Shown piece by piece: positions 1-64,000 of a DNA stretch of 64,000 bases. Location of the stretch: positions 1,612,001 through 1,676,000 of the forward strand of contig NZ_CP147918.1 of the NCBI RefSeq assembly GCF_039645975.1, read 5' to 3'. Below the pieces are notes generated by a model. That model made no database searches. It worked only from the letters and a program-made list of their open reading frames with translations, and was not told the origin of the DNA. Numbering within the stretch: the first letter of the stretch is position 1; the number at the start of each line of letters is the position of its first letter. Origin of the DNA: Sulfurimonas sp. HSL-1716 (lineage in GTDB: Bacteria; Campylobacterota; Campylobacteria; Campylobacterales; Sulfurimonadaceae). Both the position numbers and the translations under genes were made by a program.

Positions 1-2321
1 AAACAAAAGAGGAACTCGGACGAGAAGAGTTCTTAAAACGTGCTTGGAAGTGGAAAGAGTTCAGCGGTAATACTATGGTTTCTCAGCTACGTAAACTTGG
101 AGTTTCTCCTGCTTGGAAACGTGAGAGATTTACAATGGATGCGGGTCTGCAAAAATCGGTTCGTGAAGCGTTTGTCCACCTCTACAACGAAGGGCTTATC
201 ATCCGCGGAAACTACATGGTCAACTGGTGTACGCATGACGGCGCGCTCAGCGACATCGAAGTGGAGTACGAAGAACATCAGGGAAACTTCTACCATATGA
301 AATACCCGTTTGCAGACGGCAGCGGAGAGATCACCGTAGCAACGACGAGACCTGAAACATACTTCGGAGATACAGCTGTCATGGTACATCCCGAAGATGA
401 AAGGTACAAACACCTCATCGGAAAAAAAGTCAAACTGCCTTTAACTGAGCGAGAGATCCCTATCATTGCGGACAGCTACGTTGATATGGAATTTGGAACG
501 GGTATGGTAAAAGTGACCCCTGCACATGATCCAAACGACTACGAAGTTGGAAAACGTCACGACTTGGAGTTCATCACGGTATTTGACGAAAACGGAATAC
601 TTAACGATTTTGCCGGCGAATTCAAAGGTTTGGAGCGTCTTGCCGCACGCAGCTCTATCGTAAAACGTCTCGATGAAGAAGGGTTTATGGCAAAGGTCGA
701 AGAGCATACGCATCAAGTGGGACACTGTTACCGCTGTAAAAACGTGGTCGAGCCGTACATCTCAAAACAGTGGTTCATTAGAAGTGAGATCGCTAACAAA
801 TCTATCGAGAAGACAAATGATGGTCTTGCGAAATTTTTTCCTCCTCACTGGATCAACAGCTATAACTCTTGGATGGGCGAACTGCGTGACTGGTGTATCT
901 CCCGTCAGCTTTGGTGGGGACATCAGATACCGGTATTTTACTGCTCTTCTTGCGACCATGAGTGGGCAAGTATAGATGAACATCCAACGCAGTGTCCAAA
1001 ATGTGCTTCAAAAGAGTTTGCACAAGACCCTGACGTCCTAGATACATGGTTCTCATCTGCGCTTTGGCCTTTCTCAACTCTTGGATGGGGTAACGGCGAC
1101 AGCGAGATGGACAGACTGTTTGAGACTGACGATTTAAAAGAGTTCTACCCGAACTCTCTTCTTATCACAGGCTTTGACATCCTTTTCTTCTGGGTCGCAA
1201 GAATGATGATGATGGGTGAAACGTTTATGGATAAGCTGCCGTTTGAGCATATCTACCTACATGCACTTGTCCGCGATGAGAACGGCGATAAAATGAGCAA
1301 ATCAAAAGGCAACGTGATTGATCCTCTTGACACCATCAACGACTATAGTGCAGACATCCTGCGCTTTACTCTGGCTATCAGTGCGGCGCAGGGGCGCGAC
1401 ATCCGTATGAGCAATGATAAACTGGAGCAGACCCGTAACTTTACCAACAAGCTCTACAATGCGGCCAAATATCTGCAGATGAATGCCCAAACCTTCCCGG
1501 ATATCAACGGTTTTTGTATGGACACGAATCTGGGAAAATATATGGTCTCACGCCTAAACATGGCAACAAAAGAGGTTCGTGCATATTTGGATGAATACAG
1601 ATTCAACGATGCTGCTACGGTACTGTACAGATTTTTATGGAACGAATTCTGCGACTGGGGTATCGAACTCTCTAAGGCAGACAAAGCTTCCATAATCGAA
1701 CTTGGAGCGATATTCAAAGAAGCGATGAGACTTCTGCATCCGTTTATGCCTTTTATCACAGAGTATCTCTATCAGGAACTTTCAGGCAAAGAGCTCGAAG
1801 ACACCGAATCTATCATGATCTCAAAATTTCCTACAAAAACAAAAAAACGCGAAAAAGAGGAAGCCAAATTTGAAATCATCATGGATGCCATCATATCTAT
1901 CAGACGTGCAAAAGTTCTCGTGGATATGGCAAACCAGAAGATCGCCAAAGCGTATGTGAAAATAGACGGTGCAACCGAAAAAGACAAAGAGATGATGAAA
2001 CCATACATTGAAAAACTCGCGAAAGTCGAAGAGATAGAGTTCTGCGATAGCAAAATAGCCGATGCGGTAAGCGATATCGGCGAAAAATGCGAGGTGTTCA
2101 TTCCGACTGCTTCCATAGACCTCTCTCCTATCATCTCGCGTTTAGAAAAACAGAGCGAGAAGCTTGAAAAAGAGATAGCGAAATTAAACGGTATGTTAAA
2201 CAACGAAAGATTCGTTGCCAACGCTCCCGAGGACGTACTCGCCAAAAACCGTGAAGCCCTTGCAGACGCGCAAAGCAAGCAGGAAAAGGTGATAGAGCAG
2301 CTTAACTCGCTAAAATCTTGA
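1..2321 (+). CDS. valS: Valine--tRNA ligase, 5' end outside window
   Basis: This is a class I aminoacyl-tRNA synthetase that charges tRNA-Val in the cytoplasm. The reading frame is already open at position 3, and 772 residues are visible. The usual family length is about 870-900, so roughly the first 100 residues, including the HIGH motif, lie upstream. The KMSKS signature is intact at 1291-1305. A zinc-ribbon-like set (HCYRC and later CSSC and CPKC) is visible, as is the anticodon-binding domain. The C-terminal 65 residues are a charged coiled coil typical of ValS, which contacts the tRNA. The gene ends in TGA, followed by a short stem-loop. The family assignment is secure; only the start is missing. 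Confidence 0.97.
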   Translation, partial: TKEELGREEFLKRAWKWKEFSGNTMVSQLRKLGVSPAWKRERFTMDAGLQKSVREAFVHLYNEGLIIRGNYMVNWCTHDGALSDIEVEYEEHQGNFYHMKYPFADGSGEITVATTRPETYFGDTAVMVHPEDERYKHLIGKKVKLPLTEREIPIIADSYVDMEFGTGMVKVTPAHDPNDYEVGKRHDLEFITVFDENGILNDFAGEFKGLERLAARSSIVKRLDEEGFMAKVEEHTHQVGHCYRCKNVVEPYISKQWFIRSEIANKSIEKTNDGLAKFFPPHWINSYNSWMGELRDWCISRQLWWGHQIPVFYCSSCDHEWASIDEHPTQCPKCASKEFAQDPDVLDTWFSSALWPFSTLGWGNGDSEMDRLFETDDLKEFYPNSLLITGFDILFFWVARMMMMGETFMDKLPFEHIYLHALVRDENGDKMSKSKGNVIDPLDTINDYSADILRFTLAISAAQGRDIRMSNDKLEQTRNFTNKLYNAAKYLQMNAQTFPDINGFCMDTNLGKYMVSRLNMATKEVRAYLDEYRFNDAATVLYRFLWNEFCDWGIELSKADKASIIELGAIFKEAMRLLHPFMPFITEYLYQELSGKELEDTESIMISKFPTKTKKREKEEAKFEIIMDAIISIRRAKVLVDMANQKIAKAYVKIDGATEKDKEMMKPYIEKLAKVEEIEFCDSKIADAVSDIGEKCEVFIPTASIDLSPIISRLEKQSEKLEKEIAKLNGMLNNERFVANAPEDVLAKNREALADAQSKQEKVIEQLNSLKS

Positions 2322-2324
2322 AAT

Positions 2325-2347
2325 CCCGAAGAGCCGGACTCTTTGGG
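2325..2347 (+). terminator. Stem-loop after valS
   Basis: A 9-bp stem CCCGAAGAG / CTCTTTGGG with a 5-base loop starts 4 bases after the valS stop codon. One pair is a G-T wobble. It is not followed directly by a strong T-run (the next T-rich stretch is about 12 bases on), so termination is plausible but not certain. Confidence 0.45.
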
Positions 2348-2426
2348 TAAAAGCCTCTATTCTTTTTCAATACTTCCACAAAAATCAAACCTCTATGCGG
2401 CAAGCCAGCCTTTATGACTCTTTAGC

Positions 2427-2432
2427 TATAAT
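2427..2432 (+). promoter_or_regulatory. Probable -10 box for sulP
   Basis: A perfect TATAAT lies 42 bases upstream of the SulP TTG start, in an AT-rich stretch. I see no good -35 hexamer, which is common for housekeeping promoters in Campylobacterota. Predicted from sequence only. Confidence 0.4.
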
Positions 2433-2473
2433 TCCGAAATTTTTTTTATTCTATATTTTTAAAGGCTAGAAAT

Positions 2474-4018
2474 TTGTTCGATATAAGAAAATACGACACC
2501 TCCAACATCAAAAACGATATACTCTCGGGACTTGTCGTCGCCGTCGCACTCGTTCCTGAAGCTATTGCTTTTTCATTCATAGTCAACGTCAGTCCAATAG
2601 TCGGTCTCTACACCGCTTTTATACTCGGTCTTGTTACCGCGCTTATCGGCGGAAAACCGGGTATGATAAGCGGAGCAACAGGCTCGGTCGCGGTAGTTCT
2701 TGTAGGGCTTACGCTCGAGGCCCGTTCTTTGCTAGTTTCACAGGGCCTCAGCGGCAACGAGCTTGCCTTTGGAGTATTGCAGTATATAACGCTCGCTGCA
2801 ATTCTTGCCGGTCTTATCCAAATAGCTGCCGGTGTCTTGAAGCTGGGTAAATTTATCCGTTTGGTTCCCCTGCCTGCGATCTACGGCTTTGTCAACGGAC
2901 TTGCCATCGTGATCGCTATGGCACAGTTCAAGTTCTTTCATGGACAGGGATATGCGATGTATCTTCTTGTTGCCGTCACGATGCTCATCATGTATTTTTT
3001 ACCAAAGTTCACAAAAGCGGTGCCCTCAGGGCTTGTTGCGATCATCGCTCTTACCGTAGGCGTCTACTATCTGCATATAGATACGATGCTTGTAGGAGAT
3101 ATGGCAAATCTAAGCGCCTTTAAGGGACAGCTTCCTTCATTTTATATTCCCGATACTATTCTTAGTTTTGAAGCTTTCAAGATGGTTCTTCCATATGCCT
3201 TTATAGTGGCGATGGTCGGTCTTATAGAATCGCTTCTGACGCTTTCAGTTCTTGATGAGATGAGCGATACCAGAGGAAGCGGAAACAAAGAGTGTATCGC
3301 CCTTGGAACAGGAAACCTTACCTGCGGACTCTTTGGCGCTATGCCGGGATGCGCGATGATCGGCCAGTCCATCATCAATTTTACTTCAGGCGGTCTCGGA
3401 CGGCTTTCGAGTGTTACGGCGGCGATCGGATTGATGGTGCTCGTCGCGTCACTTACAGACACGCTCAATATCATCCCTATCGCAGTACTTGTCGGGATCA
3501 TGTTTATGGTAAGCATCGGAACGTTCGAGTGGAGCAGTTTCTCTCACCTAAAACATATGCCTCGCGAAGATGCTTTTATCGTCGTCTCCGTGACGCTTAT
3601 CACTATCTTTGCGGATCTAGCCACCGCCGTGATAGCCGGAGTCATCATCTCTGCACTCGTATTTGCATGGAAACATGCACGCATCTACGCAAAAGTAAGT
3701 TTTACAGACGATGGAACAAAGATCTACGAACTCGACGGTCCGCTGTTTTTTGCTTCATCCTCTTCATTTATGGATATTTTCGATGTCGACGATGACAGCC
3801 AAAGAGTGATACTGGAGTTCAAAAATGCCCGAGTCATGGACTCATCGGGCGTTGAAGCGATAAACGTCATAACGAAAAAATATGAAGATGCCGGAAAAAC
3901 GCTTATGCTTCGTCATCTAAGCCGTGACTGCAAAAATCTGCTGATTGCAGCGGGAAGACACTGCACCTTTATAGAAGCCGACGACGACCCGACATATAAA
4001 GTGGCATATAATTACTAA
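2474..4018 (+). CDS. SulP-family anion permease with STAS domain
   Basis: Inner-membrane SLC26/SulP transporter of 514 residues. Residues about 15-400 are a run of hydrophobic helices containing the family-typical PEAIAFSF stretch near residue 28 and GMISGATGS near residue 64. Residues about 415-510 form the cytoplasmic STAS domain with a DSSGVEAI phosphorylation-loop-like motif. Family members move sulfate, bicarbonate or other anions; the sequence does not decide which, although a sulfur-oxidising or autotrophic host could use either. The start is TTG. The gene stands alone, facing the transglutaminase-like gene tail to tail with 27 bases between them. Confidence 0.9.
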   Translation: MFDIRKYDTSNIKNDILSGLVVAVALVPEAIAFSFIVNVSPIVGLYTAFILGLVTALIGGKPGMISGATGSVAVVLVGLTLEARSLLVSQGLSGNELAFGVLQYITLAAILAGLIQIAAGVLKLGKFIRLVPLPAIYGFVNGLAIVIAMAQFKFFHGQGYAMYLLVAVTMLIMYFLPKFTKAVPSGLVAIIALTVGVYYLHIDTMLVGDMANLSAFKGQLPSFYIPDTILSFEAFKMVLPYAFIVAMVGLIESLLTLSVLDEMSDTRGSGNKECIALGTGNLTCGLFGAMPGCAMIGQSIINFTSGGLGRLSSVTAAIGLMVLVASLTDTLNIIPIAVLVGIMFMVSIGTFEWSSFSHLKHMPREDAFIVVSVTLITIFADLATAVIAGVIISALVFAWKHARIYAKVSFTDDGTKIYELDGPLFFASSSSFMDIFDVDDDSQRVILEFKNARVMDSSGVEAINVITKKYEDAGKTLMLRHLSRDCKNLLIAAGRHCTFIEADDDPTYKVAYNY

Positions 4019-4045
4019 AGGGCGTTTTAACAGAGCTTTTTACAC

Positions 4046-5587
4046 TTAGTTGACTTTTACCCTTATAAACGATTCGGGTATGACACTTTTGTACTGCGGC
4101 ATACTTTGTCCTATGGTCGCGTTGATGTATGTCGGATCGGCAATAACGAAACGTTTGTTTTGAATATTTAGAGAATCCCCTTTAAGCGGTATCTGTACGG
4201 CGGTTGCCATGTGATCTTTATATTTGATCCCTACGATATTGACGTTAAAGAGCTTTTTCATCAGATACGCATACAAAACCGCCCTGTCCTCACAATCGGA
4301 TTTATCATAATACAAAGTCTCCTCGGCAAACATCGGTTTCTCTCTTCCAAACTGTTCAGGATCGGTCTGATAGATAAACGCATGCTGCACGAAAGAAAGG
4401 ACAAAGTTCATAGCATCGCTTGCACGCTTGCCGTCCAGATATTTTTTGAGTGCTGCTGCTATTTGAACATAGCTTTGGTTCTCTATCGGAGCGTCGAAAT
4501 AGGTATCGTAATCCGCCTGAGGGTACGAAGCCATAAAATCGATGATGTTCTTGTTATAGACGAAATCTATCTTATACTCCGTTCCCTGATATTTAAACTT
4601 CAGGGTTTTTGCATTTTTGTCATCTACGAAGTTTGGAAGCTCTTTTACACCCAGATCCATCGGTTTTGTCGCGTCCGGATAATCTTGATTGTAAGTAAAC
4701 AGGCGCCCGACTCCGTTTTTGTTATAAAAAGAGAGCGCATAATACTTCTTATCGTTTAACGTATAGTTTGGCGTAGAGTAGATGATCTTTTTTGAATAAT
4801 GCAGCATCACTACATGCTTATCTGCAAGTCCCACTCTCACTGCATATCCGAGTTTATTGAATATAAACCAGCTAAGAAGAGTCGCCTCGTCCTGCGATGC
4901 AAATACTTTGGAGGAGATATCGTTTACCAAAAGATAGACACCCCAGTCATTGAGCTTCATGTCGCTTTGCACCTCTTTTATGCTCTGCACCAGTCCTTTA
5001 TAATCACTCGAAGCCAAAACATCGAAAAATCCGGCGATCCCTTCTTGAGTTTTCGGAGAGAATCTTGCCTTCTTGATCGTATCGGGAACATCAAAGCTCA
5101 GCATGGAGCCATAAAACATAAACGCAGTTCCTGCTTTAGGAGTCTCTGCTTTTTTAACAACGATCACGGGAAGCGGCTTTTCTTCCGCTTTTGGAGGCTG
5201 TACTGCTTGAGGTTTCTGTGTGATCTCTTTTTTCGGCACCGGAATAGCAGGTACTTCGGCTTTTTCAATCGGTTTTTTGATCTTGATGATGATCTTAGGC
5301 CCAAGACTCGGCGGTTCTACATAGGTAGTTTTGGGAACTACTTTTGGTTTTGGTTTTTCATAAAGAGGCTGTCCTGCAAACTCTTTATATGCTTTCCACT
5401 GCTCTTTTAGATAGTTGTTAAACGCAGCGTCTCTTTCATCTTTGTATTTTTTAAAAGACTCGGTCTGCGTTCTTTTGAAATCTTCAAAAGAACCTGCATG
5501 CAGCACTAAAGCGCTAAGTAAAACGATACTGCTAAAACGGCCAAATACTTTGAATGATCTTTGTTCCCCATCCCTGTTTCGTCGCAC
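4046..5587 (-). CDS. Secreted transglutaminase-like cysteine protein in a flagellar operon
   Basis: A 513-residue protein with a signal-like hydrophobic stretch at about 18-31, a Lys/Pro-rich linker at about 75-150 and a C-terminal transglutaminase-like fold. The putative triad is visible: Cys432 in SDCEDRA, His459 in KDHMAT and Asp484 in ADPTY. Such folds include peptidases, amidases and cross-linking enzymes; the substrate is unknown. The start is GTG at 5587, preceded by a GAGGGAG ribosome-binding site 9 bases upstream. The first 56 bases overlap the end of flgH, so the two are translationally close and probably share the sigma-54 promoter at 6306-6321. A cell-wall or flagellar role is inference. 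Confidence 0.75.
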   Translation of the reverse strand: MRRNRDGEQRSFKVFGRFSSIVLLSALVLHAGSFEDFKRTQTESFKKYKDERDAAFNNYLKEQWKAYKEFAGQPLYEKPKPKVVPKTTYVEPPSLGPKIIIKIKKPIEKAEVPAIPVPKKEITQKPQAVQPPKAEEKPLPVIVVKKAETPKAGTAFMFYGSMLSFDVPDTIKKARFSPKTQEGIAGFFDVLASSDYKGLVQSIKEVQSDMKLNDWGVYLLVNDISSKVFASQDEATLLSWFIFNKLGYAVRVGLADKHVVMLHYSKKIIYSTPNYTLNDKKYYALSFYNKNGVGRLFTYNQDYPDATKPMDLGVKELPNFVDDKNAKTLKFKYQGTEYKIDFVYNKNIIDFMASYPQADYDTYFDAPIENQSYVQIAAALKKYLDGKRASDAMNFVLSFVQHAFIYQTDPEQFGREKPMFAEETLYYDKSDCEDRAVLYAYLMKKLFNVNIVGIKYKDHMATAVQIPLKGDSLNIQNKRFVIADPTYINATIGQSMPQYKSVIPESFIRVKVN

Positions 5588-6245
5588 GGTCTACATCTCC
5601 CTCAGATTTATATAATATCTTTGCATCGCTCATTTGTGAAGAGCTTATCTGGTTATTCTGGCTGATATCGTACGGTCTTATCACGCCGCTGACTTGTATG
5701 ATCTGCTTTTGATCATCGATCAGGATCTCACGTTTTCCGGAGATAAAATAGTTTCCGTTTTCCAATACCTTGATGACTCTTGCCGAGACGGTCGTCGTGA
5801 ACGAAGCATCTTTGGTCGAAGATCCCGAACCGGTATATGCGGAGGTCGTAGCACCCGTAAAGCCTATGTTCGTCAATCCGTTTAGCTTGTTTGCATAGGC
5901 CGATACGGCGGGATTTCCTCCGTTTGCCGCAAAAATGCCTCCTCCAAGGGTGCTCGTATCACTTTTTGAAAGTGCTTTGGTACCGGTATTGCTGCTTTGT
6001 GTAGCCTCAGAGATCACGATCGTCACGATGTCGTTGACATGCATCGCTTTATGATCCGAAAAGAGAGGATTGTCCCCTTTTCCGAATATACTTCCCTCTG
6101 AAGCATAATCTTTTTGATCCTGTTTTGGAGGCATCTCTTCAACATATTTGGGAGGCTTGAAATTTATCTCCGGATCGGTCAGGTTAGCCGTACAACCGCT
6201 AAATAACAGTATAACATACAAACCGAAAAATACTATTTTAATCAT
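5532..6245 (-). CDS. flgH: Flagellar L-ring protein FlgH
   Basis: Outer-membrane lipoprotein that forms the L ring, the bushing around the flagellar rod. The protein has a lipoprotein signal peptide ending in LFSGC (Cys about residue 18). The mature body carries the conserved DIVTIVISEATQSSNTGTK-like segment and ends SIWPF. At 237 residues it has normal FlgH length. I prefer the ATG at 6245 over the TTG one codon upstream. It is the first gene of a leftward pair with the transglutaminase-like protein and lies about 50 bases downstream of the predicted sigma-54 start site, as expected for a rod/hook-stage flagellar gene in this phylum. Confidence 0.95.
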   Translation of the reverse strand: MIKIVFFGLYVILLFSGCTANLTDPEINFKPPKYVEEMPPKQDQKDYASEGSIFGKGDNPLFSDHKAMHVNDIVTIVISEATQSSNTGTKALSKSDTSTLGGGIFAANGGNPAVSAYANKLNGLTNIGFTGATTSAYTGSGSSTKDASFTTTVSARVIKVLENGNYFISGKREILIDDQKQIIQVSGVIRPYDISQNNQISSSQMSDAKILYKSEGDVDRATKQGWGTKIIQSIWPF

Positions 6246-6295
6246 CAAAATTCTTCTTTTAGCATAGGATAAAGGGCAGCTTTAAAAGCTCTTGG

Positions 6296-6301
6296 TATAA
6301 T
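6296..6301 (+). promoter_or_regulatory. Extended -10 promoter for yqeY
   Basis: TGGTATAAT, an extended -10 box, sits about 30 bases upstream of the yqeY ATG. It lies within the same 80-base divergent region as the sigma-54 promoter of flgH. Confidence 0.5.
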
Positions 6302-6305
6302 ACTA

Positions 6306-6321
6306 GCAAAAAAAGTTCCAA
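6306..6321 (-). promoter_or_regulatory. Sigma-54 (RpoN) promoter for flgH and downstream gene
   Basis: Read leftward the site is TTGGAACTTTTTTTGC: a -24 TTGGAAC element and a -12 TTGC element with exactly 10 bases between GG and GC. This fits the RpoN consensus used for middle flagellar genes in Campylobacter and relatives. The predicted start site near 6295 leaves a leader of about 50 bases before the flgH ATG. Confidence 0.8.
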
Positions 6322-6329
6322 GGATATTT

Positions 6330-6773
6330 ATGAGCTTAAAAGATCAGATAAATACAGACATAAAAGAAGCGATGAAAGCAAAAAACGTAGTAAAACGTGA
6401 CGCTTTAAGACTCCTTTCCAGTGCATTCAAGCAGATAGAAGTAGATGAAAGAAAAGAGCTTACAGACGATGACGTCATCAAAATTATTCAAAAGCAGATA
6501 AAGCAAAGAAACGACTCTATCACGCAGTACAAAGATGCAGGACGTGACGACCTAGTAGAAAAAGAAAGCGCAGAAATAGCATGTTTTGAACCGTACCTTC
6601 CGAAGCAGTTAAGTGATGATGAACTAAGCTCCGCAATTAAAGAGATAATTGCAAAAGTCGGTGCTGAATCTATGAAAGATATCGGAAAAGTTATGGGAGC
6701 AGCAAGTAAAGAACTTGCAGGAAAAGCAGATGGAAAGCGCATCAATGAGTGTGCGAAAGCGATTCTTTCGTAA
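6330..6773 (+). CDS. GatB/YqeY domain protein
   Basis: Small cytoplasmic protein (147 residues) of the YqeY family, homologous to the C-terminal domain of the amidotransferase subunit GatB. The sequence begins SLKDQINTDIKEAMKAKN and carries the family-typical LKQIEVDERKELTDDDV region, ending with the helical tRNA-contact-like segment. Its molecular role is not established, though it is thought to touch tRNA or the translation apparatus. A good AAGGAT ribosome-binding site precedes the ATG. It is monocistronic and ends 9 bases before a perfect 26-bp palindrome. Confidence 0.85.
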   Translation: MSLKDQINTDIKEAMKAKNVVKRDALRLLSSAFKQIEVDERKELTDDDVIKIIQKQIKQRNDSITQYKDAGRDDLVEKESAEIACFEPYLPKQLSDDELSSAIKEIIAKVGAESMKDIGKVMGAASKELAGKADGKRINECAKAILS

Positions 6774-6782
6774 AACTTCTTT

Positions 6783-6808
6783 TTACATGTAAGAATTCTT
6801 ACATGTAA
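6783..6808. repeat. Perfect 26-bp palindrome
   Basis: The half-site TTACATGTAAGAA is followed directly by its exact reverse complement, and each arm holds the self-complementary word TTACATGTAA. It lies between the convergent ends of yqeY and the orphan gene at 6811-7215. It may act as a bidirectional terminator, a protein-binding site or the edge of an insertion. Related words recur at 7285-7296, 7700-7709, 25712-25721 and, in modified form, 34982-35006. Confidence 0.85.
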
Positions 6809-6810
6809 TC

Positions 6811-7215
6811 TTATCTAACATCTATGTATGTAAAGTCTTTGTATGTGAGATTTGTTTTGCCTTTTAAATCTTTTCTCATTGATAGAACAATATTACCTAT
6901 TGCTTTTCTTCCTTCTTCAAGATCTGGATTATTTCCTTTTGAATCAATGACAAGCTTTATCATTTTATTGACTGCTAAAACAACTTCATCTGAACTATAA
7001 ATCCACGAACGATATTGTTCTTCAAAAAATTTACGTTTTGTTTCAGTTGTTGCTGTTAAGCCTACAAACCCTTGTAATAAAACTAAAAGATTTGCATACT
7101 TTTCTTCTTTATACTTTAAAATAGCTTCTTCACGTTTTGAACGACTTGTAAAAAAATATGTAAGATACGAACCTACTATTGCAGTAAAAATAGGTAAAAG
7201 AGTATTTATTTCCAT
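6811..7215 (-). CDS. Orphan membrane-anchored protein, AT-rich
   Basis: A 134-residue protein that I do not recognise as a named family. Residues about 5-23 form one hydrophobic helix, then comes a basic stretch (SRSKREEAILKYKEEKY) and a soluble helical body. That layout suggests an N-terminal anchor with the rest in the cytoplasm. The gene is visibly poorer in G and C than its neighbours. It is bracketed by the palindrome at 6783-6808 and the dispersed repeat at 7309-7691, which suggests acquired DNA. Small proteins with this architecture are frequent in genomic islands. Function unknown. Confidence 0.6.
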   Translation of the reverse strand: MEINTLLPIFTAIVGSYLTYFFTSRSKREEAILKYKEEKYANLLVLLQGFVGLTATTETKRKFFEEQYRSWIYSSDEVVLAVNKMIKLVIDSKGNNPDLEEGRKAIGNIVLSMRKDLKGKTNLTYKDFTYIDVR

Positions 7216-7284
7216 CTATGTCCTTTTTTATAATCAGAGATATTATATTCGTTTTCATTTAAAAAAACAAAATGAATAAAAATT

Positions 7285-7709
7285 TTTACATGTAAACAAC
7301 TACTCCATACTTTTTGTCCGCAAAAAGTAAGCAAAAACTCTGCAACGGCTTCGAGCTCGCCATAGGCGAGTTCCCAAGAAAGAGCAAATCCATTCCTAAA
7401 AATGCAAAACTCACTTCGTTCAAACACGTTGCATTTTCTTTACGTCATTACTTTACTATTTCTTGGCTCTGCAGATGTTGCACCGACGTGGCAATTGTAT
7501 CGGCTGTTTTGTGTCACTTTGGATTTTAGTCTTTTTGACCGAGAGCAAGCGTGAAAAAAATCAAACTGTTTGAGGAAGTGTGCGACCGAGTTTTTGATTT
7601 TTAGCTGGAACGACCGAAAAAAGGCGTTAAAAAATCCAACTCGTGACACAAGCTTTTTTGCATACTTTTTTTGCGATAAAAAAAAGTATGCGAGAAGTCT
7701 TACATATAA
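7285..7709. repeat. Dispersed structured repeat, copy A (fills a 512-bp gene-free gap)
   Basis: The stretch 7216-7727 holds no convincing gene. Within it 7309-7500 aligns almost base for base with 25736-25915. Order from the left: TTTACATGTAAA (7285-7296); an 8-bp hairpin with TCCG loop (7309-7328); a hairpin with 6 Watson-Crick pairs and loop ATA (7356-7370); an AAATGCAA / TTGCATTT inverted pair around 7400-7436; then a stretch unlike copy B; and a 13-bp hairpin GCATACTTTTTTT / AAAAAAAGTATGC (7660-7691). Short open frames inside are by-products of the repeat. It could be a non-autonomous mobile element or a structured RNA. Confidence 0.8.
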
Positions 7710-7727
7710 GAAAAGAGAGTAAAGAAC

Positions 7728-8516
7728 TTACTCCCCGTATTTTAGCTTCTTAAGAGCACCTTCCACATCATCTTGACGCATCAAAGACTCACCTACCAAG
7801 AACGCATCCACACCTGCCTTGCTTAAGTCTTCAAGCTGTCCGTGCTCATAGATACCGCTTTCTGCGACTATGATCTTGCCGTTTGGAATAAGCGGGATAA
7901 GCTCGTACGAGAGGTTCATGTTCATCTCGAACGTCTGCAGATTTCTGTGGTTTATTCCTATGATATCCGCACCCGCATAGATGGCTTTTGTAAGGTCGGT
8001 TTTGTCATGGACTTCTACCAATGCTTCCATCCCGAGATGGCGGGTATAGTTTAGCAGCTCTTTGAGATCTTTTTTAGAAAGCGCGGCAGCGATCAAAAGA
8101 ATGAAATCGGCTCCAAATACCATAGCCTCTAAAATCTGATACTTTGAGATGATAAAATCTTTACGAAGCAACGGGATACCCACATAGCGTCTTATTCCGG
8201 CGAGATATTCGATATCTCCCTGAAAGAAGTGCGGTTCTGTCAAAACGGAAATAGCACTCGCTCCCCCTCTTTCGTACGCCTGTGCTATCGCCAAAGGGTC
8301 GAAATCTTCGCGTATAACCCCTTTTGAAGGACTTGCTTTTTTTACTTCGCTTATGATCCTGTACGGGTCTTCTTCTGTTGATTTCAGATACGGCACCACG
8401 TCTCTGGGTGCTCTTGCATTAAAAGCAAGAGAGCGCCCGAGCCAGTCAAGACTGAACTCCTTCTCTCTTTTTTCTAGGTCTTCTTTCGTTCTTTTTATGA
8501 TATCGTCTAAAATCAT
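7728..8516 (-). CDS. trpC: Indole-3-glycerol-phosphate synthase
   Basis: TIM-barrel enzyme that closes the indole ring of CdRP to indole-3-glycerol phosphate in tryptophan synthesis; cytoplasmic. At 262 residues it matches stand-alone TrpC. Visible signatures are [12 protein letters not shown] near residue 57, the strand PLLRKDFI with the catalytic lysine near residue 118, [12 protein letters not shown] near 185 and IVAESGI near 216. It is the last gene of a leftward operon, overlapping the TPR lipoprotein by 4 bases (ATGA). No other trp genes are in the window. Confidence 0.95.
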
Positions 8517-9781
8517 CTACGCTTTTTTTCCTTTATACACTGATTTATCGCTTCATAATGCTCTTTAACTTCCGGTTCTTTCAAACCTATCTCTTTTACG
8601 ACTTTATTTATGATTCTTTTTGCCGTTTTACACTTGTGAAGCTTATAATACCCCCAAGCAAGGGAATCCAGATAGTATGCTGAATTTGGCTCTATTTTTA
8701 GAGCCTCTTTAACATAAGATATCCCCTCTTTTATATGCGTGTTATGCTCTATCATCAAGTAACCGAGATAGTTGAGATACTGTGGTCTAGGATCTGACTG
8801 CACGGCTGTTTTTAGATCTTCGAGTATTTCATCGATACTTTTTTTATCGCCTTTTTTATCGAGACTCTCATATCTATAGATGGCACTTTGTGCCAGATAC
8901 TGCGGATCATAGTTCTGCATATAAAGTTTTTTTGCCAAGACGGAAGCCTTTGCGTAAAGCTTCGCTTCGGAATACAGCTGCAGCAGCAGATCGTCGTCAC
9001 AACCGCAGTCTTCTAAAAATATCATCAGTTTTGAGTACTCTTTTTTGTACCCGTAAAGCTTTATGATATTTTGAGCGATTTTATCGGAAGGGTCGAGTTC
9101 ATAGAGTCTCAGATATGTGGCAAGCATCCCGTCCACATTGTTCTCATTGCTGTAAAATCCCGCCAGCCTGAGACAGATGAGCTTTGAGCAGCCGTGTATC
9201 CTGATATGCGACTCAAGATATGCAAGCGCTTCGTTCTTTTTTTGAAGGTTCACATATAAGATGATCGCCATCTTGTCGAGTATTTTTTCGTTATAGTTAA
9301 CGTTATAAGCACTTTCAAGATATTTTAACGCCGTTTTAAAATGGTTCTGTTTTACATAGATATTGCTGACTAAGATATAGTCATCGGGTTCTTTTGTTTT
9401 AGTGACCAACTCAAGCGCTCTGTTTTTCGCATCTTCGAGCCTGTCAAGATCGACCAGTGCCAATATCTCGTATCTTCTAAGTACCGCATCGTCGGCAAAT
9501 TTTTTTTGATATTTTACGGATCTTTGTAAAAGCTTTTTATACTGATGCGAATCCAGCAGTCCCAAAAGCGATCTGTAGAGATACTCTTTTTTCCCCGATT
9601 TTTCATATATCGTATTAAACAGAGACGCCGAGGAGTTATAATCCCCTATTCTCTCGGCTTCAAGTGCAAATACCGTATATCTGTCTTCGCCTTCAAAAGC
9701 TTTTTGGTTCGGCTTGACGTCACTGCTGTGACATCCGATAAAAAACACTGAAACAAGTATGAAAAATATAACTTTAGTCAT
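8513..9781 (-). CDS. TPR-repeat lipoprotein
   Basis: A 422-residue envelope protein. A lipoprotein signal peptide ends in FFIGC (Cys about 17), and the rest is a chain of tetratricopeptide-like helical repeats. The clearest are near the C terminus ([23 protein letters not shown], then [23 protein letters not shown]). TPR proteins are scaffolds; no catalytic motif is seen. It overlaps both neighbours (8 bases with the cysteine-cluster gene, 4 with trpC), so it is co-translated within this operon. Its partner is unknown. Confidence 0.8.
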
Positions 9782-10154
9782 CTGATATCCCTGGACACTC
9801 TTGTTTTACTTCATCTACTCTCTGTCTAAAATAATCCCAAAAAGGGAATGTTCTGCATTGAGTCGGTCTGGCCTCATATATACTGCATCCGTTCATTTTT
9901 CTGTCAAAAAATATACAGTCGTTGGAACCTTCGTACACTACCTCTTTTATGGAGTATCTATACCCTTTTTTATAAAGATATTTCTCGATAAAACTCTGCG
10001 TATCGAGTCGCAGCAGTGCTGCGATGTTCACTATCTCGTCTTGTGTAAGATAGATATAGCCGCTCTCGCCGGTACAGCATCTCCCTTCGCAGGTCTCACA
10101 CTGTGAAGGGTCAAAAGCGTAAGAGAAGCCCTCTTTTCTTATTAAATCTGACAT
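9774..10154 (-). CDS. YkgJ-like cysteine-cluster protein
   Basis: A 126-residue protein of the YkgJ (UPF0153) family, suggested to bind zinc or an Fe-S cluster. Four N-terminal cysteines are seen in QCETCEGRCC, followed by further cysteines in DCIFFDRKMNGCSIYEARPTQCRTFPFW, the diagnostic pattern. It overlaps the trmN6-like gene by 13 bases and the TPR gene by 8. Function in the family is poorly known. Confidence 0.85.
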   Translation of the reverse strand: MSDLIRKEGFSYAFDPSQCETCEGRCCTGESGYIYLTQDEIVNIAALLRLDTQSFIEKYLYKKGYRYSIKEVVYEGSNDCIFFDRKMNGCSIYEARPTQCRTFPFWDYFRQRVDEVKQECPGISDD

Positions 10155-10837
10155 TTTATGCTGTTTGTCCCCGCTTTTTCATATACTGACTCCGAAGCTT
10201 TTGAAAATCTGTCTCCGTCAAAAGCTATGAAAGGCGGCAGTACATTTAAAAGTGATTTAGAATTTTTTCTTACATGCAGCATTACCAGCGATGCACTTCT
10301 GTCTATCTTTGAATGTACGAATTGTACATCAACTACTCTTAATTTTGCTTCAGAGAGCAGAGCGCAGATAATTGCGAACTGTTTTGCATCGTAACAAAAT
10401 ATAAAATGCCCCTTCGGTGTTAAAAGCTTTGCTACTCTGCCGAAAAACTGTTTTAACGGGAGGTTCACGTTGTATCTCGCATGGTAAAGCATCTCATCTT
10501 CACTTTTTGATGCGCCCTCGTGATAAAAAGGCGGGTTTGAGATGATATAGTCAAACCCCTTTTCATCCTCATACTCTAAAAAATCCATATGGTGTATATT
10601 ATAATTTATTTCGTTTGCTTTTGCGTTTTTTTCGGCATATTTTACAAATATCTCCTGCTTTTCAACGGCATGGAGCTCGACTTTTTGATTATCTCTTGCT
10701 ACTAAAAGTCCTACAACTCCGCATCCGGCACCTACATCGAGCATCCTTCCGCGCGGATGAAAAGAGTCTATAAACTTATACAGATATAAAGAATCGCTAT
10801 TGTAACAATACCCTGATTCGGGCTGATAAAGTGTCAT
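10142..10837 (-). CDS. tRNA1(Val) A37 N6-methyltransferase-like
   Basis: SAM-dependent methyltransferase of 231 residues. Motif I is MLDVGAGCGVVGLL (about residues 36-49), and the catalytic adenine-N6 motif NPPF lies near residue 103, as in TrmN6/YfiC and HemK-type enzymes. The longer open frame to 11089 overlaps kdsB antisense. The start MTLYQPESGYCYNSDSL at 10837 matches family N termini and has an AAGGGTG ribosome-binding site. It heads the operon with the cysteine-cluster, TPR and trpC genes. The exact RNA target is inferred from family. Confidence 0.85.
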   Translation of the reverse strand: MTLYQPESGYCYNSDSLYLYKFIDSFHPRGRMLDVGAGCGVVGLLVARDNQKVELHAVEKQEIFVKYAEKNAKANEINYNIHHMDFLEYEDEKGFDYIISNPPFYHEGASKSEDEMLYHARYNVNLPLKQFFGRVAKLLTPKGHFIFCYDAKQFAIICALLSEAKLRVVDVQFVHSKIDRSASLVMLHVRKNSKSLLNVLPPFIAFDGDRFSKASESVYEKAGTNSIKCQI

Positions 10838-10854
10838 AAAACACCCTTTTTTGA

Positions 10855-10873
10855 TATAATTTCCGTAATTATA
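10855..10873. promoter_or_regulatory. Overlapping divergent -10 boxes (kdsB and trmN6-like)
   Basis: TATAAT reads rightward at 10855-10860, toward kdsB, and TATAAT reads leftward at 10868-10873, toward the methyltransferase operon. The predicted start sites cross over, so the two promoters may interfere with each other. Confidence 0.5.
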
Positions 10874-10888
10874 CACTAAGGCGGTTAA

Positions 10889-11608
10889 ATGATAATCATC
10901 CCGGCACGTTTGGCGTCCACGAGATTTCCTCAAAAAGTTCTGGCAGATATCGGCGGTCTGCCGATGGTCGTTCGCACGGCAAAAGCAGTAATGTCTGTAG
11001 ACGACGTAGTCGTTGCGACCGATGACGAGCTTATACTCTCTACCTGCAAAGATCACGATATCAAAGCCATGATGACCTCGACCACCCATAAAAGCGGAAC
11101 GGACCGTATTAACGAATGTGCACAGCTTTTGGATATCGCAGATGATGAGATCATCATAAACGTACAGGCAGATGAGCCTTTTATTGAAACAGCCGTAGTC
11201 AAAGCACTCATAGACAGGCTTGACACGCTTAAAAAGAAAAACGAACCTTTCATCATGGGAAGCTGTTATAACGCTATTAACAAAGAAGCTGCACAGGATC
11301 CAAATCTTGTAAAAGTAATACTTGACGATGCAAACAACGCCATCTATTTTTCAAGATCGCCTATTCCCTATGACAGAAGCGGAGATGCAAGCTATTTCGG
11401 GCATATCGGAATCTACGGATTCACGAAAAAGAGTCTGTATGAGTTTTGCAATCTGAGCGATGCTCCGATAGAAGATATAGAAAAGTTAGAGCAGTTACGT
11501 GCGATCTATCATCAAAAGAAGATATCGATGGTAAAAGTTTCGAGTACGGGATTTGGTATAGATACCGAGGAAGATCTAAAAAAAGCGAAAGAGATATTTT
11601 TAAAATAG
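10889..11608 (+). CDS. kdsB: CMP-KDO synthetase
   Basis: 3-deoxy-manno-octulosonate cytidylyltransferase activates KDO with CTP for the inner core of lipopolysaccharide; cytoplasmic. At 239 residues it has family length. The N-terminal nucleotide-binding signature IIIPARLASTRFPQKVLADIGG is clear, as are VQADEPFI and the C-terminal GIDTEEDLKKA. It starts at ATG 10889. The stop codon lies inside the stem of a terminator shared with the convergent rpsO. Confidence 0.96.
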   Translation: MIIIPARLASTRFPQKVLADIGGLPMVVRTAKAVMSVDDVVVATDDELILSTCKDHDIKAMMTSTTHKSGTDRINECAQLLDIADDEIIINVQADEPFIETAVVKALIDRLDTLKKKNEPFIMGSCYNAINKEAAQDPNLVKVILDDANNAIYFSRSPIPYDRSGDASYFGHIGIYGFTKKSLYEFCNLSDAPIEDIEKLEQLRAIYHQKKISMVKVSSTGFGIDTEEDLKKAKEIFLK

Positions 11609-11628
11609 TCCGGTTAACGGACTATTTT
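11602..11628. terminator. Bidirectional terminator between kdsB and rpsO
   Basis: An 11-bp perfect stem AAAATAGTCCG / CGGACTATTTT with loop GTTAA has a T-run on either strand. The kdsB TAG is part of the left arm. It should terminate both convergent genes. Confidence 0.85.
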
Positions 11629-11643
11629 TATACAAGTAGTTAC

Positions 11644-11919
11644 TTATATGTTGTCGCGGATACCGAGGTCTGCAACAAGTTTATTGTAAGCTTCTCTGTT
11701 TTTAGCTTTGAAGTAACGCATCAAACGACGACGTTGACCGACAAGTTTTAGCAGACCTAAACGAGATGCATGATCTTTTTTAAACACTTTAAGGTGAGAA
11801 GTCAACTCTTCAATACGGTTACTTAAAAGTGCGATTTGAACTTCGCTTGAACCCGTATCGTTTTCACTACGTCCGTACTTAGCAATAATTTCTAATTTTT
11901 TAGCCGAATCTAAAGCCAT
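11644..11919 (-). CDS. rpsO: 30S ribosomal protein S15
   Basis: Primary 16S-binding protein of the small subunit. It is 91 residues long with the family signatures [41 protein letters not shown] and a terminal helical segment. A strong AGGAGG ribosome-binding site lies 5-6 bases before the ATG. It is divergent from the Rrf2-family gene, with 164 bases of promoter region between them. Confidence 0.98.
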
Positions 11920-12083
11920 AATAGCCTCCTGAATGGTATAATAATCTAGCTTTTAAAAGCCGAAGCGAAATTATATCTAAAATTTCTTCAATCTCCTATA
12001 CCCGGCTTAAATAAATTAGACCCCGTAAAATATTTTTTTAGATATAATACCTATAATTTATACATTTTAGGAAACCATCATCT

Positions 12084-12488
12084 ATGTTAATGACACGCGC
12101 GAGCGAATACGCTCTTTTATCTTTGGTTGTTTTGGCGAAAGCTTCCGGTCCTATGGATTCGGATACTTTGTCAAAAGAGCTTGACATCTCCAAAAGTTTT
12201 TTATCAAAAATACTGCAGTCTCTCACAAGACATCATATCCTCCAGTCATTTAAGGGAGTAAACGGCGGATTCGAACTTATCAAAAACAGTAAGGAGATAA
12301 CCATCTTGGAGGTCATGTGTGCCGTAGAGGGAAAAAGTCCGGCGGTTTTTGATTGTTCGCCTTCCATAAACTCCTGCCCTGCGGATAAAGCCAAGGTATG
12401 CTCATTATGGCCGTTTTTAAACAAACTTCAGGGGAAAATCGACGATTTCTTAGATACGCTCACCATCGAAGATCTTATAGAAGAGTGA
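12084..12488 (+). CDS. Rrf2-family transcription regulator
   Basis: A 134-residue winged-helix regulator. The N-terminal MTRASEYALLSLVVLA and the helix-turn-helix around residues 25-50 are typical. The C-terminal part carries Cys91, Cys98 and Cys106 (C-x6-C-x7-C), placed like the Fe-S ligands of IscR, NsrR and RirA, so a redox, iron or nitric-oxide signal is likely. An in-frame ATG two codons downstream is an alternative start. Two TATAAT-like boxes lie upstream (around 12044-12060). Only 3 bases separate it from flhA. Confidence 0.88.
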   Translation: MLMTRASEYALLSLVVLAKASGPMDSDTLSKELDISKSFLSKILQSLTRHHILQSFKGVNGGFELIKNSKEITILEVMCAVEGKSPAVFDCSPSINSCPADKAKVCSLWPFLNKLQGKIDDFLDTLTIEDLIEE

Positions 12489-12491
12489 CAT

Positions 12492-14672
12492 TTGGAAAAA
12501 AAAGTACCTTTTAGAAAACAGATAAGCCAATCTCTTAATTTTTTAATCGGTCAACGCGATTTAAGTGTAGTATTTTTTGTCGTCGCCATTATTGCCATCA
12601 TCATCGTTCCTCTTCCGAGCGGTGTACTTGATCTGATGCTTACCATCTCTATGGCGATCGCGGTTTTAATACTTCTCATATCTCTTTACATACCAAAACC
12701 GACCGATCTGACGACATTTCCGACCATTATTCTTATCATCACTCTTTTCAGGCTTTCTCTAAACGTCGCCACAACAAGGATGATTCTCAGTCACGGGAAC
12801 GAAGGTCCTCAGGCGGTGAGTGATATCATCACCAGTTTCGGACAGTTCGTCGTGGGCGGAAACTATGTTATAGGGATCATCGTCTTTACCATCCTTGTCA
12901 TCATCAACTTTATGGTCATCACCAAAGGTGCGGGAAGGGTTGCAGAGGTCGCTGCACGTTTTACCCTCGACTCGATGCCCGGTAAACAGATGGCAGTCGA
13001 TGCCGACTTAAACGCCGGACTCATAGATGACGAACAGGCAAAAGAAAGACGTGCGGAAATTCTTCAGGACGCAAACTTCTACGGAGCCATGGACGGTTCG
13101 AGCAAGTTCGTAAAAGGAGATGCCGTTGCGGGTATCATCATCACGCTTGTAAATATCATCGGCGGATTTCTCATAGGAGTGTTTCAGCATGATATGACGG
13201 TCGCAAGCAGTGCTTCGACATTTACCATACTTACCATCGGAGACGGACTTGTCGGGCAGATCCCCGCACTCATCGTATCGACTGCGACGGGTATTATGAT
13301 CACCCGTTCATCAAGCGACGGAAGCAACTTTGCCGAAGGTACCATCAAACAGATGATGGGAAGTGCAAAGAATATGATCATCGTCGGCGGGATCATGATC
13401 ATGTTTGCACTCGTTCCCGGTCTTCCGACAATATCTATGGGCTTTGTCGGTCTAGTATTTTTGGGGCTTGGATACGCTCTTTACAAGTATGACTTGGGAG
13501 AACTCACCATCTTGAACGCTCTTTCGCCTTCAAGCAAAGAGAAAGAGGAAAGCGAAGAGAAAACCTCAGCCGCGTCTGCTCAGACGAAAACGGCGGCAAA
13601 ATCAAATGAAGAGATCGCAAAAGAGGAGGAAGCGGCACTTGAAGATATCTTGAAAGTAGAGATGCTTGAACTCACGTTAGGCTATCAGCTTATCCGTCTT
13701 GCCGATGCCGCACAAGGCGGTGATCTTTTAGAGCGTATCCGCTCTATGCGCCGTAAGATAGCTGCAGACTTCGGTTTTTTAATGCCTCAGGTTCGTATAC
13801 GCGATAATCTGCATCTCAAACCAAACCAGTACCAGATACTTTTAAAAGGTATCTCTATCGGAGAGGGAACGATTGTTCCCGATAAGTTCTTGGCGATGGA
13901 CAGCGGAATGGCGACGGGCGATATCGACGGAGAGCCGACAAAAGAACCGGCATTCGGTCTTGATGCCCTGTGGATATCACCGGGACAAAAAGAGGATGCC
14001 ATCATCAACGGCTATACCGTCGTAGATCCTGCGACCGTTATCTCCACTCATATGAGCGAGCTTGTCAAACGTTATGCCGAAGACCTGCTCACCCGTCAAG
14101 AGGTACAGTCTCTCATCAACAAGATCAAAGAGGATTATCCCGTTGTCGTCGACGATGTACTTAAAGTCGCAAGCATCGGGCTTATTCAAAGGGTATTCAA
14201 ATCACTTTTACATGAAAAGATACCGCTTAAAGATATGCTGACGATCTTAGAAACCGTCGCAGACATCGGTGAATACACTAAAAACATCGATATCATTACC
14301 GAACAGGTCCGTGCAAAACTCTCCCGGGTGATCACACAAATGTACGCGGGTGATAACGGCATCATCCATCTGCTTACATTCTCGACTGCAAGCGAACAGA
14401 TGATGCTTGAAAAATCAAATGAAAAAGACGGCATAAGAAATCTTATGCTCAATGTCGGCGAAATAAACAACCTTATCCAAGCAACGAGTCAAAAAGCGAC
14501 CGAAGTCCTGCAAAAAGGGATATCTCCTGTCATCATCATAGTCGATCCGCAGCTGCGCCGTCCTGTTGCCGAGATTTTTGAAAGATTCAGCCTTGATGTC
14601 GTAACGCTTTCTCACGCAGAGATAGACTCAAACGCAAAATTCGAAGTAATGGGTTCTATCGATATAGCCTAG
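12492..14672 (+). CDS. flhA: Flagellar type III export gate protein FlhA
   Basis: Central membrane component of the flagellar export gate. It has 726 residues, close to the usual 690-730. The N-terminal half has about eight membrane helices; the FHIPEP-type loop is visible as TRMILSHG, then GDAVAGIIITLVNIIGG, and the charged cytoplasmic loop contains VDADLNAGLIDDEQAKERR. A Lys/Glu/Ala-rich linker at about 350-385 leads to the cytoplasmic docking domain. The start is TTG at 12492, following the Rrf2 gene by 3 bases, so expression is probably coupled to that regulator. Confidence 0.97.
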   Translation: MEKKVPFRKQISQSLNFLIGQRDLSVVFFVVAIIAIIIVPLPSGVLDLMLTISMAIAVLILLISLYIPKPTDLTTFPTIILIITLFRLSLNVATTRMILSHGNEGPQAVSDIITSFGQFVVGGNYVIGIIVFTILVIINFMVITKGAGRVAEVAARFTLDSMPGKQMAVDADLNAGLIDDEQAKERRAEILQDANFYGAMDGSSKFVKGDAVAGIIITLVNIIGGFLIGVFQHDMTVASSASTFTILTIGDGLVGQIPALIVSTATGIMITRSSSDGSNFAEGTIKQMMGSAKNMIIVGGIMIMFALVPGLPTISMGFVGLVFLGLGYALYKYDLGELTILNALSPSSKEKEESEEKTSAASAQTKTAAKSNEEIAKEEEAALEDILKVEMLELTLGYQLIRLADAAQGGDLLERIRSMRRKIAADFGFLMPQVRIRDNLHLKPNQYQILLKGISIGEGTIVPDKFLAMDSGMATGDIDGEPTKEPAFGLDALWISPGQKEDAIINGYTVVDPATVISTHMSELVKRYAEDLLTRQEVQSLINKIKEDYPVVVDDVLKVASIGLIQRVFKSLLHEKIPLKDMLTILETVADIGEYTKNIDIITEQVRAKLSRVITQMYAGDNGIIHLLTFSTASEQMMLEKSNEKDGIRNLMLNVGEINNLIQATSQKATEVLQKGISPVIIIVDPQLRRPVAEIFERFSLDVVTLSHAEIDSNAKFEVMGSIDIA

Positions 14673-14702
14673 ACTTCGCGTAAACCTAAAAAAGGAAAAA
14701 AA

Positions 14703-15782
14703 TTGAACATACAAAATATATATCATCTCTCGCATACGGATCTTGACGGCTACAGCTGCCAGCTTGTCATGAGCTACACTCCGCATAATATGAAAAGCTA
14801 TAACGCCAACTACGGTGCAGAAGTGAAAAGCAGACTCGAAGAGATACTAGATGATATCAAAGCAAACGACAAAAGCGCCCTTATCCTTATAACGGATCTC
14901 AATCTGACGATGGATGAAGCAAAATGGCTGGATAGAGAAGTGATCCAATTGTGCGACAAAGGCAGAGATATAAAGATCCTTCTCTTGGATCATCATGGAA
15001 GCGGACAGGACAGTGCGAACAAATTCGACTGGTACTATCTCGACACCACAAGATGCGCTACAAAGATTACTTACGATTATGCAAAAGAGAATTTTGAACT
15101 AAACGAAACATCTTGGATGGAAAAATTCGTCGATATCGTAAATGCCGTCGATCTCTGGAAACAGGAGGAAGTATTTAACTTTGAATTCGGAAAGGTCTGT
15201 ATGCGTCTTATTTCCGAAACGAGAGAGTTAAACCGCGTAACTTTCGGAGATGACGACAGATTTTATAAACTTTCGCTTTTACAAAAAGCCGTCGAATTTA
15301 TAGAAAATGAAAAAGCGAATATCGCATTAGACGACGCTATACATATGATGAAAAAAGAGTTTTTTAAAGAAGATGAAGACGACACGCTGGATAATCTTTC
15401 AACTGCATACATCGTAAACCTTCTGGGTCAAAAAACAAATATTATGACGATATATTACAAAGGCTACAAAGGATTCCTAAGCTACGGCGTGGGCAACACT
15501 TCCATCGTTGGAAACGGTTTTTTGACAAAGTTCGATGATTATGACTTTATAGTCGACGTAAGTTACAGAGGCACGATGAGCTTTCGGGCAAACAACAAGG
15601 TAAGCGTCTCCGAAATCGCAAAAGAGTGGGTGGACGGAGGCGGACATCCCAATGCCTCGGGCGGACGTATCATAGGCTTTAAAGAGCAGTACAGATACGC
15701 CAAAGTAAAAGAGCAGATACAAAAGCTCATAGCAGATAAAGAAGCCGTAGCCGGAAACTTGGAGTATAAGAAAGAGGACTAA
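14703..15782 (+). CDS. DHH-family phosphoesterase
   Basis: A 359-residue metal-dependent phosphoesterase. Motifs HTDLDGYS (about residue 11), LITDLN (about 63) and LLDHHGSG (about 94) form the DHH active site. GGGHPNASGGR near residue 315 is the DHHA1 substrate-binding motif. Related enzymes degrade short RNA (nanoRNase), pAp or cyclic dinucleotides; the sequence does not choose between these. It starts at TTG 14703, 30 bases after flhA, and overlaps the convergent amiC by 4 bases. Confidence 0.85.
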   Translation: MNIQNIYHLSHTDLDGYSCQLVMSYTPHNMKSYNANYGAEVKSRLEEILDDIKANDKSALILITDLNLTMDEAKWLDREVIQLCDKGRDIKILLLDHHGSGQDSANKFDWYYLDTTRCATKITYDYAKENFELNETSWMEKFVDIVNAVDLWKQEEVFNFEFGKVCMRLISETRELNRVTFGDDDRFYKLSLLQKAVEFIENEKANIALDDAIHMMKKEFFKEDEDDTLDNLSTAYIVNLLGQKTNIMTIYYKGYKGFLSYGVGNTSIVGNGFLTKFDDYDFIVDVSYRGTMSFRANNKVSVSEIAKEWVDGGGHPNASGGRIIGFKEQYRYAKVKEQIQKLIADKEAVAGNLEYKKED

Positions 15783-17167
15783 TTATTTATAAAATAACTC
15801 TCGACGCCGTTGGCGATCCCCTCGGCCAAATGCTTTTCATATGTTTTGTTGACAAGTTTTTTTGCTTCTTCGGGGTTTGTAATAAATCCTACCTCGACCA
15901 GAACAGCCGGCATCTGCGCACCTACTAAGACCCAAAACGGCCCTTCGCGCACACCTGCATCTATGACGCCTTTGTGATGCTTTCTTAAATTGCCGAGCAT
16001 TCCCCGCTGCAGATCTATTGCCAGTTTGTTTGATGCAATTCGGTTTAGATTTGTCGTAAACTTCAAAAACGTCGTTTTACCGTAACCGTTCATATCCGAA
16101 AGATCGGCGGAGTTCTCCAGCTCCGCGACCGATGTCGCTCTTGCACTTCTCGAAGGTGAAAGAAAATATGTCTCTATACCGCAGGCTTTCTCAGCTTTTG
16201 AACTGCAGACGGCATTTGCATGAATGGATATAAAAAGATCGGCATCTTTTCTATTCGCGTATGCCGTACGTTCTTTTAGTTTTATGAAAATATCTCTGTC
16301 TCTTGTCATATAAACCTTATATCCGCGCTTTTTAAGAGTCTGTGTAAGCTCTTTGGCGATAGAGAGAACCAGATTTTTTTCATAATAGTGTCTATATCCG
16401 ATAGCACCGGAGTCTTTTCCTCCATGACCAGGATCCACTACTATTATCTTGTTCGTATGCGTATTGTATTTTTTCGGCAAGGTTCTAAGAGTGCTTTTAT
16501 TGAAAACCTGCTTCTCTGTTATCAGCAAACTGATGATCAGATCATTTTTATCTACGGTGAAATGCAGGTTCAACTTTTCTCTATTTTCAAATACCAGTCT
16601 TAACGTCTTTGGATTATATTGGTTTAATTTGATCCTGGATACGCCTTTTTTAACAAGAACTTTGCTTTTGGAGATCGAAGAGGAACTTATATCAAATACA
16701 TACCTGTATCTGTTTTTTTTACTGTCATGAAGTACAAAGTATTTGATCTGACCGTTTTTAAGCACGGTATCGAAACTTAGAACAAGATCATTGCCGTCCC
16801 ATTTTACGGATTTTACTCTTGAGAGCGGTTCGAGCTTAACAGTCTTTGTTTTACTTCTTGTATCGCTTTTTGATACTTTATAGGTATTATGCGAGTTTAT
16901 TTTTTTCAGCTCGTCCGAATATTGGGAAACATCTATGTGAAGTTCTTTACCTGTAACCACTATGCCGTTTAACGATTTTATTTTCAACGACGAGTCACCG
17001 CTTATAATCGAACGAAGATAGAGATTCTTGTAATCGTTATATGCTCTAAAAAGTTCATTGGTTTTACCGGATCCGGCAAGCCCCTCGGCTCTTTTTAATA
17101 TATCTTGATTTGTCGATGCACCGAGCAAAGATACCAATAAAAAAAGGGAAGAGAAGAATCTAAACAT
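15779..17167 (-). CDS. amiC: N-acetylmuramoyl-L-alanine amidase (AmiC type)
   Basis: Periplasmic zinc amidase that cleaves the stem peptide from peptidoglycan during cell separation. It is 462 residues: signal peptide at about 1-18, an AMIN-type beta domain around 120-210 and an Amidase_3 domain from about 235. Zinc and catalytic motifs are visible: VVDPGHGGKDSG (His), YYEKNLVLSIA (Glu), ISIHANA (His) and VLVEVGFITN (catalytic Glu). It is the last gene of the leftward pyrH-amiC group, 7 bases after the NMO-like gene. Confidence 0.93.
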   Translation of the reverse strand: MFRFFSSLFLLVSLLGASTNQDILKRAEGLAGSGKTNELFRAYNDYKNLYLRSIISGDSSLKIKSLNGIVVTGKELHIDVSQYSDELKKINSHNTYKVSKSDTRSKTKTVKLEPLSRVKSVKWDGNDLVLSFDTVLKNGQIKYFVLHDSKKNRYRYVFDISSSSISKSKVLVKKGVSRIKLNQYNPKTLRLVFENREKLNLHFTVDKNDLIISLLITEKQVFNKSTLRTLPKKYNTHTNKIIVVDPGHGGKDSGAIGYRHYYEKNLVLSIAKELTQTLKKRGYKVYMTRDRDIFIKLKERTAYANRKDADLFISIHANAVCSSKAEKACGIETYFLSPSRSARATSVAELENSADLSDMNGYGKTTFLKFTTNLNRIASNKLAIDLQRGMLGNLRKHHKGVIDAGVREGPFWVLVGAQMPAVLVEVGFITNPEEAKKLVNKTYEKHLAEGIANGVESYFINN

Positions 17168-17174
17168 TCAAATT

Positions 17175-18269
17175 TTATTCACCGTTTACCAATTTGTCCA
17201 TCAACTCTTTTACTGAGATAAGTTCGTTCAAACGATAGCCGTTCGTTCCCGAAAAGAAGAGTCCAAACTCAAGATCTCCGTTATATGCGTCACTGAGTCT
17301 GTCCGCTATACAAAACCCGACCTCTTTTGCTTCGACTCCGCGATGACACGGGGCGACACAGTTTGAGATACACTTGATCACGGGACCTTCTCTTTTTTCT
17401 ACGAGAGATGTGAGGTTCGTCTTTACGCCGCGGGCAGGATAACCGACAGGTGAAGACATAAGCTGTATATCTTCCTCTTTCGCGTTTAAGAGTACTTCTT
17501 TAAAGTTTTCATGTGCGTCACATTCGTGCGTACCGATGAATCTTGTACCCATCTGAACGCCTGCAGCTCCTAGTGCCATCATCTCGTCGATATCTTTTTT
17601 ATCCCAGATACCGCCTGCTGCAAAAACGGGAATGTCGCCCCATTTTTTCGCTTCTTCCACTACCGGTGCCACAAGATTTTCCAATTGAAACTCTTCCATT
17701 GCACACTGTTCATAGGTAAATCCCTGATGGCCTCCGCTTTTTGGACCTTCCAGTACAACGGCATCGGGAAGACGGTTGTATCTTTTCTGCCATCTTTTGC
17801 AGATAATGGCAAGAGCTTTTGGAGAGGAAACGATGGGTACCAATGCGACATCGGGGTATTCTTCGGTAAACTCGGGCATATTCGTAGGAAGTCCCGCACC
17901 CGTTATGATGATATCGATCCCGGCTTCGCATGCATCTTTTACGACACGTCCGTAATCATTGATGGCATAGAGGATATTTGCTGCCAGAGGTTTATTGCCG
18001 CATATCTTTCTGGCGTTTTTGATGATCGCTGTCAATCCCTCTTTTGAATAAAAATTTTCAGCCTCCAAGGGTCTTTGCGAAACAAGACGTTTTGCATAGG
18101 ATTTATCTTCATAATAACCCGTACCGACTGCGCTTATAACTCCAAGACCTCCCTCTTTGGACACGGTTCCCGCCAGTTTATCCCAGCTTACACCGACACC
18201 CATGCCTCCTTGAATGATAGGTCTCTTTATTTTATATTTTCCTATTTGTACAGATTTATAACTCATCAC
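17175..18269 (-). CDS. Nitronate monooxygenase-like flavoprotein
   Basis: TIM-barrel FMN enzyme of the 2-nitropropane dioxygenase / FabK superfamily, 364 residues. Typical features are [26 protein letters not shown] at the N terminus, IITGAGLP in the middle, and [31 protein letters not shown] for phosphate binding. The true role in Campylobacterota is not known; nitronate detoxification or an enoyl-reductase-like role are the alternatives. It overlaps tyrS by 4 bases. Confidence 0.85.
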
Positions 18270-19468
18270 TTCACCCTTGCTTTTGCGAATTTTCTTTTTC
18301 CAACTTGTAAGACATACTCGCCGCTTTGTATCTGTAACTGCTCGTCTTGGACTTTATCTTGGTCTATTTTAACAGCACCTTGCTTAATATCTCTACGCGC
18401 TTGGGAAGTTGACGGTTCCAATTTACATTCGACTAAGGCTTTGGCTATCCAGATCGGTGATTCGGATAGTTCGAACTCTTCGATATCCGTCGGTATCTCG
18501 TTATTTGCATGTACTCTTTCAAATTCAGCTTTTGCCTGCTCTGCGGCATCTTTTGAATGAAATCTTTCTATGATCTCCAGTGCCAGATCCTCTTTGGCTG
18601 CTTTAGGGTGGATCGAACCTCCGTAAACACCTTTTTTAAGCGCCTCTATCTCGTCAAGAGTCTTTGAGCTCAAAAGCTCGTAATATCTCCACATAAGCTC
18701 ATCGGAGATACTCAGCACCTTACCGAACATATCGTTTGGTTCATCCGCTACGCCGATATAATTGTTTAAAGACTTGCTCATTTTCTGAACACCGTCTAGT
18801 CCCTCTAAGATAGGCATCATCAAGACCGACTGCTCTTTTCCTATCTCATACGCCCGCTGAAGATGGCGTCCCATCAAAAGATTGAACTTCTGATCGGTTC
18901 CGCCTATCTCGACATCGCTTTTTAGATGAACACTGTCATACCCCTGCAAAAGCGGATAGATGAACTCACTAATAGATATGGAAGTTCCGCTTTTGTATCT
19001 TTTATCAAAATCATCACGTTCAAGCATTCTGGCTACGTTAAAAGTGGTTGTAAGAGAAAGCATTCCCGAAGCACCGAGCGCGTTTATCCATTCTGAGTTA
19101 AATACGACTTGTGTTTTCTGCGGATCGAGTATCTTAAATACCTGATCTTTGTAGCTTTTTGCGTTTTCTTGTATCTCTGCCGCACTCAGAGTCTTTCTTG
19201 TGACGCTTTTTCCGGTCGGATCACCGATCTGTGCCGTAAAATCGCCGATCAAGAACTGTATTTTCGCTCCATATTTTTGAAATGTAGCCAATTTTTGCAG
19301 CAGTACCGTGTGCCCCAAATGAAGATCCGGAGCAGTCGGGTCAAAACCTGCTTTTACGCTGTAGGTTTCACCCTTTTCAAAATAGTTTTTTACCAATTTT
19401 TCTATATGCTCGTTATCTATTATTTCTGCACTGCCGCGACTTATCTCTCTTAACGCCTCTTGTATCAT
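18266..19468 (-). CDS. tyrS: Tyrosine--tRNA ligase
   Basis: Class I synthetase of 400 residues. The HIGH-type motif is DLHLGHT near residue 50, the KMSKS motif is [11 protein letters not shown] near residue 233, and a C-terminal S4 RNA-binding domain covers about 335-400. It belongs to the TyrZ-like subgroup by the HLGH form (inference). It lies 15 bases downstream of spoT in the same direction. Confidence 0.95.
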
Positions 19469-19483
19469 CTCTATCCTAACTAT

Positions 19484-21637
19484 TTAATCTTTTTTATACA
19501 CATCATCTGTTCTGACCAGATTTATTACTTTAACTTTTTTTTCTATTTTACCTTGTAGTTGATAAATGTTTGCTTCCGTTGAATGAAAATCGATCTCGCA
19601 GTAATGTACATGATCCACTTTTTCCTTGCCCAAAACGATGCTCATGATATCTATATCGATCTTTGCAAGATATGTCAAAAAGTTTGCAAGCGCTCCTTTT
19701 CCGTTTTGCAGACTGACAATGATATGGTAATGGTAGACTTTCTTGTCTTCCCACTTTACAAAGACCATAGCATTAAACTCTTTGATCTGGTTCAGTGCGT
19801 TTTGACACATCTTATGATGGATATGAACTTTGGATCCATGAAGTATCCCGACTATCGGATCACTCATCTTCGGATGACAGCAGTAGTCGAATATCAGTCC
19901 GTTTATCGATTTGTTGCTTATGACTTTTACGCCTTGGTATACATGCTCTTTAAACTTAAATCTTCTTCTTGTTAAAAAGTTTGAAAATCTCTTATTTTTA
20001 CTCAGTTCTTCCACATATTTTGCGATGGTCTCTTTTAACTGATTGAGATCGTTTGGTATTTTAAGTCTTGCTTCACCGCAGTTGTGGGCACTAAACCACT
20101 CTTCGACACGGGAGTTGTTCAGCCCCATGATCGTAGCGACTATGCTCACGCTTGCCAGAGAATCTATATGTTTGAACTTTGAGTTGCACAATGCCTTCAT
20201 ATAGGTTTTTGCTCTGGAAGTCTTTACGGCATCAAGCCAGCTGCATCTGCTCACCGGTTCTTTTTCCGTAATGATATTGACGATATCTCCGTTTTGCAGC
20301 TCCGAAAGAAGAGAAACTCTCTCTTTGTTTACAAGACATGAAGCGGCACAGTCGCCTACTTTAGAGTGTACTGCATATGCGAAATCCAAAGCAACGGCAC
20401 CTCTTGGAAGAGTGTACGCATCGCCTTTGGGCGAAAAGACACTTATATCTTCACTGTAGAGATCGTTTTTTATCATCTCGTAAAAATCTTCGACCGATTC
20501 GTTTTGATATTGAAGGTTTTTCAACCAGTCGAGATTTATCTCGTTACCGCCGTTTTTGTATTTCCAATGAGCGGCAACTCCGTATTCTGCTGTCTTATGC
20601 ATAGCAAAGGTGCGGATCTGGACTTCAAAAATGACATAATTAAAAAATACCGACGTATGGATAGTTTGGTATCCGTTCTCTTTTGCAATAGCGATGTAAT
20701 CCTTGAACCTTGACGCCAAAGGCCTGAAATGCAAATGAATGATACCCAGTATCTTGTAGCAGTCGATTTCATTTTTCACCAAGACCCTGATAGCCAAGAG
20801 ATCTAGGACTTCATCTATAGTTATCCCTTTTCTCTGCATCTTCAGATAAATGGAATATTTATGTTTTACGCGGCTGAGTATCTCGAAATCATCTTCGCAG
20901 TAACCGTTTTGCACCAAGAGTTTTGAAACGGACTGCTTGAATTCGTCGAGCTTTGTTTCCAGCTCTCTGTAATTGGTATCGAGATAGTTGTCGATATAGT
21001 GTTTTTCCTCTTTGAACAGATACGCAAAGCTCAAGTCTTCAAGCATGTTCTTTAAAAAAGAGATACCGAGCCTGTGAGCTATCGGTCCGTAAACGACCAA
21101 TGTCTCTTCAGCTATTCTGTGCTGTTTATAGGGTGCGAGCGCATCTAATGTAAGCATATTATGCAGCCTGTCGCAGAGTTTGACGACAAGAACTCTTACG
21201 TCGTGGATACTTGCGACAAGCATCTTTCTAAACGAAAGTGCCGAAACTATCAGTTTTTCATCGGAAGACGAGGGGATAAGCTCGGCGTCGCGGATGATAT
21301 CTATCTTTGTCAATCCTTCGACAAGATGGGCGACATCATAACCGAAACGCTCCGTTATCTCTTCTACCGCTACATCCGTGTCTTCGACGATATCATGCAA
21401 AAGCGCGGCGATCGTCATAGATTCGTCATTAGTGATTGAAGCGACGATGGAAGCAACTAAGATGGGATGGATTATATAAGGCTCACCGCTTTTTCTAAAC
21501 TGTTCATGATGAGCTTTAGAGGCAAAGTCAAGAGCTTCTCTTAACTTTTCGGAATGTTCGATATGTTTGAAAAGATAATCTTTCGCCGAGTCGACACTAT
21601 GAAGATGTTTTATCTTTTCTAAATTAAATCGACTCAA
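19484..21637 (-). CDS. spoT: Bifunctional (p)ppGpp synthetase/hydrolase
   Basis: Stringent-response enzyme of 717 residues. The HD hydrolase is intact (YIIHPILVASI and AALLHDIVEDT near residues 55-90). The synthetase domain has SRFKDYIAIAKENGYQTIHT near 305. A TGS domain (VFSPKGDAYTLPRGAVALDFAYAVHS) starts near 400 and a C-terminal ACT domain near 640. As usual in Campylobacterota this is probably the only Rel/Spo enzyme. The start is TTG at 21637 with a weak ribosome-binding site, 14 bases after rpoZ. Confidence 0.95.
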   Translation of the reverse strand: MSRFNLEKIKHLHSVDSAKDYLFKHIEHSEKLREALDFASKAHHEQFRKSGEPYIIHPILVASIVASITNDESMTIAALLHDIVEDTDVAVEEITERFGYDVAHLVEGLTKIDIIRDAELIPSSSDEKLIVSALSFRKMLVASIHDVRVLVVKLCDRLHNMLTLDALAPYKQHRIAEETLVVYGPIAHRLGISFLKNMLEDLSFAYLFKEEKHYIDNYLDTNYRELETKLDEFKQSVSKLLVQNGYCEDDFEILSRVKHKYSIYLKMQRKGITIDEVLDLLAIRVLVKNEIDCYKILGIIHLHFRPLASRFKDYIAIAKENGYQTIHTSVFFNYVIFEVQIRTFAMHKTAEYGVAAHWKYKNGGNEINLDWLKNLQYQNESVEDFYEMIKNDLYSEDISVFSPKGDAYTLPRGAVALDFAYAVHSKVGDCAASCLVNKERVSLLSELQNGDIVNIITEKEPVSRCSWLDAVKTSRAKTYMKALCNSKFKHIDSLASVSIVATIMGLNNSRVEEWFSAHNCGEARLKIPNDLNQLKETIAKYVEELSKNKRFSNFLTRRRFKFKEHVYQGVKVISNKSINGLIFDYCCHPKMSDPIVGILHGSKVHIHHKMCQNALNQIKEFNAMVFVKWEDKKVYHYHIIVSLQNGKGALANFLTYLAKIDIDIMSIVLGKEKVDHVHYCEIDFHSTEANIYQLQGKIEKKVKVINLVRTDDVYKKD

Positions 21638-21651
21638 GATTCTACTTTATA

Positions 21652-21864
21652 TTATTTTTTCTCAAAGCCTTTTACAACGACAAGGCCCTCAGCTATTTCC
21701 ATTAAAGCCAGATCGGATGCCTTCATCGATTTAGGGTCGATGTTCAGCTTGCTCGGGCTTCCGTTTAAAAGTTCATCAGCGCGTTTTGAAACTGCTATTG
21801 CCAATGTATATCTATCTATATTTGCTACTTCCAATGCTTTTGCCGTTAATTCTTCTACTCTCAT
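21652..21864 (-). CDS. rpoZ: RNA polymerase omega subunit
   Basis: A 70-residue RNA polymerase assembly subunit that also contributes to ppGpp sensing in Gram-negative bacteria. The family pattern is seen as RVEELTAKALEVANIDRYTLAIAVSKRADEL. Its position directly before spoT is a classical arrangement. Confidence 0.93.
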   Translation of the reverse strand: MRVEELTAKALEVANIDRYTLAIAVSKRADELLNGSPSKLNIDPKSMKASDLALMEIAEGLVVVKGFEKK

Positions 21865-21899
21865 TTTAAAACCTTTTATTTGATTTATTTAGTAATAGT

Positions 21900-22619
<720 letters not shown>

Positions 22620-22739
22620 TTATATTAAATCACGCAATTATATATGAAAGTCGCTTTAAAAAGGCTTTTAGAAAATCTCTTTTATATAATTTAATAGGAG
22701 TTTATCCTAACTAAGATACAATGTCTGCTAAAAATTATA

Positions 22740-24707
22740 ATGGATCGGGATATCTCTATGCAAAAAGAACTTTTTTTAGATTTTGATATAAATTTAAGCA
22801 CTTTTATTGATGATTTGACATCGATTATTGAACAAAATAATAAAAAAACAGATGAACTGCTCTGTATTAAAGAAAAAACATTCGCAAACTTCATAAAACC
22901 GTTTGAGATGATGGACGAAAAACTGGATCAGTTTTTTACTCTTTTATCGCATATAAACTCGGTAAAAAACTCTAAAGAAACACAAGAAGTGTACTCCAGG
23001 TCACTGCCTATTATCACGGAATACTCGACAAAACTCAGTCAAAATCTCAATATCTACAAGGCGATGAAAGAGATATCAAAAAATGAAGCGGGCCTTAACG
23101 ACGAACAAAAAAGGGTATTGGAACTAAACATCCAAAACTTCGAGCTAAACGGTGCACATCTGGATGAGAAAATAAAAGAAAAACTGCAAAAAATACATCT
23201 GGAGATAAACGATCTTTCAAACAAGTTTTCTCAAAATCTTCTGGATGCAACAAACGAATTTGAGCACATCGTCGATGAAAAAGATGTGCAAGGTGTTCCC
23301 GCCAGCGACATAGAAGAGCTGAAATTTGACGATAACGGTGTGACAAGATACAGACTGAATCTTCAGATGCCGACATATATCGCTTATATGACCTACGGAA
23401 AAAATCAAGCACTTAGAGAGATACTGTATAAAGCCTATACGACAAGAGCTCCTCAAAATGCTCAGATAATTGATAAACTGCTGGAACTAAAACAGAAGAT
23501 GGCAAAACTCTTGGGCTTTGACAATTACAGTCAATACTCCATAGCTTCGAAAATGGCACCCTCTACCGACAAAGTAATAGAGTTTATAGAAAAACTGATA
23601 GATTCATCCATAGAACAGGCGAAAAATGAGCTTCTTGAACTTAAAGAGATAACATATGAAGAGATCAAAAGCTACGATACAGCTTATTACAGCGAGATCT
23701 TAAAACACAAAAAATATGATATCGACGAGGAGCTGTACAGACCCTATTTTGAACAGAATTCTGTAGTAAAAGGGCTTTTTGAGTTTTTACAAAGACTTTT
23801 CGGTCTCACCTGCGAACAAGTAGACCTTAAGCTCTGGGATGAAAAAGCAAAAGCATACGATATTTATCTCGATGATAAGATCACAGCAAGAATATATATG
23901 GATCTGGAGGCAAGAAAAAATAAAAAAGGCGGTGCATGGATGCACAACTGGCAGACCCATTGCATGGATGAAAATAACGTTGAACAGCCGGCTTCCGCTT
24001 TTGTTGTATGCAACTTTCCGCCATCAGGCAAGGAAACACCTTCCCTGCTCCGTCATGACGACGTAGTAACGCTTTTTCATGAGATGGGGCATACAATCCA
24101 CCATATATTATCAAAAGTAAACGAAAACGAAGTGAGCGGTGTCAACGGCGTCGAATGGGATGCCGTTGAATTTCCGTCGCAGATGCTTGAAAACTTTGCA
24201 TACGAACCGCAGATATTGAAACTTTTTGCAAAACATTACAAAACTGGCGAGGTATTGTCCGATGAGATGATCGAAAAACTCATCCTCTCTAAAAATTTTC
24301 AGTCAGGCTTGTCGATGTTAAGACAACTTGAATTTTCATTATTTGACTTTAAACTGCATATGAAAACATATAAAGGCGATGAAGTTCAAACTCTGCTTGA
24401 TAACATAAGAGAAAAAACGGCTCTTATAAAACCGCCTTCTTACAACAAGTTCCAAAACGGTTTTTCTCATATCTTCGCAGGAGGATATGCAGCAGGATAT
24501 TACAGCTACAAATGGGCGGAAGTACTTAGTGCCGATGCGTTCTTTCAGATAGTCGATGAAGGGATATTCGATTCAAAAACAGCCAGATCATATCTGGATA
24601 TCATACTAAAAAAAGGCGGCAGTTACAGTATGCAAAAGCTTTTCTTTGATCTTATGCAAAGAGAACCGGATGTCAATAATCTTTTAAGATTAAACGGCAT
24701 AAAATAG
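22740..24707 (+). CDS. M3-family oligopeptidase (OpdA/PrlC type)
   Basis: Cytoplasmic zinc metallopeptidase that degrades short peptides. It has 655 residues, near the 680 of oligopeptidase A. The zinc motif HEMGH is visible (VTLFHEMGHTIHHILSK, near residue 447) and the third ligand glutamate is in the following VEFPSQMLENF segment. The first ATG at 22740 overlaps a TATAAT word and has no ribosome-binding site. A second ATG at 22758, after GGATCGGGATATCTCT, may be the real start. It runs directly into the EEP-family gene with no gap. Confidence 0.92.
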   Translation: MDRDISMQKELFLDFDINLSTFIDDLTSIIEQNNKKTDELLCIKEKTFANFIKPFEMMDEKLDQFFTLLSHINSVKNSKETQEVYSRSLPIITEYSTKLSQNLNIYKAMKEISKNEAGLNDEQKRVLELNIQNFELNGAHLDEKIKEKLQKIHLEINDLSNKFSQNLLDATNEFEHIVDEKDVQGVPASDIEELKFDDNGVTRYRLNLQMPTYIAYMTYGKNQALREILYKAYTTRAPQNAQIIDKLLELKQKMAKLLGFDNYSQYSIASKMAPSTDKVIEFIEKLIDSSIEQAKNELLELKEITYEEIKSYDTAYYSEILKHKKYDIDEELYRPYFEQNSVVKGLFEFLQRLFGLTCEQVDLKLWDEKAKAYDIYLDDKITARIYMDLEARKNKKGGAWMHNWQTHCMDENNVEQPASAFVVCNFPPSGKETPSLLRHDDVVTLFHEMGHTIHHILSKVNENEVSGVNGVEWDAVEFPSQMLENFAYEPQILKLFAKHYKTGEVLSDEMIEKLILSKNFQSGLSMLRQLEFSLFDFKLHMKTYKGDEVQTLLDNIREKTALIKPPSYNKFQNGFSHIFAGGYAAGYYSYKWAEVLSADAFFQIVDEGIFDSKTARSYLDIILKKGGSYSMQKLFFDLMQREPDVNNLLRLNGIK

Positions 24708-25706
24708 ATGCGATTATTAGTATTATTTATACTTCTCGTATCGATTTCATATGGAGAAAAAGTGATAAAAATTGCAACATATAACGTGGAGAATCTCTTT
24801 GATCTCAAAAAATCCGGATACGAATACAAAGAATATATTCCAAATACCGTTTCACAGTGGAACCAAAAAAATTATACTGCAAAAATAAAAAATACGGCAA
24901 AAGTTATAAAAGATATAGATGCAGATATCATTGCTCTACAGGAAATCGAATCTTATGAAGCGTTTATCGACCTTAAAAATCAAATTAAAAGAGATGGGCT
25001 GTATTATCGATACTATGCACTTGCAGATGCTAAAAACACAACTGTAAAAGTCGGGATTTTGAGCAAATATAAGATTCTTTATAAAAAAGAGATTCCCATT
25101 AACGCTACATTTCGATATAGAAACATTTTAGAAGTCAAGCTCGATGTTGAAGACGAGCCTCTTTACGTCTTTGTAAACCATTGGAAGTCCAAGTCGGGTA
25201 AAGAAAGAGAAAGAGTTCTGTGTGCAAAAAAACTCTATGAAAGAATCAAAGAGATCGGTTTTGACAAAAACATCATTGCACTGGGAGATTTTAATTCCGA
25301 TTATGCTGAAAAATACAAACTTTCCAGATATCATAACAATACAAACGGAAGGACAGGAATAAACGATATTTTACACACCGATGAATTAAAAAATAAAGCC
25401 GATAAAACCTCTACTTGTAAAAACTGCCTTTACAATCTTTGGTACGATACAGATGAAGCAAAACGATATACCTACATCTACGGTAAAAGAAAAGAAGCAC
25501 TTGATAACATTATAATAACTCCCAAACTGCTTCACAATAAAAAGCTTCATTATATTGAGGGAAGCATTCAAACTTTTACAACTGATTACTTGGTAGTAAA
25601 AAACAAAATAAACAGATGGCAGATGAGTAGAAGAAAACCTCATAAACACTTGGGAAAAGGATACTCCGACCATCTACCTCTAACTGCTGAGTTTCTTGTA
25701 AAATAA
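24708..25706 (+). CDS. Secreted endonuclease/exonuclease/phosphatase-family protein
   Basis: A 332-residue protein with a cleavable signal peptide (about 1-16) and an EEP (DNase I-like) fold. Visible motifs are IATYNVENLFD (metal ligand Asn), ALQEIES (catalytic Glu), NHWKSKSG, ALGDFNSDY and GYSDHLPL (catalytic Asp-His). It could hydrolyse extracellular DNA, a phospholipid head group or phosphate esters. The start follows the peptidase stop at once, so translation is likely coupled. Confidence 0.85.
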   Translation: MRLLVLFILLVSISYGEKVIKIATYNVENLFDLKKSGYEYKEYIPNTVSQWNQKNYTAKIKNTAKVIKDIDADIIALQEIESYEAFIDLKNQIKRDGLYYRYYALADAKNTTVKVGILSKYKILYKKEIPINATFRYRNILEVKLDVEDEPLYVFVNHWKSKSGKERERVLCAKKLYERIKEIGFDKNIIALGDFNSDYAEKYKLSRYHNNTNGRTGINDILHTDELKNKADKTSTCKNCLYNLWYDTDEAKRYTYIYGKRKEALDNIIITPKLLHNKKLHYIEGSIQTFTTDYLVVKNKINRWQMSRRKPHKHLGKGYSDHLPLTAEFLVK

Positions 25707-25711
25707 TTCTT

Positions 25712-26051
25712 TTACATGTAAGCTTTTTCTTTCATACTTTTTGTCCGCAAAAAGTAAGCAAAAACTCTGCAACGGCTTCGAGCCTAACTTCGTTAGGTTC
25801 CTAAAAAATAGTAACTCCATTCCTAAAAATGCAAAACTCACTTCGTTCAAACAGTTGCATTTTCTTTACGTTATTCCGTTTCGATTTCTTAGCTCTGTAG
25901 ATGTTGCACAGTCGAATAAACTATTATGACTTTTATTGCAAAACGCTTGACATTAACCGAATCGTTTCGCTTAGCTTTTTATCCCCGAAAAAGGTTGTAG
26001 CCGTCTCTAATCGAAAAAAAAGATTTTTGGTTACTTTTATAAAAAAGTGAC
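25712..26051. repeat. Dispersed structured repeat, copy B (in a 436-bp gene-free gap)
   Basis: The stretch 25707-26142, between the EEP gene and 5S rRNA, holds no gene I can support. It carries TTACATGTAA (25712-25721), an 8-bp hairpin with TCCG loop (25736-25755), a hairpin CCTAAC / GTTAGG with loop TTC (25783-25797), an AAATGCAA / TTGCATTT inverted pair near 25828-25863, and a right-end hairpin of nine pairs (26030-26051). The left 180 bases match copy A at 7309-7500 in the same orientation. The right halves share little beyond the terminal hairpin. Confidence 0.8.
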
Positions 26052-26142
26052 AAGTATAAATTAAAATATAAAGTCATTGTATTAAGTAAAAGCTTGGATT
26101 GATTAGTAAATGATTTAAGTGATTGGAGTAGTAAATCCGATA

Positions 26143-26259
26143 ACTAGGCGGCGACCTACGTTTCCACACCTGAAAGGTGCAGTATTATCAGCGATGGGAG
26201 GCTTAGCTTCTGGGTTCGGAATGGGGCCAGGCGTTTCCCTCTCTCTGTAGCCACCTAGA
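26143..26259 (-). rRNA. rrf: 5S ribosomal RNA
   Basis: About 116 bases with the 5S core (CCGAACCCAGAAGCTAAG when read leftward). The terminal helix pairs CTAGGTGGC at the 5' end with GCCGCCTAG at the 3' end. Last gene of the rRNA operon. Ends are estimated to within a few bases. Confidence 0.93.
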
Positions 26260-26365
26260 CAATCGGATATAAAAGCACCGGGATGCGCTTATATCCAACT
26301 GCTTGGACTTGAGGAGTTTATTATCAAAGTCAACATTTACAACAACAGACCACTTTGCTTATACT

Positions 26366-26381
26366 AAGTAAGGCAGTGAGC
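26366..26381. repeat. Left arm of 23S processing stem
   Basis: A 16-base arm that pairs perfectly with 29464-29479, just outside the mature 23S ends. Flanking bases extend the helix imperfectly. This is the expected RNase III processing stalk. Confidence 0.8.
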
Positions 26382-26382
26382 T

Positions 26383-29301
<2,919 letters not shown>

Positions 29302-29647
29302 ATATGATACGTTATCCGAACAAAGTCCGAATACCTACGTTAACACTGGGTTTACTTCAGCAGTAAGCTCATCGCACTAGTGCGATTGGACTCTCTGTCG
29401 AAGAGAACTTAGCGTTAGCGCAGCCTAAGGAATTACTTCCTTTGGCGTACTATTCTAATTTGCGCTCACTGCCTTACTTAACATAAGACAGCGATCTGTT
29501 GTAGTTGTTATTTCAAAAATAAACCTTGTTTATTCTTTACTTTAGTTGACTTTGACAATATTAATTTAATGAACTCTTCTTAGACTTTTAAAGTCTAACA
29601 CTAAACCTACCTCTGTAGGTCTGGTGTTAAACTTTATAATGAAAAGA
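29302..29647 (-). other. 23S leader / internal spacer without tRNA-Ile
   Basis: A 346-base spacer between tRNA-Ala and 23S. It holds the right arm of the 23S stem (29464-29479), several small hairpins (for example TCGCACTAGTGCGA near 29374) and an imperfect AACAC...GTGTT stem near 29598-29629. I find no tRNA-Ile or any other tRNA in it. Confidence 0.75.
29464..29479. repeat. Right arm of 23S processing stem
   Basis: Exact reverse complement of 26366-26381. Together they close the pre-23S transcript. A second outer complementarity around 29545-29577 with 26316-26336 (sharing GTTGACTTTGA and its complement) lengthens the stalk. Confidence 0.8.
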
Positions 29648-29723
29648 TGGTGGAGAATAGCGGGATCGAACCGCTGACCTACTGCGTGCAAGGCAGTCGC
29701 TCTCCCAGCTGAGCTAATTCCCC
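29648..29723 (-). tRNA. tRNA-Ala (anticodon TGC)
   Basis: A 76-base gene read leftward, with acceptor stem GGGGAAT / ATTCTCC. The D loop is AGCTCAGCTGGGAGAGC, the anticodon loop CTTGCAC gives TGC, the T arm is GCGGTTCGATCCCGC, and the CCA tail is encoded. It sits between 16S and 23S. Confidence 0.97.
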
Positions 29724-29853
29724 ATCAAGTAATCATAATACAGCCTGATCACTCAGGACTAAGCAAGCAGACAACTGAACAACTAACATTTTTTTCTCGT
29801 GTGAGATTTTCTTTATATTGAGCATATCAAACGAATGATATCTCTTTACTCTA

Positions 29854-31367
<1,514 letters not shown>

Positions 31368-31612
31368 ATTGAATTATTTGAACCAAAGCCCAAGATAAAA
31401 ATCATTGGCTTTATTTTTTAAAAAGTATCCATTTAATAAATAGTATTAAATAGACGGTTATGTTATAGTTATCTTTAAGTAAACTTCCGACAACCCTAAC
31501 TCTCGTTAGCCGTCCCCGTCGTCTACTTGCTTAGTTTTCAATGATCTCAAACGTGAAATTCTTATCTCTCTTTAAATCCCTAAACTTTAGGTCTCTTCGT
31601 TTGTGGACGGGA
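31368..31612 (-). other. rRNA operon leader
   Basis: Transcribed leader between the promoter and 16S, with no gene. The segment 31544-31558 pairs with 29793-29807 on the far side of 16S (13 of 15 bases), a likely pre-16S processing stem. The rest is AT-rich and without a recognisable gene. Confidence 0.65.
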
Positions 31613-31641
31613 ATTATAGGGAAAAATCTATCCATTGTCAA
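31613..31641 (-). promoter_or_regulatory. Consensus sigma-70 promoter of the rRNA operon
   Basis: Read leftward: TTGACA (31636-31641), a 17-base spacer and TATAAT (31613-31618), a full consensus match. An A-rich stretch immediately upstream resembles an UP element. The perfect -35 is unusual for this phylum, where most housekeeping promoters lack one, and fits a very strong rRNA promoter. Confidence 0.88.
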
Positions 31642-31723
31642 GAGGTTTTTACCCCTTTTTCACCTTTTCTTCGCTTTTTTTCTCTCTGTGTAATCTTTTC
31701 GCACTTTTTTTGATTATTTTTTC

Positions 31724-33100
31724 TTATAAAACAAAGATCCTTACTCTTTTTCCCTTGATAATCATCTCTTTTATCTTAGGTATTTTTTTATCGAAACACT
31801 CTCTTTTTATTGCGACATATGAATCTTTTTGAAAAATATCTATATCTCCCAATGAATTTTTTTCCAAATCGAGTGTTTTTATGAAAGTCCCGACTATATC
31901 TCCTGCACGTATCTTGTCTCTTTTGCCCGCGAGCAGATGAAGCGTCACATATTTTGCACGGATAGACGATCTATCGTTATATGAAAGCTCTTTTACATCC
32001 AACTCTTCGATATCTGTTTTTATCAGCTCTTTTACTGCATTTAGATGTTTGATACCGTAATCATCATAGAGACTGATACTCACACCTTCATCACCTGCTC
32101 TTGCGGTTCTGCCTACTCTGTGAAGATAAACTTCCGGATCATGGGGGATATCGTAATTAATGACAAGCGAGATATCTTTTATATCGATGCCGCGTGCCGC
32201 GAGATTTGTAGTGACCAAGATTGGAATACTTTTATTTGCGAACATCAAGAGCATCTCGTTTCTGATATTTTGCTCCATTCCGCCATGGAAAAATTCCGAA
32301 TCAAAACCGTCACTGTAAAGATTATGCGTCAACTCTTCCACTTCAAGTTTTGTGTTACAAAAGATTATTACAGAATCAGGTCTGTATGATAGAAGGATGA
32401 TCTTTAATGTTTCATACTTACTGTTTTTATTCACTTTGCATATAAACTGTTTTAAAAACTTTTCATTATCTTCTTCTATTGTTACGATTTTTGGAGTGTT
32501 CATGATGCTTGAAACAAGTTTTTTGATATTTTCCGGATATGTCGCCGAAAAAAGAAGTATTTGAAGTTTTGAGGGAAGCTTGTTTTTTATATATGAGATA
32601 TCGTCAAAAAAACCCATATCCAACATCCTGTCGGCTTCATCAAGTACCAATATCTTTATGCGGCTAAGGTCGATGCTCTCTTTTCCTATATGATCGATGA
32701 TACGTCCCGGAGTCCCGACTACTATATGAGCACCTTTTTCCAGCGAGCGTTTTTGATTCGCGAAGGAGTCTCCGCCATAGATCGTCGCAATCTTCACATT
32801 ATGCTGCGAACGTGCGAGTTTTCTCAGTTCCGATGCAACCTGCTCGCTCAGCTCTCTGGTCGGACAGATGACTAAGGACTGGATATGAAAATCTTTTACG
32901 TCCAGATTTTGAAGCAGACCTATTCCAAAAGCGATGGTCTTGCCGCTGCCCGTCTTGGATTTTGCAACAAGATCTTCACCCTGCAGTATTAACGGTATGG
33001 ATTGTTCCTGAATGGGGGTCATCTGTGTAAAATCTAATAAACTCAGACTTTTTAGCAGCTTTTCTTGTATATTTAACGAAGTGAAACTTTTATGGGACAT
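31724..33100 (-). CDS. DEAD-box RNA helicase with DbpA-type RNA-binding domain
   Basis: ATP-dependent RNA helicase of 458 residues. Visible are the Q motif (FTQMTPIQEQSIPLIL), Walker A SKTGSGKT, VLDEADRMLD, SAT (LFSATYP) and HRVGRTARAG. The C-terminal about 75 residues (from VTLHLLAGKRDKIRAGDIVGTF) match the DbpA/CsdA RNA-binding domain; in DbpA this recognises hairpin 92 of 23S rRNA. I start it at the ATG 33100 (MSHKSFTSL), because 22 further upstream residues look non-coding. It lies immediately upstream of the rRNA operon on the same strand, with no clear terminator between. Confidence 0.9.
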   Translation of the reverse strand: MSHKSFTSLNIQEKLLKSLSLLDFTQMTPIQEQSIPLILQGEDLVAKSKTGSGKTIAFGIGLLQNLDVKDFHIQSLVICPTRELSEQVASELRKLARSQHNVKIATIYGGDSFANQKRSLEKGAHIVVGTPGRIIDHIGKESIDLSRIKILVLDEADRMLDMGFFDDISYIKNKLPSKLQILLFSATYPENIKKLVSSIMNTPKIVTIEEDNEKFLKQFICKVNKNSKYETLKIILLSYRPDSVIIFCNTKLEVEELTHNLYSDGFDSEFFHGGMEQNIRNEMLLMFANKSIPILVTTNLAARGIDIKDISLVINYDIPHDPEVYLHRVGRTARAGDEGVSISLYDDYGIKHLNAVKELIKTDIEELDVKELSYNDRSSIRAKYVTLHLLAGKRDKIRAGDIVGTFIKTLDLEKNSLGDIDIFQKDSYVAIKRECFDKKIPKIKEMIIKGKRVRIFVL

Positions 33101-33133
33101 TTTAAATCTTTTTCGACAGTATAGCATCATATT

Positions 33134-33147
33134 GGTATGGATAATGC
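33134..33147 (+). promoter_or_regulatory. Possible sigma-54 promoter
   Basis: TTGG and TGC elements are spaced GG-N10-GC, matching the -24/-12 geometry. The match outside the invariant dinucleotides is only partial. The predicted start site falls on the ATG of the next gene, so this is tentative. Confidence 0.35.
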
Positions 33148-33158
33148 TACAATCGATT

Positions 33159-33605
33159 ATGTACATATCAACATATAATAGTTATATAAATCCTGTCGGA
33201 ACCTATAATAAACAAGAAACAGCTCCGCTAACAAAGCCGCAGACCAGTTTTAAAGAGCAGCTGTTATACAAGACCATAGATACATACAATGTTCCTAAGT
33301 CTTTTCCTATCGATTATATAAATAAAGAGAGTACATTTTTTAACAAACTTCGTATGCAGCAGGATATATCTTCAGATGAAGAGATATCAAAAAGTTTGGA
33401 TGAAAGCCGCTATGTAAGCAGTTTTAATATTTTAAAAAAGAGAGAAAGCGCGTATCAGCAGACCTCTTATAAGATAACGTCGCTGCAAAACGTCAAATAT
33501 ACCTTAGCACCCAAACTCGGCAGTATAGATTTTACTGCTCAAAAAGCCGATGCCGCCAATATCTACATTCAAAATGACGCATACTTTCATAAAAGAGCCG
33601 TTTAA
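33159..33605 (+). CDS. Orphan 148-residue protein
   Basis: I do not recognise a family. The protein is hydrophilic, rich in Ser, Tyr, Lys and Asn, with no signal peptide or membrane helix. The N terminus [14 protein letters not shown] is followed by a low-complexity, helix-poor region. The ATG at 33159 is chosen because the longer open frame overlaps the helicase start. No ribosome-binding site is visible, and a possible sigma-54 promoter would make the message leaderless. A flagellar or surface role would fit sigma-54 control but is conjecture. It overlaps the convergent pyrF by 4 bases. Confidence 0.55.
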
Positions 33606-34285
33606 AGTTTTCTTATTATCTTTTCAACGACCTCAGCCGGATTCTCGGCCATATAGATCGGACGGCCGACCACGATAAAATCAACCATTGCCGAATGCGC
33701 GTAGTCGATATCCGCAACACGCTGCTGATCGCCTGCATCTTCACCGAAGGGACGGATACCCGGTGTCAGGGTCATAAACTCTCTTGACGTTATGTTTTTG
33801 ATCGATTCGCTTTCAAATGCACTGCACACGACACCGTCAAGCCCGCTTTCATAAGCATCGTGCGCAAACTTGTCCGCTTTTTTTGCGATATTTTCGTTAT
33901 ACACATCCATAAACTCCTCCTCGTTAAAAGAAGTAAGTGCCGTTACGGCTAAGACGATAGGACGTTTTTCATATTTTTTCAGTCTCTGCATGACCGTGTT
34001 CATCGCACGTTTTCCCGCGCTTGCATGGACATTGAACATATCCACACCCAGCCCCATGATCGACTCGGCCGCATCAGCCATAGTATTTGGGATGTCATAA
34101 AGCTTCAGGTCCAAAAATATTTTAAAATCCGGGTTAATCGCTTTTATCGCTTTTATGAAATCAGCACCGTCGCGGATATATGAACGAAAACCGACCTTTA
34201 GCCAGACATCGTAATCTTTTATCTTTTCGACCAATGCCAGGTTTTCATCTTTGCTCGGCAGGTCCAGGGCAATACAAAGTTCCAT
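33602..34285 (-). CDS. pyrF: Orotidine-5'-phosphate decarboxylase
   Basis: Final enzyme of UMP synthesis, decarboxylating OMP to UMP. A 227-residue TIM barrel. N-terminal [13 protein letters not shown], the catalytic [13 protein letters not shown] (Asp-x-Lys-x2-Asp) near residue 57 and the phosphate-binding TPGIRPFG and FIVVGRPIY segments are visible. It precedes the phosphatase-like gene's end by 15 bases on the same strand. Confidence 0.97.
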
Positions 34286-34300
34286 CTTTTCTCTTTTATA

Positions 34301-34918
34301 TTATTTGTTCAATTGATTTATAGTCGCTTCTTCTCCGACTCTTCTCGGTTTGTAATGCATCAGAAAATCGCCTTTGCTTTTTCCGTCTGCAAAACTGCTT
34401 CTATATCCGAATCCTTGCACTAAAAACCTTGTCTTGGCTCTGGCATCCGCATTTTTCCATTTTTCATACTCTATTCTATAGATAGCGCTGTATATCTGCG
34501 CTCTGCCCGTTCCATGATAACAGTGGATAAGAACAGGATAACTTGCATTATTGTCCAACACCGAAAAAAACTTGCTCAGCGTCTCTTTTGTCGGAACTTG
34601 TCCCGAAGGGATGTTCACATGAACGACATTAGCGTTATTTTCTTCATCATATTTTTTTACGGCTGCCGCTTCTGCGTCTATATGCGCCTGTTTTCCAGGG
34701 TTTAATCTGTCTTGTACTCCGGGATCAAGGAGATCTATGACCGTCTTGATCTTGTACTCTTTTAAATAAGAGCCCAATTTATCGGGATTGATAAGTGCCG
34801 ATTTATACACTTTGTCTTTGCTTATCTCTTCAAAACGATAATTAAAATTCACATGCCATACATAATAAACACCGATAATCACGACTGCAAGGCCAAGTAG
34901 CTTAAGAAGTTTTTTCAC
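34301..34918 (-). CDS. Membrane-anchored protein-tyrosine-phosphatase-like protein
   Basis: A 205-residue protein with one N-terminal membrane helix (about 6-22) and a dual-specificity phosphatase fold. The P-loop is intact: His132-Cys133-x5-Arg139 in LIHCYHGTGRAQ. An upstream VIDLLDPG segment fits the family. It starts at GTG 34918 after an AGGAAAG ribosome-binding site. The substrate is unknown; tyrosine phosphate on envelope proteins or a small-molecule phosphate are both possible. It is co-directional with pyrF downstream. Confidence 0.85.
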   Translation of the reverse strand: MKKLLKLLGLAVVIIGVYYVWHVNFNYRFEEISKDKVYKSALINPDKLGSYLKEYKIKTVIDLLDPGVQDRLNPGKQAHIDAEAAAVKKYDEENNANVVHVNIPSGQVPTKETLSKFFSVLDNNASYPVLIHCYHGTGRAQIYSAIYRIEYEKWKNADARAKTRFLVQGFGYRSSFADGKSKGDFLMHYKPRRVGEEATINQLNK

Positions 34919-34981
34919 AAGTCTTTCCTAAAGATTAAGATCAAAAGAGAAATTGTATCAAAGTTTGATTAAGAAGAGTCG

Positions 34982-35006
34982 TCGGCATGTAAAATTTACA
35001 TGCCGA
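34982..35006. terminator. Stem-loop after acs
   Basis: A 12-bp perfect inverted repeat TCGGCATGTAAA / TTTACATGCCGA with a single base between the arms lies 5 bases beyond the acs stop. There is no T-run on the acs strand, so this is a possible 3'-end stabiliser or weak terminator. It contains the same TTTACATG word as the other palindromes in this window. Confidence 0.55.
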
Positions 35007-35011
35007 TTTGA

Positions 35012-36967
35012 TTACGCGTTTACCATTTTTTCGATTTTTTCGACCACGCTAGGATCTTCGAGAGTCGAAATATCCTGTGTTATTGCCTCGCCCTTGGCGA
35101 TAGAGCGGAGAATACGGCGCATGATTTTTCCAGAACGTGTTTTTGGCAATCCCGGAGCAAAAACGATATCGTCACATAAAGCGATATTGCCTATCTCTTT
35201 TTTGATGACATTGTTGATAGCTTTGAACTCCTCTAGTTCATCTGCGACCCCTTCGTCCGATTTGAGAACGATATAGGCAAATATCCCTTCGCCTTTTATC
35301 TCATGCGGTTTGCCTACAACTGCGACTTCAGCAACGTTAGGATGTTTTTTAATTGCCGCTTCGACCTCTGCTGTTCCCATTCTGTGTCCCGAAACATTGA
35401 TAACGTCATCCGTACGTCCGGTAATAGTGATATAACCGTCCGCATCGTAAACAGCGCCGTCACCCGTAAAATATACCGCTTTACCCTCTTTTTTAACATC
35501 ACCGAAATAAGATTTTACAAATCTCTCAGGATCGCCCCAGATACCTCTGATCATAGACGGCCACGGACGTGTTACACACATATAACCGCCTTCTCCCGCT
35601 TCTGTACGCTCTCCGGTCTGCGGATCAAGTATCTCCGCCATGATCCCCGGAAGCGGGTACGTGGCGCACGCAGGCTTGATAGGCGTAGCTCCCGGAAGAG
35701 GTGAAACGATATGTCCGCCCGTCTCAGTCTGCCAATAAGTATCCACGATCGCACATTTGGAATTACCGACCTCTTCATAATACCATTTCCATGCCGGAGG
35801 ATCGATCGGTTCTCCTACCGTTCCAAGAACTTTAAGACTCGAGATATCATATTTTGCAGGCTCATGTTCACCCGTCTTATGAAGTACGCGGATAGCCGTC
35901 GGCGCCGTATAAAACTGATTTATCTTGTACTCTTCTACCATTTTCCATGGACGACCTGCATCAGGATATGTCGGAACACCTTCGAACATTACCGTTGTAG
36001 CACCCATGGCAAGCGGTCCGTAGACGATATAGGTATGTCCCGTAATCCAGCCGACATCCGCCGTACACCAGTATGTATCATTCTCTTTAACATCGAAGAC
36101 CCATTCCATGGTCATTTGCGCCCAAAGAATATAACCTGCCTGGTTATGCTGTACACCTTTTGGTTTACCGGTCGAACCCGATGTATAAAGAAGGAAAAGC
36201 GGATCTTCGGCATCCATTACTTCAGGCTCGCATTTAGTGGATTGATGCTTGATGATCTCGTTGTAAGAATAGTCACGTCCCGCTACCCACTCGACATCTT
36301 CACCGTTTCTCTCCACGACTAAAACTTTTTTTACAGGAGTATCCCCGTTTAACGCTTCATCCACGACCGGTTTAAGCATATACGGTTTGTCCTTTCTAAA
36401 AGCACCGTCGGCCGTGATAACGACCTTTGCGTCTGCGTCGATGATTCTGTCACGAAGCGCTTCTGCCGAGAAGCCTCCAAACACGATGCTGTGGATCGCA
36501 CCGATTCTTGCACATGCGAGCATCGCATACGCCGCTTCAGGGATCATAGGCATATAGATAACGACACGATCGCCTTTTTTCACGCCGAACTCATTTTTTA
36601 GAAGATTTGCGAACTGATTTACATTGTAGTAAAGTTCCAAATATGTGATGATCTGCTTGTCGCCTCTGTCACCTTCAAAAATAATGGCCGCTTTGTTTTT
36701 ACGGGAGTTCAAATGACGATCGATACATTGCGCCGCGACATTGAGCTTCCCGCCTTCAAACCACTTTACAAACGGATAAGCACTCTCGTCCAGTACCGTG
36801 TCAAACGGTCTTATCCAATCGATCTTTTCCTTGGCAAAAGTTCCCCAAAACCCTTCATAATCTTCCATAGCGGCATCTTGCAGCGCTTGATATTCACACA
36901 TATTCTTGATTCTTGCAGTTTTTGCAAACTCTTTATTTGGTTTAAAAACAGGTTTTACTTCTGTCAT
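35012..36967 (-). CDS. acs: Acetate--CoA ligase
   Basis: AMP-forming acetyl-CoA synthetase of 651 residues, activating acetate for assimilation. The P-loop-like [14 protein letters not shown] near residue 266, YWQTETGGH near 415 and [31 protein letters not shown] near 497-527 are family signatures. The acetylation-site motif [11 protein letters not shown] with its Lys near 614 is present. It is the last gene of the leftward acetate operon and overlaps the exonuclease gene by 1 base. Confidence 0.97.
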
Positions 36968-37590
36968 TATTTTTTTCTCCTTGAATTAAGTTTTAAATAT
37001 ATCATAGCTGTCATGATCGCGTCATTGACGGCATTATGAGCACCCATGTTAGGTAAATTACAATTTTTTAAGATTGTATCAAAGCGTAAATCAATATTTC
37101 CTTGCGGTATCAAGGTAATCGTCTGTTCAAAATAGATTTCAGAAACCTCGATCATACTATTGGGCAGAGTTACGCCTATCATCGGTTTTATATACTTGTT
37201 GATCATCTCTACGTCGAATTCTAAATAATACCCTATTAAAGTTCTTGCTCCTATAAATCGCAAAAATTCTTTAACGGCGGCTTCGGGACTTTTCGCACTC
37301 ATAAGATCGCACTCCCTTATGCGGTGAATGGCGATGCTCTTGGAAGAGATATCTTTGGAGTTTTTAAGATAGACCTCAAAAGTTTGCGAAGTCAATATTT
37401 TATTATCTTTTATCTTAACCGCTCCAATGGAGAGTATTTCGTCTTTTTTTGGATCAAGTCCCGTCGTTTCCGTATCAAACACGACAAATTCTCCGCTTGT
37501 ATCCTCATCAAATAAAAAGGAGAACTCTTTATCTGTGAGATTTGACAAATTTTTATCTCTTTTCCATTTTTTAAATAAAGAAAAAAACAT
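36967..37590 (-). CDS. DnaQ-like 3'-5' exonuclease
   Basis: A 207-residue DEDDh exonuclease. Exo I is [24 protein letters not shown] (about residues 36-58), Exo II is [13 protein letters not shown], and Exo III is the HNAVNDA region near 188. Genes like this recur between a DUF294 protein and acs or actP in other proteobacterial acetate loci, as I recall. The role there is not known. It overlaps both neighbours by 1 base. Confidence 0.88.
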
Positions 37591-39404
37591 CAGCCGACCA
37601 TATTGAGATGGAAATGAAAAATCATAAATTTTTTAAACTTGTTTACGACTTTAAAGCTGTCTTTTAAAAGATCGATGTCGATCTTTTGCAAGTTGTTTGG
37701 ATTGATGTAGTTTATCTCTTCCATGTTCTTTGCTTCAAGCATCGCTTTTAACCTTATGGACGACAATGTGTCAAAACACTCTATAAGCTCCGTAGCGAAC
37801 GTTTTATCGAAGATACCTTTATTGTTTAAGGCTTTGATCCTCTCTATAGTGTTTGTCACATCGACTTTATACTCCAGCGATAATGTCCTTATCCCGTGAA
37901 CCAGGGCAAATATACCTCCTTTTTTTAAATCAAGTTTATTGTGATGGCTTTTTTCCAGTACAAAGCCCCAGATCAGCGAAAGTGGCGTCTCAAAGTTAAG
38001 TACCGCTTTTGCGATATGCGCCAAGACATCGTCCCTGGCATTGAAACTCTCGAAGAGATAGTTCTTAAGCCCTTCAAGCAGGGTTTTGTCGCCGCTCACA
38101 CATTTCGCATCCAAAAAGATGCTCAGGTTCTGCAGGTTTGTTTCATCCAGCGTCACTATCCATTCATCGATCAAAGATCTGTATCTGGCTTCATCACGCC
38201 TGTAAAACTCATTGCTTACCATGACGTTTCCTTTGCAAGACGGAAAACCGATATCCAGCAGAAACTTGTTAAGCTTCATCATAGGCTGAGCAAAGAGCTG
38301 TGCATCCACACCCTCTTTTATGATCAAAGCATTGTCCTGATCGGTCTTTATGATCTGCTCTTCTCTGCCTTCTGAACCCATGACGATAAGTGCGCATTTG
38401 TTCCGCAGTTCTTCATCGACGCACATCTCAAAGACTTTTTTGTATATTTTGGTGTTGAGCGTCGATATCAGCTTTGTGATATATCTCGCCTTCACGCCTT
38501 TGGCATCAAGCGAAAGTATAATGTTTTTCAGATCTTGCTGCAGATTTTTAAGATCGTCTACACTTTTTGCCTTGTCTATCTGGACTGCGACAAGATGCGA
38601 ATGGTTTGCGAAATAACTAAGCAGATCCAACTGCTCCAATACGCCTTTAACCTCGCCTTCATCGAATACCACGACCCTTTTTATGCTGTTGTGCGTCATA
38701 AGCAAAAGTGCATTGAACAGAAAATCGTTTATATCTATGCCGATAACGTTCTTAGTCGCTATGCGTATGATCGGTTCTTCTACTCCTGTCCCGCCTAAGA
38801 GCACTTTTTCTTTCAGGTTCGTATCTGTCACGATAGCATAGCCGTTTTGGGATCTTACGAGTATCACGCTTGCTTTGAGCTCTTTTTGCTTCTTTAAAGA
38901 ATCGTAAATGCTTGCAGCCTCATCGACTATACAGGCGTTATGAAGATAGATTTCGCTTACTTTTGAGATCAAGAACGGGGTCAGATCGCTTTGGGTATGA
39001 TACTCTTTTAGCTGCTGATGACGGGTCACGAAATCCTGCAGGAAATAGCCTTGGACATCTTTGTTCTCCAAAAGGGCTATAAAATCCTCTTTTTTCAGCT
39101 CGTAACATATCAGGTCTTCGTCAACTATGAATCTCCCTTCGGTTTTTCCGTAGATGAGAGCATCCGCGTCAAAGCTGTCGCCGGAACTGAAAAAACTATG
39201 TATCTCATCATCGACATACTCCTTGACGGTGCCTTTGATGATAATATAAAATGCGATCGAGGGAATGTTTTTTGAGAATAGAAGAGTGTCTTTAGGGTAG
39301 TAGGCAATATCCATTTTGTTCATAAGATCGTCCAGCACGGACGAACTGAGCAGTTCAAAAGGATGGATGGACTCGATAAGTTTTCTTTGATCAAGTATGC
39401 TCAA
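37590..39404 (-). CDS. cNMP-binding / CBS / DUF294 nucleotidyltransferase-like signalling protein
   Basis: A cytoplasmic multidomain protein of about 604 residues. An N-terminal cyclic-nucleotide-binding-like barrel covers about 10-115 and paired CBS domains about 140-270. The DUF294 nucleotidyltransferase core carries VMGSEGREEQIIKTDQDNALI near 345-365, followed by a helical substrate-binding C terminus. I choose TTG 39404 (SILDQRKLIESIHPFELLS) because AGGAGAGG sits just upstream; an in-frame ATG at 39452 would add 16 residues. It lies between actP and the exonuclease. A regulatory role in acetate metabolism is inferred from context. Confidence 0.85.
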   Translation of the reverse strand: MSILDQRKLIESIHPFELLSSSVLDDLMNKMDIAYYPKDTLLFSKNIPSIAFYIIIKGTVKEYVDDEIHSFFSSGDSFDADALIYGKTEGRFIVDEDLICYELKKEDFIALLENKDVQGYFLQDFVTRHQQLKEYHTQSDLTPFLISKVSEIYLHNACIVDEAASIYDSLKKQKELKASVILVRSQNGYAIVTDTNLKEKVLLGGTGVEEPIIRIATKNVIGIDINDFLFNALLLMTHNSIKRVVVFDEGEVKGVLEQLDLLSYFANHSHLVAVQIDKAKSVDDLKNLQQDLKNIILSLDAKGVKARYITKLISTLNTKIYKKVFEMCVDEELRNKCALIVMGSEGREEQIIKTDQDNALIIKEGVDAQLFAQPMMKLNKFLLDIGFPSCKGNVMVSNEFYRRDEARYRSLIDEWIVTLDETNLQNLSIFLDAKCVSGDKTLLEGLKNYLFESFNARDDVLAHIAKAVLNFETPLSLIWGFVLEKSHHNKLDLKKGGIFALVHGIRTLSLEYKVDVTNTIERIKALNNKGIFDKTFATELIECFDTLSSIRLKAMLEAKNMEEINYINPNNLQKIDIDLLKDSFKVVNKFKKFMIFHFHLNMVG

Positions 39405-39460
39405 TGCACCTCTCCTAAAAGATATGGCGCATGAAGAGAAGTCTCCATGCACTTTTTTTG

Positions 39461-41125
39461 CTAATGTTCACTGGCACCTTCTGCACCGATACCTGTCTGG
39501 CTTCTGATATATTGAGCTTCAAAAGCCTCTCTTTCGGCTTTAGCCTCTTCAGAGTTGTCAGTGACCGAGAAGATATATATCCCGATAAATGCGACCACTA
39601 CTGAAAAGAGCGCCGGATATTTATACGGGAATATCGCATGCGCGTTTCCAAGTATCTGTACCCAAACGATCGGTCCGAGAATAACGAGAAGTACCGCAGT
39701 AGCAAGTCCCAGACTTCCGCCTATCACCGCACCGCGGGTAGTAAGTTTTTTCCAGTACATAGAAAGGAAAAGGATCGGAAAGTTCGCAGAAGCAGCGATG
39801 GCAAAAGCAAGACCGACGACAAATGCGATATTTTGTTTCTCAAACGCGATACCCATGATGATAGCCACGACACCAAGAGCCACGGTAGCTATTTTGGAAA
39901 CTCTCATCTCTGTTATACCGTCGACTTGACCTTTTTTGAATACCGAAGCGTAAAGGTCATGAGATATCGCAGATGCACCTGCCAATGTCAGACCTGAAAC
40001 GACTGCCAATATTGTAGCAAATGCCACAGCCGAGATAAAGCCTAGGAAGAAATCTCCGCCGACCGCATGACTCAGGTGGATCGCCGCCATGTTGTTTCCT
40101 CCAAGGATAGGGAAACCGCCGCTTACTGCTTGTTTTGCCGTATCCAGATAATGAGGATTTTTAAATACCAATACGATAGCACCAAAACCGATGATGAACG
40201 TCAAGATATAAAAATATCCGATAAAACCTGTCGCGAAGAAAACGGATTTTCTTGCTTCTTTCGCATCGCCGACGGTAAAAAATCTCATCAAGATATGAGG
40301 AAGTCCCGCCGTACCGAACATCAGTGCCACTGCCAGAGAGATCGCCGATACAGGATCACTTACAAGTCCGCCCGGGCTCATAATAGACGCACCTTTTAAC
40401 TCTGTTGCGTGAGAGAAAAGCGTCGAGAAACTAAAGTCGTAATGCGCCATAACGGCGATCGCCATGAACGTAGCACCCGCCAAAAGTAAAAACGCTTTTA
40501 CGATCTGTACCCAGGTAGTTGCAAGCATACCTCCAAACGTCACGTAAAGTACCATTAATACTCCGACGAGGATAACGGCCACTTCATAATGAAGCCCGAA
40601 AAGAAGCTGGATAAGTTTACCCGAACCGACCATCTGTGCGATCAAATACAAAATAACCGTCGCAATAGAACCAAACGCCGCCAAAGTACGGATAGGCCCT
40701 TGACGGAGTCTGTATGACGCAACGTCTGCGAATGTATATTTTCCAAGGTTTCTAAGCGGTTCTGCGATCATAAAAAGAATGACCGGCCAGCCGACAAGAA
40801 AACCGATGGAATAAATAAGCCCGTCATATCCTTTTAGGTAGACAAGACCGGAAATTCCTAAAAATGACGCCGCAGACATATAATCGCCCGCAATAGCCAT
40901 ACCGTTTTGAAAACCTGTTATGCCGCCGCCTGCAGTGTAAAAATCTTTTGCACTTTTCGTTCTCTTGGCTGCCCAGTAAGTGATACCCAGAGTAGCTCCG
41001 ACAAAGATAACGAACATCACAATGGCAGAAATGTTTAGTGCCTGTTTTTGCACCTCGCCCTGAATCGCTTCTGAAGCAAAAAGAGCCACACCCGAAAGTG
41101 CTAAAAATGTAAATATTCTATTCAT
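39461..41125 (-). CDS. actP: Cation/acetate symporter ActP
   Basis: Inner-membrane sodium:solute symporter of 554 residues with about 13-14 membrane helices. A signal-like first segment is followed by [42 protein letters not shown] (the latter half about residues 67-95), typical of ActP. It overlaps the DUF485 gene by 4 bases. The acs gene in the same operon supports acetate as the substrate. Confidence 0.93.
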
Positions 41126-41439
41126 CCGTTGTCCTTTATAGAATTTTTGATCTTGTTTGACAGATCGTCAAACTCGCCGTTGGCTCTTTTTGTGTATATA
41201 CCCGTAAGGATAAATGCAAATACGATGACCGCCATACCGATAGGAATCCCTACCGTAGTAACGGAATCAGACGACAGAGGAACAGCCAAAAGTGACGGAT
41301 CGAATGCAATCGTCAGGATAAATGCAAAATACACGACCAGCATCGCCATGGTCAGCTTTAGCGAAAAAGACCCTCTTTTTGCTACCAGCTCTTTGTAATT
41401 GGGATCGTTTTTAATCTGATCTACAAGTTCTTTTTTCAT
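41122..41439 (-). CDS. DUF485 membrane protein (YjcH-like)
   Basis: A 105-residue protein with two membrane helices (about 27-48 and 60-85) and the family opening [14 protein letters not shown]485 proteins almost always precede actP, as here, and may assist the symporter. It overlaps actP by 4 bases and follows the porin by 16 bases. Confidence 0.9.
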
Positions 41440-41455
41440 GATCTGTTTCCTTATA

Positions 41456-42799
41456 TTAGAAATTATAGTTAACTATAAATCTGTATTCGTCCCAGCCCGT
41501 GTCACCTGAGGCAGTTTCTGCAAATTTTCTCGGGAAGTTCCCGCGTAAACGCAGTTGAAGATTTTTCACGACTTCCGGATTATATATGATATCAAAACCT
41601 GGTTCGGTTGCGGTGCGTGCTATGCCGTAACCGCTGTTTGCATCCATGTCAAAAGATGTATAATAAGCAGTCGCTTTTACGTTCGCGCCCAGATCTTTGA
41701 AGTTGTACGTAGCCGCCACTTTTGCCGCTTTCGTACCTGCAATGAACTGATGACGAGTCACCATACCTTGCGTATATGCAGGCATACCGCCCCATGGAGT
41801 GATGATAGCGTTTGCAAGTCCTCCGGCCGCTGCTTCTGCTGCATTGTTCGCACCTGTTTGGGAATACGCCACGTATGCCGTTAGGTTTTCGACTTTGGCA
41901 CCGAATTTCGCGCCCCAGTACATCCCGTCCACTTTTCCGGCCAGTTTATCTCCGACCTCATCCTCTTTTATGAACTGAGCCGAAAAAAACGGATGAATCT
42001 TATCTGTCAAAAGACATTTCCATGAAAGATCGACTTGGCCGTATACCGCATTTAAGATGTCGTATGCATAGTAGTCCCATACCTGAGCTTTTATGTTTTT
42101 GTTGGGTGCATAAGTTGCCGATGCGACACTTACACCGTCAGTCGATTGCCCGATCGCGTATTCGCCCATTTTTACAAAATCGCCCACTTGATTCTGCGGA
42201 TCGACATACGAATAACCGGATGTTACGGAAAGTAATTGGTTTGCCACAGAAGTGTTAGTGTATACACGCCCGAACGTTCCTTGAGCGAATTTTGTTACAT
42301 GTCCGGCTATCAAAGTAGTATTTGGGATATCGGTATTGATAAGCAGATAGGCTTCAAAAAGGTTTGGAAGCATTCTCGCATCATCCGAACCTGCCAGCGG
42401 CGTATCGAGTTTTTGGCGTCCGCCTTTAAACGTCGTTTTGCCGTATTTGTATTGAACGTAAGCCTCTCCAAGGATCGAATAACCGTCGTTGTTTTTGCCA
42501 AACAGCGTCGCGTCTATCGTCGGTGATGACGCTATACGGTTCGTAGTATAAAGCGCCGTACCGAAGCTCAATCCCTCATAATCGGCTGTCTCAAACTTCA
42601 AATGCCCGCCGAGCGCCGTACCGTTACGGTGTAAAGTATTTCCCGCGCTCCCCTGATATTCGCGGTCGATAGAAAACATACGGATCTGTCCGCTGACTTT
42701 TCCGTCTTTAAACATAGAACTCATATCTTCGGCTGCAAACGTATTTACAGAACCAAGGAATCCAACTGCAATCAAACTAATCGCTAAGCTTTTTTTCAT
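41456..42799 (-). CDS. Outer-membrane porin, OprD/Opr-like
   Basis: A 447-residue beta-barrel protein with a signal peptide (about 1-22, ending FAAED) and alternating aromatic/polar strands through to the terminal NYNF. The early KVSGQIRMFSIDREYQGSAG and LGGHLKFETADYEGLSFG segments resemble OprD-family porins of Campylobacterota. It is the first gene of the acetate operon, so small-carboxylate uptake across the outer membrane is likely. The 145-base region upstream holds the promoter; I see no confident -10/-35 pair. Confidence 0.8.
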   Translation of the reverse strand: MKKSLAISLIAVGFLGSVNTFAAEDMSSMFKDGKVSGQIRMFSIDREYQGSAGNTLHRNGTALGGHLKFETADYEGLSFGTALYTTNRIASSPTIDATLFGKNNDGYSILGEAYVQYKYGKTTFKGGRQKLDTPLAGSDDARMLPNLFEAYLLINTDIPNTTLIAGHVTKFAQGTFGRVYTNTSVANQLLSVTSGYSYVDPQNQVGDFVKMGEYAIGQSTDGVSVASATYAPNKNIKAQVWDYYAYDILNAVYGQVDLSWKCLLTDKIHPFFSAQFIKEDEVGDKLAGKVDGMYWGAKFGAKVENLTAYVAYSQTGANNAAEAAAGGLANAIITPWGGMPAYTQGMVTRHQFIAGTKAAKVAATYNFKDLGANVKATAYYTSFDMDANSGYGIARTATEPGFDIIYNPEVVKNLQLRLRGNFPRKFAETASGDTGWDEYRFIVNYNF

Positions 42800-42944
42800 C
42801 TCACATTCTCCTTGTTATACCTGTCGGTATTAATCTAAACAGCATAATGGTATGTGACAAAAATAGCGTGAACGTAGCAATGATAAAAATAGAGTGTTAT
42901 ATTTTGGGATTTTTTTTAATTGTGTATATCGGTAACAATGTACT

Positions 42945-43601
42945 TTACGGTTTGTCTATCATATAGCCCATCCCACGGACATTGATGATCACATCTTCTT
43001 GCATAGATTTTTTTAGGCGGCTTACTTCTGCGCGTATGGTGGCATTATCGACTATCTGCTCGTCCCATACATATATAGTAAACTGTTCAAAATCGACAAT
43101 CCTTCCCCTGTTTCTAGCTAGAAGATCAATAATCTGGGATTGTCTTTTGGTAAGTATCTGAGGGTATCCGTTAAAAAGAAGCGTATTGTGTTCCTGATCG
43201 TAACTATAGTTTTTCGACAGACGCAGATGGACTCTTGGGACCTCGTTTGAAAGCATCACTCTGTCAAGACGCAGGGCAAGTTCTTTTAGATGGAACGGTT
43301 TTTTCAGGTAATCGTAACATCCGAGATTGTAGGCACGGGAGATATCTTCTATATCCACAAGTGCACTGATGTAGATGGTCGGTACATGGATTTTGAGCTC
43401 ATGCAGTTTTTCTAAAAAAGTAAGTCCGTCCATCCCCGGTACGTTTATATCCAGGATAAGCAGATCGTAACTGTTCTTTTTTAGCGCTTCAAACGCTTTG
43501 AGCCCGTCAAAATAGGTATCTACCTTGTGCCCTTCCGCTTCCAAAAACTCCTGTATGGATTCATTTAACATCACTTCGTCTTCTAGCAGCAGTATCTTCA
43601 T
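42945..43601 (-). CDS. OmpR-family response regulator
   Basis: A 218-residue regulator. The receiver domain covers about 1-115, with LLLEDE acidic residues, phospho-acceptor Asp in LLILDINVPGMDG (near residue 50) and Lys in YLKKPF. A winged-helix DNA-binding domain follows (LTKRQSQIIDLLARNRGRIV ... VRGMGYMID). I prefer ATG 43601 over a GTG one codon upstream. It overlaps the kinase stop by 1 base and stands directly upstream of the acetate operon, which is its most likely target (inference). Confidence 0.92.
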   Translation of the reverse strand: MKILLLEDEVMLNESIQEFLEAEGHKVDTYFDGLKAFEALKKNSYDLLILDINVPGMDGLTFLEKLHELKIHVPTIYISALVDIEDISRAYNLGCYDYLKKPFHLKELALRLDRVMLSNEVPRVHLRLSKNYSYDQEHNTLLFNGYPQILTKRQSQIIDLLARNRGRIVDFEQFTIYVWDEQIVDNATIRAEVSRLKKSMQEDVIINVRGMGYMIDKP

Positions 43602-44818
43602 CACTCACCCATCATTTTGAATTTATATGTAAAAGTCGTTCTTTCGTCGCTTGAATCTAAAGAGATCACGACATCCTCCTCTTTACAGATACTGTTGACA
43701 AGCTGCAGACCTATCCCAAAACCGTCTTGCGTTTTATTTTCCCTGTAGTATGCATCGAAGATCCTGTCGGTGTTCTTTATGGTTTTGGAGAGACTTCCCA
43801 TAGAGAGTTCGGCAAAGACACCCTCCTGTTTCAGGCTTACATGTACGATCTCGTAAGCCAACGTATATTTGATGGCATTTGTTATGGTGTTGTCTATGAT
43901 CCGTTGAAGTTTCGTTTCATTAAAATATATATATCTGCCTTTAAAGTCCGAAATATACTCGAATCTCACTTTTGAAAGCTCTGCGACCTCGGCAAAAAAA
44001 TCGAGTCTTGAGATCAAGAACAGCTCTATCTCTATGGCGGCTTTTGGATACTCTACTTGATCTTTTTTTACAAGATAGCTCAGATCGTCGTAGATATTAA
44101 AGATATTTTTCGCGGCGGCCTCTATCTTGGAGAGCTGTCTGTCTTTTTGATTTTTCATGACAAAAAGCTCTATACTCGTCAATATCACGCTAAGAGGAGT
44201 GTTCGTCTCATGGATGGTGTACCTTAAAAACTCTTTTTGCGACTGTAATATTTCGTCTTTGTGGCTTTTTTCCTTTACGAGGTTTTCGTTTATCAGCTTT
44301 AAATTGGCAGTTTTTTCTCTGACCCTGTCTTCAAGATGCACATTCAACTCCCGTAAAGAGTCTTTTTGTTCGCGGATGATATCAAGCATACTGTTTATAT
44401 GCCCGACCATAAGTTTAAAATCCTGAAAAAACAGAGTATTCTCATCCATAGACCTGTCGTCATGTGCGGCATTTTTGAAAAAATCCAAAAACTGCTCCGT
44501 GTCTTTTTGTAAAAGTGCGTTAAATATTTTAAAGACGCCGAACGCTATTCCAAAGAGTATGAAAGAGAGCGTCACGATCGCGAGTATCGTTTTGATCAAG
44601 ATCGATTTGAGTATCTCTTTTTTCTGCTCGACCAGTTTTACGTTTTTCGTGTCCAGATTTTTGACGATGATATTCTCCACGAGCGACTGTTCATAGTCTT
44701 TATATATCTGCGAAACAAGCAGAGAGACAAAGACGACACTAAAGAGAAAGATAATGATCATCGTGTAAATATTGGCTTGTTTAATAGTAATATTTTTAAA
44801 AAACGATTCGATTTTCAT
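43601..44818 (-). CDS. Sensor histidine kinase
   Basis: A 405-residue membrane kinase. Two membrane helices (about 16-36 and 70-95) enclose a short periplasmic loop of about 35 residues. A cytoplasmic coiled coil covers about 130-195 and the H-box FLRYTIHETNTPLSVI lies near residue 203. The HATPase domain carries an N-box with NTITNAIKYT and a GFGIGLQLV G-box. It differs in architecture from the large symporter-fused kinases (CrbS type) that govern acs in gammaproteobacteria. A -10 box lies so close to the ATG that the message may be leaderless. Confidence 0.9.
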   Translation of the reverse strand: MKIESFFKNITIKQANIYTMIIIFLFSVVFVSLLVSQIYKDYEQSLVENIIVKNLDTKNVKLVEQKKEILKSILIKTILAIVTLSFILFGIAFGVFKIFNALLQKDTEQFLDFFKNAAHDDRSMDENTLFFQDFKLMVGHINSMLDIIREQKDSLRELNVHLEDRVREKTANLKLINENLVKEKSHKDEILQSQKEFLRYTIHETNTPLSVILTSIELFVMKNQKDRQLSKIEAAAKNIFNIYDDLSYLVKKDQVEYPKAAIEIELFLISRLDFFAEVAELSKVRFEYISDFKGRYIYFNETKLQRIIDNTITNAIKYTLAYEIVHVSLKQEGVFAELSMGSLSKTIKNTDRIFDAYYRENKTQDGFGIGLQLVNSICKEEDVVISLDSSDERTTFTYKFKMMGE

Positions 44819-44825
44819 AGGTGTA

Positions 44826-44877
44826 ATTATACAGTCATGTGTCTAAAATTAGACTTCTTACAAAACTTTGACTATAA
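44826..44877. promoter_or_regulatory. Divergent promoter region, kinase and cyclophilin
   Basis: A TATAAT box reads leftward at 44826-44831, 7 bases before the kinase ATG. A second TATAAT reads rightward near 44872. Between them an inverted repeat GTCTA-N4-TAGAC (44841-44854) could be an operator. Confidence 0.45.
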
Positions 44878-44909
44878 TTTCAAAAATAAAATCTAATGAA
44901 GGTAATACA

Positions 44910-45416
44910 ATGTCATTTTTTGGAAGAGACTTAAAAAAATACGATATCAATGAAGATGAATTAGCTAAAATGCAATGGGCTAAGATAACTACGAACAAAG
45001 GCGTCATGTGGGTAAAGCTTTACCCTGAAGAAACTCCTATCACCGTAACGAATTTTGCTCATTTGGTAAATGACGGTTTTTACAACGGTCTGAACTTCCA
45101 CCGTGTTATCCCTGGCTTTATGGCTCAAGGCGGATGTCCTCAAGGGACAGGAACAGGCGGACCGGGCTGGGCTATCCCTTGTGAGACGAAACAAAACACG
45201 CACAAACACGTAAAAGGTACTATCTCTATGGCACATGCGGGACCGAACACCGGCGGAAGCCAGTTCTTCATCTGTTTTGTACCGTGTCCTCATCTTGACG
45301 GCGTACATACCGTATTTGGCGGTATCGAAGCCAATGATGAAGAGAGCATGAGCGTCTTAGATTCTATCGTTATGAGAGACGAGATAGAAACTATCGAGAT
45401 ATTAGAATCAAAATAA
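44910..45416 (+). CDS. Cyclophilin-type peptidyl-prolyl isomerase
   Basis: A 168-residue PPIase with no signal peptide, so cytoplasmic. Core motifs are FHRVIPGFMAQGGCPQGTGTGGPGW, GTISMAHAGPNTGGSQFFICF and LDGVHTVFGGI. I start at ATG 44910 (MSFFGRDLKKYD) because a GAAGG ribosome-binding site precedes it; a longer frame to 44868 lacks one and covers the promoter. Confidence 0.93.
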   Translation: MSFFGRDLKKYDINEDELAKMQWAKITTNKGVMWVKLYPEETPITVTNFAHLVNDGFYNGLNFHRVIPGFMAQGGCPQGTGTGGPGWAIPCETKQNTHKHVKGTISMAHAGPNTGGSQFFICFVPCPHLDGVHTVFGGIEANDEESMSVLDSIVMRDEIETIEILESK

Positions 45417-45424
45417 GCAAAAAA

Positions 45425-45814
45425 ATGTGTAATTGTCTAGACAACATCGTTATCGAAGGAACATTTCCCCCTTTTATCTTCTGTCCCTACTGCGGAGAGA
45501 AACTGGTCGATGAAGGAACCATCGCTCAAAGGGACGAGCTTTTGGTTCAGGCCGACGAAGAAGCGTTTGCGCGTCTCAGCGAACTCGAAGATATCATCGA
45601 AACAAAGTTTGACGATATCTTGATAGAAGACGCACAAACCTTGTCCGAACGACTCGCTAAAACAATGGACGAATTTGAACTCCAATTTCCTATGAGCGTC
45701 CAAGAAGAGAGAATCGAGATACGCCACGAAGGCAATTACGAAACACAAAGCATAGAACTGTTTTTAGAACAAGAGGACGACGATAGCCCCCTGTACACTG
45801 TAAGTGTCTTTTAA
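45425..45814 (+). CDS. Small acidic protein with zinc-ribbon-like N terminus
   Basis: A 129-residue protein, 8 bases after the cyclophilin gene. Residues 2-4 are Cys-x-Cys and residues about 20-23 Cys-x2-Cys (FCPYCGEKL), a likely zinc knuckle. The rest is strongly acidic and helical, with no recognised domain. It is probably co-expressed with the cyclophilin. I know no function. Confidence 0.7.
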   Translation: MCNCLDNIVIEGTFPPFIFCPYCGEKLVDEGTIAQRDELLVQADEEAFARLSELEDIIETKFDDILIEDAQTLSERLAKTMDEFELQFPMSVQEERIEIRHEGNYETQSIELFLEQEDDDSPLYTVSVF

Positions 45815-45849
45815 AGACTCTTAGACTTTTATATGCCGTTGCGTAAGGA

Positions 45850-45969
45850 TCAGCCTCCTTTATCGCAATGTATCAAATTGATCTTCACCATTTTTATAAA
45901 CCGATTGTTCTGATTAACTTTTGGACTGTGAGTACTTACAACATCAACTCGAAATAAACCATTGTTCAT
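45850..45969 (-). CDS. Possible 39-residue small protein
   Basis: A short open frame in the 228-base gap between the zinc-ribbon-like gene and the SPOR-like gene. It has ATG 45969, TGA at 45850-45852, and an AAGGAA ribosome-binding site about 5-10 bases upstream. The product begins MNNGLFRVDVVS and is basic and hydrophilic, without signal or membrane segment. No family recognised. Could be chance. Confidence 0.3.
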   Translation of the reverse strand: MNNGLFRVDVVSTHSPKVNQNNRFIKMVKINLIHCDKGG

Positions 45970-46042
45970 GACATTTCCTTAGTTTTGAAGTATCAACGTA
46001 CAAACAGCAAAAAGCGTTCACAAAAGACAGTCAAATATTATT

Positions 46043-46612
46043 CTATGAATTTTTCCTCCTAAAGATCACGTATGATGTTCCCATAGCAACCACTATTATA
46101 AGTAAGATAATGAAATACAAAGAGTAGCTGTTCTCCTCTTTTGGCTGTACTTTTTGCACCTCTTTTAGCTTTTTAAGCTGGGGCACGATTGGTTTTGGCA
46201 CTGCTGCTTGCTCCTTTTTTGCTATAGGAAGCTCCTCCTTCTTAGCAACTACTTTCATAGGGGCTGGCAGCGGTCTTACTTGAAGCATCTGTGTAGGGGC
46301 AGGTTCAGACATTTCTAAAACAAATACATCATCATAGTAAGGTTTCAACCTGTCAAGGGTGCGGAAAAGCTGTTGGCGCGTGGTAAGTGGAGCCAAAAAT
46401 ACGACATAATACTTTCCTATGCGTTTCATCTTACTCTTAAGAGCATTTACTTTTACCTGTTCTTTAAGTTTAGGATCCTTTAAAATCGTTTTATTCAGCT
46501 TTGTCAATGCCTGCATACCATTTTCTTCAATCGTGTAACTTCCCAAGATGATTTGCTTGTCGATAGCATGTGAAAAACTAAAAGTAAGTAGTAAAAAAAG
46601 AAATAAGCGCAT
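46043..46612 (-). CDS. SPOR-like, tail-anchored envelope protein
   Basis: A 189-residue protein with a signal peptide at about 1-16, a SPOR-like segment around 35-100 (KYYVVFLAPLTTRQQLFRTL) and a Pro/Lys linker at about 115-155. A single C-terminal membrane helix at about 165-185 is followed by FRRKNS. SPOR domains bind peptidoglycan denuded of stem peptides at division sites. The layout with helix plus basic tail resembles membrane-sorting tails, but no sorting motif is evident. It is divergent from queH and probably monocistronic. Confidence 0.65.
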   Translation of the reverse strand: MRLFLFLLLTFSFSHAIDKQIILGSYTIEENGMQALTKLNKTILKDPKLKEQVKVNALKSKMKRIGKYYVVFLAPLTTRQQLFRTLDRLKPYYDDVFVLEMSEPAPTQMLQVRPLPAPMKVVAKKEELPIAKKEQAAVPKPIVPQLKKLKEVQKVQPKEENSYSLYFIILLIIVVAMGTSYVIFRRKNS

Positions 46613-46717
46613 AACAACTCCTGCCTTGAATTAATACCATTATGCCAAAAAATGCCTTTATTCAAAAATTTATCTAATTAAATTATAATGTCAGTCATAT
46701 AAAGAGAAGGAGATACA

Positions 46718-47800
46718 GTGCTGGTTCATATCTGCTGTTCTGTTGACAGCCACTTTTTTTTAGAGAAACTGCAGCGCGATTTTCCCGAAGAAAAACTCAC
46801 CGGCTTTTTTTACGATCCCAACATCCATCCCTACTCCGAATACCGTCTGCGCTATCTGGACGTAAAGCGTTCCTGCAAAAAACTCGGCATTCCTCTTTTG
46901 GAAGGCGAATACGATTACGAAAATTGGATGGAAGCCGTGCGGGGTCTTGAAAGAGAACCTGAAAAAGGCAAACGCTGCGAAGTCTGTTTTGACAAACGCT
47001 TTGAGGTAAGTGCGCAAAAAGCGCTTGAACTCGGCGAAAAAAAGATGACGACAACACTTTTGGTCAGTCCGCTCAAATCTCAAGAACAGCTCAAACGCGT
47101 CGGCGACGAGTTTTACAGAAAAAACGGCGTGGAATTCATTGCCGTAGATTACAGAAGCGGCGGCGGCACGCAGGATCAAGCCAAAGTGACAAAAGAAGAA
47201 CAGCTTTACCGACAGGACTACTGCGGATGTATCTACGGTCTTACCATGCAAAGAGAGTCTCAGGACAAACTGATGGACGAGATGTTCTCTCCTATCTCAA
47301 ATACCGTCTTGCCCGCTTCCATCGAAGAGAGGCTCTCTCTTTACGAAACTAGAATGAGACTCGAAGACGAAGGCAGAAAATACAGGATACAAAAGCATAA
47401 GTTCTTAAACTACAGGCAGTTTACATGTAAACTTACTGTAGACAAATCTATACCCGTTGCAGCTTACGCACTCTCCTACTCGATACTGCAAAGAAAAAAA
47501 GCCGAAGGCAGGATAGAGACAGAGATAGAGGGAATTCACTATTTTAACCGCGAAGAGATACGCTTTATCTCGTTACAAAAGTTCAACCTCCTTGCAGACA
47601 GGGACTACTTATCCGTTAAAGAACTGATATACAGTCCGTTAGCATACGAGGATGAAGTCGCTTTAAGGATCAAAATCACCAAAAGCATCTACGATTTGAC
47701 ACCTATCATCGTCGTCGACGAGATACCGCAAGGGAAACTTTCTTTAGTTCTTGACGCAAAGATATATGAAGATACAAAAGATAAGATAATCGAAATTTAA
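46718..47800 (+). CDS. queH: Epoxyqueuosine reductase QueH, long form
   Basis: Reduces epoxyqueuosine in tRNA, the last step of queuosine synthesis in organisms without QueG. Iron-sulfur and catalytic cysteines are visible: HICCSVD near residue 5, GKRCEVCF near 90 and DYCGCIYGL near 168. The body to about residue 190 matches QueH (DUF208). A further 170 residues form an extra C-terminal domain without a motif I recognise. It starts at GTG 46718 behind a strong AGAAGGAGA ribosome-binding site. Confidence 0.88.
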   Translation: MLVHICCSVDSHFFLEKLQRDFPEEKLTGFFYDPNIHPYSEYRLRYLDVKRSCKKLGIPLLEGEYDYENWMEAVRGLEREPEKGKRCEVCFDKRFEVSAQKALELGEKKMTTTLLVSPLKSQEQLKRVGDEFYRKNGVEFIAVDYRSGGGTQDQAKVTKEEQLYRQDYCGCIYGLTMQRESQDKLMDEMFSPISNTVLPASIEERLSLYETRMRLEDEGRKYRIQKHKFLNYRQFTCKLTVDKSIPVAAYALSYSILQRKKAEGRIETEIEGIHYFNREEIRFISLQKFNLLADRDYLSVKELIYSPLAYEDEVALRIKITKSIYDLTPIIVVDEIPQGKLSLVLDAKIYEDTKDKIIEI

Positions 47801-47851
47801 CAAATATTTTGGTAAAATATCCAAATTCATAATATATAAGGTATTAAATAA

Positions 47852-48295
47852 ATGATGGATGTTATTGAGATTCAAGAGATTATTCCTCACCGTTTTCCGT
47901 TTTTGCTTGTAGACCGGGTCACTGAAGTGAACAACGGAGAAAATCTGATCGGTTACAAAAACGTTAGTATCAGCGAGCAGGTCTTTCAAGGACATTTTCC
48001 GGACCATCCTATCTATCCGGGCGTGATGATTCTCGAAGGTCTTGCACAGGCAGGCGGTATCTTGGCATTTAAGAGCATGGATATGACAAAAGAAGAGGCG
48101 GCCGAAAAGGTCGTATATTTCATGAGTATAGATAATGCGAAGTTCCGTGCACCCGTGCGTCCCGGAGACCGTTTGGAGTACAGAGTCAGCGTCATAAAGA
48201 ACAAAGGCGCTATCTGGATGCTTGACGGAAAAGCGTATGTGGACGACAAAGTAGTCGCCCAGGCAGAACTCAAAGCAATGGTCGTTGACAAATAA
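47852..48295 (+). CDS. fabZ: 3-hydroxyacyl-ACP dehydratase FabZ
   Basis: Hot-dog-fold enzyme of fatty-acid elongation, 147 residues. The signatures [13 protein letters not shown] (catalytic His) and [23 protein letters not shown] (catalytic Glu) are complete. It overlaps lpxA by 1 base (TAATG); both use hydroxyacyl-ACP, the usual lipid A linkage. Confidence 0.97.
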
Positions 48296-49077
48296 TGAGT
48301 AAAATATCCAGCCTTGCCATTATAGAAGAGGGAGCGGTCATAGGTGAGAACGTAGAGATCGGAGCATACTGTTTTATCTCCTCGCAGACCACCATCGGTG
48401 AGGGAACCGTCATCGATCAGGGAAGCTGTATCTACGGCAAGACCACCATCGGTAAAAACAACCATATCTTTTCCCATTCCGTTTTAGGTTCTATTCCCCA
48501 GGATCTGAAATTTGCTGGGGAAGAGGTGGAACTCATCATCGGCGACAATAACAAGATAAGAGAGTTCACTCTTTTTAATCCCGGTACCAAAGGCGGCGGC
48601 GGAAAAACCATTATCGGCAACCATAATCTCTTTATGGGATATGTTCATATCGGTCACGACGTACTTATCGGCAACCACTGTATCCTTGCCAATGCCGCGA
48701 CTTTGGCAGGACATGTCGAAATGGGTGATTATGTCGTCATCGGCGGTATGACGCCGATCCATCAATTTGTCCATATCGGAGATTTTGCGATGATAGCAGG
48801 CGCATCTGCTCTTGCTCAGGACATCCCGCCCTACTGTATGGCCGAAGGCAATCGCGCGAGTATCAGAGGTCTAAACCTCACAGGTCTTAGACGCCATCTG
48901 GAAAGAAGCGAGATAGATGAGCTAAAGTCGGCTTACCGCGACCTTTTTGAAGCAGGACAACCCCTAAAAGACGTTGCGAATACTCTTTTAGAGACCAGTT
49001 CAAACCACCACGTACAGAAACTTTGTAATTTTATTATAAAAACTAAGCGCGGTATCCCATTTGAGAGGAAGATATAA
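48295..49077 (+). CDS. lpxA: UDP-GlcNAc acyltransferase LpxA
   Basis: First enzyme of lipid A synthesis. A 260-residue left-handed beta-helix with many hexapeptide repeats ([34 protein letters not shown]). The catalytic His lies in the HIGHD segment near residue 121. The C-terminal helical part has [14 protein letters not shown]. It overlaps clpX by 1 base. Confidence 0.96.
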
Positions 49078-50318
49078 TGATCCATAGACATTGTAGTTTT
49101 TGTGACGCTACCGAGAGCGATGAGAATCCCCTTATAGCGGGAAACGGCGTCTATATCTGTAAAAACTGTGTTTTTTCGGCATATAAGATCATGTTCGGCG
49201 ACGAAGATGATATAAAAGAGAACCATGTTCAGCTTGTCGAAGCCGTCGGCGAACTTATGACTCCAAAAGAGCTTGACAACTTCCTCGGCCAGTACATCAT
49301 AGGTCAGGAACGAGCAAGAAAACTTCTAAGCGTTGCGGTCTATAACCACTACAAAAGAATTTTCAAAACCTCAGACGTCAAAGAAGACGATACCGAAATC
49401 GCAAAATCGAACGTACTGCTTATCGGACCGACGGGAAGCGGCAAGACCCTTTTAGCACAGACCATCGCTCGTGTTTTGAATGTTCCGATCGCCATCTCCG
49501 ATGCGACAAGCCTTACAGAAGCCGGATATGTAGGAGAAGATGTCGAAAACATCCTGACCCGTCTTCTTCAAGCGGCTGACGGAGATATTCAGCGTGCACA
49601 ACAGGGGATCGTATTCATCGATGAAGTCGACAAAATATCCCGTATGAGCGAGAACCGCTCCATCACCAGAGATGTCTCGGGCGAAGGAGTCCAGCAGGCG
49701 CTGCTCAAGATCATCGAGGGTGCAATGGTAAATATCCCGCCAAAAGGCGGACGCAAACATCCCAATCAGGAGTTCACGCAGATAGATACTTCGGGCATCC
49801 TTTTTATCTGCGGCGGTGCTTTTGACGGCCTTGAAGAGATCCTGAAGAAAAAACAAGGCGAAAATGTTTTAGGTTTCGGACACGAAAAGAAAAGCAAAAA
49901 TGAGAAAAAACCGACATTCGATCTGGTCGAACCGGACGATCTCGTCCATTACGGATTGATCCCCGAGCTTGTAGGCCGTCTTCCGATAATCGCGTCGTTA
50001 AACGAGATAAACGAGGAAGACATGGTCAGAATATTGACCGAGCCGAAAAACTCTTTGATCCGCCAGTACAAAAAACTTTTCGCCATCGACAAGGTTGAGC
50101 TGAATTTTGAAGACGATGCCCTGCTGGCGATCGCAAAAAAGGCCATTGAAAGAAAAACGGGCGCGCGCGGACTCCGAGCTATTTTGGAAGAGAATATGAT
50201 AGACATCATGTATGAACTTCCGGAGTACAGCGGGTATGAGGTCGTGATAACAAAAGATGTGATAGAAAATGGTGAAAAACCTATTTATATTAAAAAAACT
50301 GAGCAAAAAACTGCATAA
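49077..50318 (+). CDS. clpX: ClpX unfoldase
   Basis: ATPase subunit of ClpXP, 413 residues. The N-terminal zinc-binding domain is complete ([10 protein letters not shown] and YICKNC). Walker A is [11 protein letters not shown] near 107 and Walker B is [11 protein letters not shown] near 178. The pore-type [14 protein letters not shown] and the sensor-2 GARGLR near 373 are present. It sits in the lipid A / cell-shape operon as in related species. Confidence 0.97.
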
Positions 50319-50327
50319 GGCAAATAT

Positions 50328-51365
50328 ATGATATTAAACAAACTGATTGGACTTTTTTCAAACGATCTCTCGATAGATCTAGGAACCGCAAACACTTTAG
50401 TGATTGCCAAAGGCAGAGGAATCATCATTAACGAGCCTTCGGTCGTTGCCGTAAAAACTGAAAAATACGGACAGCAAAACGTTCTTGCAGTAGGGCATGA
50501 AGCTAAAGAGATGGTCGGAAAAACTCCGGGCAACATCAAAGCCATCCGTCCTATGAAAGACGGCGTTATTGCCGACTTCGATATGACAGAAAAAATGATA
50601 AGAAAGTTTATTGAAAAAGCCCATGGAAGAAAAAGCCTTATAAGCCCGCGTATCATCATCTGTGTCCCTTACGGTCTCACACAGGTCGAACGTAAAGCCG
50701 TCCGCGAATCTGCCTTAAGCGCGGGTGCAAGAGAGGTGTTCTTGATCGAAGAACCGATGGCAGCAGCCATCGGCGCGGGTATCGATATCCGTCAGCCTCA
50801 AGGAAACCTTGTCGTCGATATCGGCGGCGGTACCACTGAGATAGGTGTTGTCTCGTTAGGCGGTCTTGTTCTTTCAAAATCTATCCGTACAGCGGGAGAC
50901 AAACTTGACAAAGCGATCGTCGATTACGTCAAAAGAAAGTACAACCTTTTAATAGGCGAAAGAAACGCAGAGATCATCAAGATCGCCATTGGGACCGCAG
51001 TGCCTTTGGATGAAGAGCTTACCATCGTAGTTAACGGCCGCGACCAGGTCGAAGGACTGCTCAGTTCGATCGAACTGACAAGCGAAGACGCCCGTGAAGC
51101 GATGAGAGAACCTCTTCGCGAGATCTCTGAAGCACTGCGCGATGTTTTGGAAAAGATGCCGCCTGACTTAGCAGGAGACATCGTAAACCACGGCATTATC
51201 TTAACAGGCGGCGGGGCACTTATCCGTCAGCTTGATAAATTCCTTTCCGACATAGTAAAAATTCCTGTTTATGTAGCGGATGAACCTCTTTTAGCCGTTG
51301 CACGCGGAACCGGCCGTGCGCTTGAAGAGATAGATCTATTACAAGAACTTTTTGAGAATGAATAA
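50328..51365 (+). CDS. mreB: Rod-shape protein MreB
   Basis: Bacterial actin that directs lateral wall synthesis, 345 residues. Phosphate-1 LSIDLGTANTLV, phosphate-2 VVDIGGGTTEIGVVSLGG and adenosine motif GIILTGGGALI are present. It follows clpX by 9 bases and overlaps mreC by 8. Confidence 0.98.
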   Translation: MILNKLIGLFSNDLSIDLGTANTLVIAKGRGIIINEPSVVAVKTEKYGQQNVLAVGHEAKEMVGKTPGNIKAIRPMKDGVIADFDMTEKMIRKFIEKAHGRKSLISPRIIICVPYGLTQVERKAVRESALSAGAREVFLIEEPMAAAIGAGIDIRQPQGNLVVDIGGGTTEIGVVSLGGLVLSKSIRTAGDKLDKAIVDYVKRKYNLLIGERNAEIIKIAIGTAVPLDEELTIVVNGRDQVEGLLSSIELTSEDAREAMREPLREISEALRDVLEKMPPDLAGDIVNHGIILTGGGALIRQLDKFLSDIVKIPVYVADEPLLAVARGTGRALEEIDLLQELFENE

Positions 51366-52119
51366 GGGACTCCTTAGTTTTTTCATAATATTTATAGCAC
51401 TGCTGGGCGGTGCTATATATTATACGAACAGTATCCAATCTCCTTTTATATCGCTGTCTAATTCCATTCAATCTGCTTACTTCAATACGGTAGAATCCGT
51501 TTTCAATACTCTGGATGAACATTTTTATCAGCAAAAACATATCCAAAAATTAAAAAAACAGCTGGCAGAGTATGACAACAATCATCTCGTTATGCAGCAG
51601 CTTTCAAGCGAGCTTAACAGTCTCTATAAAGAAAGCAACTCCTCTATACGCACACATCCCAAAGTGGAACTTGTACGCGCGATCTCATACGTTAAATTTT
51701 CCGACATTAACAAACTTTGGCTGGAGATGAACGATTTTAACAGTTCAAAAATATACGGGCTGGTCTATAAGGACAGTGTCGCGGGTATCGTCATCTCCAA
51801 AGACTCAAAACCTATAGCCCTTTTAAACGGCGATATCAAGAGTTCCTACGCCGTTTTCGTCGGAGAAAACAATGCTCCGGGAATAGCGCATGGGAACAAC
51901 GACAATACTATCATAGTCAATTTTATACCTTCATGGATAAATATAAAAGTCGGTGACGAAGTGATATCTTCAGGTCTGGACAATCTTTTTTTCAGAGGAC
52001 TTAAAGTGGGAAAAGTACTCTCCATAAAAAGATCGCAAGGGTATCAAAGCGTAGTAGTCGACCCCTATTTTAAATCAAAAGAACCCAGATATTTTTATGT
52101 AATCACCGGGGTTCAATGA
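51358..52119 (+). CDS. mreC: Rod-shape protein MreC
   Basis: Membrane-anchored periplasmic scaffold of the elongasome, 253 residues from the preferred ATG 51358 (a TTG two codons upstream is possible). A single N-terminal helix (about 5-22), a coiled coil around 55-85 and the two beta domains ending SIKRSQGYQSVVVDPYF are seen. It overlaps the OmpV-like gene by 4 bases. No mreD follows. Confidence 0.92.
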   Translation: MNKGLLSFFIIFIALLGGAIYYTNSIQSPFISLSNSIQSAYFNTVESVFNTLDEHFYQQKHIQKLKKQLAEYDNNHLVMQQLSSELNSLYKESNSSIRTHPKVELVRAISYVKFSDINKLWLEMNDFNSSKIYGLVYKDSVAGIVISKDSKPIALLNGDIKSSYAVFVGENNAPGIAHGNNDNTIIVNFIPSWINIKVGDEVISSGLDNLFFRGLKVGKVLSIKRSQGYQSVVVDPYFKSKEPRYFYVITGVQ

Positions 52120-52859
52120 GATTTTTTCTTTTACTTTTTATACTTTTTTTTCATCTCATCGCCGATGACAAAAAAACGCCTCTGTTCATCGGTGCAGGGC
52201 CCTATATTCAGACCCAGCCCTATAAAGGCGCAGATGCGATCATCGTTCCCTCTCCCGTTATATTTTTTGACAATGGCATTTTTTACGTGCGATGGACAAG
52301 AGTCGGGCTCTATCTTTTTGGTAACTCAAAAGACAACTTCAACTGGGGCATCTCACTGACTGCGCAGCCCAGACCTTTTGGGTATAAATCGAGCGATTCT
52401 GCTATCTTGGAGGATATGAACAGAGACAGCAGCTTTGAAGCGGGACCGGCTCTGGATGTGGAGTATAAAAACACTTTTTTCAGTGCCGTTTTTTTCCATG
52501 ACATCTTAAACAGAAGCAACTCCTATATAGTCAGAGCAGAATTGGGACATCATCTAGCTATGGGAAAACTCGACTTTTATCCGAGCATCATGGCGATCTA
52601 CCATGCAGATAAGTTTAACAACTATTATTACGGTGTCAGACAAAGCGAAGCGACTGCCTCAAGACCCGCTTATTCACCCTCATCAAGTATCGATCTGGCT
52701 TTTCAGACATATGCGAGATACGCCTTTACGGAAAAGTGGTCGGCACTGCTCAATTTTCGCGCCGATTATTTAGGCAAAGAGGAGCAAAACTCTCCTATTG
52801 TCTCGGACAAATATATGTTTTCTGGACTGATCTCGCTTATGTATAGATTGGAGCTTTGA
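52116..52859 (+). CDS. MipA/OmpV-family outer-membrane protein
   Basis: A 247-residue beta-barrel with a signal peptide (about 1-17). The family opening GAGPYIQTQPYKGADAIIVPSPVIFFDNGIFYV is followed by alternating strands to the terminal SLMYRLEL. MipA links lytic transglycosylase and PBP1B in E. coli, which would fit its place after mreC, but that function is unproven here. A 9-bp stem-loop follows. Confidence 0.85.
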   Translation: MRFFLLLFILFFHLIADDKKTPLFIGAGPYIQTQPYKGADAIIVPSPVIFFDNGIFYVRWTRVGLYLFGNSKDNFNWGISLTAQPRPFGYKSSDSAILEDMNRDSSFEAGPALDVEYKNTFFSAVFFHDILNRSNSYIVRAELGHHLAMGKLDFYPSIMAIYHADKFNNYYYGVRQSEATASRPAYSPSSSIDLAFQTYARYAFTEKWSALLNFRADYLGKEEQNSPIVSDKYMFSGLISLMYRLEL

Positions 52860-52866
52860 CAAACAC

Positions 52867-52892
52867 TGCATAAGACAAAAAACTCTTATGCA
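52867..52892 (+). terminator. Probable terminator after the mre-ompV operon
   Basis: A 9-bp perfect stem TGCATAAGA / TCTTATGCA with 8-base loop lies 8 bases after the ompV-like stop. The following AAAGTTATTTT is only moderately T-rich. Confidence 0.55.
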
Positions 52893-52966
52893 AAAGTTAT
52901 TTTAATTCTTCCTGCACAGAAGCGAATTTCTTCAAAAGAATCATCAAATTTTAAGTGCTTTTGCAA

Positions 52967-52972
52967 TATAAT
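52967..52972 (+). promoter_or_regulatory. -10 box for carB
   Basis: TATAAT lies 36 bases before the carB ATG in an AT-rich region. No convincing -35. Confidence 0.45.
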
Positions 52973-53008
52973 AAAAAAATTTTTACATAGACTTTTTAAA
53001 GGTTAAAA

Positions 53009-56000
53009 ATGCCAAAACGCACTGATATAAAGACCATACTTCTCATCGGATCAGGCCCGATCATCATTGGGCAAGCCTGCGAGTTCGACTACTCCGGAAC
53101 CCAAGCGGTAAAAACTCTTAAAGAGCTTGGATACAGGGTCGTCCTTATCAATTCAAATCCGGCGACGATCATGACAGACCCAGAATTTGCCGACAGAACA
53201 TATATTGAACCGATCAAAGAAGATATCATTGCAGAGATAATCAAAAAAGAAAAGGTTGATGCCATACTTCCGACTATGGGCGGTCAAACAGCGCTCAATG
53301 CCGCTATGAGCATGTATGAAAAGGGGATGCTCGAGGGTATAGAATTCCTCGGTGCGAACCCTTCGGCAATCAAAAAAGGCGAAGACCGCCAAGCATTCAA
53401 AGAGGCTATGCAAAAACTCGGCATGGACCTTCCTTATTCAAGATACGCTTATAATATCGACGAAGCTATAAGCGCCGCAGAAGAGATAGGATTTCCTATC
53501 ATCATCCGTGCATCTTTCACCCTTGCCGGCGGGGGAAGCGGTGTCGCTTATAACATAGACGAATTCAAGACTTTAGCAGCCCGCGGACTTGCGGAATCTC
53601 CCGTCAACGAAATACTCATAGAAGAGTCTCTTCTTGGTTGGAAAGAGTATGAAATGGAGGTCATTCGTGACCGTGCGGACAACTGTATCATCGTCTGTTC
53701 CATCGAAAATTTCGACCCTATGGGTGTGCATACGGGTGACAGCATCACCGTCGCACCCGCACTTACGCTCACTGATAAAGAGTATCAGCGTATGCGTGAT
53801 GCATCTTTTGCAATTTTAAGAGAGATAGGCGTCGATACGGGCGGAAGCAACGTTCAGTTTTCGGTAAACCCTCAAAGCGGGCGTATGATAGTCATCGAAA
53901 TGAACCCTCGTGTCTCTCGTTCTTCGGCTCTTGCATCCAAAGCGACGGGCTATCCTATCGCAAAAGTAGCGACGCTTCTGGCTGTCGGATTCACACTTGA
54001 CGAGATCGAAAACGATATCACGGGAACACCTGCAGCGTTTGAACCAGTCATCGATTACATCGTTACAAAGATTCCTCGTTTCACGTTTGAAAAGTTCCCC
54101 GAAGCAGAAAGCACGCTCAGTACAAGCATGAAATCTGTCGGCGAGGTTATGGCGATCGGCCGAACCTTCAAAGAATCCGTTCAAAAAGCACTTTGTTCGC
54201 TAGAAACGGGTCTTAGCGGTTTTGACGAAATAAAAGTCGATGATGAAACAATGCTTCATGAGATCCGTCGTCCCAATGCCGATCGCATTCTTTACGTTGC
54301 AGAAGCGTTTAGACGCGGTATGAGCGTCGAACAGATATTTGATGCCTGCAATATCGATCCTTGGTTCTTATATCAGATCGAAGAGATAATCAAGTCCGAA
54401 AAAGAGATCGCCGATACGATCCTGACGTATGAACCACATTTGAGAAAAGTGAAAAGCGACGGTTTCTCAGATGCCAAGATCGCACAACTGATCCATAAAA
54501 ACTCTAAGGTAAAAGTAAGTGAAAACGATGTTTACGCTGCTAGAAAAGCCTTGGGAATAAATCTGGAATACAACGAAGTAGACACCTGTGCGGCAGAGTT
54601 CGAGGCGCTTACCCCGTATCTTTACTCTACCACAAATATCTCGAAACTGCCGAATGTAAGTCCCCGCCAGAGCAATAAAAAGAAAGTCCTCATCGTCGGC
54701 GGCGGACCAAACAGAATCGGTCAGGGTATCGAGTTTGACTACTGCTGTGTCCATGCTGCTTTCGCGCTTAAAGAGATGGATATCGAGACCATCATGTACA
54801 ACTGTAATCCAGAAACGGTCTCGACCGATTACGATACTTCGGACGTCCTTTACTTCGAGCCGATCGATTTCGAACACGTAAGAGAAGTCATCGATAACGA
54901 AAAACCAGACGGGATCATAGTGCATTTCGGCGGACAGACCCCGCTTAAACTTGCAAACGCTCTGACAAACATCGGTGCAAACATCTCCGGAACTCCTGCT
55001 TCGGTCATCGACCTTGCCGAGGATAGGGAGAAATTCTCAGAATTCGTTATCAGAAACGGTCTAAAACAGCCCCAAAACGGTCTTGCCCGTACAAAAGAGG
55101 AGTCTTATCTCATCGCTCAAAAACTCGGCTACCCAGTTCTTGTCCGCCCGTCATACGTTCTTGGCGGACGCGGTATGCGCATCGTCTACGGTGAAGACGA
55201 ACTGAGAAAATATATGGATCTTGCTGTATCTGTAAGCAACGACGCTCCCGTACTTATTGACAAATTTCTGGATCAGGCGATAGAACTTGACGTCGATGCT
55301 ATCTGTGACGGCTTTGAAGTCTATATCGGCTCTGTTATGCAGCATATCGAAGAAGCGGGCATCCACTCCGGAGACAGCGCTTGTTCGCTTCCTCCCGTAA
55401 CACTTAGCGAAGAGCTGATCAGACAAGTGGAAGAGCAGACAAAAACTATAGCTTTGGGTCTTGGAGTACGCGGACTCATGAACGTTCAGTATGCGATTTA
55501 TGAGGGTGAGATTTATCTTATCGAAGTAAATCCTCGTGCATCTCGCACCGTACCGTTTGTCAGCAAAGCAACGGGCATACCTTTGGCAAAGGTCGCTACC
55601 CGTGTCATGATGGGAGAAACCTTGAGAAGTTCGTTGAAATATTACGATAAATTCGATGTGGTATTCTATGAAAACGGTGTCTTAAAACCGAAACTAAAAA
55701 ACCATATCGCCGTCAAAGAAGCGGTTTTCCCGTTCAACAAACTTTACGGTGCAGATCTGGTACTGAGTCCTGAGATGAAATCTACGGGCGAGGTCATGGG
55801 TATCAGTAAAAACTTCGGTATCAGTTTTGCAAAAGCGCAGCTGGCAGCAGGAAACAAGATCCCTGCAAGCGGAACGGCATTCCTCTCTTTCATAGATATG
55901 GATAAAAAACATGCTCCCGAGATCGCAAAAGGTCTTATAGCGCATGGATTTAAGCTTGTAGCAACCCGCGGGACGGCTCAGATCATCAATGAAGCGGGGT

Positions 56001-56269
56001 TAGAGTGCGAAACGGTTCTAAAGATCTCAGAAGGCCGCCCAAACATAGAAGACAGTATGAAAAACGGAGAGATAACGGTTGCCATTAACACTTCCGACAA
56101 CAATACGTCTAAAAAAGACGCTATAGTCATCCGTCAGGAAGTCCTGCGCCGCAACATTCCGTACTTCACGACACTGAGCGCTACCCGTGCCATGCTGGCC
56201 GCACTCAGCGAGATGAAAAACAACAGCGCCTGGAACGAACCGCAGTCGCTTCAGGATTTTTTATCTTAA
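53009..56269 (+). CDS. carB: Carbamoyl-phosphate synthase large subunit
   Basis: Makes carbamoyl phosphate for pyrimidine and arginine synthesis. It has 1086 residues, full family length. Two homologous ATP-grasp halves are seen: [20 protein letters not shown] near residue 12 and [20 protein letters not shown] near 565. Both carry EMNPR/EVNPRAS metal-binding segments. The C-terminal MGS-like allosteric domain follows (GTAFLSF ... ATRGTAQII). The small subunit is not in the window. Only 1 base separates it from the Sua5-like gene. Confidence 0.98.
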
Positions 56270-56270
56270 A

Positions 56271-56702
56271 ATGTCCGTTCTCTTAGCACAAACAGATACT
56301 ACTGTCGGATTTTTATCCAATGATGCTAAGAGTCTTGAAAAGTTAAAATCACGTCCTCCAAAAAAGCAGTTCTTAAAGGTCTATCCGTCATTCAAAGAGT
56401 TTAAAAAAAACGGTAACAGAGTCCCTCAAAAATATAAGAACCTTGTCAGACGTGCAGAAAAAACCACCTTTATCATCAAAGGCAGGGCTTCTAGGATCGT
56501 AAAAGATCCTCTCCATTTAAAGCTTTTAAAAAAATACTCTTGGCTGTACTCAACCTCGGCAAATAAAAGCGGATATGGTTTTGATAAAGAATTCTGCATA
56601 ACAAAAAGCGATATAATCATAGAGGATCACAGAGGGTTGAAAGAGGAGACGCCGTCTTCTCTTTACAGACTCAATAATGTCAAGTCCAGGAGGTTGAGAT
56701 GA
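56271..56702 (+). CDS. Short Sua5/YciO/YrdC-like protein
   Basis: A 143-residue protein. TDTTVGFLS near residue 8 matches the TDTVYGL motif of threonylcarbamoyl-AMP synthases, and STSANKSG near 96 matches the SANxSG motif. TsaC proteins are normally about 180-200 residues or longer, so this is a compact version, and the central nucleotide-binding part is shortened. It may make TC-AMP for tRNA t6A or be a divergent paralogue. It overlaps the next gene by 4 bases. Confidence 0.75.
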   Translation: MSVLLAQTDTTVGFLSNDAKSLEKLKSRPPKKQFLKVYPSFKEFKKNGNRVPQKYKNLVRRAEKTTFIIKGRASRIVKDPLHLKLLKKYSWLYSTSANKSGYGFDKEFCITKSDIIIEDHRGLKEETPSSLYRLNNVKSRRLR

Positions 56703-57154
56703 TACGTTTTTTACAAGCTTTGTTAACAGGTGTTTTCTTTACGTTTATCTATGATTTTTTTATCTTTTTGGGAATCTTTCAAAACTATATAAAAAAATAT
56801 GATATAGACCTTTATTACAACATCCTTTTTGCAGACCATCAAAACTTTTTCATATTTGCTTTATTTACGCTTATGCTCGGCGCGGTAATAGTCTACTTAG
56901 ACAATATAAAAGTATCTATTATTATAATTTCGACACTGTTTGTTTTATCGCTTTTGCCGCTTGTACCTTCGATCGGCGAAGAGACAGCCAAAACACTGCT
57001 GATGCAAAAAAATACGACCCTGCATGTGGGAAAATATACCTACAGCGGAGATCTTTATTATAACGGCAGAAAAGAGGTTTATTTTTTTGATAAAGAGTTG
57101 AACAAGATATTGAGATTCAAAAAGGAAGATATAAAAGATGAAGCATATAAATAG
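56699..57154 (+). CDS. Orphan membrane protein
   Basis: A 151-residue protein with three hydrophobic helices (about 6-28, 50-68 and 73-92), followed by a basic soluble C-terminal segment with a YSGDLYYNGRKEVYFFDKE beta-like stretch. No named family recognised. It overlaps the Sua5-like gene by 4 bases and the lipoprotein gene by 17, so it belongs to the same transcript. Confidence 0.7.
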   Translation: MIRFLQALLTGVFFTFIYDFFIFLGIFQNYIKKYDIDLYYNILFADHQNFFIFALFTLMLGAVIVYLDNIKVSIIIISTLFVLSLLPLVPSIGEETAKTLLMQKNTTLHVGKYTYSGDLYYNGRKEVYFFDKELNKILRFKKEDIKDEAYK

Positions 57155-57713
57155 TCTGGCAAAAGGCGTCGCACTGGGAAGTGCGGGAATTGTCTTGATG
57201 AGCGTTCTGGGAGGCTGTTCTCAAGAACAACAACAGCAAAAAAATAAATTTTTAGTCATCGAACAGCTCACAAACGGTAAATACGTAGTAGTCGAAGAGA
57301 TACCAACAGATGGTCCCAGCCGTGCCATCATCCGTGAAAAAGATGCAAACGGCAACGTGACCGAGCGTATTATGAGCGAAGCCGAAATGAAAACCCTTGC
57401 CCAACAGGAATACGACAAATTTCAACACGGAGGCTCCGAGCTGAACCAAAACAACGGCGGCGAAGGGATGGGACTCGCAGGTACTATTCTCGCAGTCGCC
57501 GCAGGAAGTCTGCTGGGAAATATGATCGGTAATGCGCTTTTAAACAACTCGAATTTTCTAAACAAAGCAAACAGCGTAAATCGTTCTGCTTATCACCGTT
57601 CAGCAGGAGCATACAGTCCGAACAAAAGCGGTTCTAGCGCAAAAAAAAGCTTTTTTGGATCTAGCAGCAGCGGAAGCTCAAAAAAATATTCCGGCGGATT
57701 TTTCGGAGGTTGA
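57138..57713 (+). CDS. UPF0323-family lipoprotein with Gly-Gly C terminus
   Basis: A 191-residue lipoprotein with the signal peptide ending MSVLGGC (Cys27). A short Gln-rich stretch is followed by a beta region containing KYVVVEEIPTDGPSRAIIRE, a Gly/Ala hydrophobic segment around 110-135 and a Ser/Gly/Lys tail ending SGGFFGG. The family is known from Helicobacter and Campylobacter. The tail and neighbouring ATP-grasp gene recall the YgiB (DUF1190) / YgiC pair of E. coli. The protein may be the substrate of that ligase (inference). Confidence 0.85.
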   Translation: MKHINSLAKGVALGSAGIVLMSVLGGCSQEQQQQKNKFLVIEQLTNGKYVVVEEIPTDGPSRAIIREKDANGNVTERIMSEAEMKTLAQQEYDKFQHGGSELNQNNGGEGMGLAGTILAVAAGSLLGNMIGNALLNNSNFLNKANSVNRSAYHRSAGAYSPNKSGSSAKKSFFGSSSSGSSKKYSGGFFGG

Positions 57714-57715
57714 AA

Positions 57716-58894
57716 ATGGTAACGCTAAGAGATATAAAACCCCTTGACGACAAATCGCTCGAAGAGATCGGATTTACCTGGCATACAGACAGCGACGGAA
57801 GCAAATATATCGCCGACAAACTTGTAGAGATTACGCATGAAGAAGCCGAAGCTTACTATGAAGCGGTCAATGAACTCTACGATATGTACGCAGAAGCTGC
57901 CGAGTTTGTCATAGACAATGATCTGTTCTTTGAACTCGGAATCCCGTTTAACTTGATAGAGATGATAAAAAAAAGCTGGGAAAATGATGTTCACTGGCAT
58001 GTTTATGGGAGATTCGATCTTGCAGGAGGAGTAGGAGGAGATCCGATAAAGCTCATAGAGTTCAACGCGGACACGCCGACATCACTCTTTGAAACCGCCG
58101 TACTTCAATGGGCGCTCTTAAAATACAACGATATGAACGAGAATGAGCAGTTCAACAACGTTTACGACGCAGTGCGCGAGAATTTCCGCCGTCTGATAAC
58201 GCTCTTTGACGATCCAGAGAAGTTTGACGAGCTTTACGACGGATGGAAGATACTTTTCTCATCGGTAGAAGGCAACACCGAAGAGGAGGTCACGACCAGA
58301 CTTCTTCAGCAGATCGCGACCGACGCGGGATTTGCTACGGCTTTTGAGTTCATCCAAAACGTAAGATTTGGCGATGAGGAGATATGCGACGCCAACGACA
58401 ATCCTTATGAATACTGGTTTAAACTCTATCCGTTTGAAGATATAGCCCATGATGAGCCGGAGCTTGCCACGATGCTCACAAACATCATGCAAAACCAAAA
58501 GGCGATTCTTTTGAATCCGCCTTATACCCTGCTCTTTCAATCAAAAGGGATGATGAAGATACTCTGTGATCTTTTTCCCGATTCACCTTATCTGCTTCGC
58601 ACCTCTTTTGAACCGCTTGACGTAAAGTGTGTGGAAAAACCTGTGTTCGGACGTGAAGGAGCGAATACGAAGATACTCTCAAAAACCGGCGAAGTGCTAA
58701 AAGCCAACGACGGTCCCTACGGCAACTATAAAAAGGTATATCAGGAATACGTCGAGTTTAGCAAAGACGTCCACGGCAACAAATATCAAGCGGGAGTGTT
58801 TTTCGCATATGAAGCATGCGGTCTGGGATACAGACGCGGCGGCGATATTTTGGACAATATGAGCAAATTCGTGGGACATGTACTGGTCGGCTGA
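57716..58894 (+). CDS. Glutathionylspermidine-synthase-like ATP-grasp ligase
   Basis: A 392-residue C-N ligase of the GSP-synthase (YgiC/YjfC) family. It lacks the N-terminal amidase domain of E. coli Gss. Typical segments are HVYGRFDLAGG, KLIEFNADTPTSLFETA near residue 120, and the C-terminal PVFGREGANTKIL ATP-binding stretch. Full Gss joins glutathione to spermidine; the short members have unknown substrates. I start at ATG 57716, 7 bases after GGAGG, rather than the TTG two codons earlier. It overlaps the thioredoxin-like gene by 1 base. Confidence 0.87.
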   Translation: MVTLRDIKPLDDKSLEEIGFTWHTDSDGSKYIADKLVEITHEEAEAYYEAVNELYDMYAEAAEFVIDNDLFFELGIPFNLIEMIKKSWENDVHWHVYGRFDLAGGVGGDPIKLIEFNADTPTSLFETAVLQWALLKYNDMNENEQFNNVYDAVRENFRRLITLFDDPEKFDELYDGWKILFSSVEGNTEEEVTTRLLQQIATDAGFATAFEFIQNVRFGDEEICDANDNPYEYWFKLYPFEDIAHDEPELATMLTNIMQNQKAILLNPPYTLLFQSKGMMKILCDLFPDSPYLLRTSFEPLDVKCVEKPVFGREGANTKILSKTGEVLKANDGPYGNYKKVYQEYVEFSKDVHGNKYQAGVFFAYEACGLGYRRGGDILDNMSKFVGHVLVG

Positions 58895-59403
58895 TGAAAA
58901 AGCGCAATCTAAACAAGCTTATAAAAGAGGCGGTGATCTTCATCCTTATACTCTTTGTTTTCAGCAATATCGTAAGCTATGTGAGAGCCCCGTCATTTGA
59001 GAACAAGAAACTGCCCTCCTTTAGTGCAGTGACTATCGAAGGCAAAAAGTTCGATTCGACGGACACAAAAAATGCGAAACCGATTATGATCCATTTTTGG
59101 GCGACATGGTGTCCCACCTGCAAGATGGAAAACTCCACGATAGCTTCGCTCTCCAAGAAGTTCAACGTCATCACAGTAGTGGAAAACTCGGGCGATGATG
59201 AAAAGATAAAAGAGTTTTTAAAAGAGAAAAATCTGAAGCTTAACGTCATAAACGACAAGGATTCACATCTGGCTTCACTCTTTAAGATCAGCGGATATCC
59301 TACTACCTTCATCTATGACAAAGAGGGAGTGTTAAAATTCAGCGAGGTCGGTTACAGCTCCTATCTGACTCTGTACCTGAAACTTTTATACGCACATAGG
59401 TAA
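58894..59403 (+). CDS. Membrane-anchored thioredoxin-like protein (TlpA/ResA type)
   Basis: A 169-residue protein with one N-terminal helix (about 13-30) and a periplasmic thioredoxin fold. The active site is WATWCPTCKMEN near residue 73, and a cis-proline YPTTFIYD lies near 138. Such proteins reduce disulfides in the envelope, for example in cytochrome c assembly. The longer frame to 58816 is rejected because ATG 58894 overlaps the previous stop as TGATG. Confidence 0.9.
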   Translation: MKKRNLNKLIKEAVIFILILFVFSNIVSYVRAPSFENKKLPSFSAVTIEGKKFDSTDTKNAKPIMIHFWATWCPTCKMENSTIASLSKKFNVITVVENSGDDEKIKEFLKEKNLKLNVINDKDSHLASLFKISGYPTTFIYDKEGVLKFSEVGYSSYLTLYLKLLYAHR

Positions 59404-59409
59404 AAGACT

Positions 59410-60315
59410 TTGAGCCATTTTGAGTTTGAGTATCCATACATATTTTTACTGCTCTTACTCATCGTCTGCATCTACAGATGTCCGGCGGCTTTAAAAAAAA
59501 TCATCTTCCCGCACATATCTCTCTTCTCTCTTAAAACGGGCTGGTTCAACAGAGACAGGCTTCTTTATTCGCTTATATTCGCACTTATGATAAGCGCTCT
59601 TGCTTCGCCGATCTCATATGATTCAAAATCATCGCATCAAAGAAAGGGGCGCGACCTGGTATTTGCTCTTGATGCAAGCGGTTCGATGGGCGAGAGCGGA
59701 TTTGACAAAGAGGACAACAGCCAAAGCAAGTTCGATATTTTAAAGTCGATCATCTCAAAGTTTGTCAATGAGCGCTATGACGACAACGTCGGGGTCACCG
59801 TCTTTGGCTCATACGCGTTTTCAAGCGTACCTCTTACATACGATATGAACGCCATCACCTATCTTATCGACTTTTTAGACGTGGGCATAGCAGGAGAGAA
59901 TACGGCTATCGGCGAAGGCATAGCAAACGCGACACGCATCTTGCAAAAAGGGGAAGCCAAAGAGAAAGTGATAATTCTCGTCACAGACGGTTACCATAAC
60001 AGCGGCTCCGTCTCGCCAAAAGACGCACTCACCGCAGCGGTCAAAAAAGGCATAAAAATATACACCGTCGGCATCGGCAAAAAAGGAGAGTTCGACAAAG
60101 ATCTTTTACAGCTCATCGCAGAAAAATCTCATGCAAAGATGTTCAGCGCGGCAGATTCGGTTTCGCTTCAAAAGATCTATGACGAGATCGACAGACTCGA
60201 ACCGAGCCGCATACGCTCAGAGAATTATCTATACAAACACGCTTTATATCTTTATCCGCTTCTTCTTGCCTCTGTTTTACTGCTTGGCATGCTTTTAAGA
60301 AGGCAGGCATCATGA
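59410..60315 (+). CDS. VWA-domain membrane protein, BatA type
   Basis: A 301-residue protein with hydrophobic helices at both ends (about 8-25, 48-65 and 275-295) around a von Willebrand A domain. The metal site DxSxS is VFALDASGSMGES near residue 90. Bat proteins are tied to oxygen tolerance and envelope stress. The start is TTG 59410. It overlaps the next gene by 4 bases (ATGA). Confidence 0.88.
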   Translation: MSHFEFEYPYIFLLLLLIVCIYRCPAALKKIIFPHISLFSLKTGWFNRDRLLYSLIFALMISALASPISYDSKSSHQRKGRDLVFALDASGSMGESGFDKEDNSQSKFDILKSIISKFVNERYDDNVGVTVFGSYAFSSVPLTYDMNAITYLIDFLDVGIAGENTAIGEGIANATRILQKGEAKEKVIILVTDGYHNSGSVSPKDALTAAVKKGIKIYTVGIGKKGEFDKDLLQLIAEKSHAKMFSAADSVSLQKIYDEIDRLEPSRIRSENYLYKHALYLYPLLLASVLLLGMLLRRQAS

Positions 60316-61907
60316 GTTTTCTTTATCCTTGGGTATACGTTGCGCTTATTCCGATCTATCTTCTTTATAAAAAAAGTCTCAATAACTCATATGAGGCTCA
60401 TTTCTTTGAAGAAAAAAAGACTCAAAAAAGACAGATAAAGTATCTCTACCTCGCATTGGTGCTTATGCTCGCCGCCCTCTCCCGCCCCGTCATAGAAAAC
60501 TCGTTTACGGACGAGAAATCTGACGCTCAGGAGTACATAATTGCCATCGATGCGTCATACTCTATGCAGGCAGATGATATAAAACCATCCCGCTACGAAG
60601 CCGCTAAAGAGGTGATAAAGCAACTGTTCGCACTGCATCCAAAAGACAGGTTCACGATCTTCGCATTTACTTCCAACACGCTGCTTATCTCGCCTCCCAC
60701 AACAGACAGTGCCATCAGCATTAACGCACTCGACGCGCTCAACCCTTCGTTCATACTTACAAAAAGCACCGATCTCAAACAGATGTTTCAGACAATAGCA
60801 AAAGTATCGCGCGCGAAGAAAAAGCTCATCGTCTTCAGCGACGGCGGCGACGAAAAAGATTTGAAAATACTCACAAACATCTGCAAAAAAAGCTCCATTA
60901 TCCCTTACATCGTAGCGTCCGCATCGAAAAACGGAACTGCCCTTAAAAAAGACGGCAGATACATAAAAGACCAGTACAGCTCACTTGTCATCTCGCGCAT
61001 TAATCCTATACTCGAAGAACTGGCGGCAAAAAGCGGCGGTAAATATTACGAGCTTGGCTCATCGGGCGTTGTCCAAGAACTCTCAGACGATATATCTTCA
61101 CGCCAAAAAAGCTCGATGAACGAAACCGTGAAAGTAAAAAGCTACAAAGAACTTTTTTATATCCCCCTTCTTTTGGCGGTGCTGTTTTTCTTTGCCGGCG
61201 TTACGAAAATCCATCAGCTTTACGTATTTGTACCTTTGCTGCTGCTACCCGATCTCTCTCATGCCGGAGTACTGGATTTTTATCACCTAAAAAAAGCGGA
61301 TGAGAGCTTTAAACGGCAGAAATATCTCGATTCGGCAAAAGAGTTCGAGAAAGTGACTCCAAGCGTAAAAAGCTACTATAATACGGCAACGGCATATTAT
61401 AAAGCGGGACATTATAAAAAAGCGCTGCAATATTTCGATATGATACAAACGACCTCCAAAGAGATCAAACAAAAGATACTCTACGATATGGCAGGGTGCG
61501 CGGTAAAGCTCAAAAAATACGACAGAGCCGAAATCTATTACCAGCAGGCTTTGGCTCTTGGAAAAGACGAAGACGCTCTTTACAATCTCACGCTCCTGCA
61601 AAAGCTCAACCTCAAAACTGGCGTGAACATATCCGATATGCTTCCGCCGAAAAATGCGCAGACAAAAAAGAACAGCACCAAAAAAACAGGCAGTAAAAAG
61701 GATGAAAACAAAGAGGGCGGCGGTAAAAGCAACTCGAATCAGCAGGCAGATCAGAGCAGCGAGGGTGCAGGCGACGCAAAAAAAGGCGATATGAAAAAAG
61801 CCGAGAAAAGTGAAGTAAAACAGATCCAAAAGAACAAATACAAGATGGGGTACCGCTCCTACGAAATGATAAACAAAGGATATACGGATGAAAAAGAACC
61901 TTGGTAA
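60312..61907 (+). CDS. VWA plus TPR protein, BatB/BatC fusion
   Basis: A 531-residue protein. Two N-terminal helices lead to a VWA domain with metal site IIAIDASYSMQADD near residue 76 and a helix at about 280-305. Periplasmic TPR repeats (about 340-430) follow, and then a long Lys/Glu/Gly/Asn-rich tail ending in GYRSYEMINKG. In Bacteroides BatB (VWA) and BatC (TPR) are separate; here they are joined. It overlaps batD by 20 bases. Confidence 0.87.
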   Translation: MSFLYPWVYVALIPIYLLYKKSLNNSYEAHFFEEKKTQKRQIKYLYLALVLMLAALSRPVIENSFTDEKSDAQEYIIAIDASYSMQADDIKPSRYEAAKEVIKQLFALHPKDRFTIFAFTSNTLLISPPTTDSAISINALDALNPSFILTKSTDLKQMFQTIAKVSRAKKKLIVFSDGGDEKDLKILTNICKKSSIIPYIVASASKNGTALKKDGRYIKDQYSSLVISRINPILEELAAKSGGKYYELGSSGVVQELSDDISSRQKSSMNETVKVKSYKELFYIPLLLAVLFFFAGVTKIHQLYVFVPLLLLPDLSHAGVLDFYHLKKADESFKRQKYLDSAKEFEKVTPSVKSYYNTATAYYKAGHYKKALQYFDMIQTTSKEIKQKILYDMAGCAVKLKKYDRAEIYYQQALALGKDEDALYNLTLLQKLNLKTGVNISDMLPPKNAQTKKNSTKKTGSKKDENKEGGGKSNSNQQADQSSEGAGDAKKGDMKKAEKSEVKQIQKNKYKMGYRSYEMINKGYTDEKEPW

Positions 61908-63033
61908 GATAGTAGTTCTGTTACTTTTTGCAATTGCCCTGTCGGCACGCTCTGACCTTGCCGATTACGGTTTTCATATCGACAAGAAAACGATCTATAC
62001 AAAAGAGGCGGTAGAAGTGACTTTCACCGCAACGCAAAAAGATCAAAAAGACGCGATGTTCTTCATTCTCAATCCAAAACCGAGCTCAAAATATAAGATA
62101 GAACTTTTGACCCAAGAAAGCAAAAAACTCTCTTATCATAACTACGCGGCGACTTTCAGGTTTGTGGTGTTTCCTCTTGTTAGCGGAGACATCGACGTTG
62201 ATTTTGATTTTATCATCAAGGTGGCGAGCGACGATGTCATGGCACAGATATATACGGGAGATTACTCCAGGGTCAAATGGGTCGAGATGCCGAGTATTCC
62301 GGTAAAAATACCGCCGCTTCGCCTGCATGTAAAACCTTTAAAAGAGAAAGTTGATCTCGTGGGAGATTTTAAAATCGATTCGCACCTGCAGGCTTCACAG
62401 ACAAATCAATACGGCGCAGCAAATATATCCTACGTGCTAAGCGGCACCGGTTATGTCAATGACGACTTGAAACTGCTTGAAAATGTCTCCGGCGCGACTA
62501 TTTTTTCGGATATCAAAGACGAAATATCCAAATACACCGCACAAGGACTAAAAATCAAACGCGATTTTTCTTATGCCCTTATCGCTCAAAAAGATTTTGT
62601 TATCCCTGCACTCACACTTAAAGCATATTCGCCTACAAAAAATAAATATTATACGCTAAGCACCCAGGCTTACCCCATAAAGATCACGTCCATAAACCCC
62701 GATACACTTGTAGACGATAAAGATTTCCCAAAAGAAAACGGGTACGACCTTAGCACATTGAAAAATATCTTCATCGCAATCATCATCTTTCTGGCAGGAT
62801 TCATTACGGCTAGACTCAGTTCAGAATTCAAATTTAAGAAAGTGACGAAAAAGCACCGCTTTAGAGATATAAAAGATGCAAAAAGTCCAAAAGAGCTTAT
62901 TATCGTTTTACTGCAGAACTATAAAAATAGAGATATACAGGAGTATATAAACGAACTCGAACGCTTGGAGTACAAATCTTCTCAAAGAAGTTTCAATGCA
63001 ATAAAAGAGGAGATATTAAAAAAATTTATGTAA
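61888..63033 (+). CDS. BatD-like oxygen-tolerance protein
   Basis: A 381-residue envelope protein. It has a signal peptide (about 1-20), repeated beta domains (starting DYGFHIDKKTIYTKEAVEVTFTA), one membrane helix at about 290-310 (NIFIAIIIFLAGF) and a basic cytoplasmic tail. This matches BatD layout. It is the third gene of the bat operon. The MoxR ATPase and DUF58 protein that usually accompany the Bat genes are not next to it. Confidence 0.83.
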   Translation: MKKNLGKIVVLLLFAIALSARSDLADYGFHIDKKTIYTKEAVEVTFTATQKDQKDAMFFILNPKPSSKYKIELLTQESKKLSYHNYAATFRFVVFPLVSGDIDVDFDFIIKVASDDVMAQIYTGDYSRVKWVEMPSIPVKIPPLRLHVKPLKEKVDLVGDFKIDSHLQASQTNQYGAANISYVLSGTGYVNDDLKLLENVSGATIFSDIKDEISKYTAQGLKIKRDFSYALIAQKDFVIPALTLKAYSPTKNKYYTLSTQAYPIKITSINPDTLVDDKDFPKENGYDLSTLKNIFIAIIIFLAGFITARLSSEFKFKKVTKKHRFRDIKDAKSPKELIIVLLQNYKNRDIQEYINELERLEYKSSQRSFNAIKEEILKKFM

Positions 63034-63091
63034 CCAATCTGAGACAGTTGTGTATTACCATCTCACTAACGATTTAACGTGAGGTGACAAT

Positions 63092-63271
63092 ATGGAACTA
63101 AAGATACAAAAGCTGCAGCAGCGCCTTGTAAAGTACTACTTTATAGCGCAGGAAAATGTATGTATTATCATAGATGAAGAGTATGATTTCATTGAAAACT
63201 GCTTTACGGACGCCAACATGAACGTAGAAGATGTGGCAAAAGCGCTCATCGATATCTATATGGTGGCGTAA
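63092..63271 (+). CDS. Small acidic orphan protein (59 residues)
   Basis: A complete small gene with ATG 63092, a strong GAGGTG ribosome-binding site and TAA at 63269-63271, only 2 bases before the acyltransferase ATG. The product (starting MELKIQKLQQRLVKYY, ending ALIDIYMVA) is acidic and mostly helical, with two cysteines and no membrane segment. I know no family. Its tight spacing to the next gene argues that it is translated. Confidence 0.65.
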   Translation: MELKIQKLQQRLVKYYFIAQENVCIIIDEEYDFIENCFTDANMNVEDVAKALIDIYMVA

Positions 63272-63273
63272 CT

Positions 63274-64000
63274 ATGCAGGTATCGGTAGAGAATTATTTA
63301 CAACACAACTACAGCGGCTACAACAAGCTTCCCTCTCTTTTAAAAAACTTATCGTCTGCCATTTTGAAAAAGCTTTTCCATGAGAACGAGATAAACAGCT
63401 TTTTGGCAAAAAACCGTCACAAAGACTCTTTCGGTTTCGTCGAAGCTGTTTTGGATCATTTCAATGTCGATATAACCATCCATAAAAACCAGCTGCAGCG
63501 CATACCCTCTTACGGAAGATGTGTCGTTATCGCGAACCATCCGCTGGGAGCGCTCGATGCACTTGCTCTTTTATACGTATTAAAGGACGTAAGAAAAGAT
63601 ATCAAGATCGTCGCAACAACCTTTTTGGCTTCTATCGAAAATCTCGGCGAACTCATCATCCCCGTCGACAACATACGCGGAAAGATGGAAAAGAGTTCTC
63701 TTGAGAAGATGTATGACGCTCTGAAAAAAGAGCAGCTCATCATAGTGTTTCCCTCAGGCGAAGTAAGCCGCGCACGCGTAAACGGCATCAAAGACACGAA
63801 ATGGAGAAGCGGATTTTTGCGTATCGCTTCAAAGATGCAGGCCCCTATCCTGCCTATCTATATCAATGCCAAAAACAGCAAGTTTTTCTACACCCTTTCA
63901 AGCCTGAACAAATCTCTGGCAACCATCACTCTTCCAAACGAGATGTTCAAGTTCTACGGGAAAAAGATAGAGTTCAAGATAGGAAAATCGATCCCTTACG
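63274..64000 (+). CDS. Lysophospholipid acyltransferase-like protein, 3' end outside window
   Basis: 242 residues are visible and the frame is open at the window edge. The acyltransferase motif NHPLGALDAL (His-x4-Asp) lies near residue 89, VFPSGEVSRARVNG (substrate motif III) near 167 and APILPIYI (motif IV) near 190. It belongs to the PlsC / hemolysin-like / ornithine-lipid acyltransferase group. The likely job is transfer of an acyl chain to a lyso-lipid at the inner membrane. It starts at ATG 63274, coupled to the 59-residue gene. Confidence 0.85.
   Translation, partial: MQVSVENYLQHNYSGYNKLPSLLKNLSSAILKKLFHENEINSFLAKNRHKDSFGFVEAVLDHFNVDITIHKNQLQRIPSYGRCVVIANHPLGALDALALLYVLKDVRKDIKIVATTFLASIENLGELIIPVDNIRGKMEKSSLEKMYDALKKEQLIIVFPSGEVSRARVNGIKDTKWRSGFLRIASKMQAPILPIYINAKNSKFFYTLSSLNKSLATITLPNEMFKFYGKKIEFKIGKSIPY

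Follow-up and report, generated by a model that had tools for sequence, protein, structure and literature searches.

The stretch of DNA analysed here (the window) comprises 64,000 nucleotides of the genome of Sulfurimonas sp. HSL-1716, labelled G000, and carries two copies of a structured element whose parts are collected in Table 1. In agreement with the preliminary description, the element contains no likely gene: with gene calls made as simple ORFs, no reading frame of at least 100 aa lies inside the copies. The accessory ORF that lies beside copy 1 finds no match in six relatives of the genus.

Table 1. Parts of the two element copies, and the neighbouring accessory reading frame, in window coordinates
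Feature	Position	Strand	Composition or basis
Copy 1, arm A	7306..7483	+	Outer hairpin, variable hairpin, core, closing GGCTCTGCAGATGTTGCA; genus-arm alignment and genome copies
Copy 1 arm A, outer T/A-rich hairpin	7308..7329	+	TACTTTTTG / CAAAAAGTA
Copy 1, variable 6-bp hairpin	7356..7370	+	CTCGCC-ATA-GGCGAG; stem halves 7356-7361 / 7365-7370
Copy 1 arm A, core	7399..7437	+	AAACTC-ACTTCGT-TCAAACA inside stem AAAATGCAA / TTGCATTTT; model R1 match
Copy 1, arm B (inverted)	7509..7691	-	Alignment
Copy 1 arm B, core	7549-7606	-	Model R1 match G000:1619549-1619606
Copy 1 arm B, outer hairpin	7660..7691	-	GCATACTTTTTTT / AAAAAAAGTATGC
Copy 2, arm A	25734..25909	+	Genome copies and genus-arm alignment
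Copy 2 arm A, outer hairpin	25735-25756		
Copy 2, variable hairpin	25783..25797	+	CCTAAC-TTC-GTTAGG; stem halves 25783-25788 / 25792-25797
Copy 2, core	25821..25871	+	Model R1 match, E 2.6e-12
Copy 2, right-end outer hairpin	26030..26051	-	Remainder of right arm degenerate
Accessory ORF, 134 aa, beside copy 1, outside the element proper	6811..7215	-	Weak tm_HEPN match

The compensatory change first noticed at the variable hairpin is exact, as four of its six pairs differ between copies 1 and 2 with pairing preserved. The two copies are real, although the near-identity ascribed to their left halves outside this one hairpin does not hold: they are about 85% identical, and other stems differ too. 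Likewise, the outer hairpins are present at all four ends, while the right halves are not alike, copy 1 ending in a B-type arm and copy 2 in a degenerate one that retains the outer hairpin alone. When folding was compared with 200 shuffles, arm A of copy 1 performed better than all 200 (DNA z -3.95), whereas copy 2 as a whole did not outperform all of its shuffles (z -0.93); copy 2 is thus partly decayed. The word TTACATGTAA, thought to begin each copy, does abut the element in two of its five window occurrences, but it is not specific to it: of the 17 genomic occurrences of the 12-mer TTTACATGTAAG, most lie away from the element. On these window and genome counts it was rejected as a part of the element and is regarded as a separate, abundant genome motif or palindrome. 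Such palindromes lie at window positions 6783-6808, 7286-7295, 25712-25721 and 47421-47430, with five occurrences of TTACATGTAA in 64 kb against 0.04 expected; at times doubled around GAATTC, they form an intergenic motif of their own in this genus.

The family is neither limited to the window pair nor devoid of covariation in relatives. A genome search retrieves six copies in G000, with a best non-self E of 1.5e-58, well beyond chance, and four of six genus relatives hold 3-9 matches each. The copies in G000 are old, being about 80-86% alike, and any present-day activity there would be putative. The anatomy of the element was derived from an alignment of 30 arms from five genomes of the genus. 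In general, a full copy is built from two structured arms, A and B, that face inward; each has a core hairpin of the form stem-AAACTC-(variable hairpin)-TCAAACAG-stem' and, on its outer side, a T/A-rich hairpin. Specifically, arm A reads as an outer hairpin TACTTTTT..AAAAAGTA, CAAAAA, TGCAACGGCTTCGAG and the variable 6-bp hairpin, followed by a long interrupted stem, the core stem around AAAACTC-[variable apical hairpin]-TCAAACAG and the return to GGCTCTGCAGATGTTGCA. Arm B has the outer hairpin and core in common with arm A, and its outer stems differ (GTGTCAC..GTTGGATTT / AAAATCCAA..GTGACAC). Within the genus, the variable hairpin exists as a handful of stem alleles, every one perfectly paired, that combine differently with the core and apical alleles. 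The arms are modular, since in some copies (L045, L046, L095) an extra module, AACAAGCGAAGCGCTCNC..GATGTTTCC, separates the arm from its outer hairpin.

The core extends far beyond the genus. A scan of public genomes with AAACTCRCTNCGYTCAAACAG found a version of it, 21 bases long, in no fewer than 119 stretches, and about eight phyla are represented among the matches listed, with assignments taken from the record titles: Bacteroidota, Bacillota, Pseudomonadota, Desulfobacterota-type, Nitrospirota, Campylobacterota, Patescibacteria and Gastranaerophilales. Plasmid and phage collections returned short stretches only, and viral contigs, with two core-bearing stretches in the same scan, are nearly empty, so the element is not a typical phage feature. 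The flanks of the motif are almost never the same (87 distinct 6-mers were counted 5' of it), and at least seven consecutive Watson-Crick pairs nevertheless surround it in 73% of 126 matches, against about 0.7% with the flanks swapped. In a gap-free alignment of these regions (A3, 65 x 51), all nine outer stem pairs show changes on both sides, and the covariation score is 0.723 against 0.171 for shuffled and at most 0.298 for slid alignments; the rows of A3 were picked for at least six pairs, and the unselected 73% is the fairer figure. The apical loop is TNC, which reads cGNAg on the opposite strand, a very stable DNA mini-hairpin; it was given no weight as evidence, and loop statistics are biased here, as the scan pattern fixed this loop in most copies.

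A covariance model, whose E-values are rough, was positive in 10 of 200 Campylobacterota genomes and counted from 1 to 140 copies per genome in the 32 genomes holding scanned loci. In one Pasteurellaceae and one Bacteroides genome, cores are paired in inverted orientation at a spacing of 210-300 bp, and a T/A-rich hairpin marks either outer end, the same layout as in the window; other hosts carry arms singly. The outer-hairpin loop is in many hosts complementary to a segment just downstream, which gives an H-type pseudoknot (CTTGAT/ATCAAG, CTTGAA/TTCAAG, CGTCGC/GGCGAC); this loop-to-downstream pairing reaches at least five pairs in 24% of cases against 6% in the control. The literature searched, mainly openly accessible papers, contained no description of the core sequence. 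Two further arrangements were observed: tandem copies with long AAAGAC-type microsatellites between them in Alkalibaculum sporogenes (L291, L292), and a core placed inside units bounded by AACATGAGTCATCCCGAA inverted repeats in Arcicella rosea (L289, L290).

The idea of a family of mobile structured repeats is borne out by the many copies in many phyla, the strong covariation and the presence or absence of the element at orthologous sites. Flammeovirga sp. EKP202 carries 18 copies that have the same core and are located between unrelated genes, and two of these filled sites are without the element in the sister species OC4, as sought in a comparison for empty sites; this comparison is between species, so loss of the element there is possible. 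Terminal inverted repeats are found in Flammeovirga and Arcicella copies, and the Flammeovirga copies show no clear or exact target-site duplication. Within Sulfurimonas, the yadS-argJ site holds an arm and an AbiH gene in G000, a remnant of the outer hairpin alone in G016 and neither in G038; at the yadS site of G046 (L101 971-3464) two ORFs resemble Tn7-type TnsA/TnsB by eye. Between icd and dedA, G000 carries an arm, a TIGR04255 gene and neighbours, G052 a truncated arm, and G038 and G046 no core, while the two arms of G016 (L044 1021-2305), in inverted orientation, enclose an ORF of about 263 aa in which an HNH-like CxxC..SxEHVPPK motif was recognised by eye and for which Pfam, NCBIfam and PADLOC have no match. 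For five of the six G000 copies a flank is wholly or mostly without match in six genus relatives, compared with two of ten control intergenic regions, both beside one gene. In this small sample, the element tends to mark the junctions of small accessory, often defence-like, islets in the genus. The notion that the accessory cassette always sits inside two arms was dropped, as it is inside in L044 and L011 and outside in L008, L009, L010 and the window copy.

Taken together, the window feature probably belongs to a large and apparently hitherto undescribed family of DNA elements that are dispersed, non-coding, non-autonomous and hairpin-forming, similar to MITE, REP and box C repeats. The unit of this family is a single structured arm or a pair of arms facing inward, with the conserved core present in each. 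Against a mobile element speak the absence of a linked transposase, Y1 enzymes having been searched for, and of exact target duplications. The first of these points would suit old hairpin-prone repeats with no dedicated mobility, spread and changed only by template switching in host replication, gene conversion between copies and recombination during gene transfer. Such an origin would also fit the mosaic alleles shuffled among copies, the remnants and truncations at orthologous sites and the precedent of PIT/box C loci, hypervariable without mobility genes (PMC4666352). It is nonetheless rather unlikely, given that some genomes hold 50-140 similar copies at sites unrelated to one another, that the ends of the element are constant in Anaerocolumna and that the same unpaired core is kept across phyla.

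The pairing itself is of a kind expected of DNA. In the core stems, G-U accounts for 8 and A-C for 15 of 1384 pairs (173 copies, eight pairs each), that is 0.6% G-U, against 25 of 306 pairs (8.2%) and no A-C in tRNA stems at the same loci; a test of wobble asymmetry for the functional strand gave 11 versus 17, with neither strand clearly favoured. Many G-U intermediates would be expected from stepwise compensation under RNA selection. The Anaerocolumna element forms, as a whole, one hairpin of about 250 bp. Over 16 copies, about 4 of the 512 pairs in its outer 32-bp stem are mismatched, whereas between copies one and the same arm diverges by 16% (median) and at most 75%, one mis-registered copy having been left out. 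Since G-U pairs are nearly absent and the arms of a copy are near-identical while copies diverge, the structure is kept as DNA. Of the two explanations first offered for the covarying hairpin, selection of a fold or maintenance by copying, these observations support copying better than a selected RNA fold. Arm-to-arm copying is known from quasi-palindrome correction in bacteria, and it probably maintains the DNA structure here; arm identity could also come from strong selection for perfect DNA pairing. As the unpaired core survives such copying, it is presumably selected as a recognition site.

The same figures make it improbable that the element is a structured non-coding RNA or 3'-UTR element, such as a terminator, an sRNA or an RNA-protein scaffold, with its stems under selection for an RNA fold. 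The conserved internal loop and the pseudoknot pairing would suit an RNA, as would the neighbouring genes, which across phyla are convergent in 28 cases and divergent in 9. This tendency is absent in Anaerocolumna, and a main role at transcript ends, as once proposed, is not supported. Moreover, across phyla there is no preferred orientation relative to co-directional genes (24 to 22), and Rfam, at gathering and relaxed thresholds, has no covariance model matching the element.

In Anaerocolumna, where dnaA and GC skew confirmed the positions of origin and terminus, 38 of 54 cores are directed against the replication fork (38 to 16, p 0.004), as are 19 of the 23 best matches. The left neighbour gene is directed away from the element for 17 of 20 copies in Anaerocolumna sp. 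AGMB13025 (L388-L407); in many of them it starts at a distance of about 200 bp from the core, and this 5'-side preference is unseen in other phyla. As 84% of Anaerocolumna genes are co-oriented with the fork and 17 of these 20 left genes point away, the fork bias is confounded, and replication is inseparable from gene context. A REP-type element moved by a Y1 transposase (RAYT or IS200-like) acting on a lagging-strand hairpin would account for hairpin DNA, inverted pairs, intergenic location and this fork bias, but it is very improbable, and a Y1/RAYT enzyme was set aside as the mobiliser, because Y1_Tnp is missing from G000 and from the high-copy genomes G251 (38 copies), G255 (31), G267 (34) and G264 (a complete Anaerocolumna genome, 45-54), and the core lies near just 2 of 30 Y1 loci examined.

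For the non-autonomous DNA element favoured here, a mechanism can be proposed. The element would act as folded single-stranded or extruded DNA, its arms being re-copied from each other by template switching or hairpin-directed repair, possibly through snap-back synthesis during movement. The unpaired core motif would serve as the recognition site of a trans-acting enzyme that moves the element, and recombination between copies may help to swap the small accessory gene islets at these sites. A bolder form of this proposal, to be entertained tentatively, is a new class of protein-less mobile DNA present across bacterial phyla: it would move as a folded single strand recognised via the apical AAACTC/TCAAACAG core, and snap-back copying would regenerate its arms, leaving the stem sequence free while the structure is inherited.

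Among known repeats, the PIT, box C or TM_ECO elements of E. coli (Hoyne 2000; Holder 2015, PMC4666352) are intergenic, lie in variable loci and form triplexes as isolated single strands (PMC4666352). The present element resembles them in being intergenic, dispersed, non-coding and present in many copies, in having a pyrimidine-rich hairpin followed by a purine-rich strand at its outer ends and in occupying loci more variable than controls; intergenic inverted pairs of A and B types, as in E. coli (PMC4666352), were looked for and found. It differs in that the E. coli pairs measure about 85 bp and are G/C-rich, whereas the present element spans 250-450 bp with mostly A/T-rich ends, a conserved core and further covarying stems; four E. 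coli loci examined are without the AAACTC/TCAAACAG core. Moreover, the consensus CCCTCNCCC N3-6 GGGNGAGGG N3 GGGNGAGGG does not fit the outer hairpins of the window, which are TACTTTTT/AAAAAGTA-like. In a mirror-repeat test for intrastrand triplex, the mirror was longer in 14 and the direct repeat in 8 informative cases (p 0.29), which no more than suggests the mirror-symmetric purine third strand expected of a triplex. A possibility is that the element is a kind of its own.

With REP, BIME and REPIN sequences and their RAYT it shares short intergenic palindromes, often in inverted pairs, in many copies and non-autonomous; unlike these, it is longer and more complex, its unit going far beyond 40 bp (a REP palindrome has 20-40 bp and a GTAG/GGAG or CGTC tag at its foot), and several high-copy genomes do not need a RAYT. 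As in MITEs, the copies are dispersed and gene-free, and terminal inverted repeats or inverted arms as well as filled and empty sites were tested for and found; MITEs derive from a parent insertion sequence and have a target duplication; no such parent was seen at the loci examined, and the Flammeovirga copies show no clear duplication. The present element also conserves an internal core structure across phyla and not its ends. Finally, MRSC-65-2 (PMC11109978), the only member compared of a class with 250 other mobile or repeat sequence candidates, is similar in its many copies and phyla, its covarying stem and its possible action as DNA, and differs, by its description, in being one long stem with a UYCCGG repeat and not the present motif (PMC11109978).

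A 21-base core with exchangeable paired stems thus spans Campylobacterota, Bacteroidota, Bacillota and Pseudomonadota, and is found neither in Rfam nor in the literature searched. If the element acts as DNA, it would document how hairpin-templated copying proceeds naturally in bacterial chromosomes and offer a handle on a recombinase or repair process. In addition, it could tie the PIT/box C repeats, long unexplained, and their hypervariable loci to a broader family.

Follow-up and report, generated by a model that had tools for sequence, protein, structure and literature searches.

A candidate enzyme-substrate pair of a YgiC/YjfC-type ATP-grasp ligase and a lipoprotein with a C-terminal tag in Sulfurimonas sp. 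HSL-1716

A gene for a lipoprotein that ends in Gly-Gly is followed directly by a gene for an ATP-grasp ligase in Sulfurimonas sp. HSL-1716, and this arrangement raises the question of whether the lipoprotein is the substrate of the ligase. The window, meaning the whole stretch of DNA analysed (64,000 nucleotides; NZ_CP147918.1, positions 1,612,001 to 1,676,000), is part of a complete 2.26-Mb genome.

Lipoprotein and ligase of the window

The features of the locus, in window coordinates, are as follows:

57138..57713, + strand: UPF0323-type lipoprotein, putative ligase substrate, 191 aa (open reading frame, sequence; NF003146 E 7.6e-47, below the curated cut-off)
57138..57218, + strand: signal peptide with lipobox-like LGGC, Cys27 (sequence; motif judged by eye)
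57642..57659, + strand: tag core KKSFFG, residues 169-174 of the lipoprotein (core pattern)
57699..57710, + strand: C-terminal FFGG, putative attachment carboxylate (sequence; G, S or A at the end in 120/121 relatives)
57705..57710, + strand: GGAGGT, the last two Gly codons and a Shine-Dalgarno reading for the ligase (sequence)
57716..58894 (open frame from TTG 57710), + strand: stand-alone GSP_synth ATP-grasp ligase (open reading frame, Pfam, structure model)
58064..58084, + strand: NADTPTS substrate loop in the ligase, replacing NADSASC of glutathionylspermidine synthetase

A sequence-only reading of this DNA had described an ATP-grasp ligase coupled to a lipoprotein ending in FFGG. Both open reading frames were recovered as described, and the ligase matches the Pfam family GSP_synth (PF03738) with an E-value of 8e-119 (397 bits, positions 3-370 of 371). 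The lipoprotein gene (57138-57713) and the open frame of the ligase (57710-58894) overlap. The ligase probably starts at ATG 57716 rather than at TTG 57710, since GGA GGT (57705-57710), which sits 5 nt 5' of this ATG, reads as a Shine-Dalgarno sequence. The genes 5' of the pair are presumably carB, a Sua5/YciO-like gene and a gene for a small membrane protein. A thioredoxin-like protein with thioredoxin-type Pfam matches is encoded 3' of the pair, beside what we take to be VWA-type proteins.

The C-terminus of the lipoprotein is ...KKSFFGSSSSGSSKKYSGGFFGG, in which KKSFFG is followed by 17 residues up to the final FFGG. The lipoprotein matches NF003146/PRK04081 of NCBIfam, which we take to be UPF0323, with 159 bits against a curated cut-off of 194 bits, a value that was reached in 0 of the 41 genomes of the family to which the window belongs. 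No Pfam family, DUF1190 (PF06693) included, was matched by the lipoprotein, and nothing was found with it in a PDB sequence search.

No amidase domain was detected in the ligase by Pfam, PF03738 being its only domain, which agrees with the earlier claim that the synthetase domain stands alone without the hydrolase. It is the single PF03738 gene of its genome. The closest solved structures by sequence are E. coli YgiC (E 5e-38) and YjfC (E 1e-34), to which the ligase is 29-31% identical. Its AlphaFold model (pLDDT 87) gives TM-scores of 0.85 with YjfC (7uk6), 0.83 with YgiC (7uk8) and approximately 0.79 with glutathionylspermidine synthetase. Residues R101, D103, E117 and N119, which are invariant in 34 ligases, correspond to R316, D318, E330 and N332 of E. 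coli Gss when counted along an alignment of the ligase with the solved structures; the Gss residues are presumably catalytic. The Gss stretch S335-A-S337-C338, which we take to be the glutathione-contacting loop and used as a hallmark of glutathionylspermidine synthetases, is T-P-T-S in the window ligase, the same as in YgiC and YjfC. With its stand-alone GSP_synth domain, nearest fold, NADTPTS loop and core residues, the ligase appears closest to the YgiC/YjfC type and is a putative peptide-spermidine ligase. The product name of E. coli YgiC and YjfC in RefSeq is peptide--spermidine ligase, a naming that reportedly stems from Pederick 2023, and the earlier remark that no substrate has been shown is thus dated for the homologues. 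In the available text of one paper YgiC and YjfC are termed peptidylpolyamine synthetases, and in that of another YgiC is described as being without glutathionylspermidine activity.

Joint occurrence and a bipartite C-terminal tag

Both genes were found in 210 of 230 genomes of the phylum, which by gene content is taken to be Campylobacterota, and neither in the other 20; one gene alone was found in none. Among 200 genomes of the phylum, the ligase was detected in 182 and the lipoprotein in 183, and the two lists differ at G086 alone. This genome was rejected as a case of a lipoprotein without a ligase, the match being a spurious one of 22 bits to a protein without a signal peptide. In the window's own family (41 genomes) the lipoprotein is present in 39, and the remaining two are also without the ligase. 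Genomes without the pair are spread over several families and genera, and some fellow members carry both genes; read from taxon distribution rather than from a tree, the joint absences look like repeated joint losses.

The phylum set of 131 loci provided 130 lipoproteins, 121 of them distinct; the remaining locus is that of a ligase whose genome carries the lipoprotein gene elsewhere. Judged from these sequences, the conserved feature is a bipartite C-terminal tag, in which a core of the type basic-small-Gly-aromatic-Gly is followed by a spacer rich in Ser and Gly, and the chain closes with a tiny residue (G, S or A). The last residue of the 121 distinct relatives is G in 64, S in 48, A in 8 and F in one, so that 120 end in G, S or A. 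Taken as pairs, the endings are GG (64), GS (35), NS (7), IS (6), NA (4), GA (4) and FF (1), and the groups ending in NS, NA or IS are presumably Helicobacter-like by sequence. Gly-Gly as the conserved element was therefore rejected, as only 64 of the 121 relatives end in it. The sequence-only reading had named the exposed C-terminal glycine as an obvious candidate acceptor; the constraint on the C-terminus holds, but what is kept is the tiny last residue together with the core, not Gly-Gly itself.

The fixed core pattern is present in 111 of the 121 relatives, and the other ten have variants by eye, such as KKSFFS, RSGFY and RGGFF. Clustering at 60% identity gave 15 clusters, the representatives of which all end in G, S or A (61% of the spacer consists of these residues) and all have Gly at position -2, compared with 14% Gly in the spacer. 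The tails are of low complexity. In the relative ending in FF (L047), a frame break occurs at a T-run and the adjoining frame ends in SSGFFGG; the break is either a sequencing error or phase variation. A second tagged protein was sought in the window's genome with a single narrow core pattern, a few very short open reading frames with chance endings being disregarded. Among the 17 matches the lipoprotein alone is plausible, and it is the sole match in a gene-sized open reading frame with a signal peptide that lies close to the protein's end and is followed there by a small final residue.

Ligase relatives outside the phylum were collected by scanning genome contigs with the ligase alignment, and the best 80 of 582 confirmed relatives were taken. 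Based on record titles, these 80 loci belong to Pseudomonadota, Actinomycetota, Planctomycetota, Bacteroidota, Acidobacteriota, Verrucomicrobiota and others. A small open reading frame with a GF/GL-type core near its C-terminus is present in 79 of these best 80 of 582 loci and absent from one (L121). The partners were chosen by motif, and the control is therefore the background rate rather than the raw 79/80: a core with a small end is found in 72 of the 79 partners compared with 19 of 3063 other open reading frames (60 aa or longer) from these loci. Second tagged proteins account for two of the 19; at their loci (L117 and L179), two unlike tagged proteins stand in tandem ahead of one ligase. 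Among the partners from these 80 loci, 75 are encoded on the ligase strand, and the other four lie roughly 2.5 kb away on the opposite strand. The commonest core is RGGFG (47), of the [R/K]GGFG type, and the tail beyond the core is mostly 7-13 residues long. The 79 partners end in G (38), S (35), E (3), T, L or M. The partners of L131, L156 and L178 end in GE rather than G or S, reminiscent of Pup, which ends in a terminal Glu.

Apart from the core, little is kept in an alignment of 77 of these 79 partners, two overlong open reading frames being omitted. Matches to DUF1190 were found in 20 of the 77, and two others each have one chance-level Pfam match. A lipobox-like pattern is present in 48 of the 79; in the remaining partners the N-terminus appears to be a membrane segment, or the start codon was set too early. 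Profile comparison of UPF0323 with these partners by hhalign gave no significant homology (probability 46, in the lipobox region only), and the isolated tags gave a probability of 0.2. Shared ancestry of UPF0323 with the other tagged proteins is thus unsupported, and the likeness of KSGFFG to RGGFG appears to be one of pattern and position alone.

Plasmid and phage loci (23) were hand-picked for diversity from the ligase matches, and 21 of them contain a tagged neighbour. Looser cores (KGIG, KGFG, SGFG and SGMG) occur in Bacillota and Cyanobacteriota among these loci. The two ligases without a tagged neighbour, those of A. brasilense (L102) and phage DSS3_VP1 (L228), possibly have other substrates. 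A search of viral contigs with the Bacillus ligase gave nothing that could be confirmed. In phage Motura, genes for a homospermidine synthase, a tagged lipoprotein and the ligase lie side by side. A multi-pass membrane protein resembling DUF350 is encoded two genes further in the same phage.

Proposed reaction and alternative explanations

From what was observed (the pairing of the two genes and their occurrence or absence together, the conserved tag, the family of the enzyme and its kept core residues), we favour, with a probability of about 0.7, an enzyme-substrate pair in which the ligase would read the tag and join the C-terminal carboxylate of the lipoprotein to spermidine before export. 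The tag core (KKSFFG here, RGGFG elsewhere), borne on a flexible tail, would dock on the ligase, and the alpha-carboxylate of the tiny last residue, mostly 7-20 residues past the core, would enter the active site. With ATP the ligase would form an acyl phosphate of the C-terminus, which would be transferred to an amine, most likely spermidine, to give a polycationic C-terminal amide with a possible role in the envelope. Ligation at the C-terminus is suggested by the tiny end residue, the narrow range of core distances and the adjoining enzyme, relatives of which join a Gly carboxylate to spermidine. The ligase looks cytoplasmic and the mature substrate is predicted to be elsewhere. Modification would be expected in the cytoplasm, ahead of export and lipidation of the lipoprotein, because the ligase is ATP-dependent and has no export signal.

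Least secure in this proposal is the identity of the amine. The polyamine gene nspC is present in 199 of 200 genomes of the phylum, ligase-free ones included, and covariation of the pair with polyamine synthesis is therefore uninformative. The conserved tag is itself silent on the amine, which might instead be homospermidine or a different polyamine, or else a lipid amine or a peptidoglycan precursor that would anchor the lipoprotein. A homospermidine synthase gene adjoins the phage Motura pair, and among the 146 scanned, the genes most often found nearby are those for DUF350 membrane proteins (24); PspA (3), spermidine synthase (2) and the saccharopine-dehydrogenase type (2) also occur. Polyamine genes nevertheless recur in the vicinity and the homologues are named peptide-spermidine ligases, and an amine other than spermidine is considered unlikely. 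According to the available text of PMC11237479, an association of ligases of this kind with DUF350, polyamine genes and lipoproteins of the DUF1190 family is already in the literature.

Other readings dispense with ligation of the tail. The ligase could make a free peptidyl-polyamine metabolite, as the small-molecule enzymes of its family (Gss and trypanothione synthetase) would suggest, and the lipoprotein would then be a sensor or regulator with a tail that binds but stays unmodified. This is rather improbable, as conservation is highest at the extreme C-terminus, as for a substrate carboxylate, and the tag is constant while the partner bodies are highly variable. The Ser/Gly/Arg-rich composition would also fit a low-complexity signal for envelope binding or sorting, independent of the ligase. 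The joint presence and absence across 230 genomes and the excess of core plus small end over background in the best 80 of 582 loci make such a signal very improbable. Least probable is an origin of the terminal Gly-Gly in translation initiation, with the two residues arising only because the overlapping ligase gene has its Shine-Dalgarno sequence there. GGAGGT does encode Gly-Gly ahead of ATG 57716, and a Shine-Dalgarno-like end occurs in 31 of 107 linked copies compared with 1 of 14 unlinked ones. However, all 14 copies without a ligase directly downstream keep the tag ending (GG, GS or GA, in varied codons); the small end is kept in 47 of 52 cases with gene gaps of at least 20 nt and in 4 of 4 on the opposite strand among the best 80 of 582 loci; and the upstream core is left unaccounted for. 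Unlinked and distant copies thus largely refute the Shine-Dalgarno sequence as the sole cause, although it may impose a local preference for GGA GGN codons.

The enzyme-substrate reading may extend further. We give even odds to a general C-terminal protein-conjugation system across many bacterial phyla and phages, in which a bipartite tail ([R/K]GGFG or KSGFFG, spacer and tiny end) would mark unlike envelope proteins for polyamine addition by one ATP-grasp ligase family, as a prokaryotic counterpart of SUMO-spermidine. No description of the tag was found in a literature search whose scope lay outside the central YgiC/YjfC papers. If true, the proposal would provide a physiological substrate for a widespread enzyme family apparently known by its activity on peptides, and a sequence signal for finding such substrates. 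It would also make sense of a lipoprotein that Campylobacter and Helicobacter relatives have conserved, and the attachment of polyamines to the C-termini of exported proteins would represent a novel type of envelope modification.

Comparison with known systems

The pair Cj0371-Cj0372 of Campylobacter jejuni resembles that of the window, Cj0371 being presumably a UPF0323 protein. A proteome table of H. mustelae lists Cj0372 under GSP_synth, and Cj0371 has been reported as a chemotaxis inhibitor. The two papers on Cj0371 contain no mention of cj0372. Binding of Cj0371 to CheV, a cytoplasmic protein, has been published, which is at odds with a lipoprotein located in the periplasm. A Cj0371-GFP fusion was used for localisation, and C-terminal fusions of this kind would block the proposed attachment site.

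In eukaryotes, the C-terminal diglycine of SUMO is joined to spermidine with ATP; according to the available text of PMC12270671, E1/E2 enzymes are used and the spermidine adduct amounts to +127.15 Da; the likeness to the window pair is one of analogy only. Gss and trypanothione synthetase share the ATP-grasp synthetase fold and core residues with the window ligase, which differs from Gss in having no amidase domain and in the replacement of the SASC loop by TPTS.

The nearest systems are YgiC/YgiB and YjfC/YjfM of E. coli. The parallel to YgiB-YgiC drawn in the sequence-only reading is upheld by the ligase, which is nearest to YgiC and YjfC, and by the tails of YgiB (TRGGFG...SMGG) and YjfM (SRGGYG...HWGG). 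The window lipoprotein differs from these in having no detectable DUF1190 homology, and the genes directly adjoining the window pair encode neither DUF350 nor PspA by Pfam, in contrast to the YgiC/YjfC loci. In all three pairs, a stand-alone GSP_synth ligase is encoded adjacent to a lipoprotein with an aromatic-Gly core and a terminal Gly-Gly.
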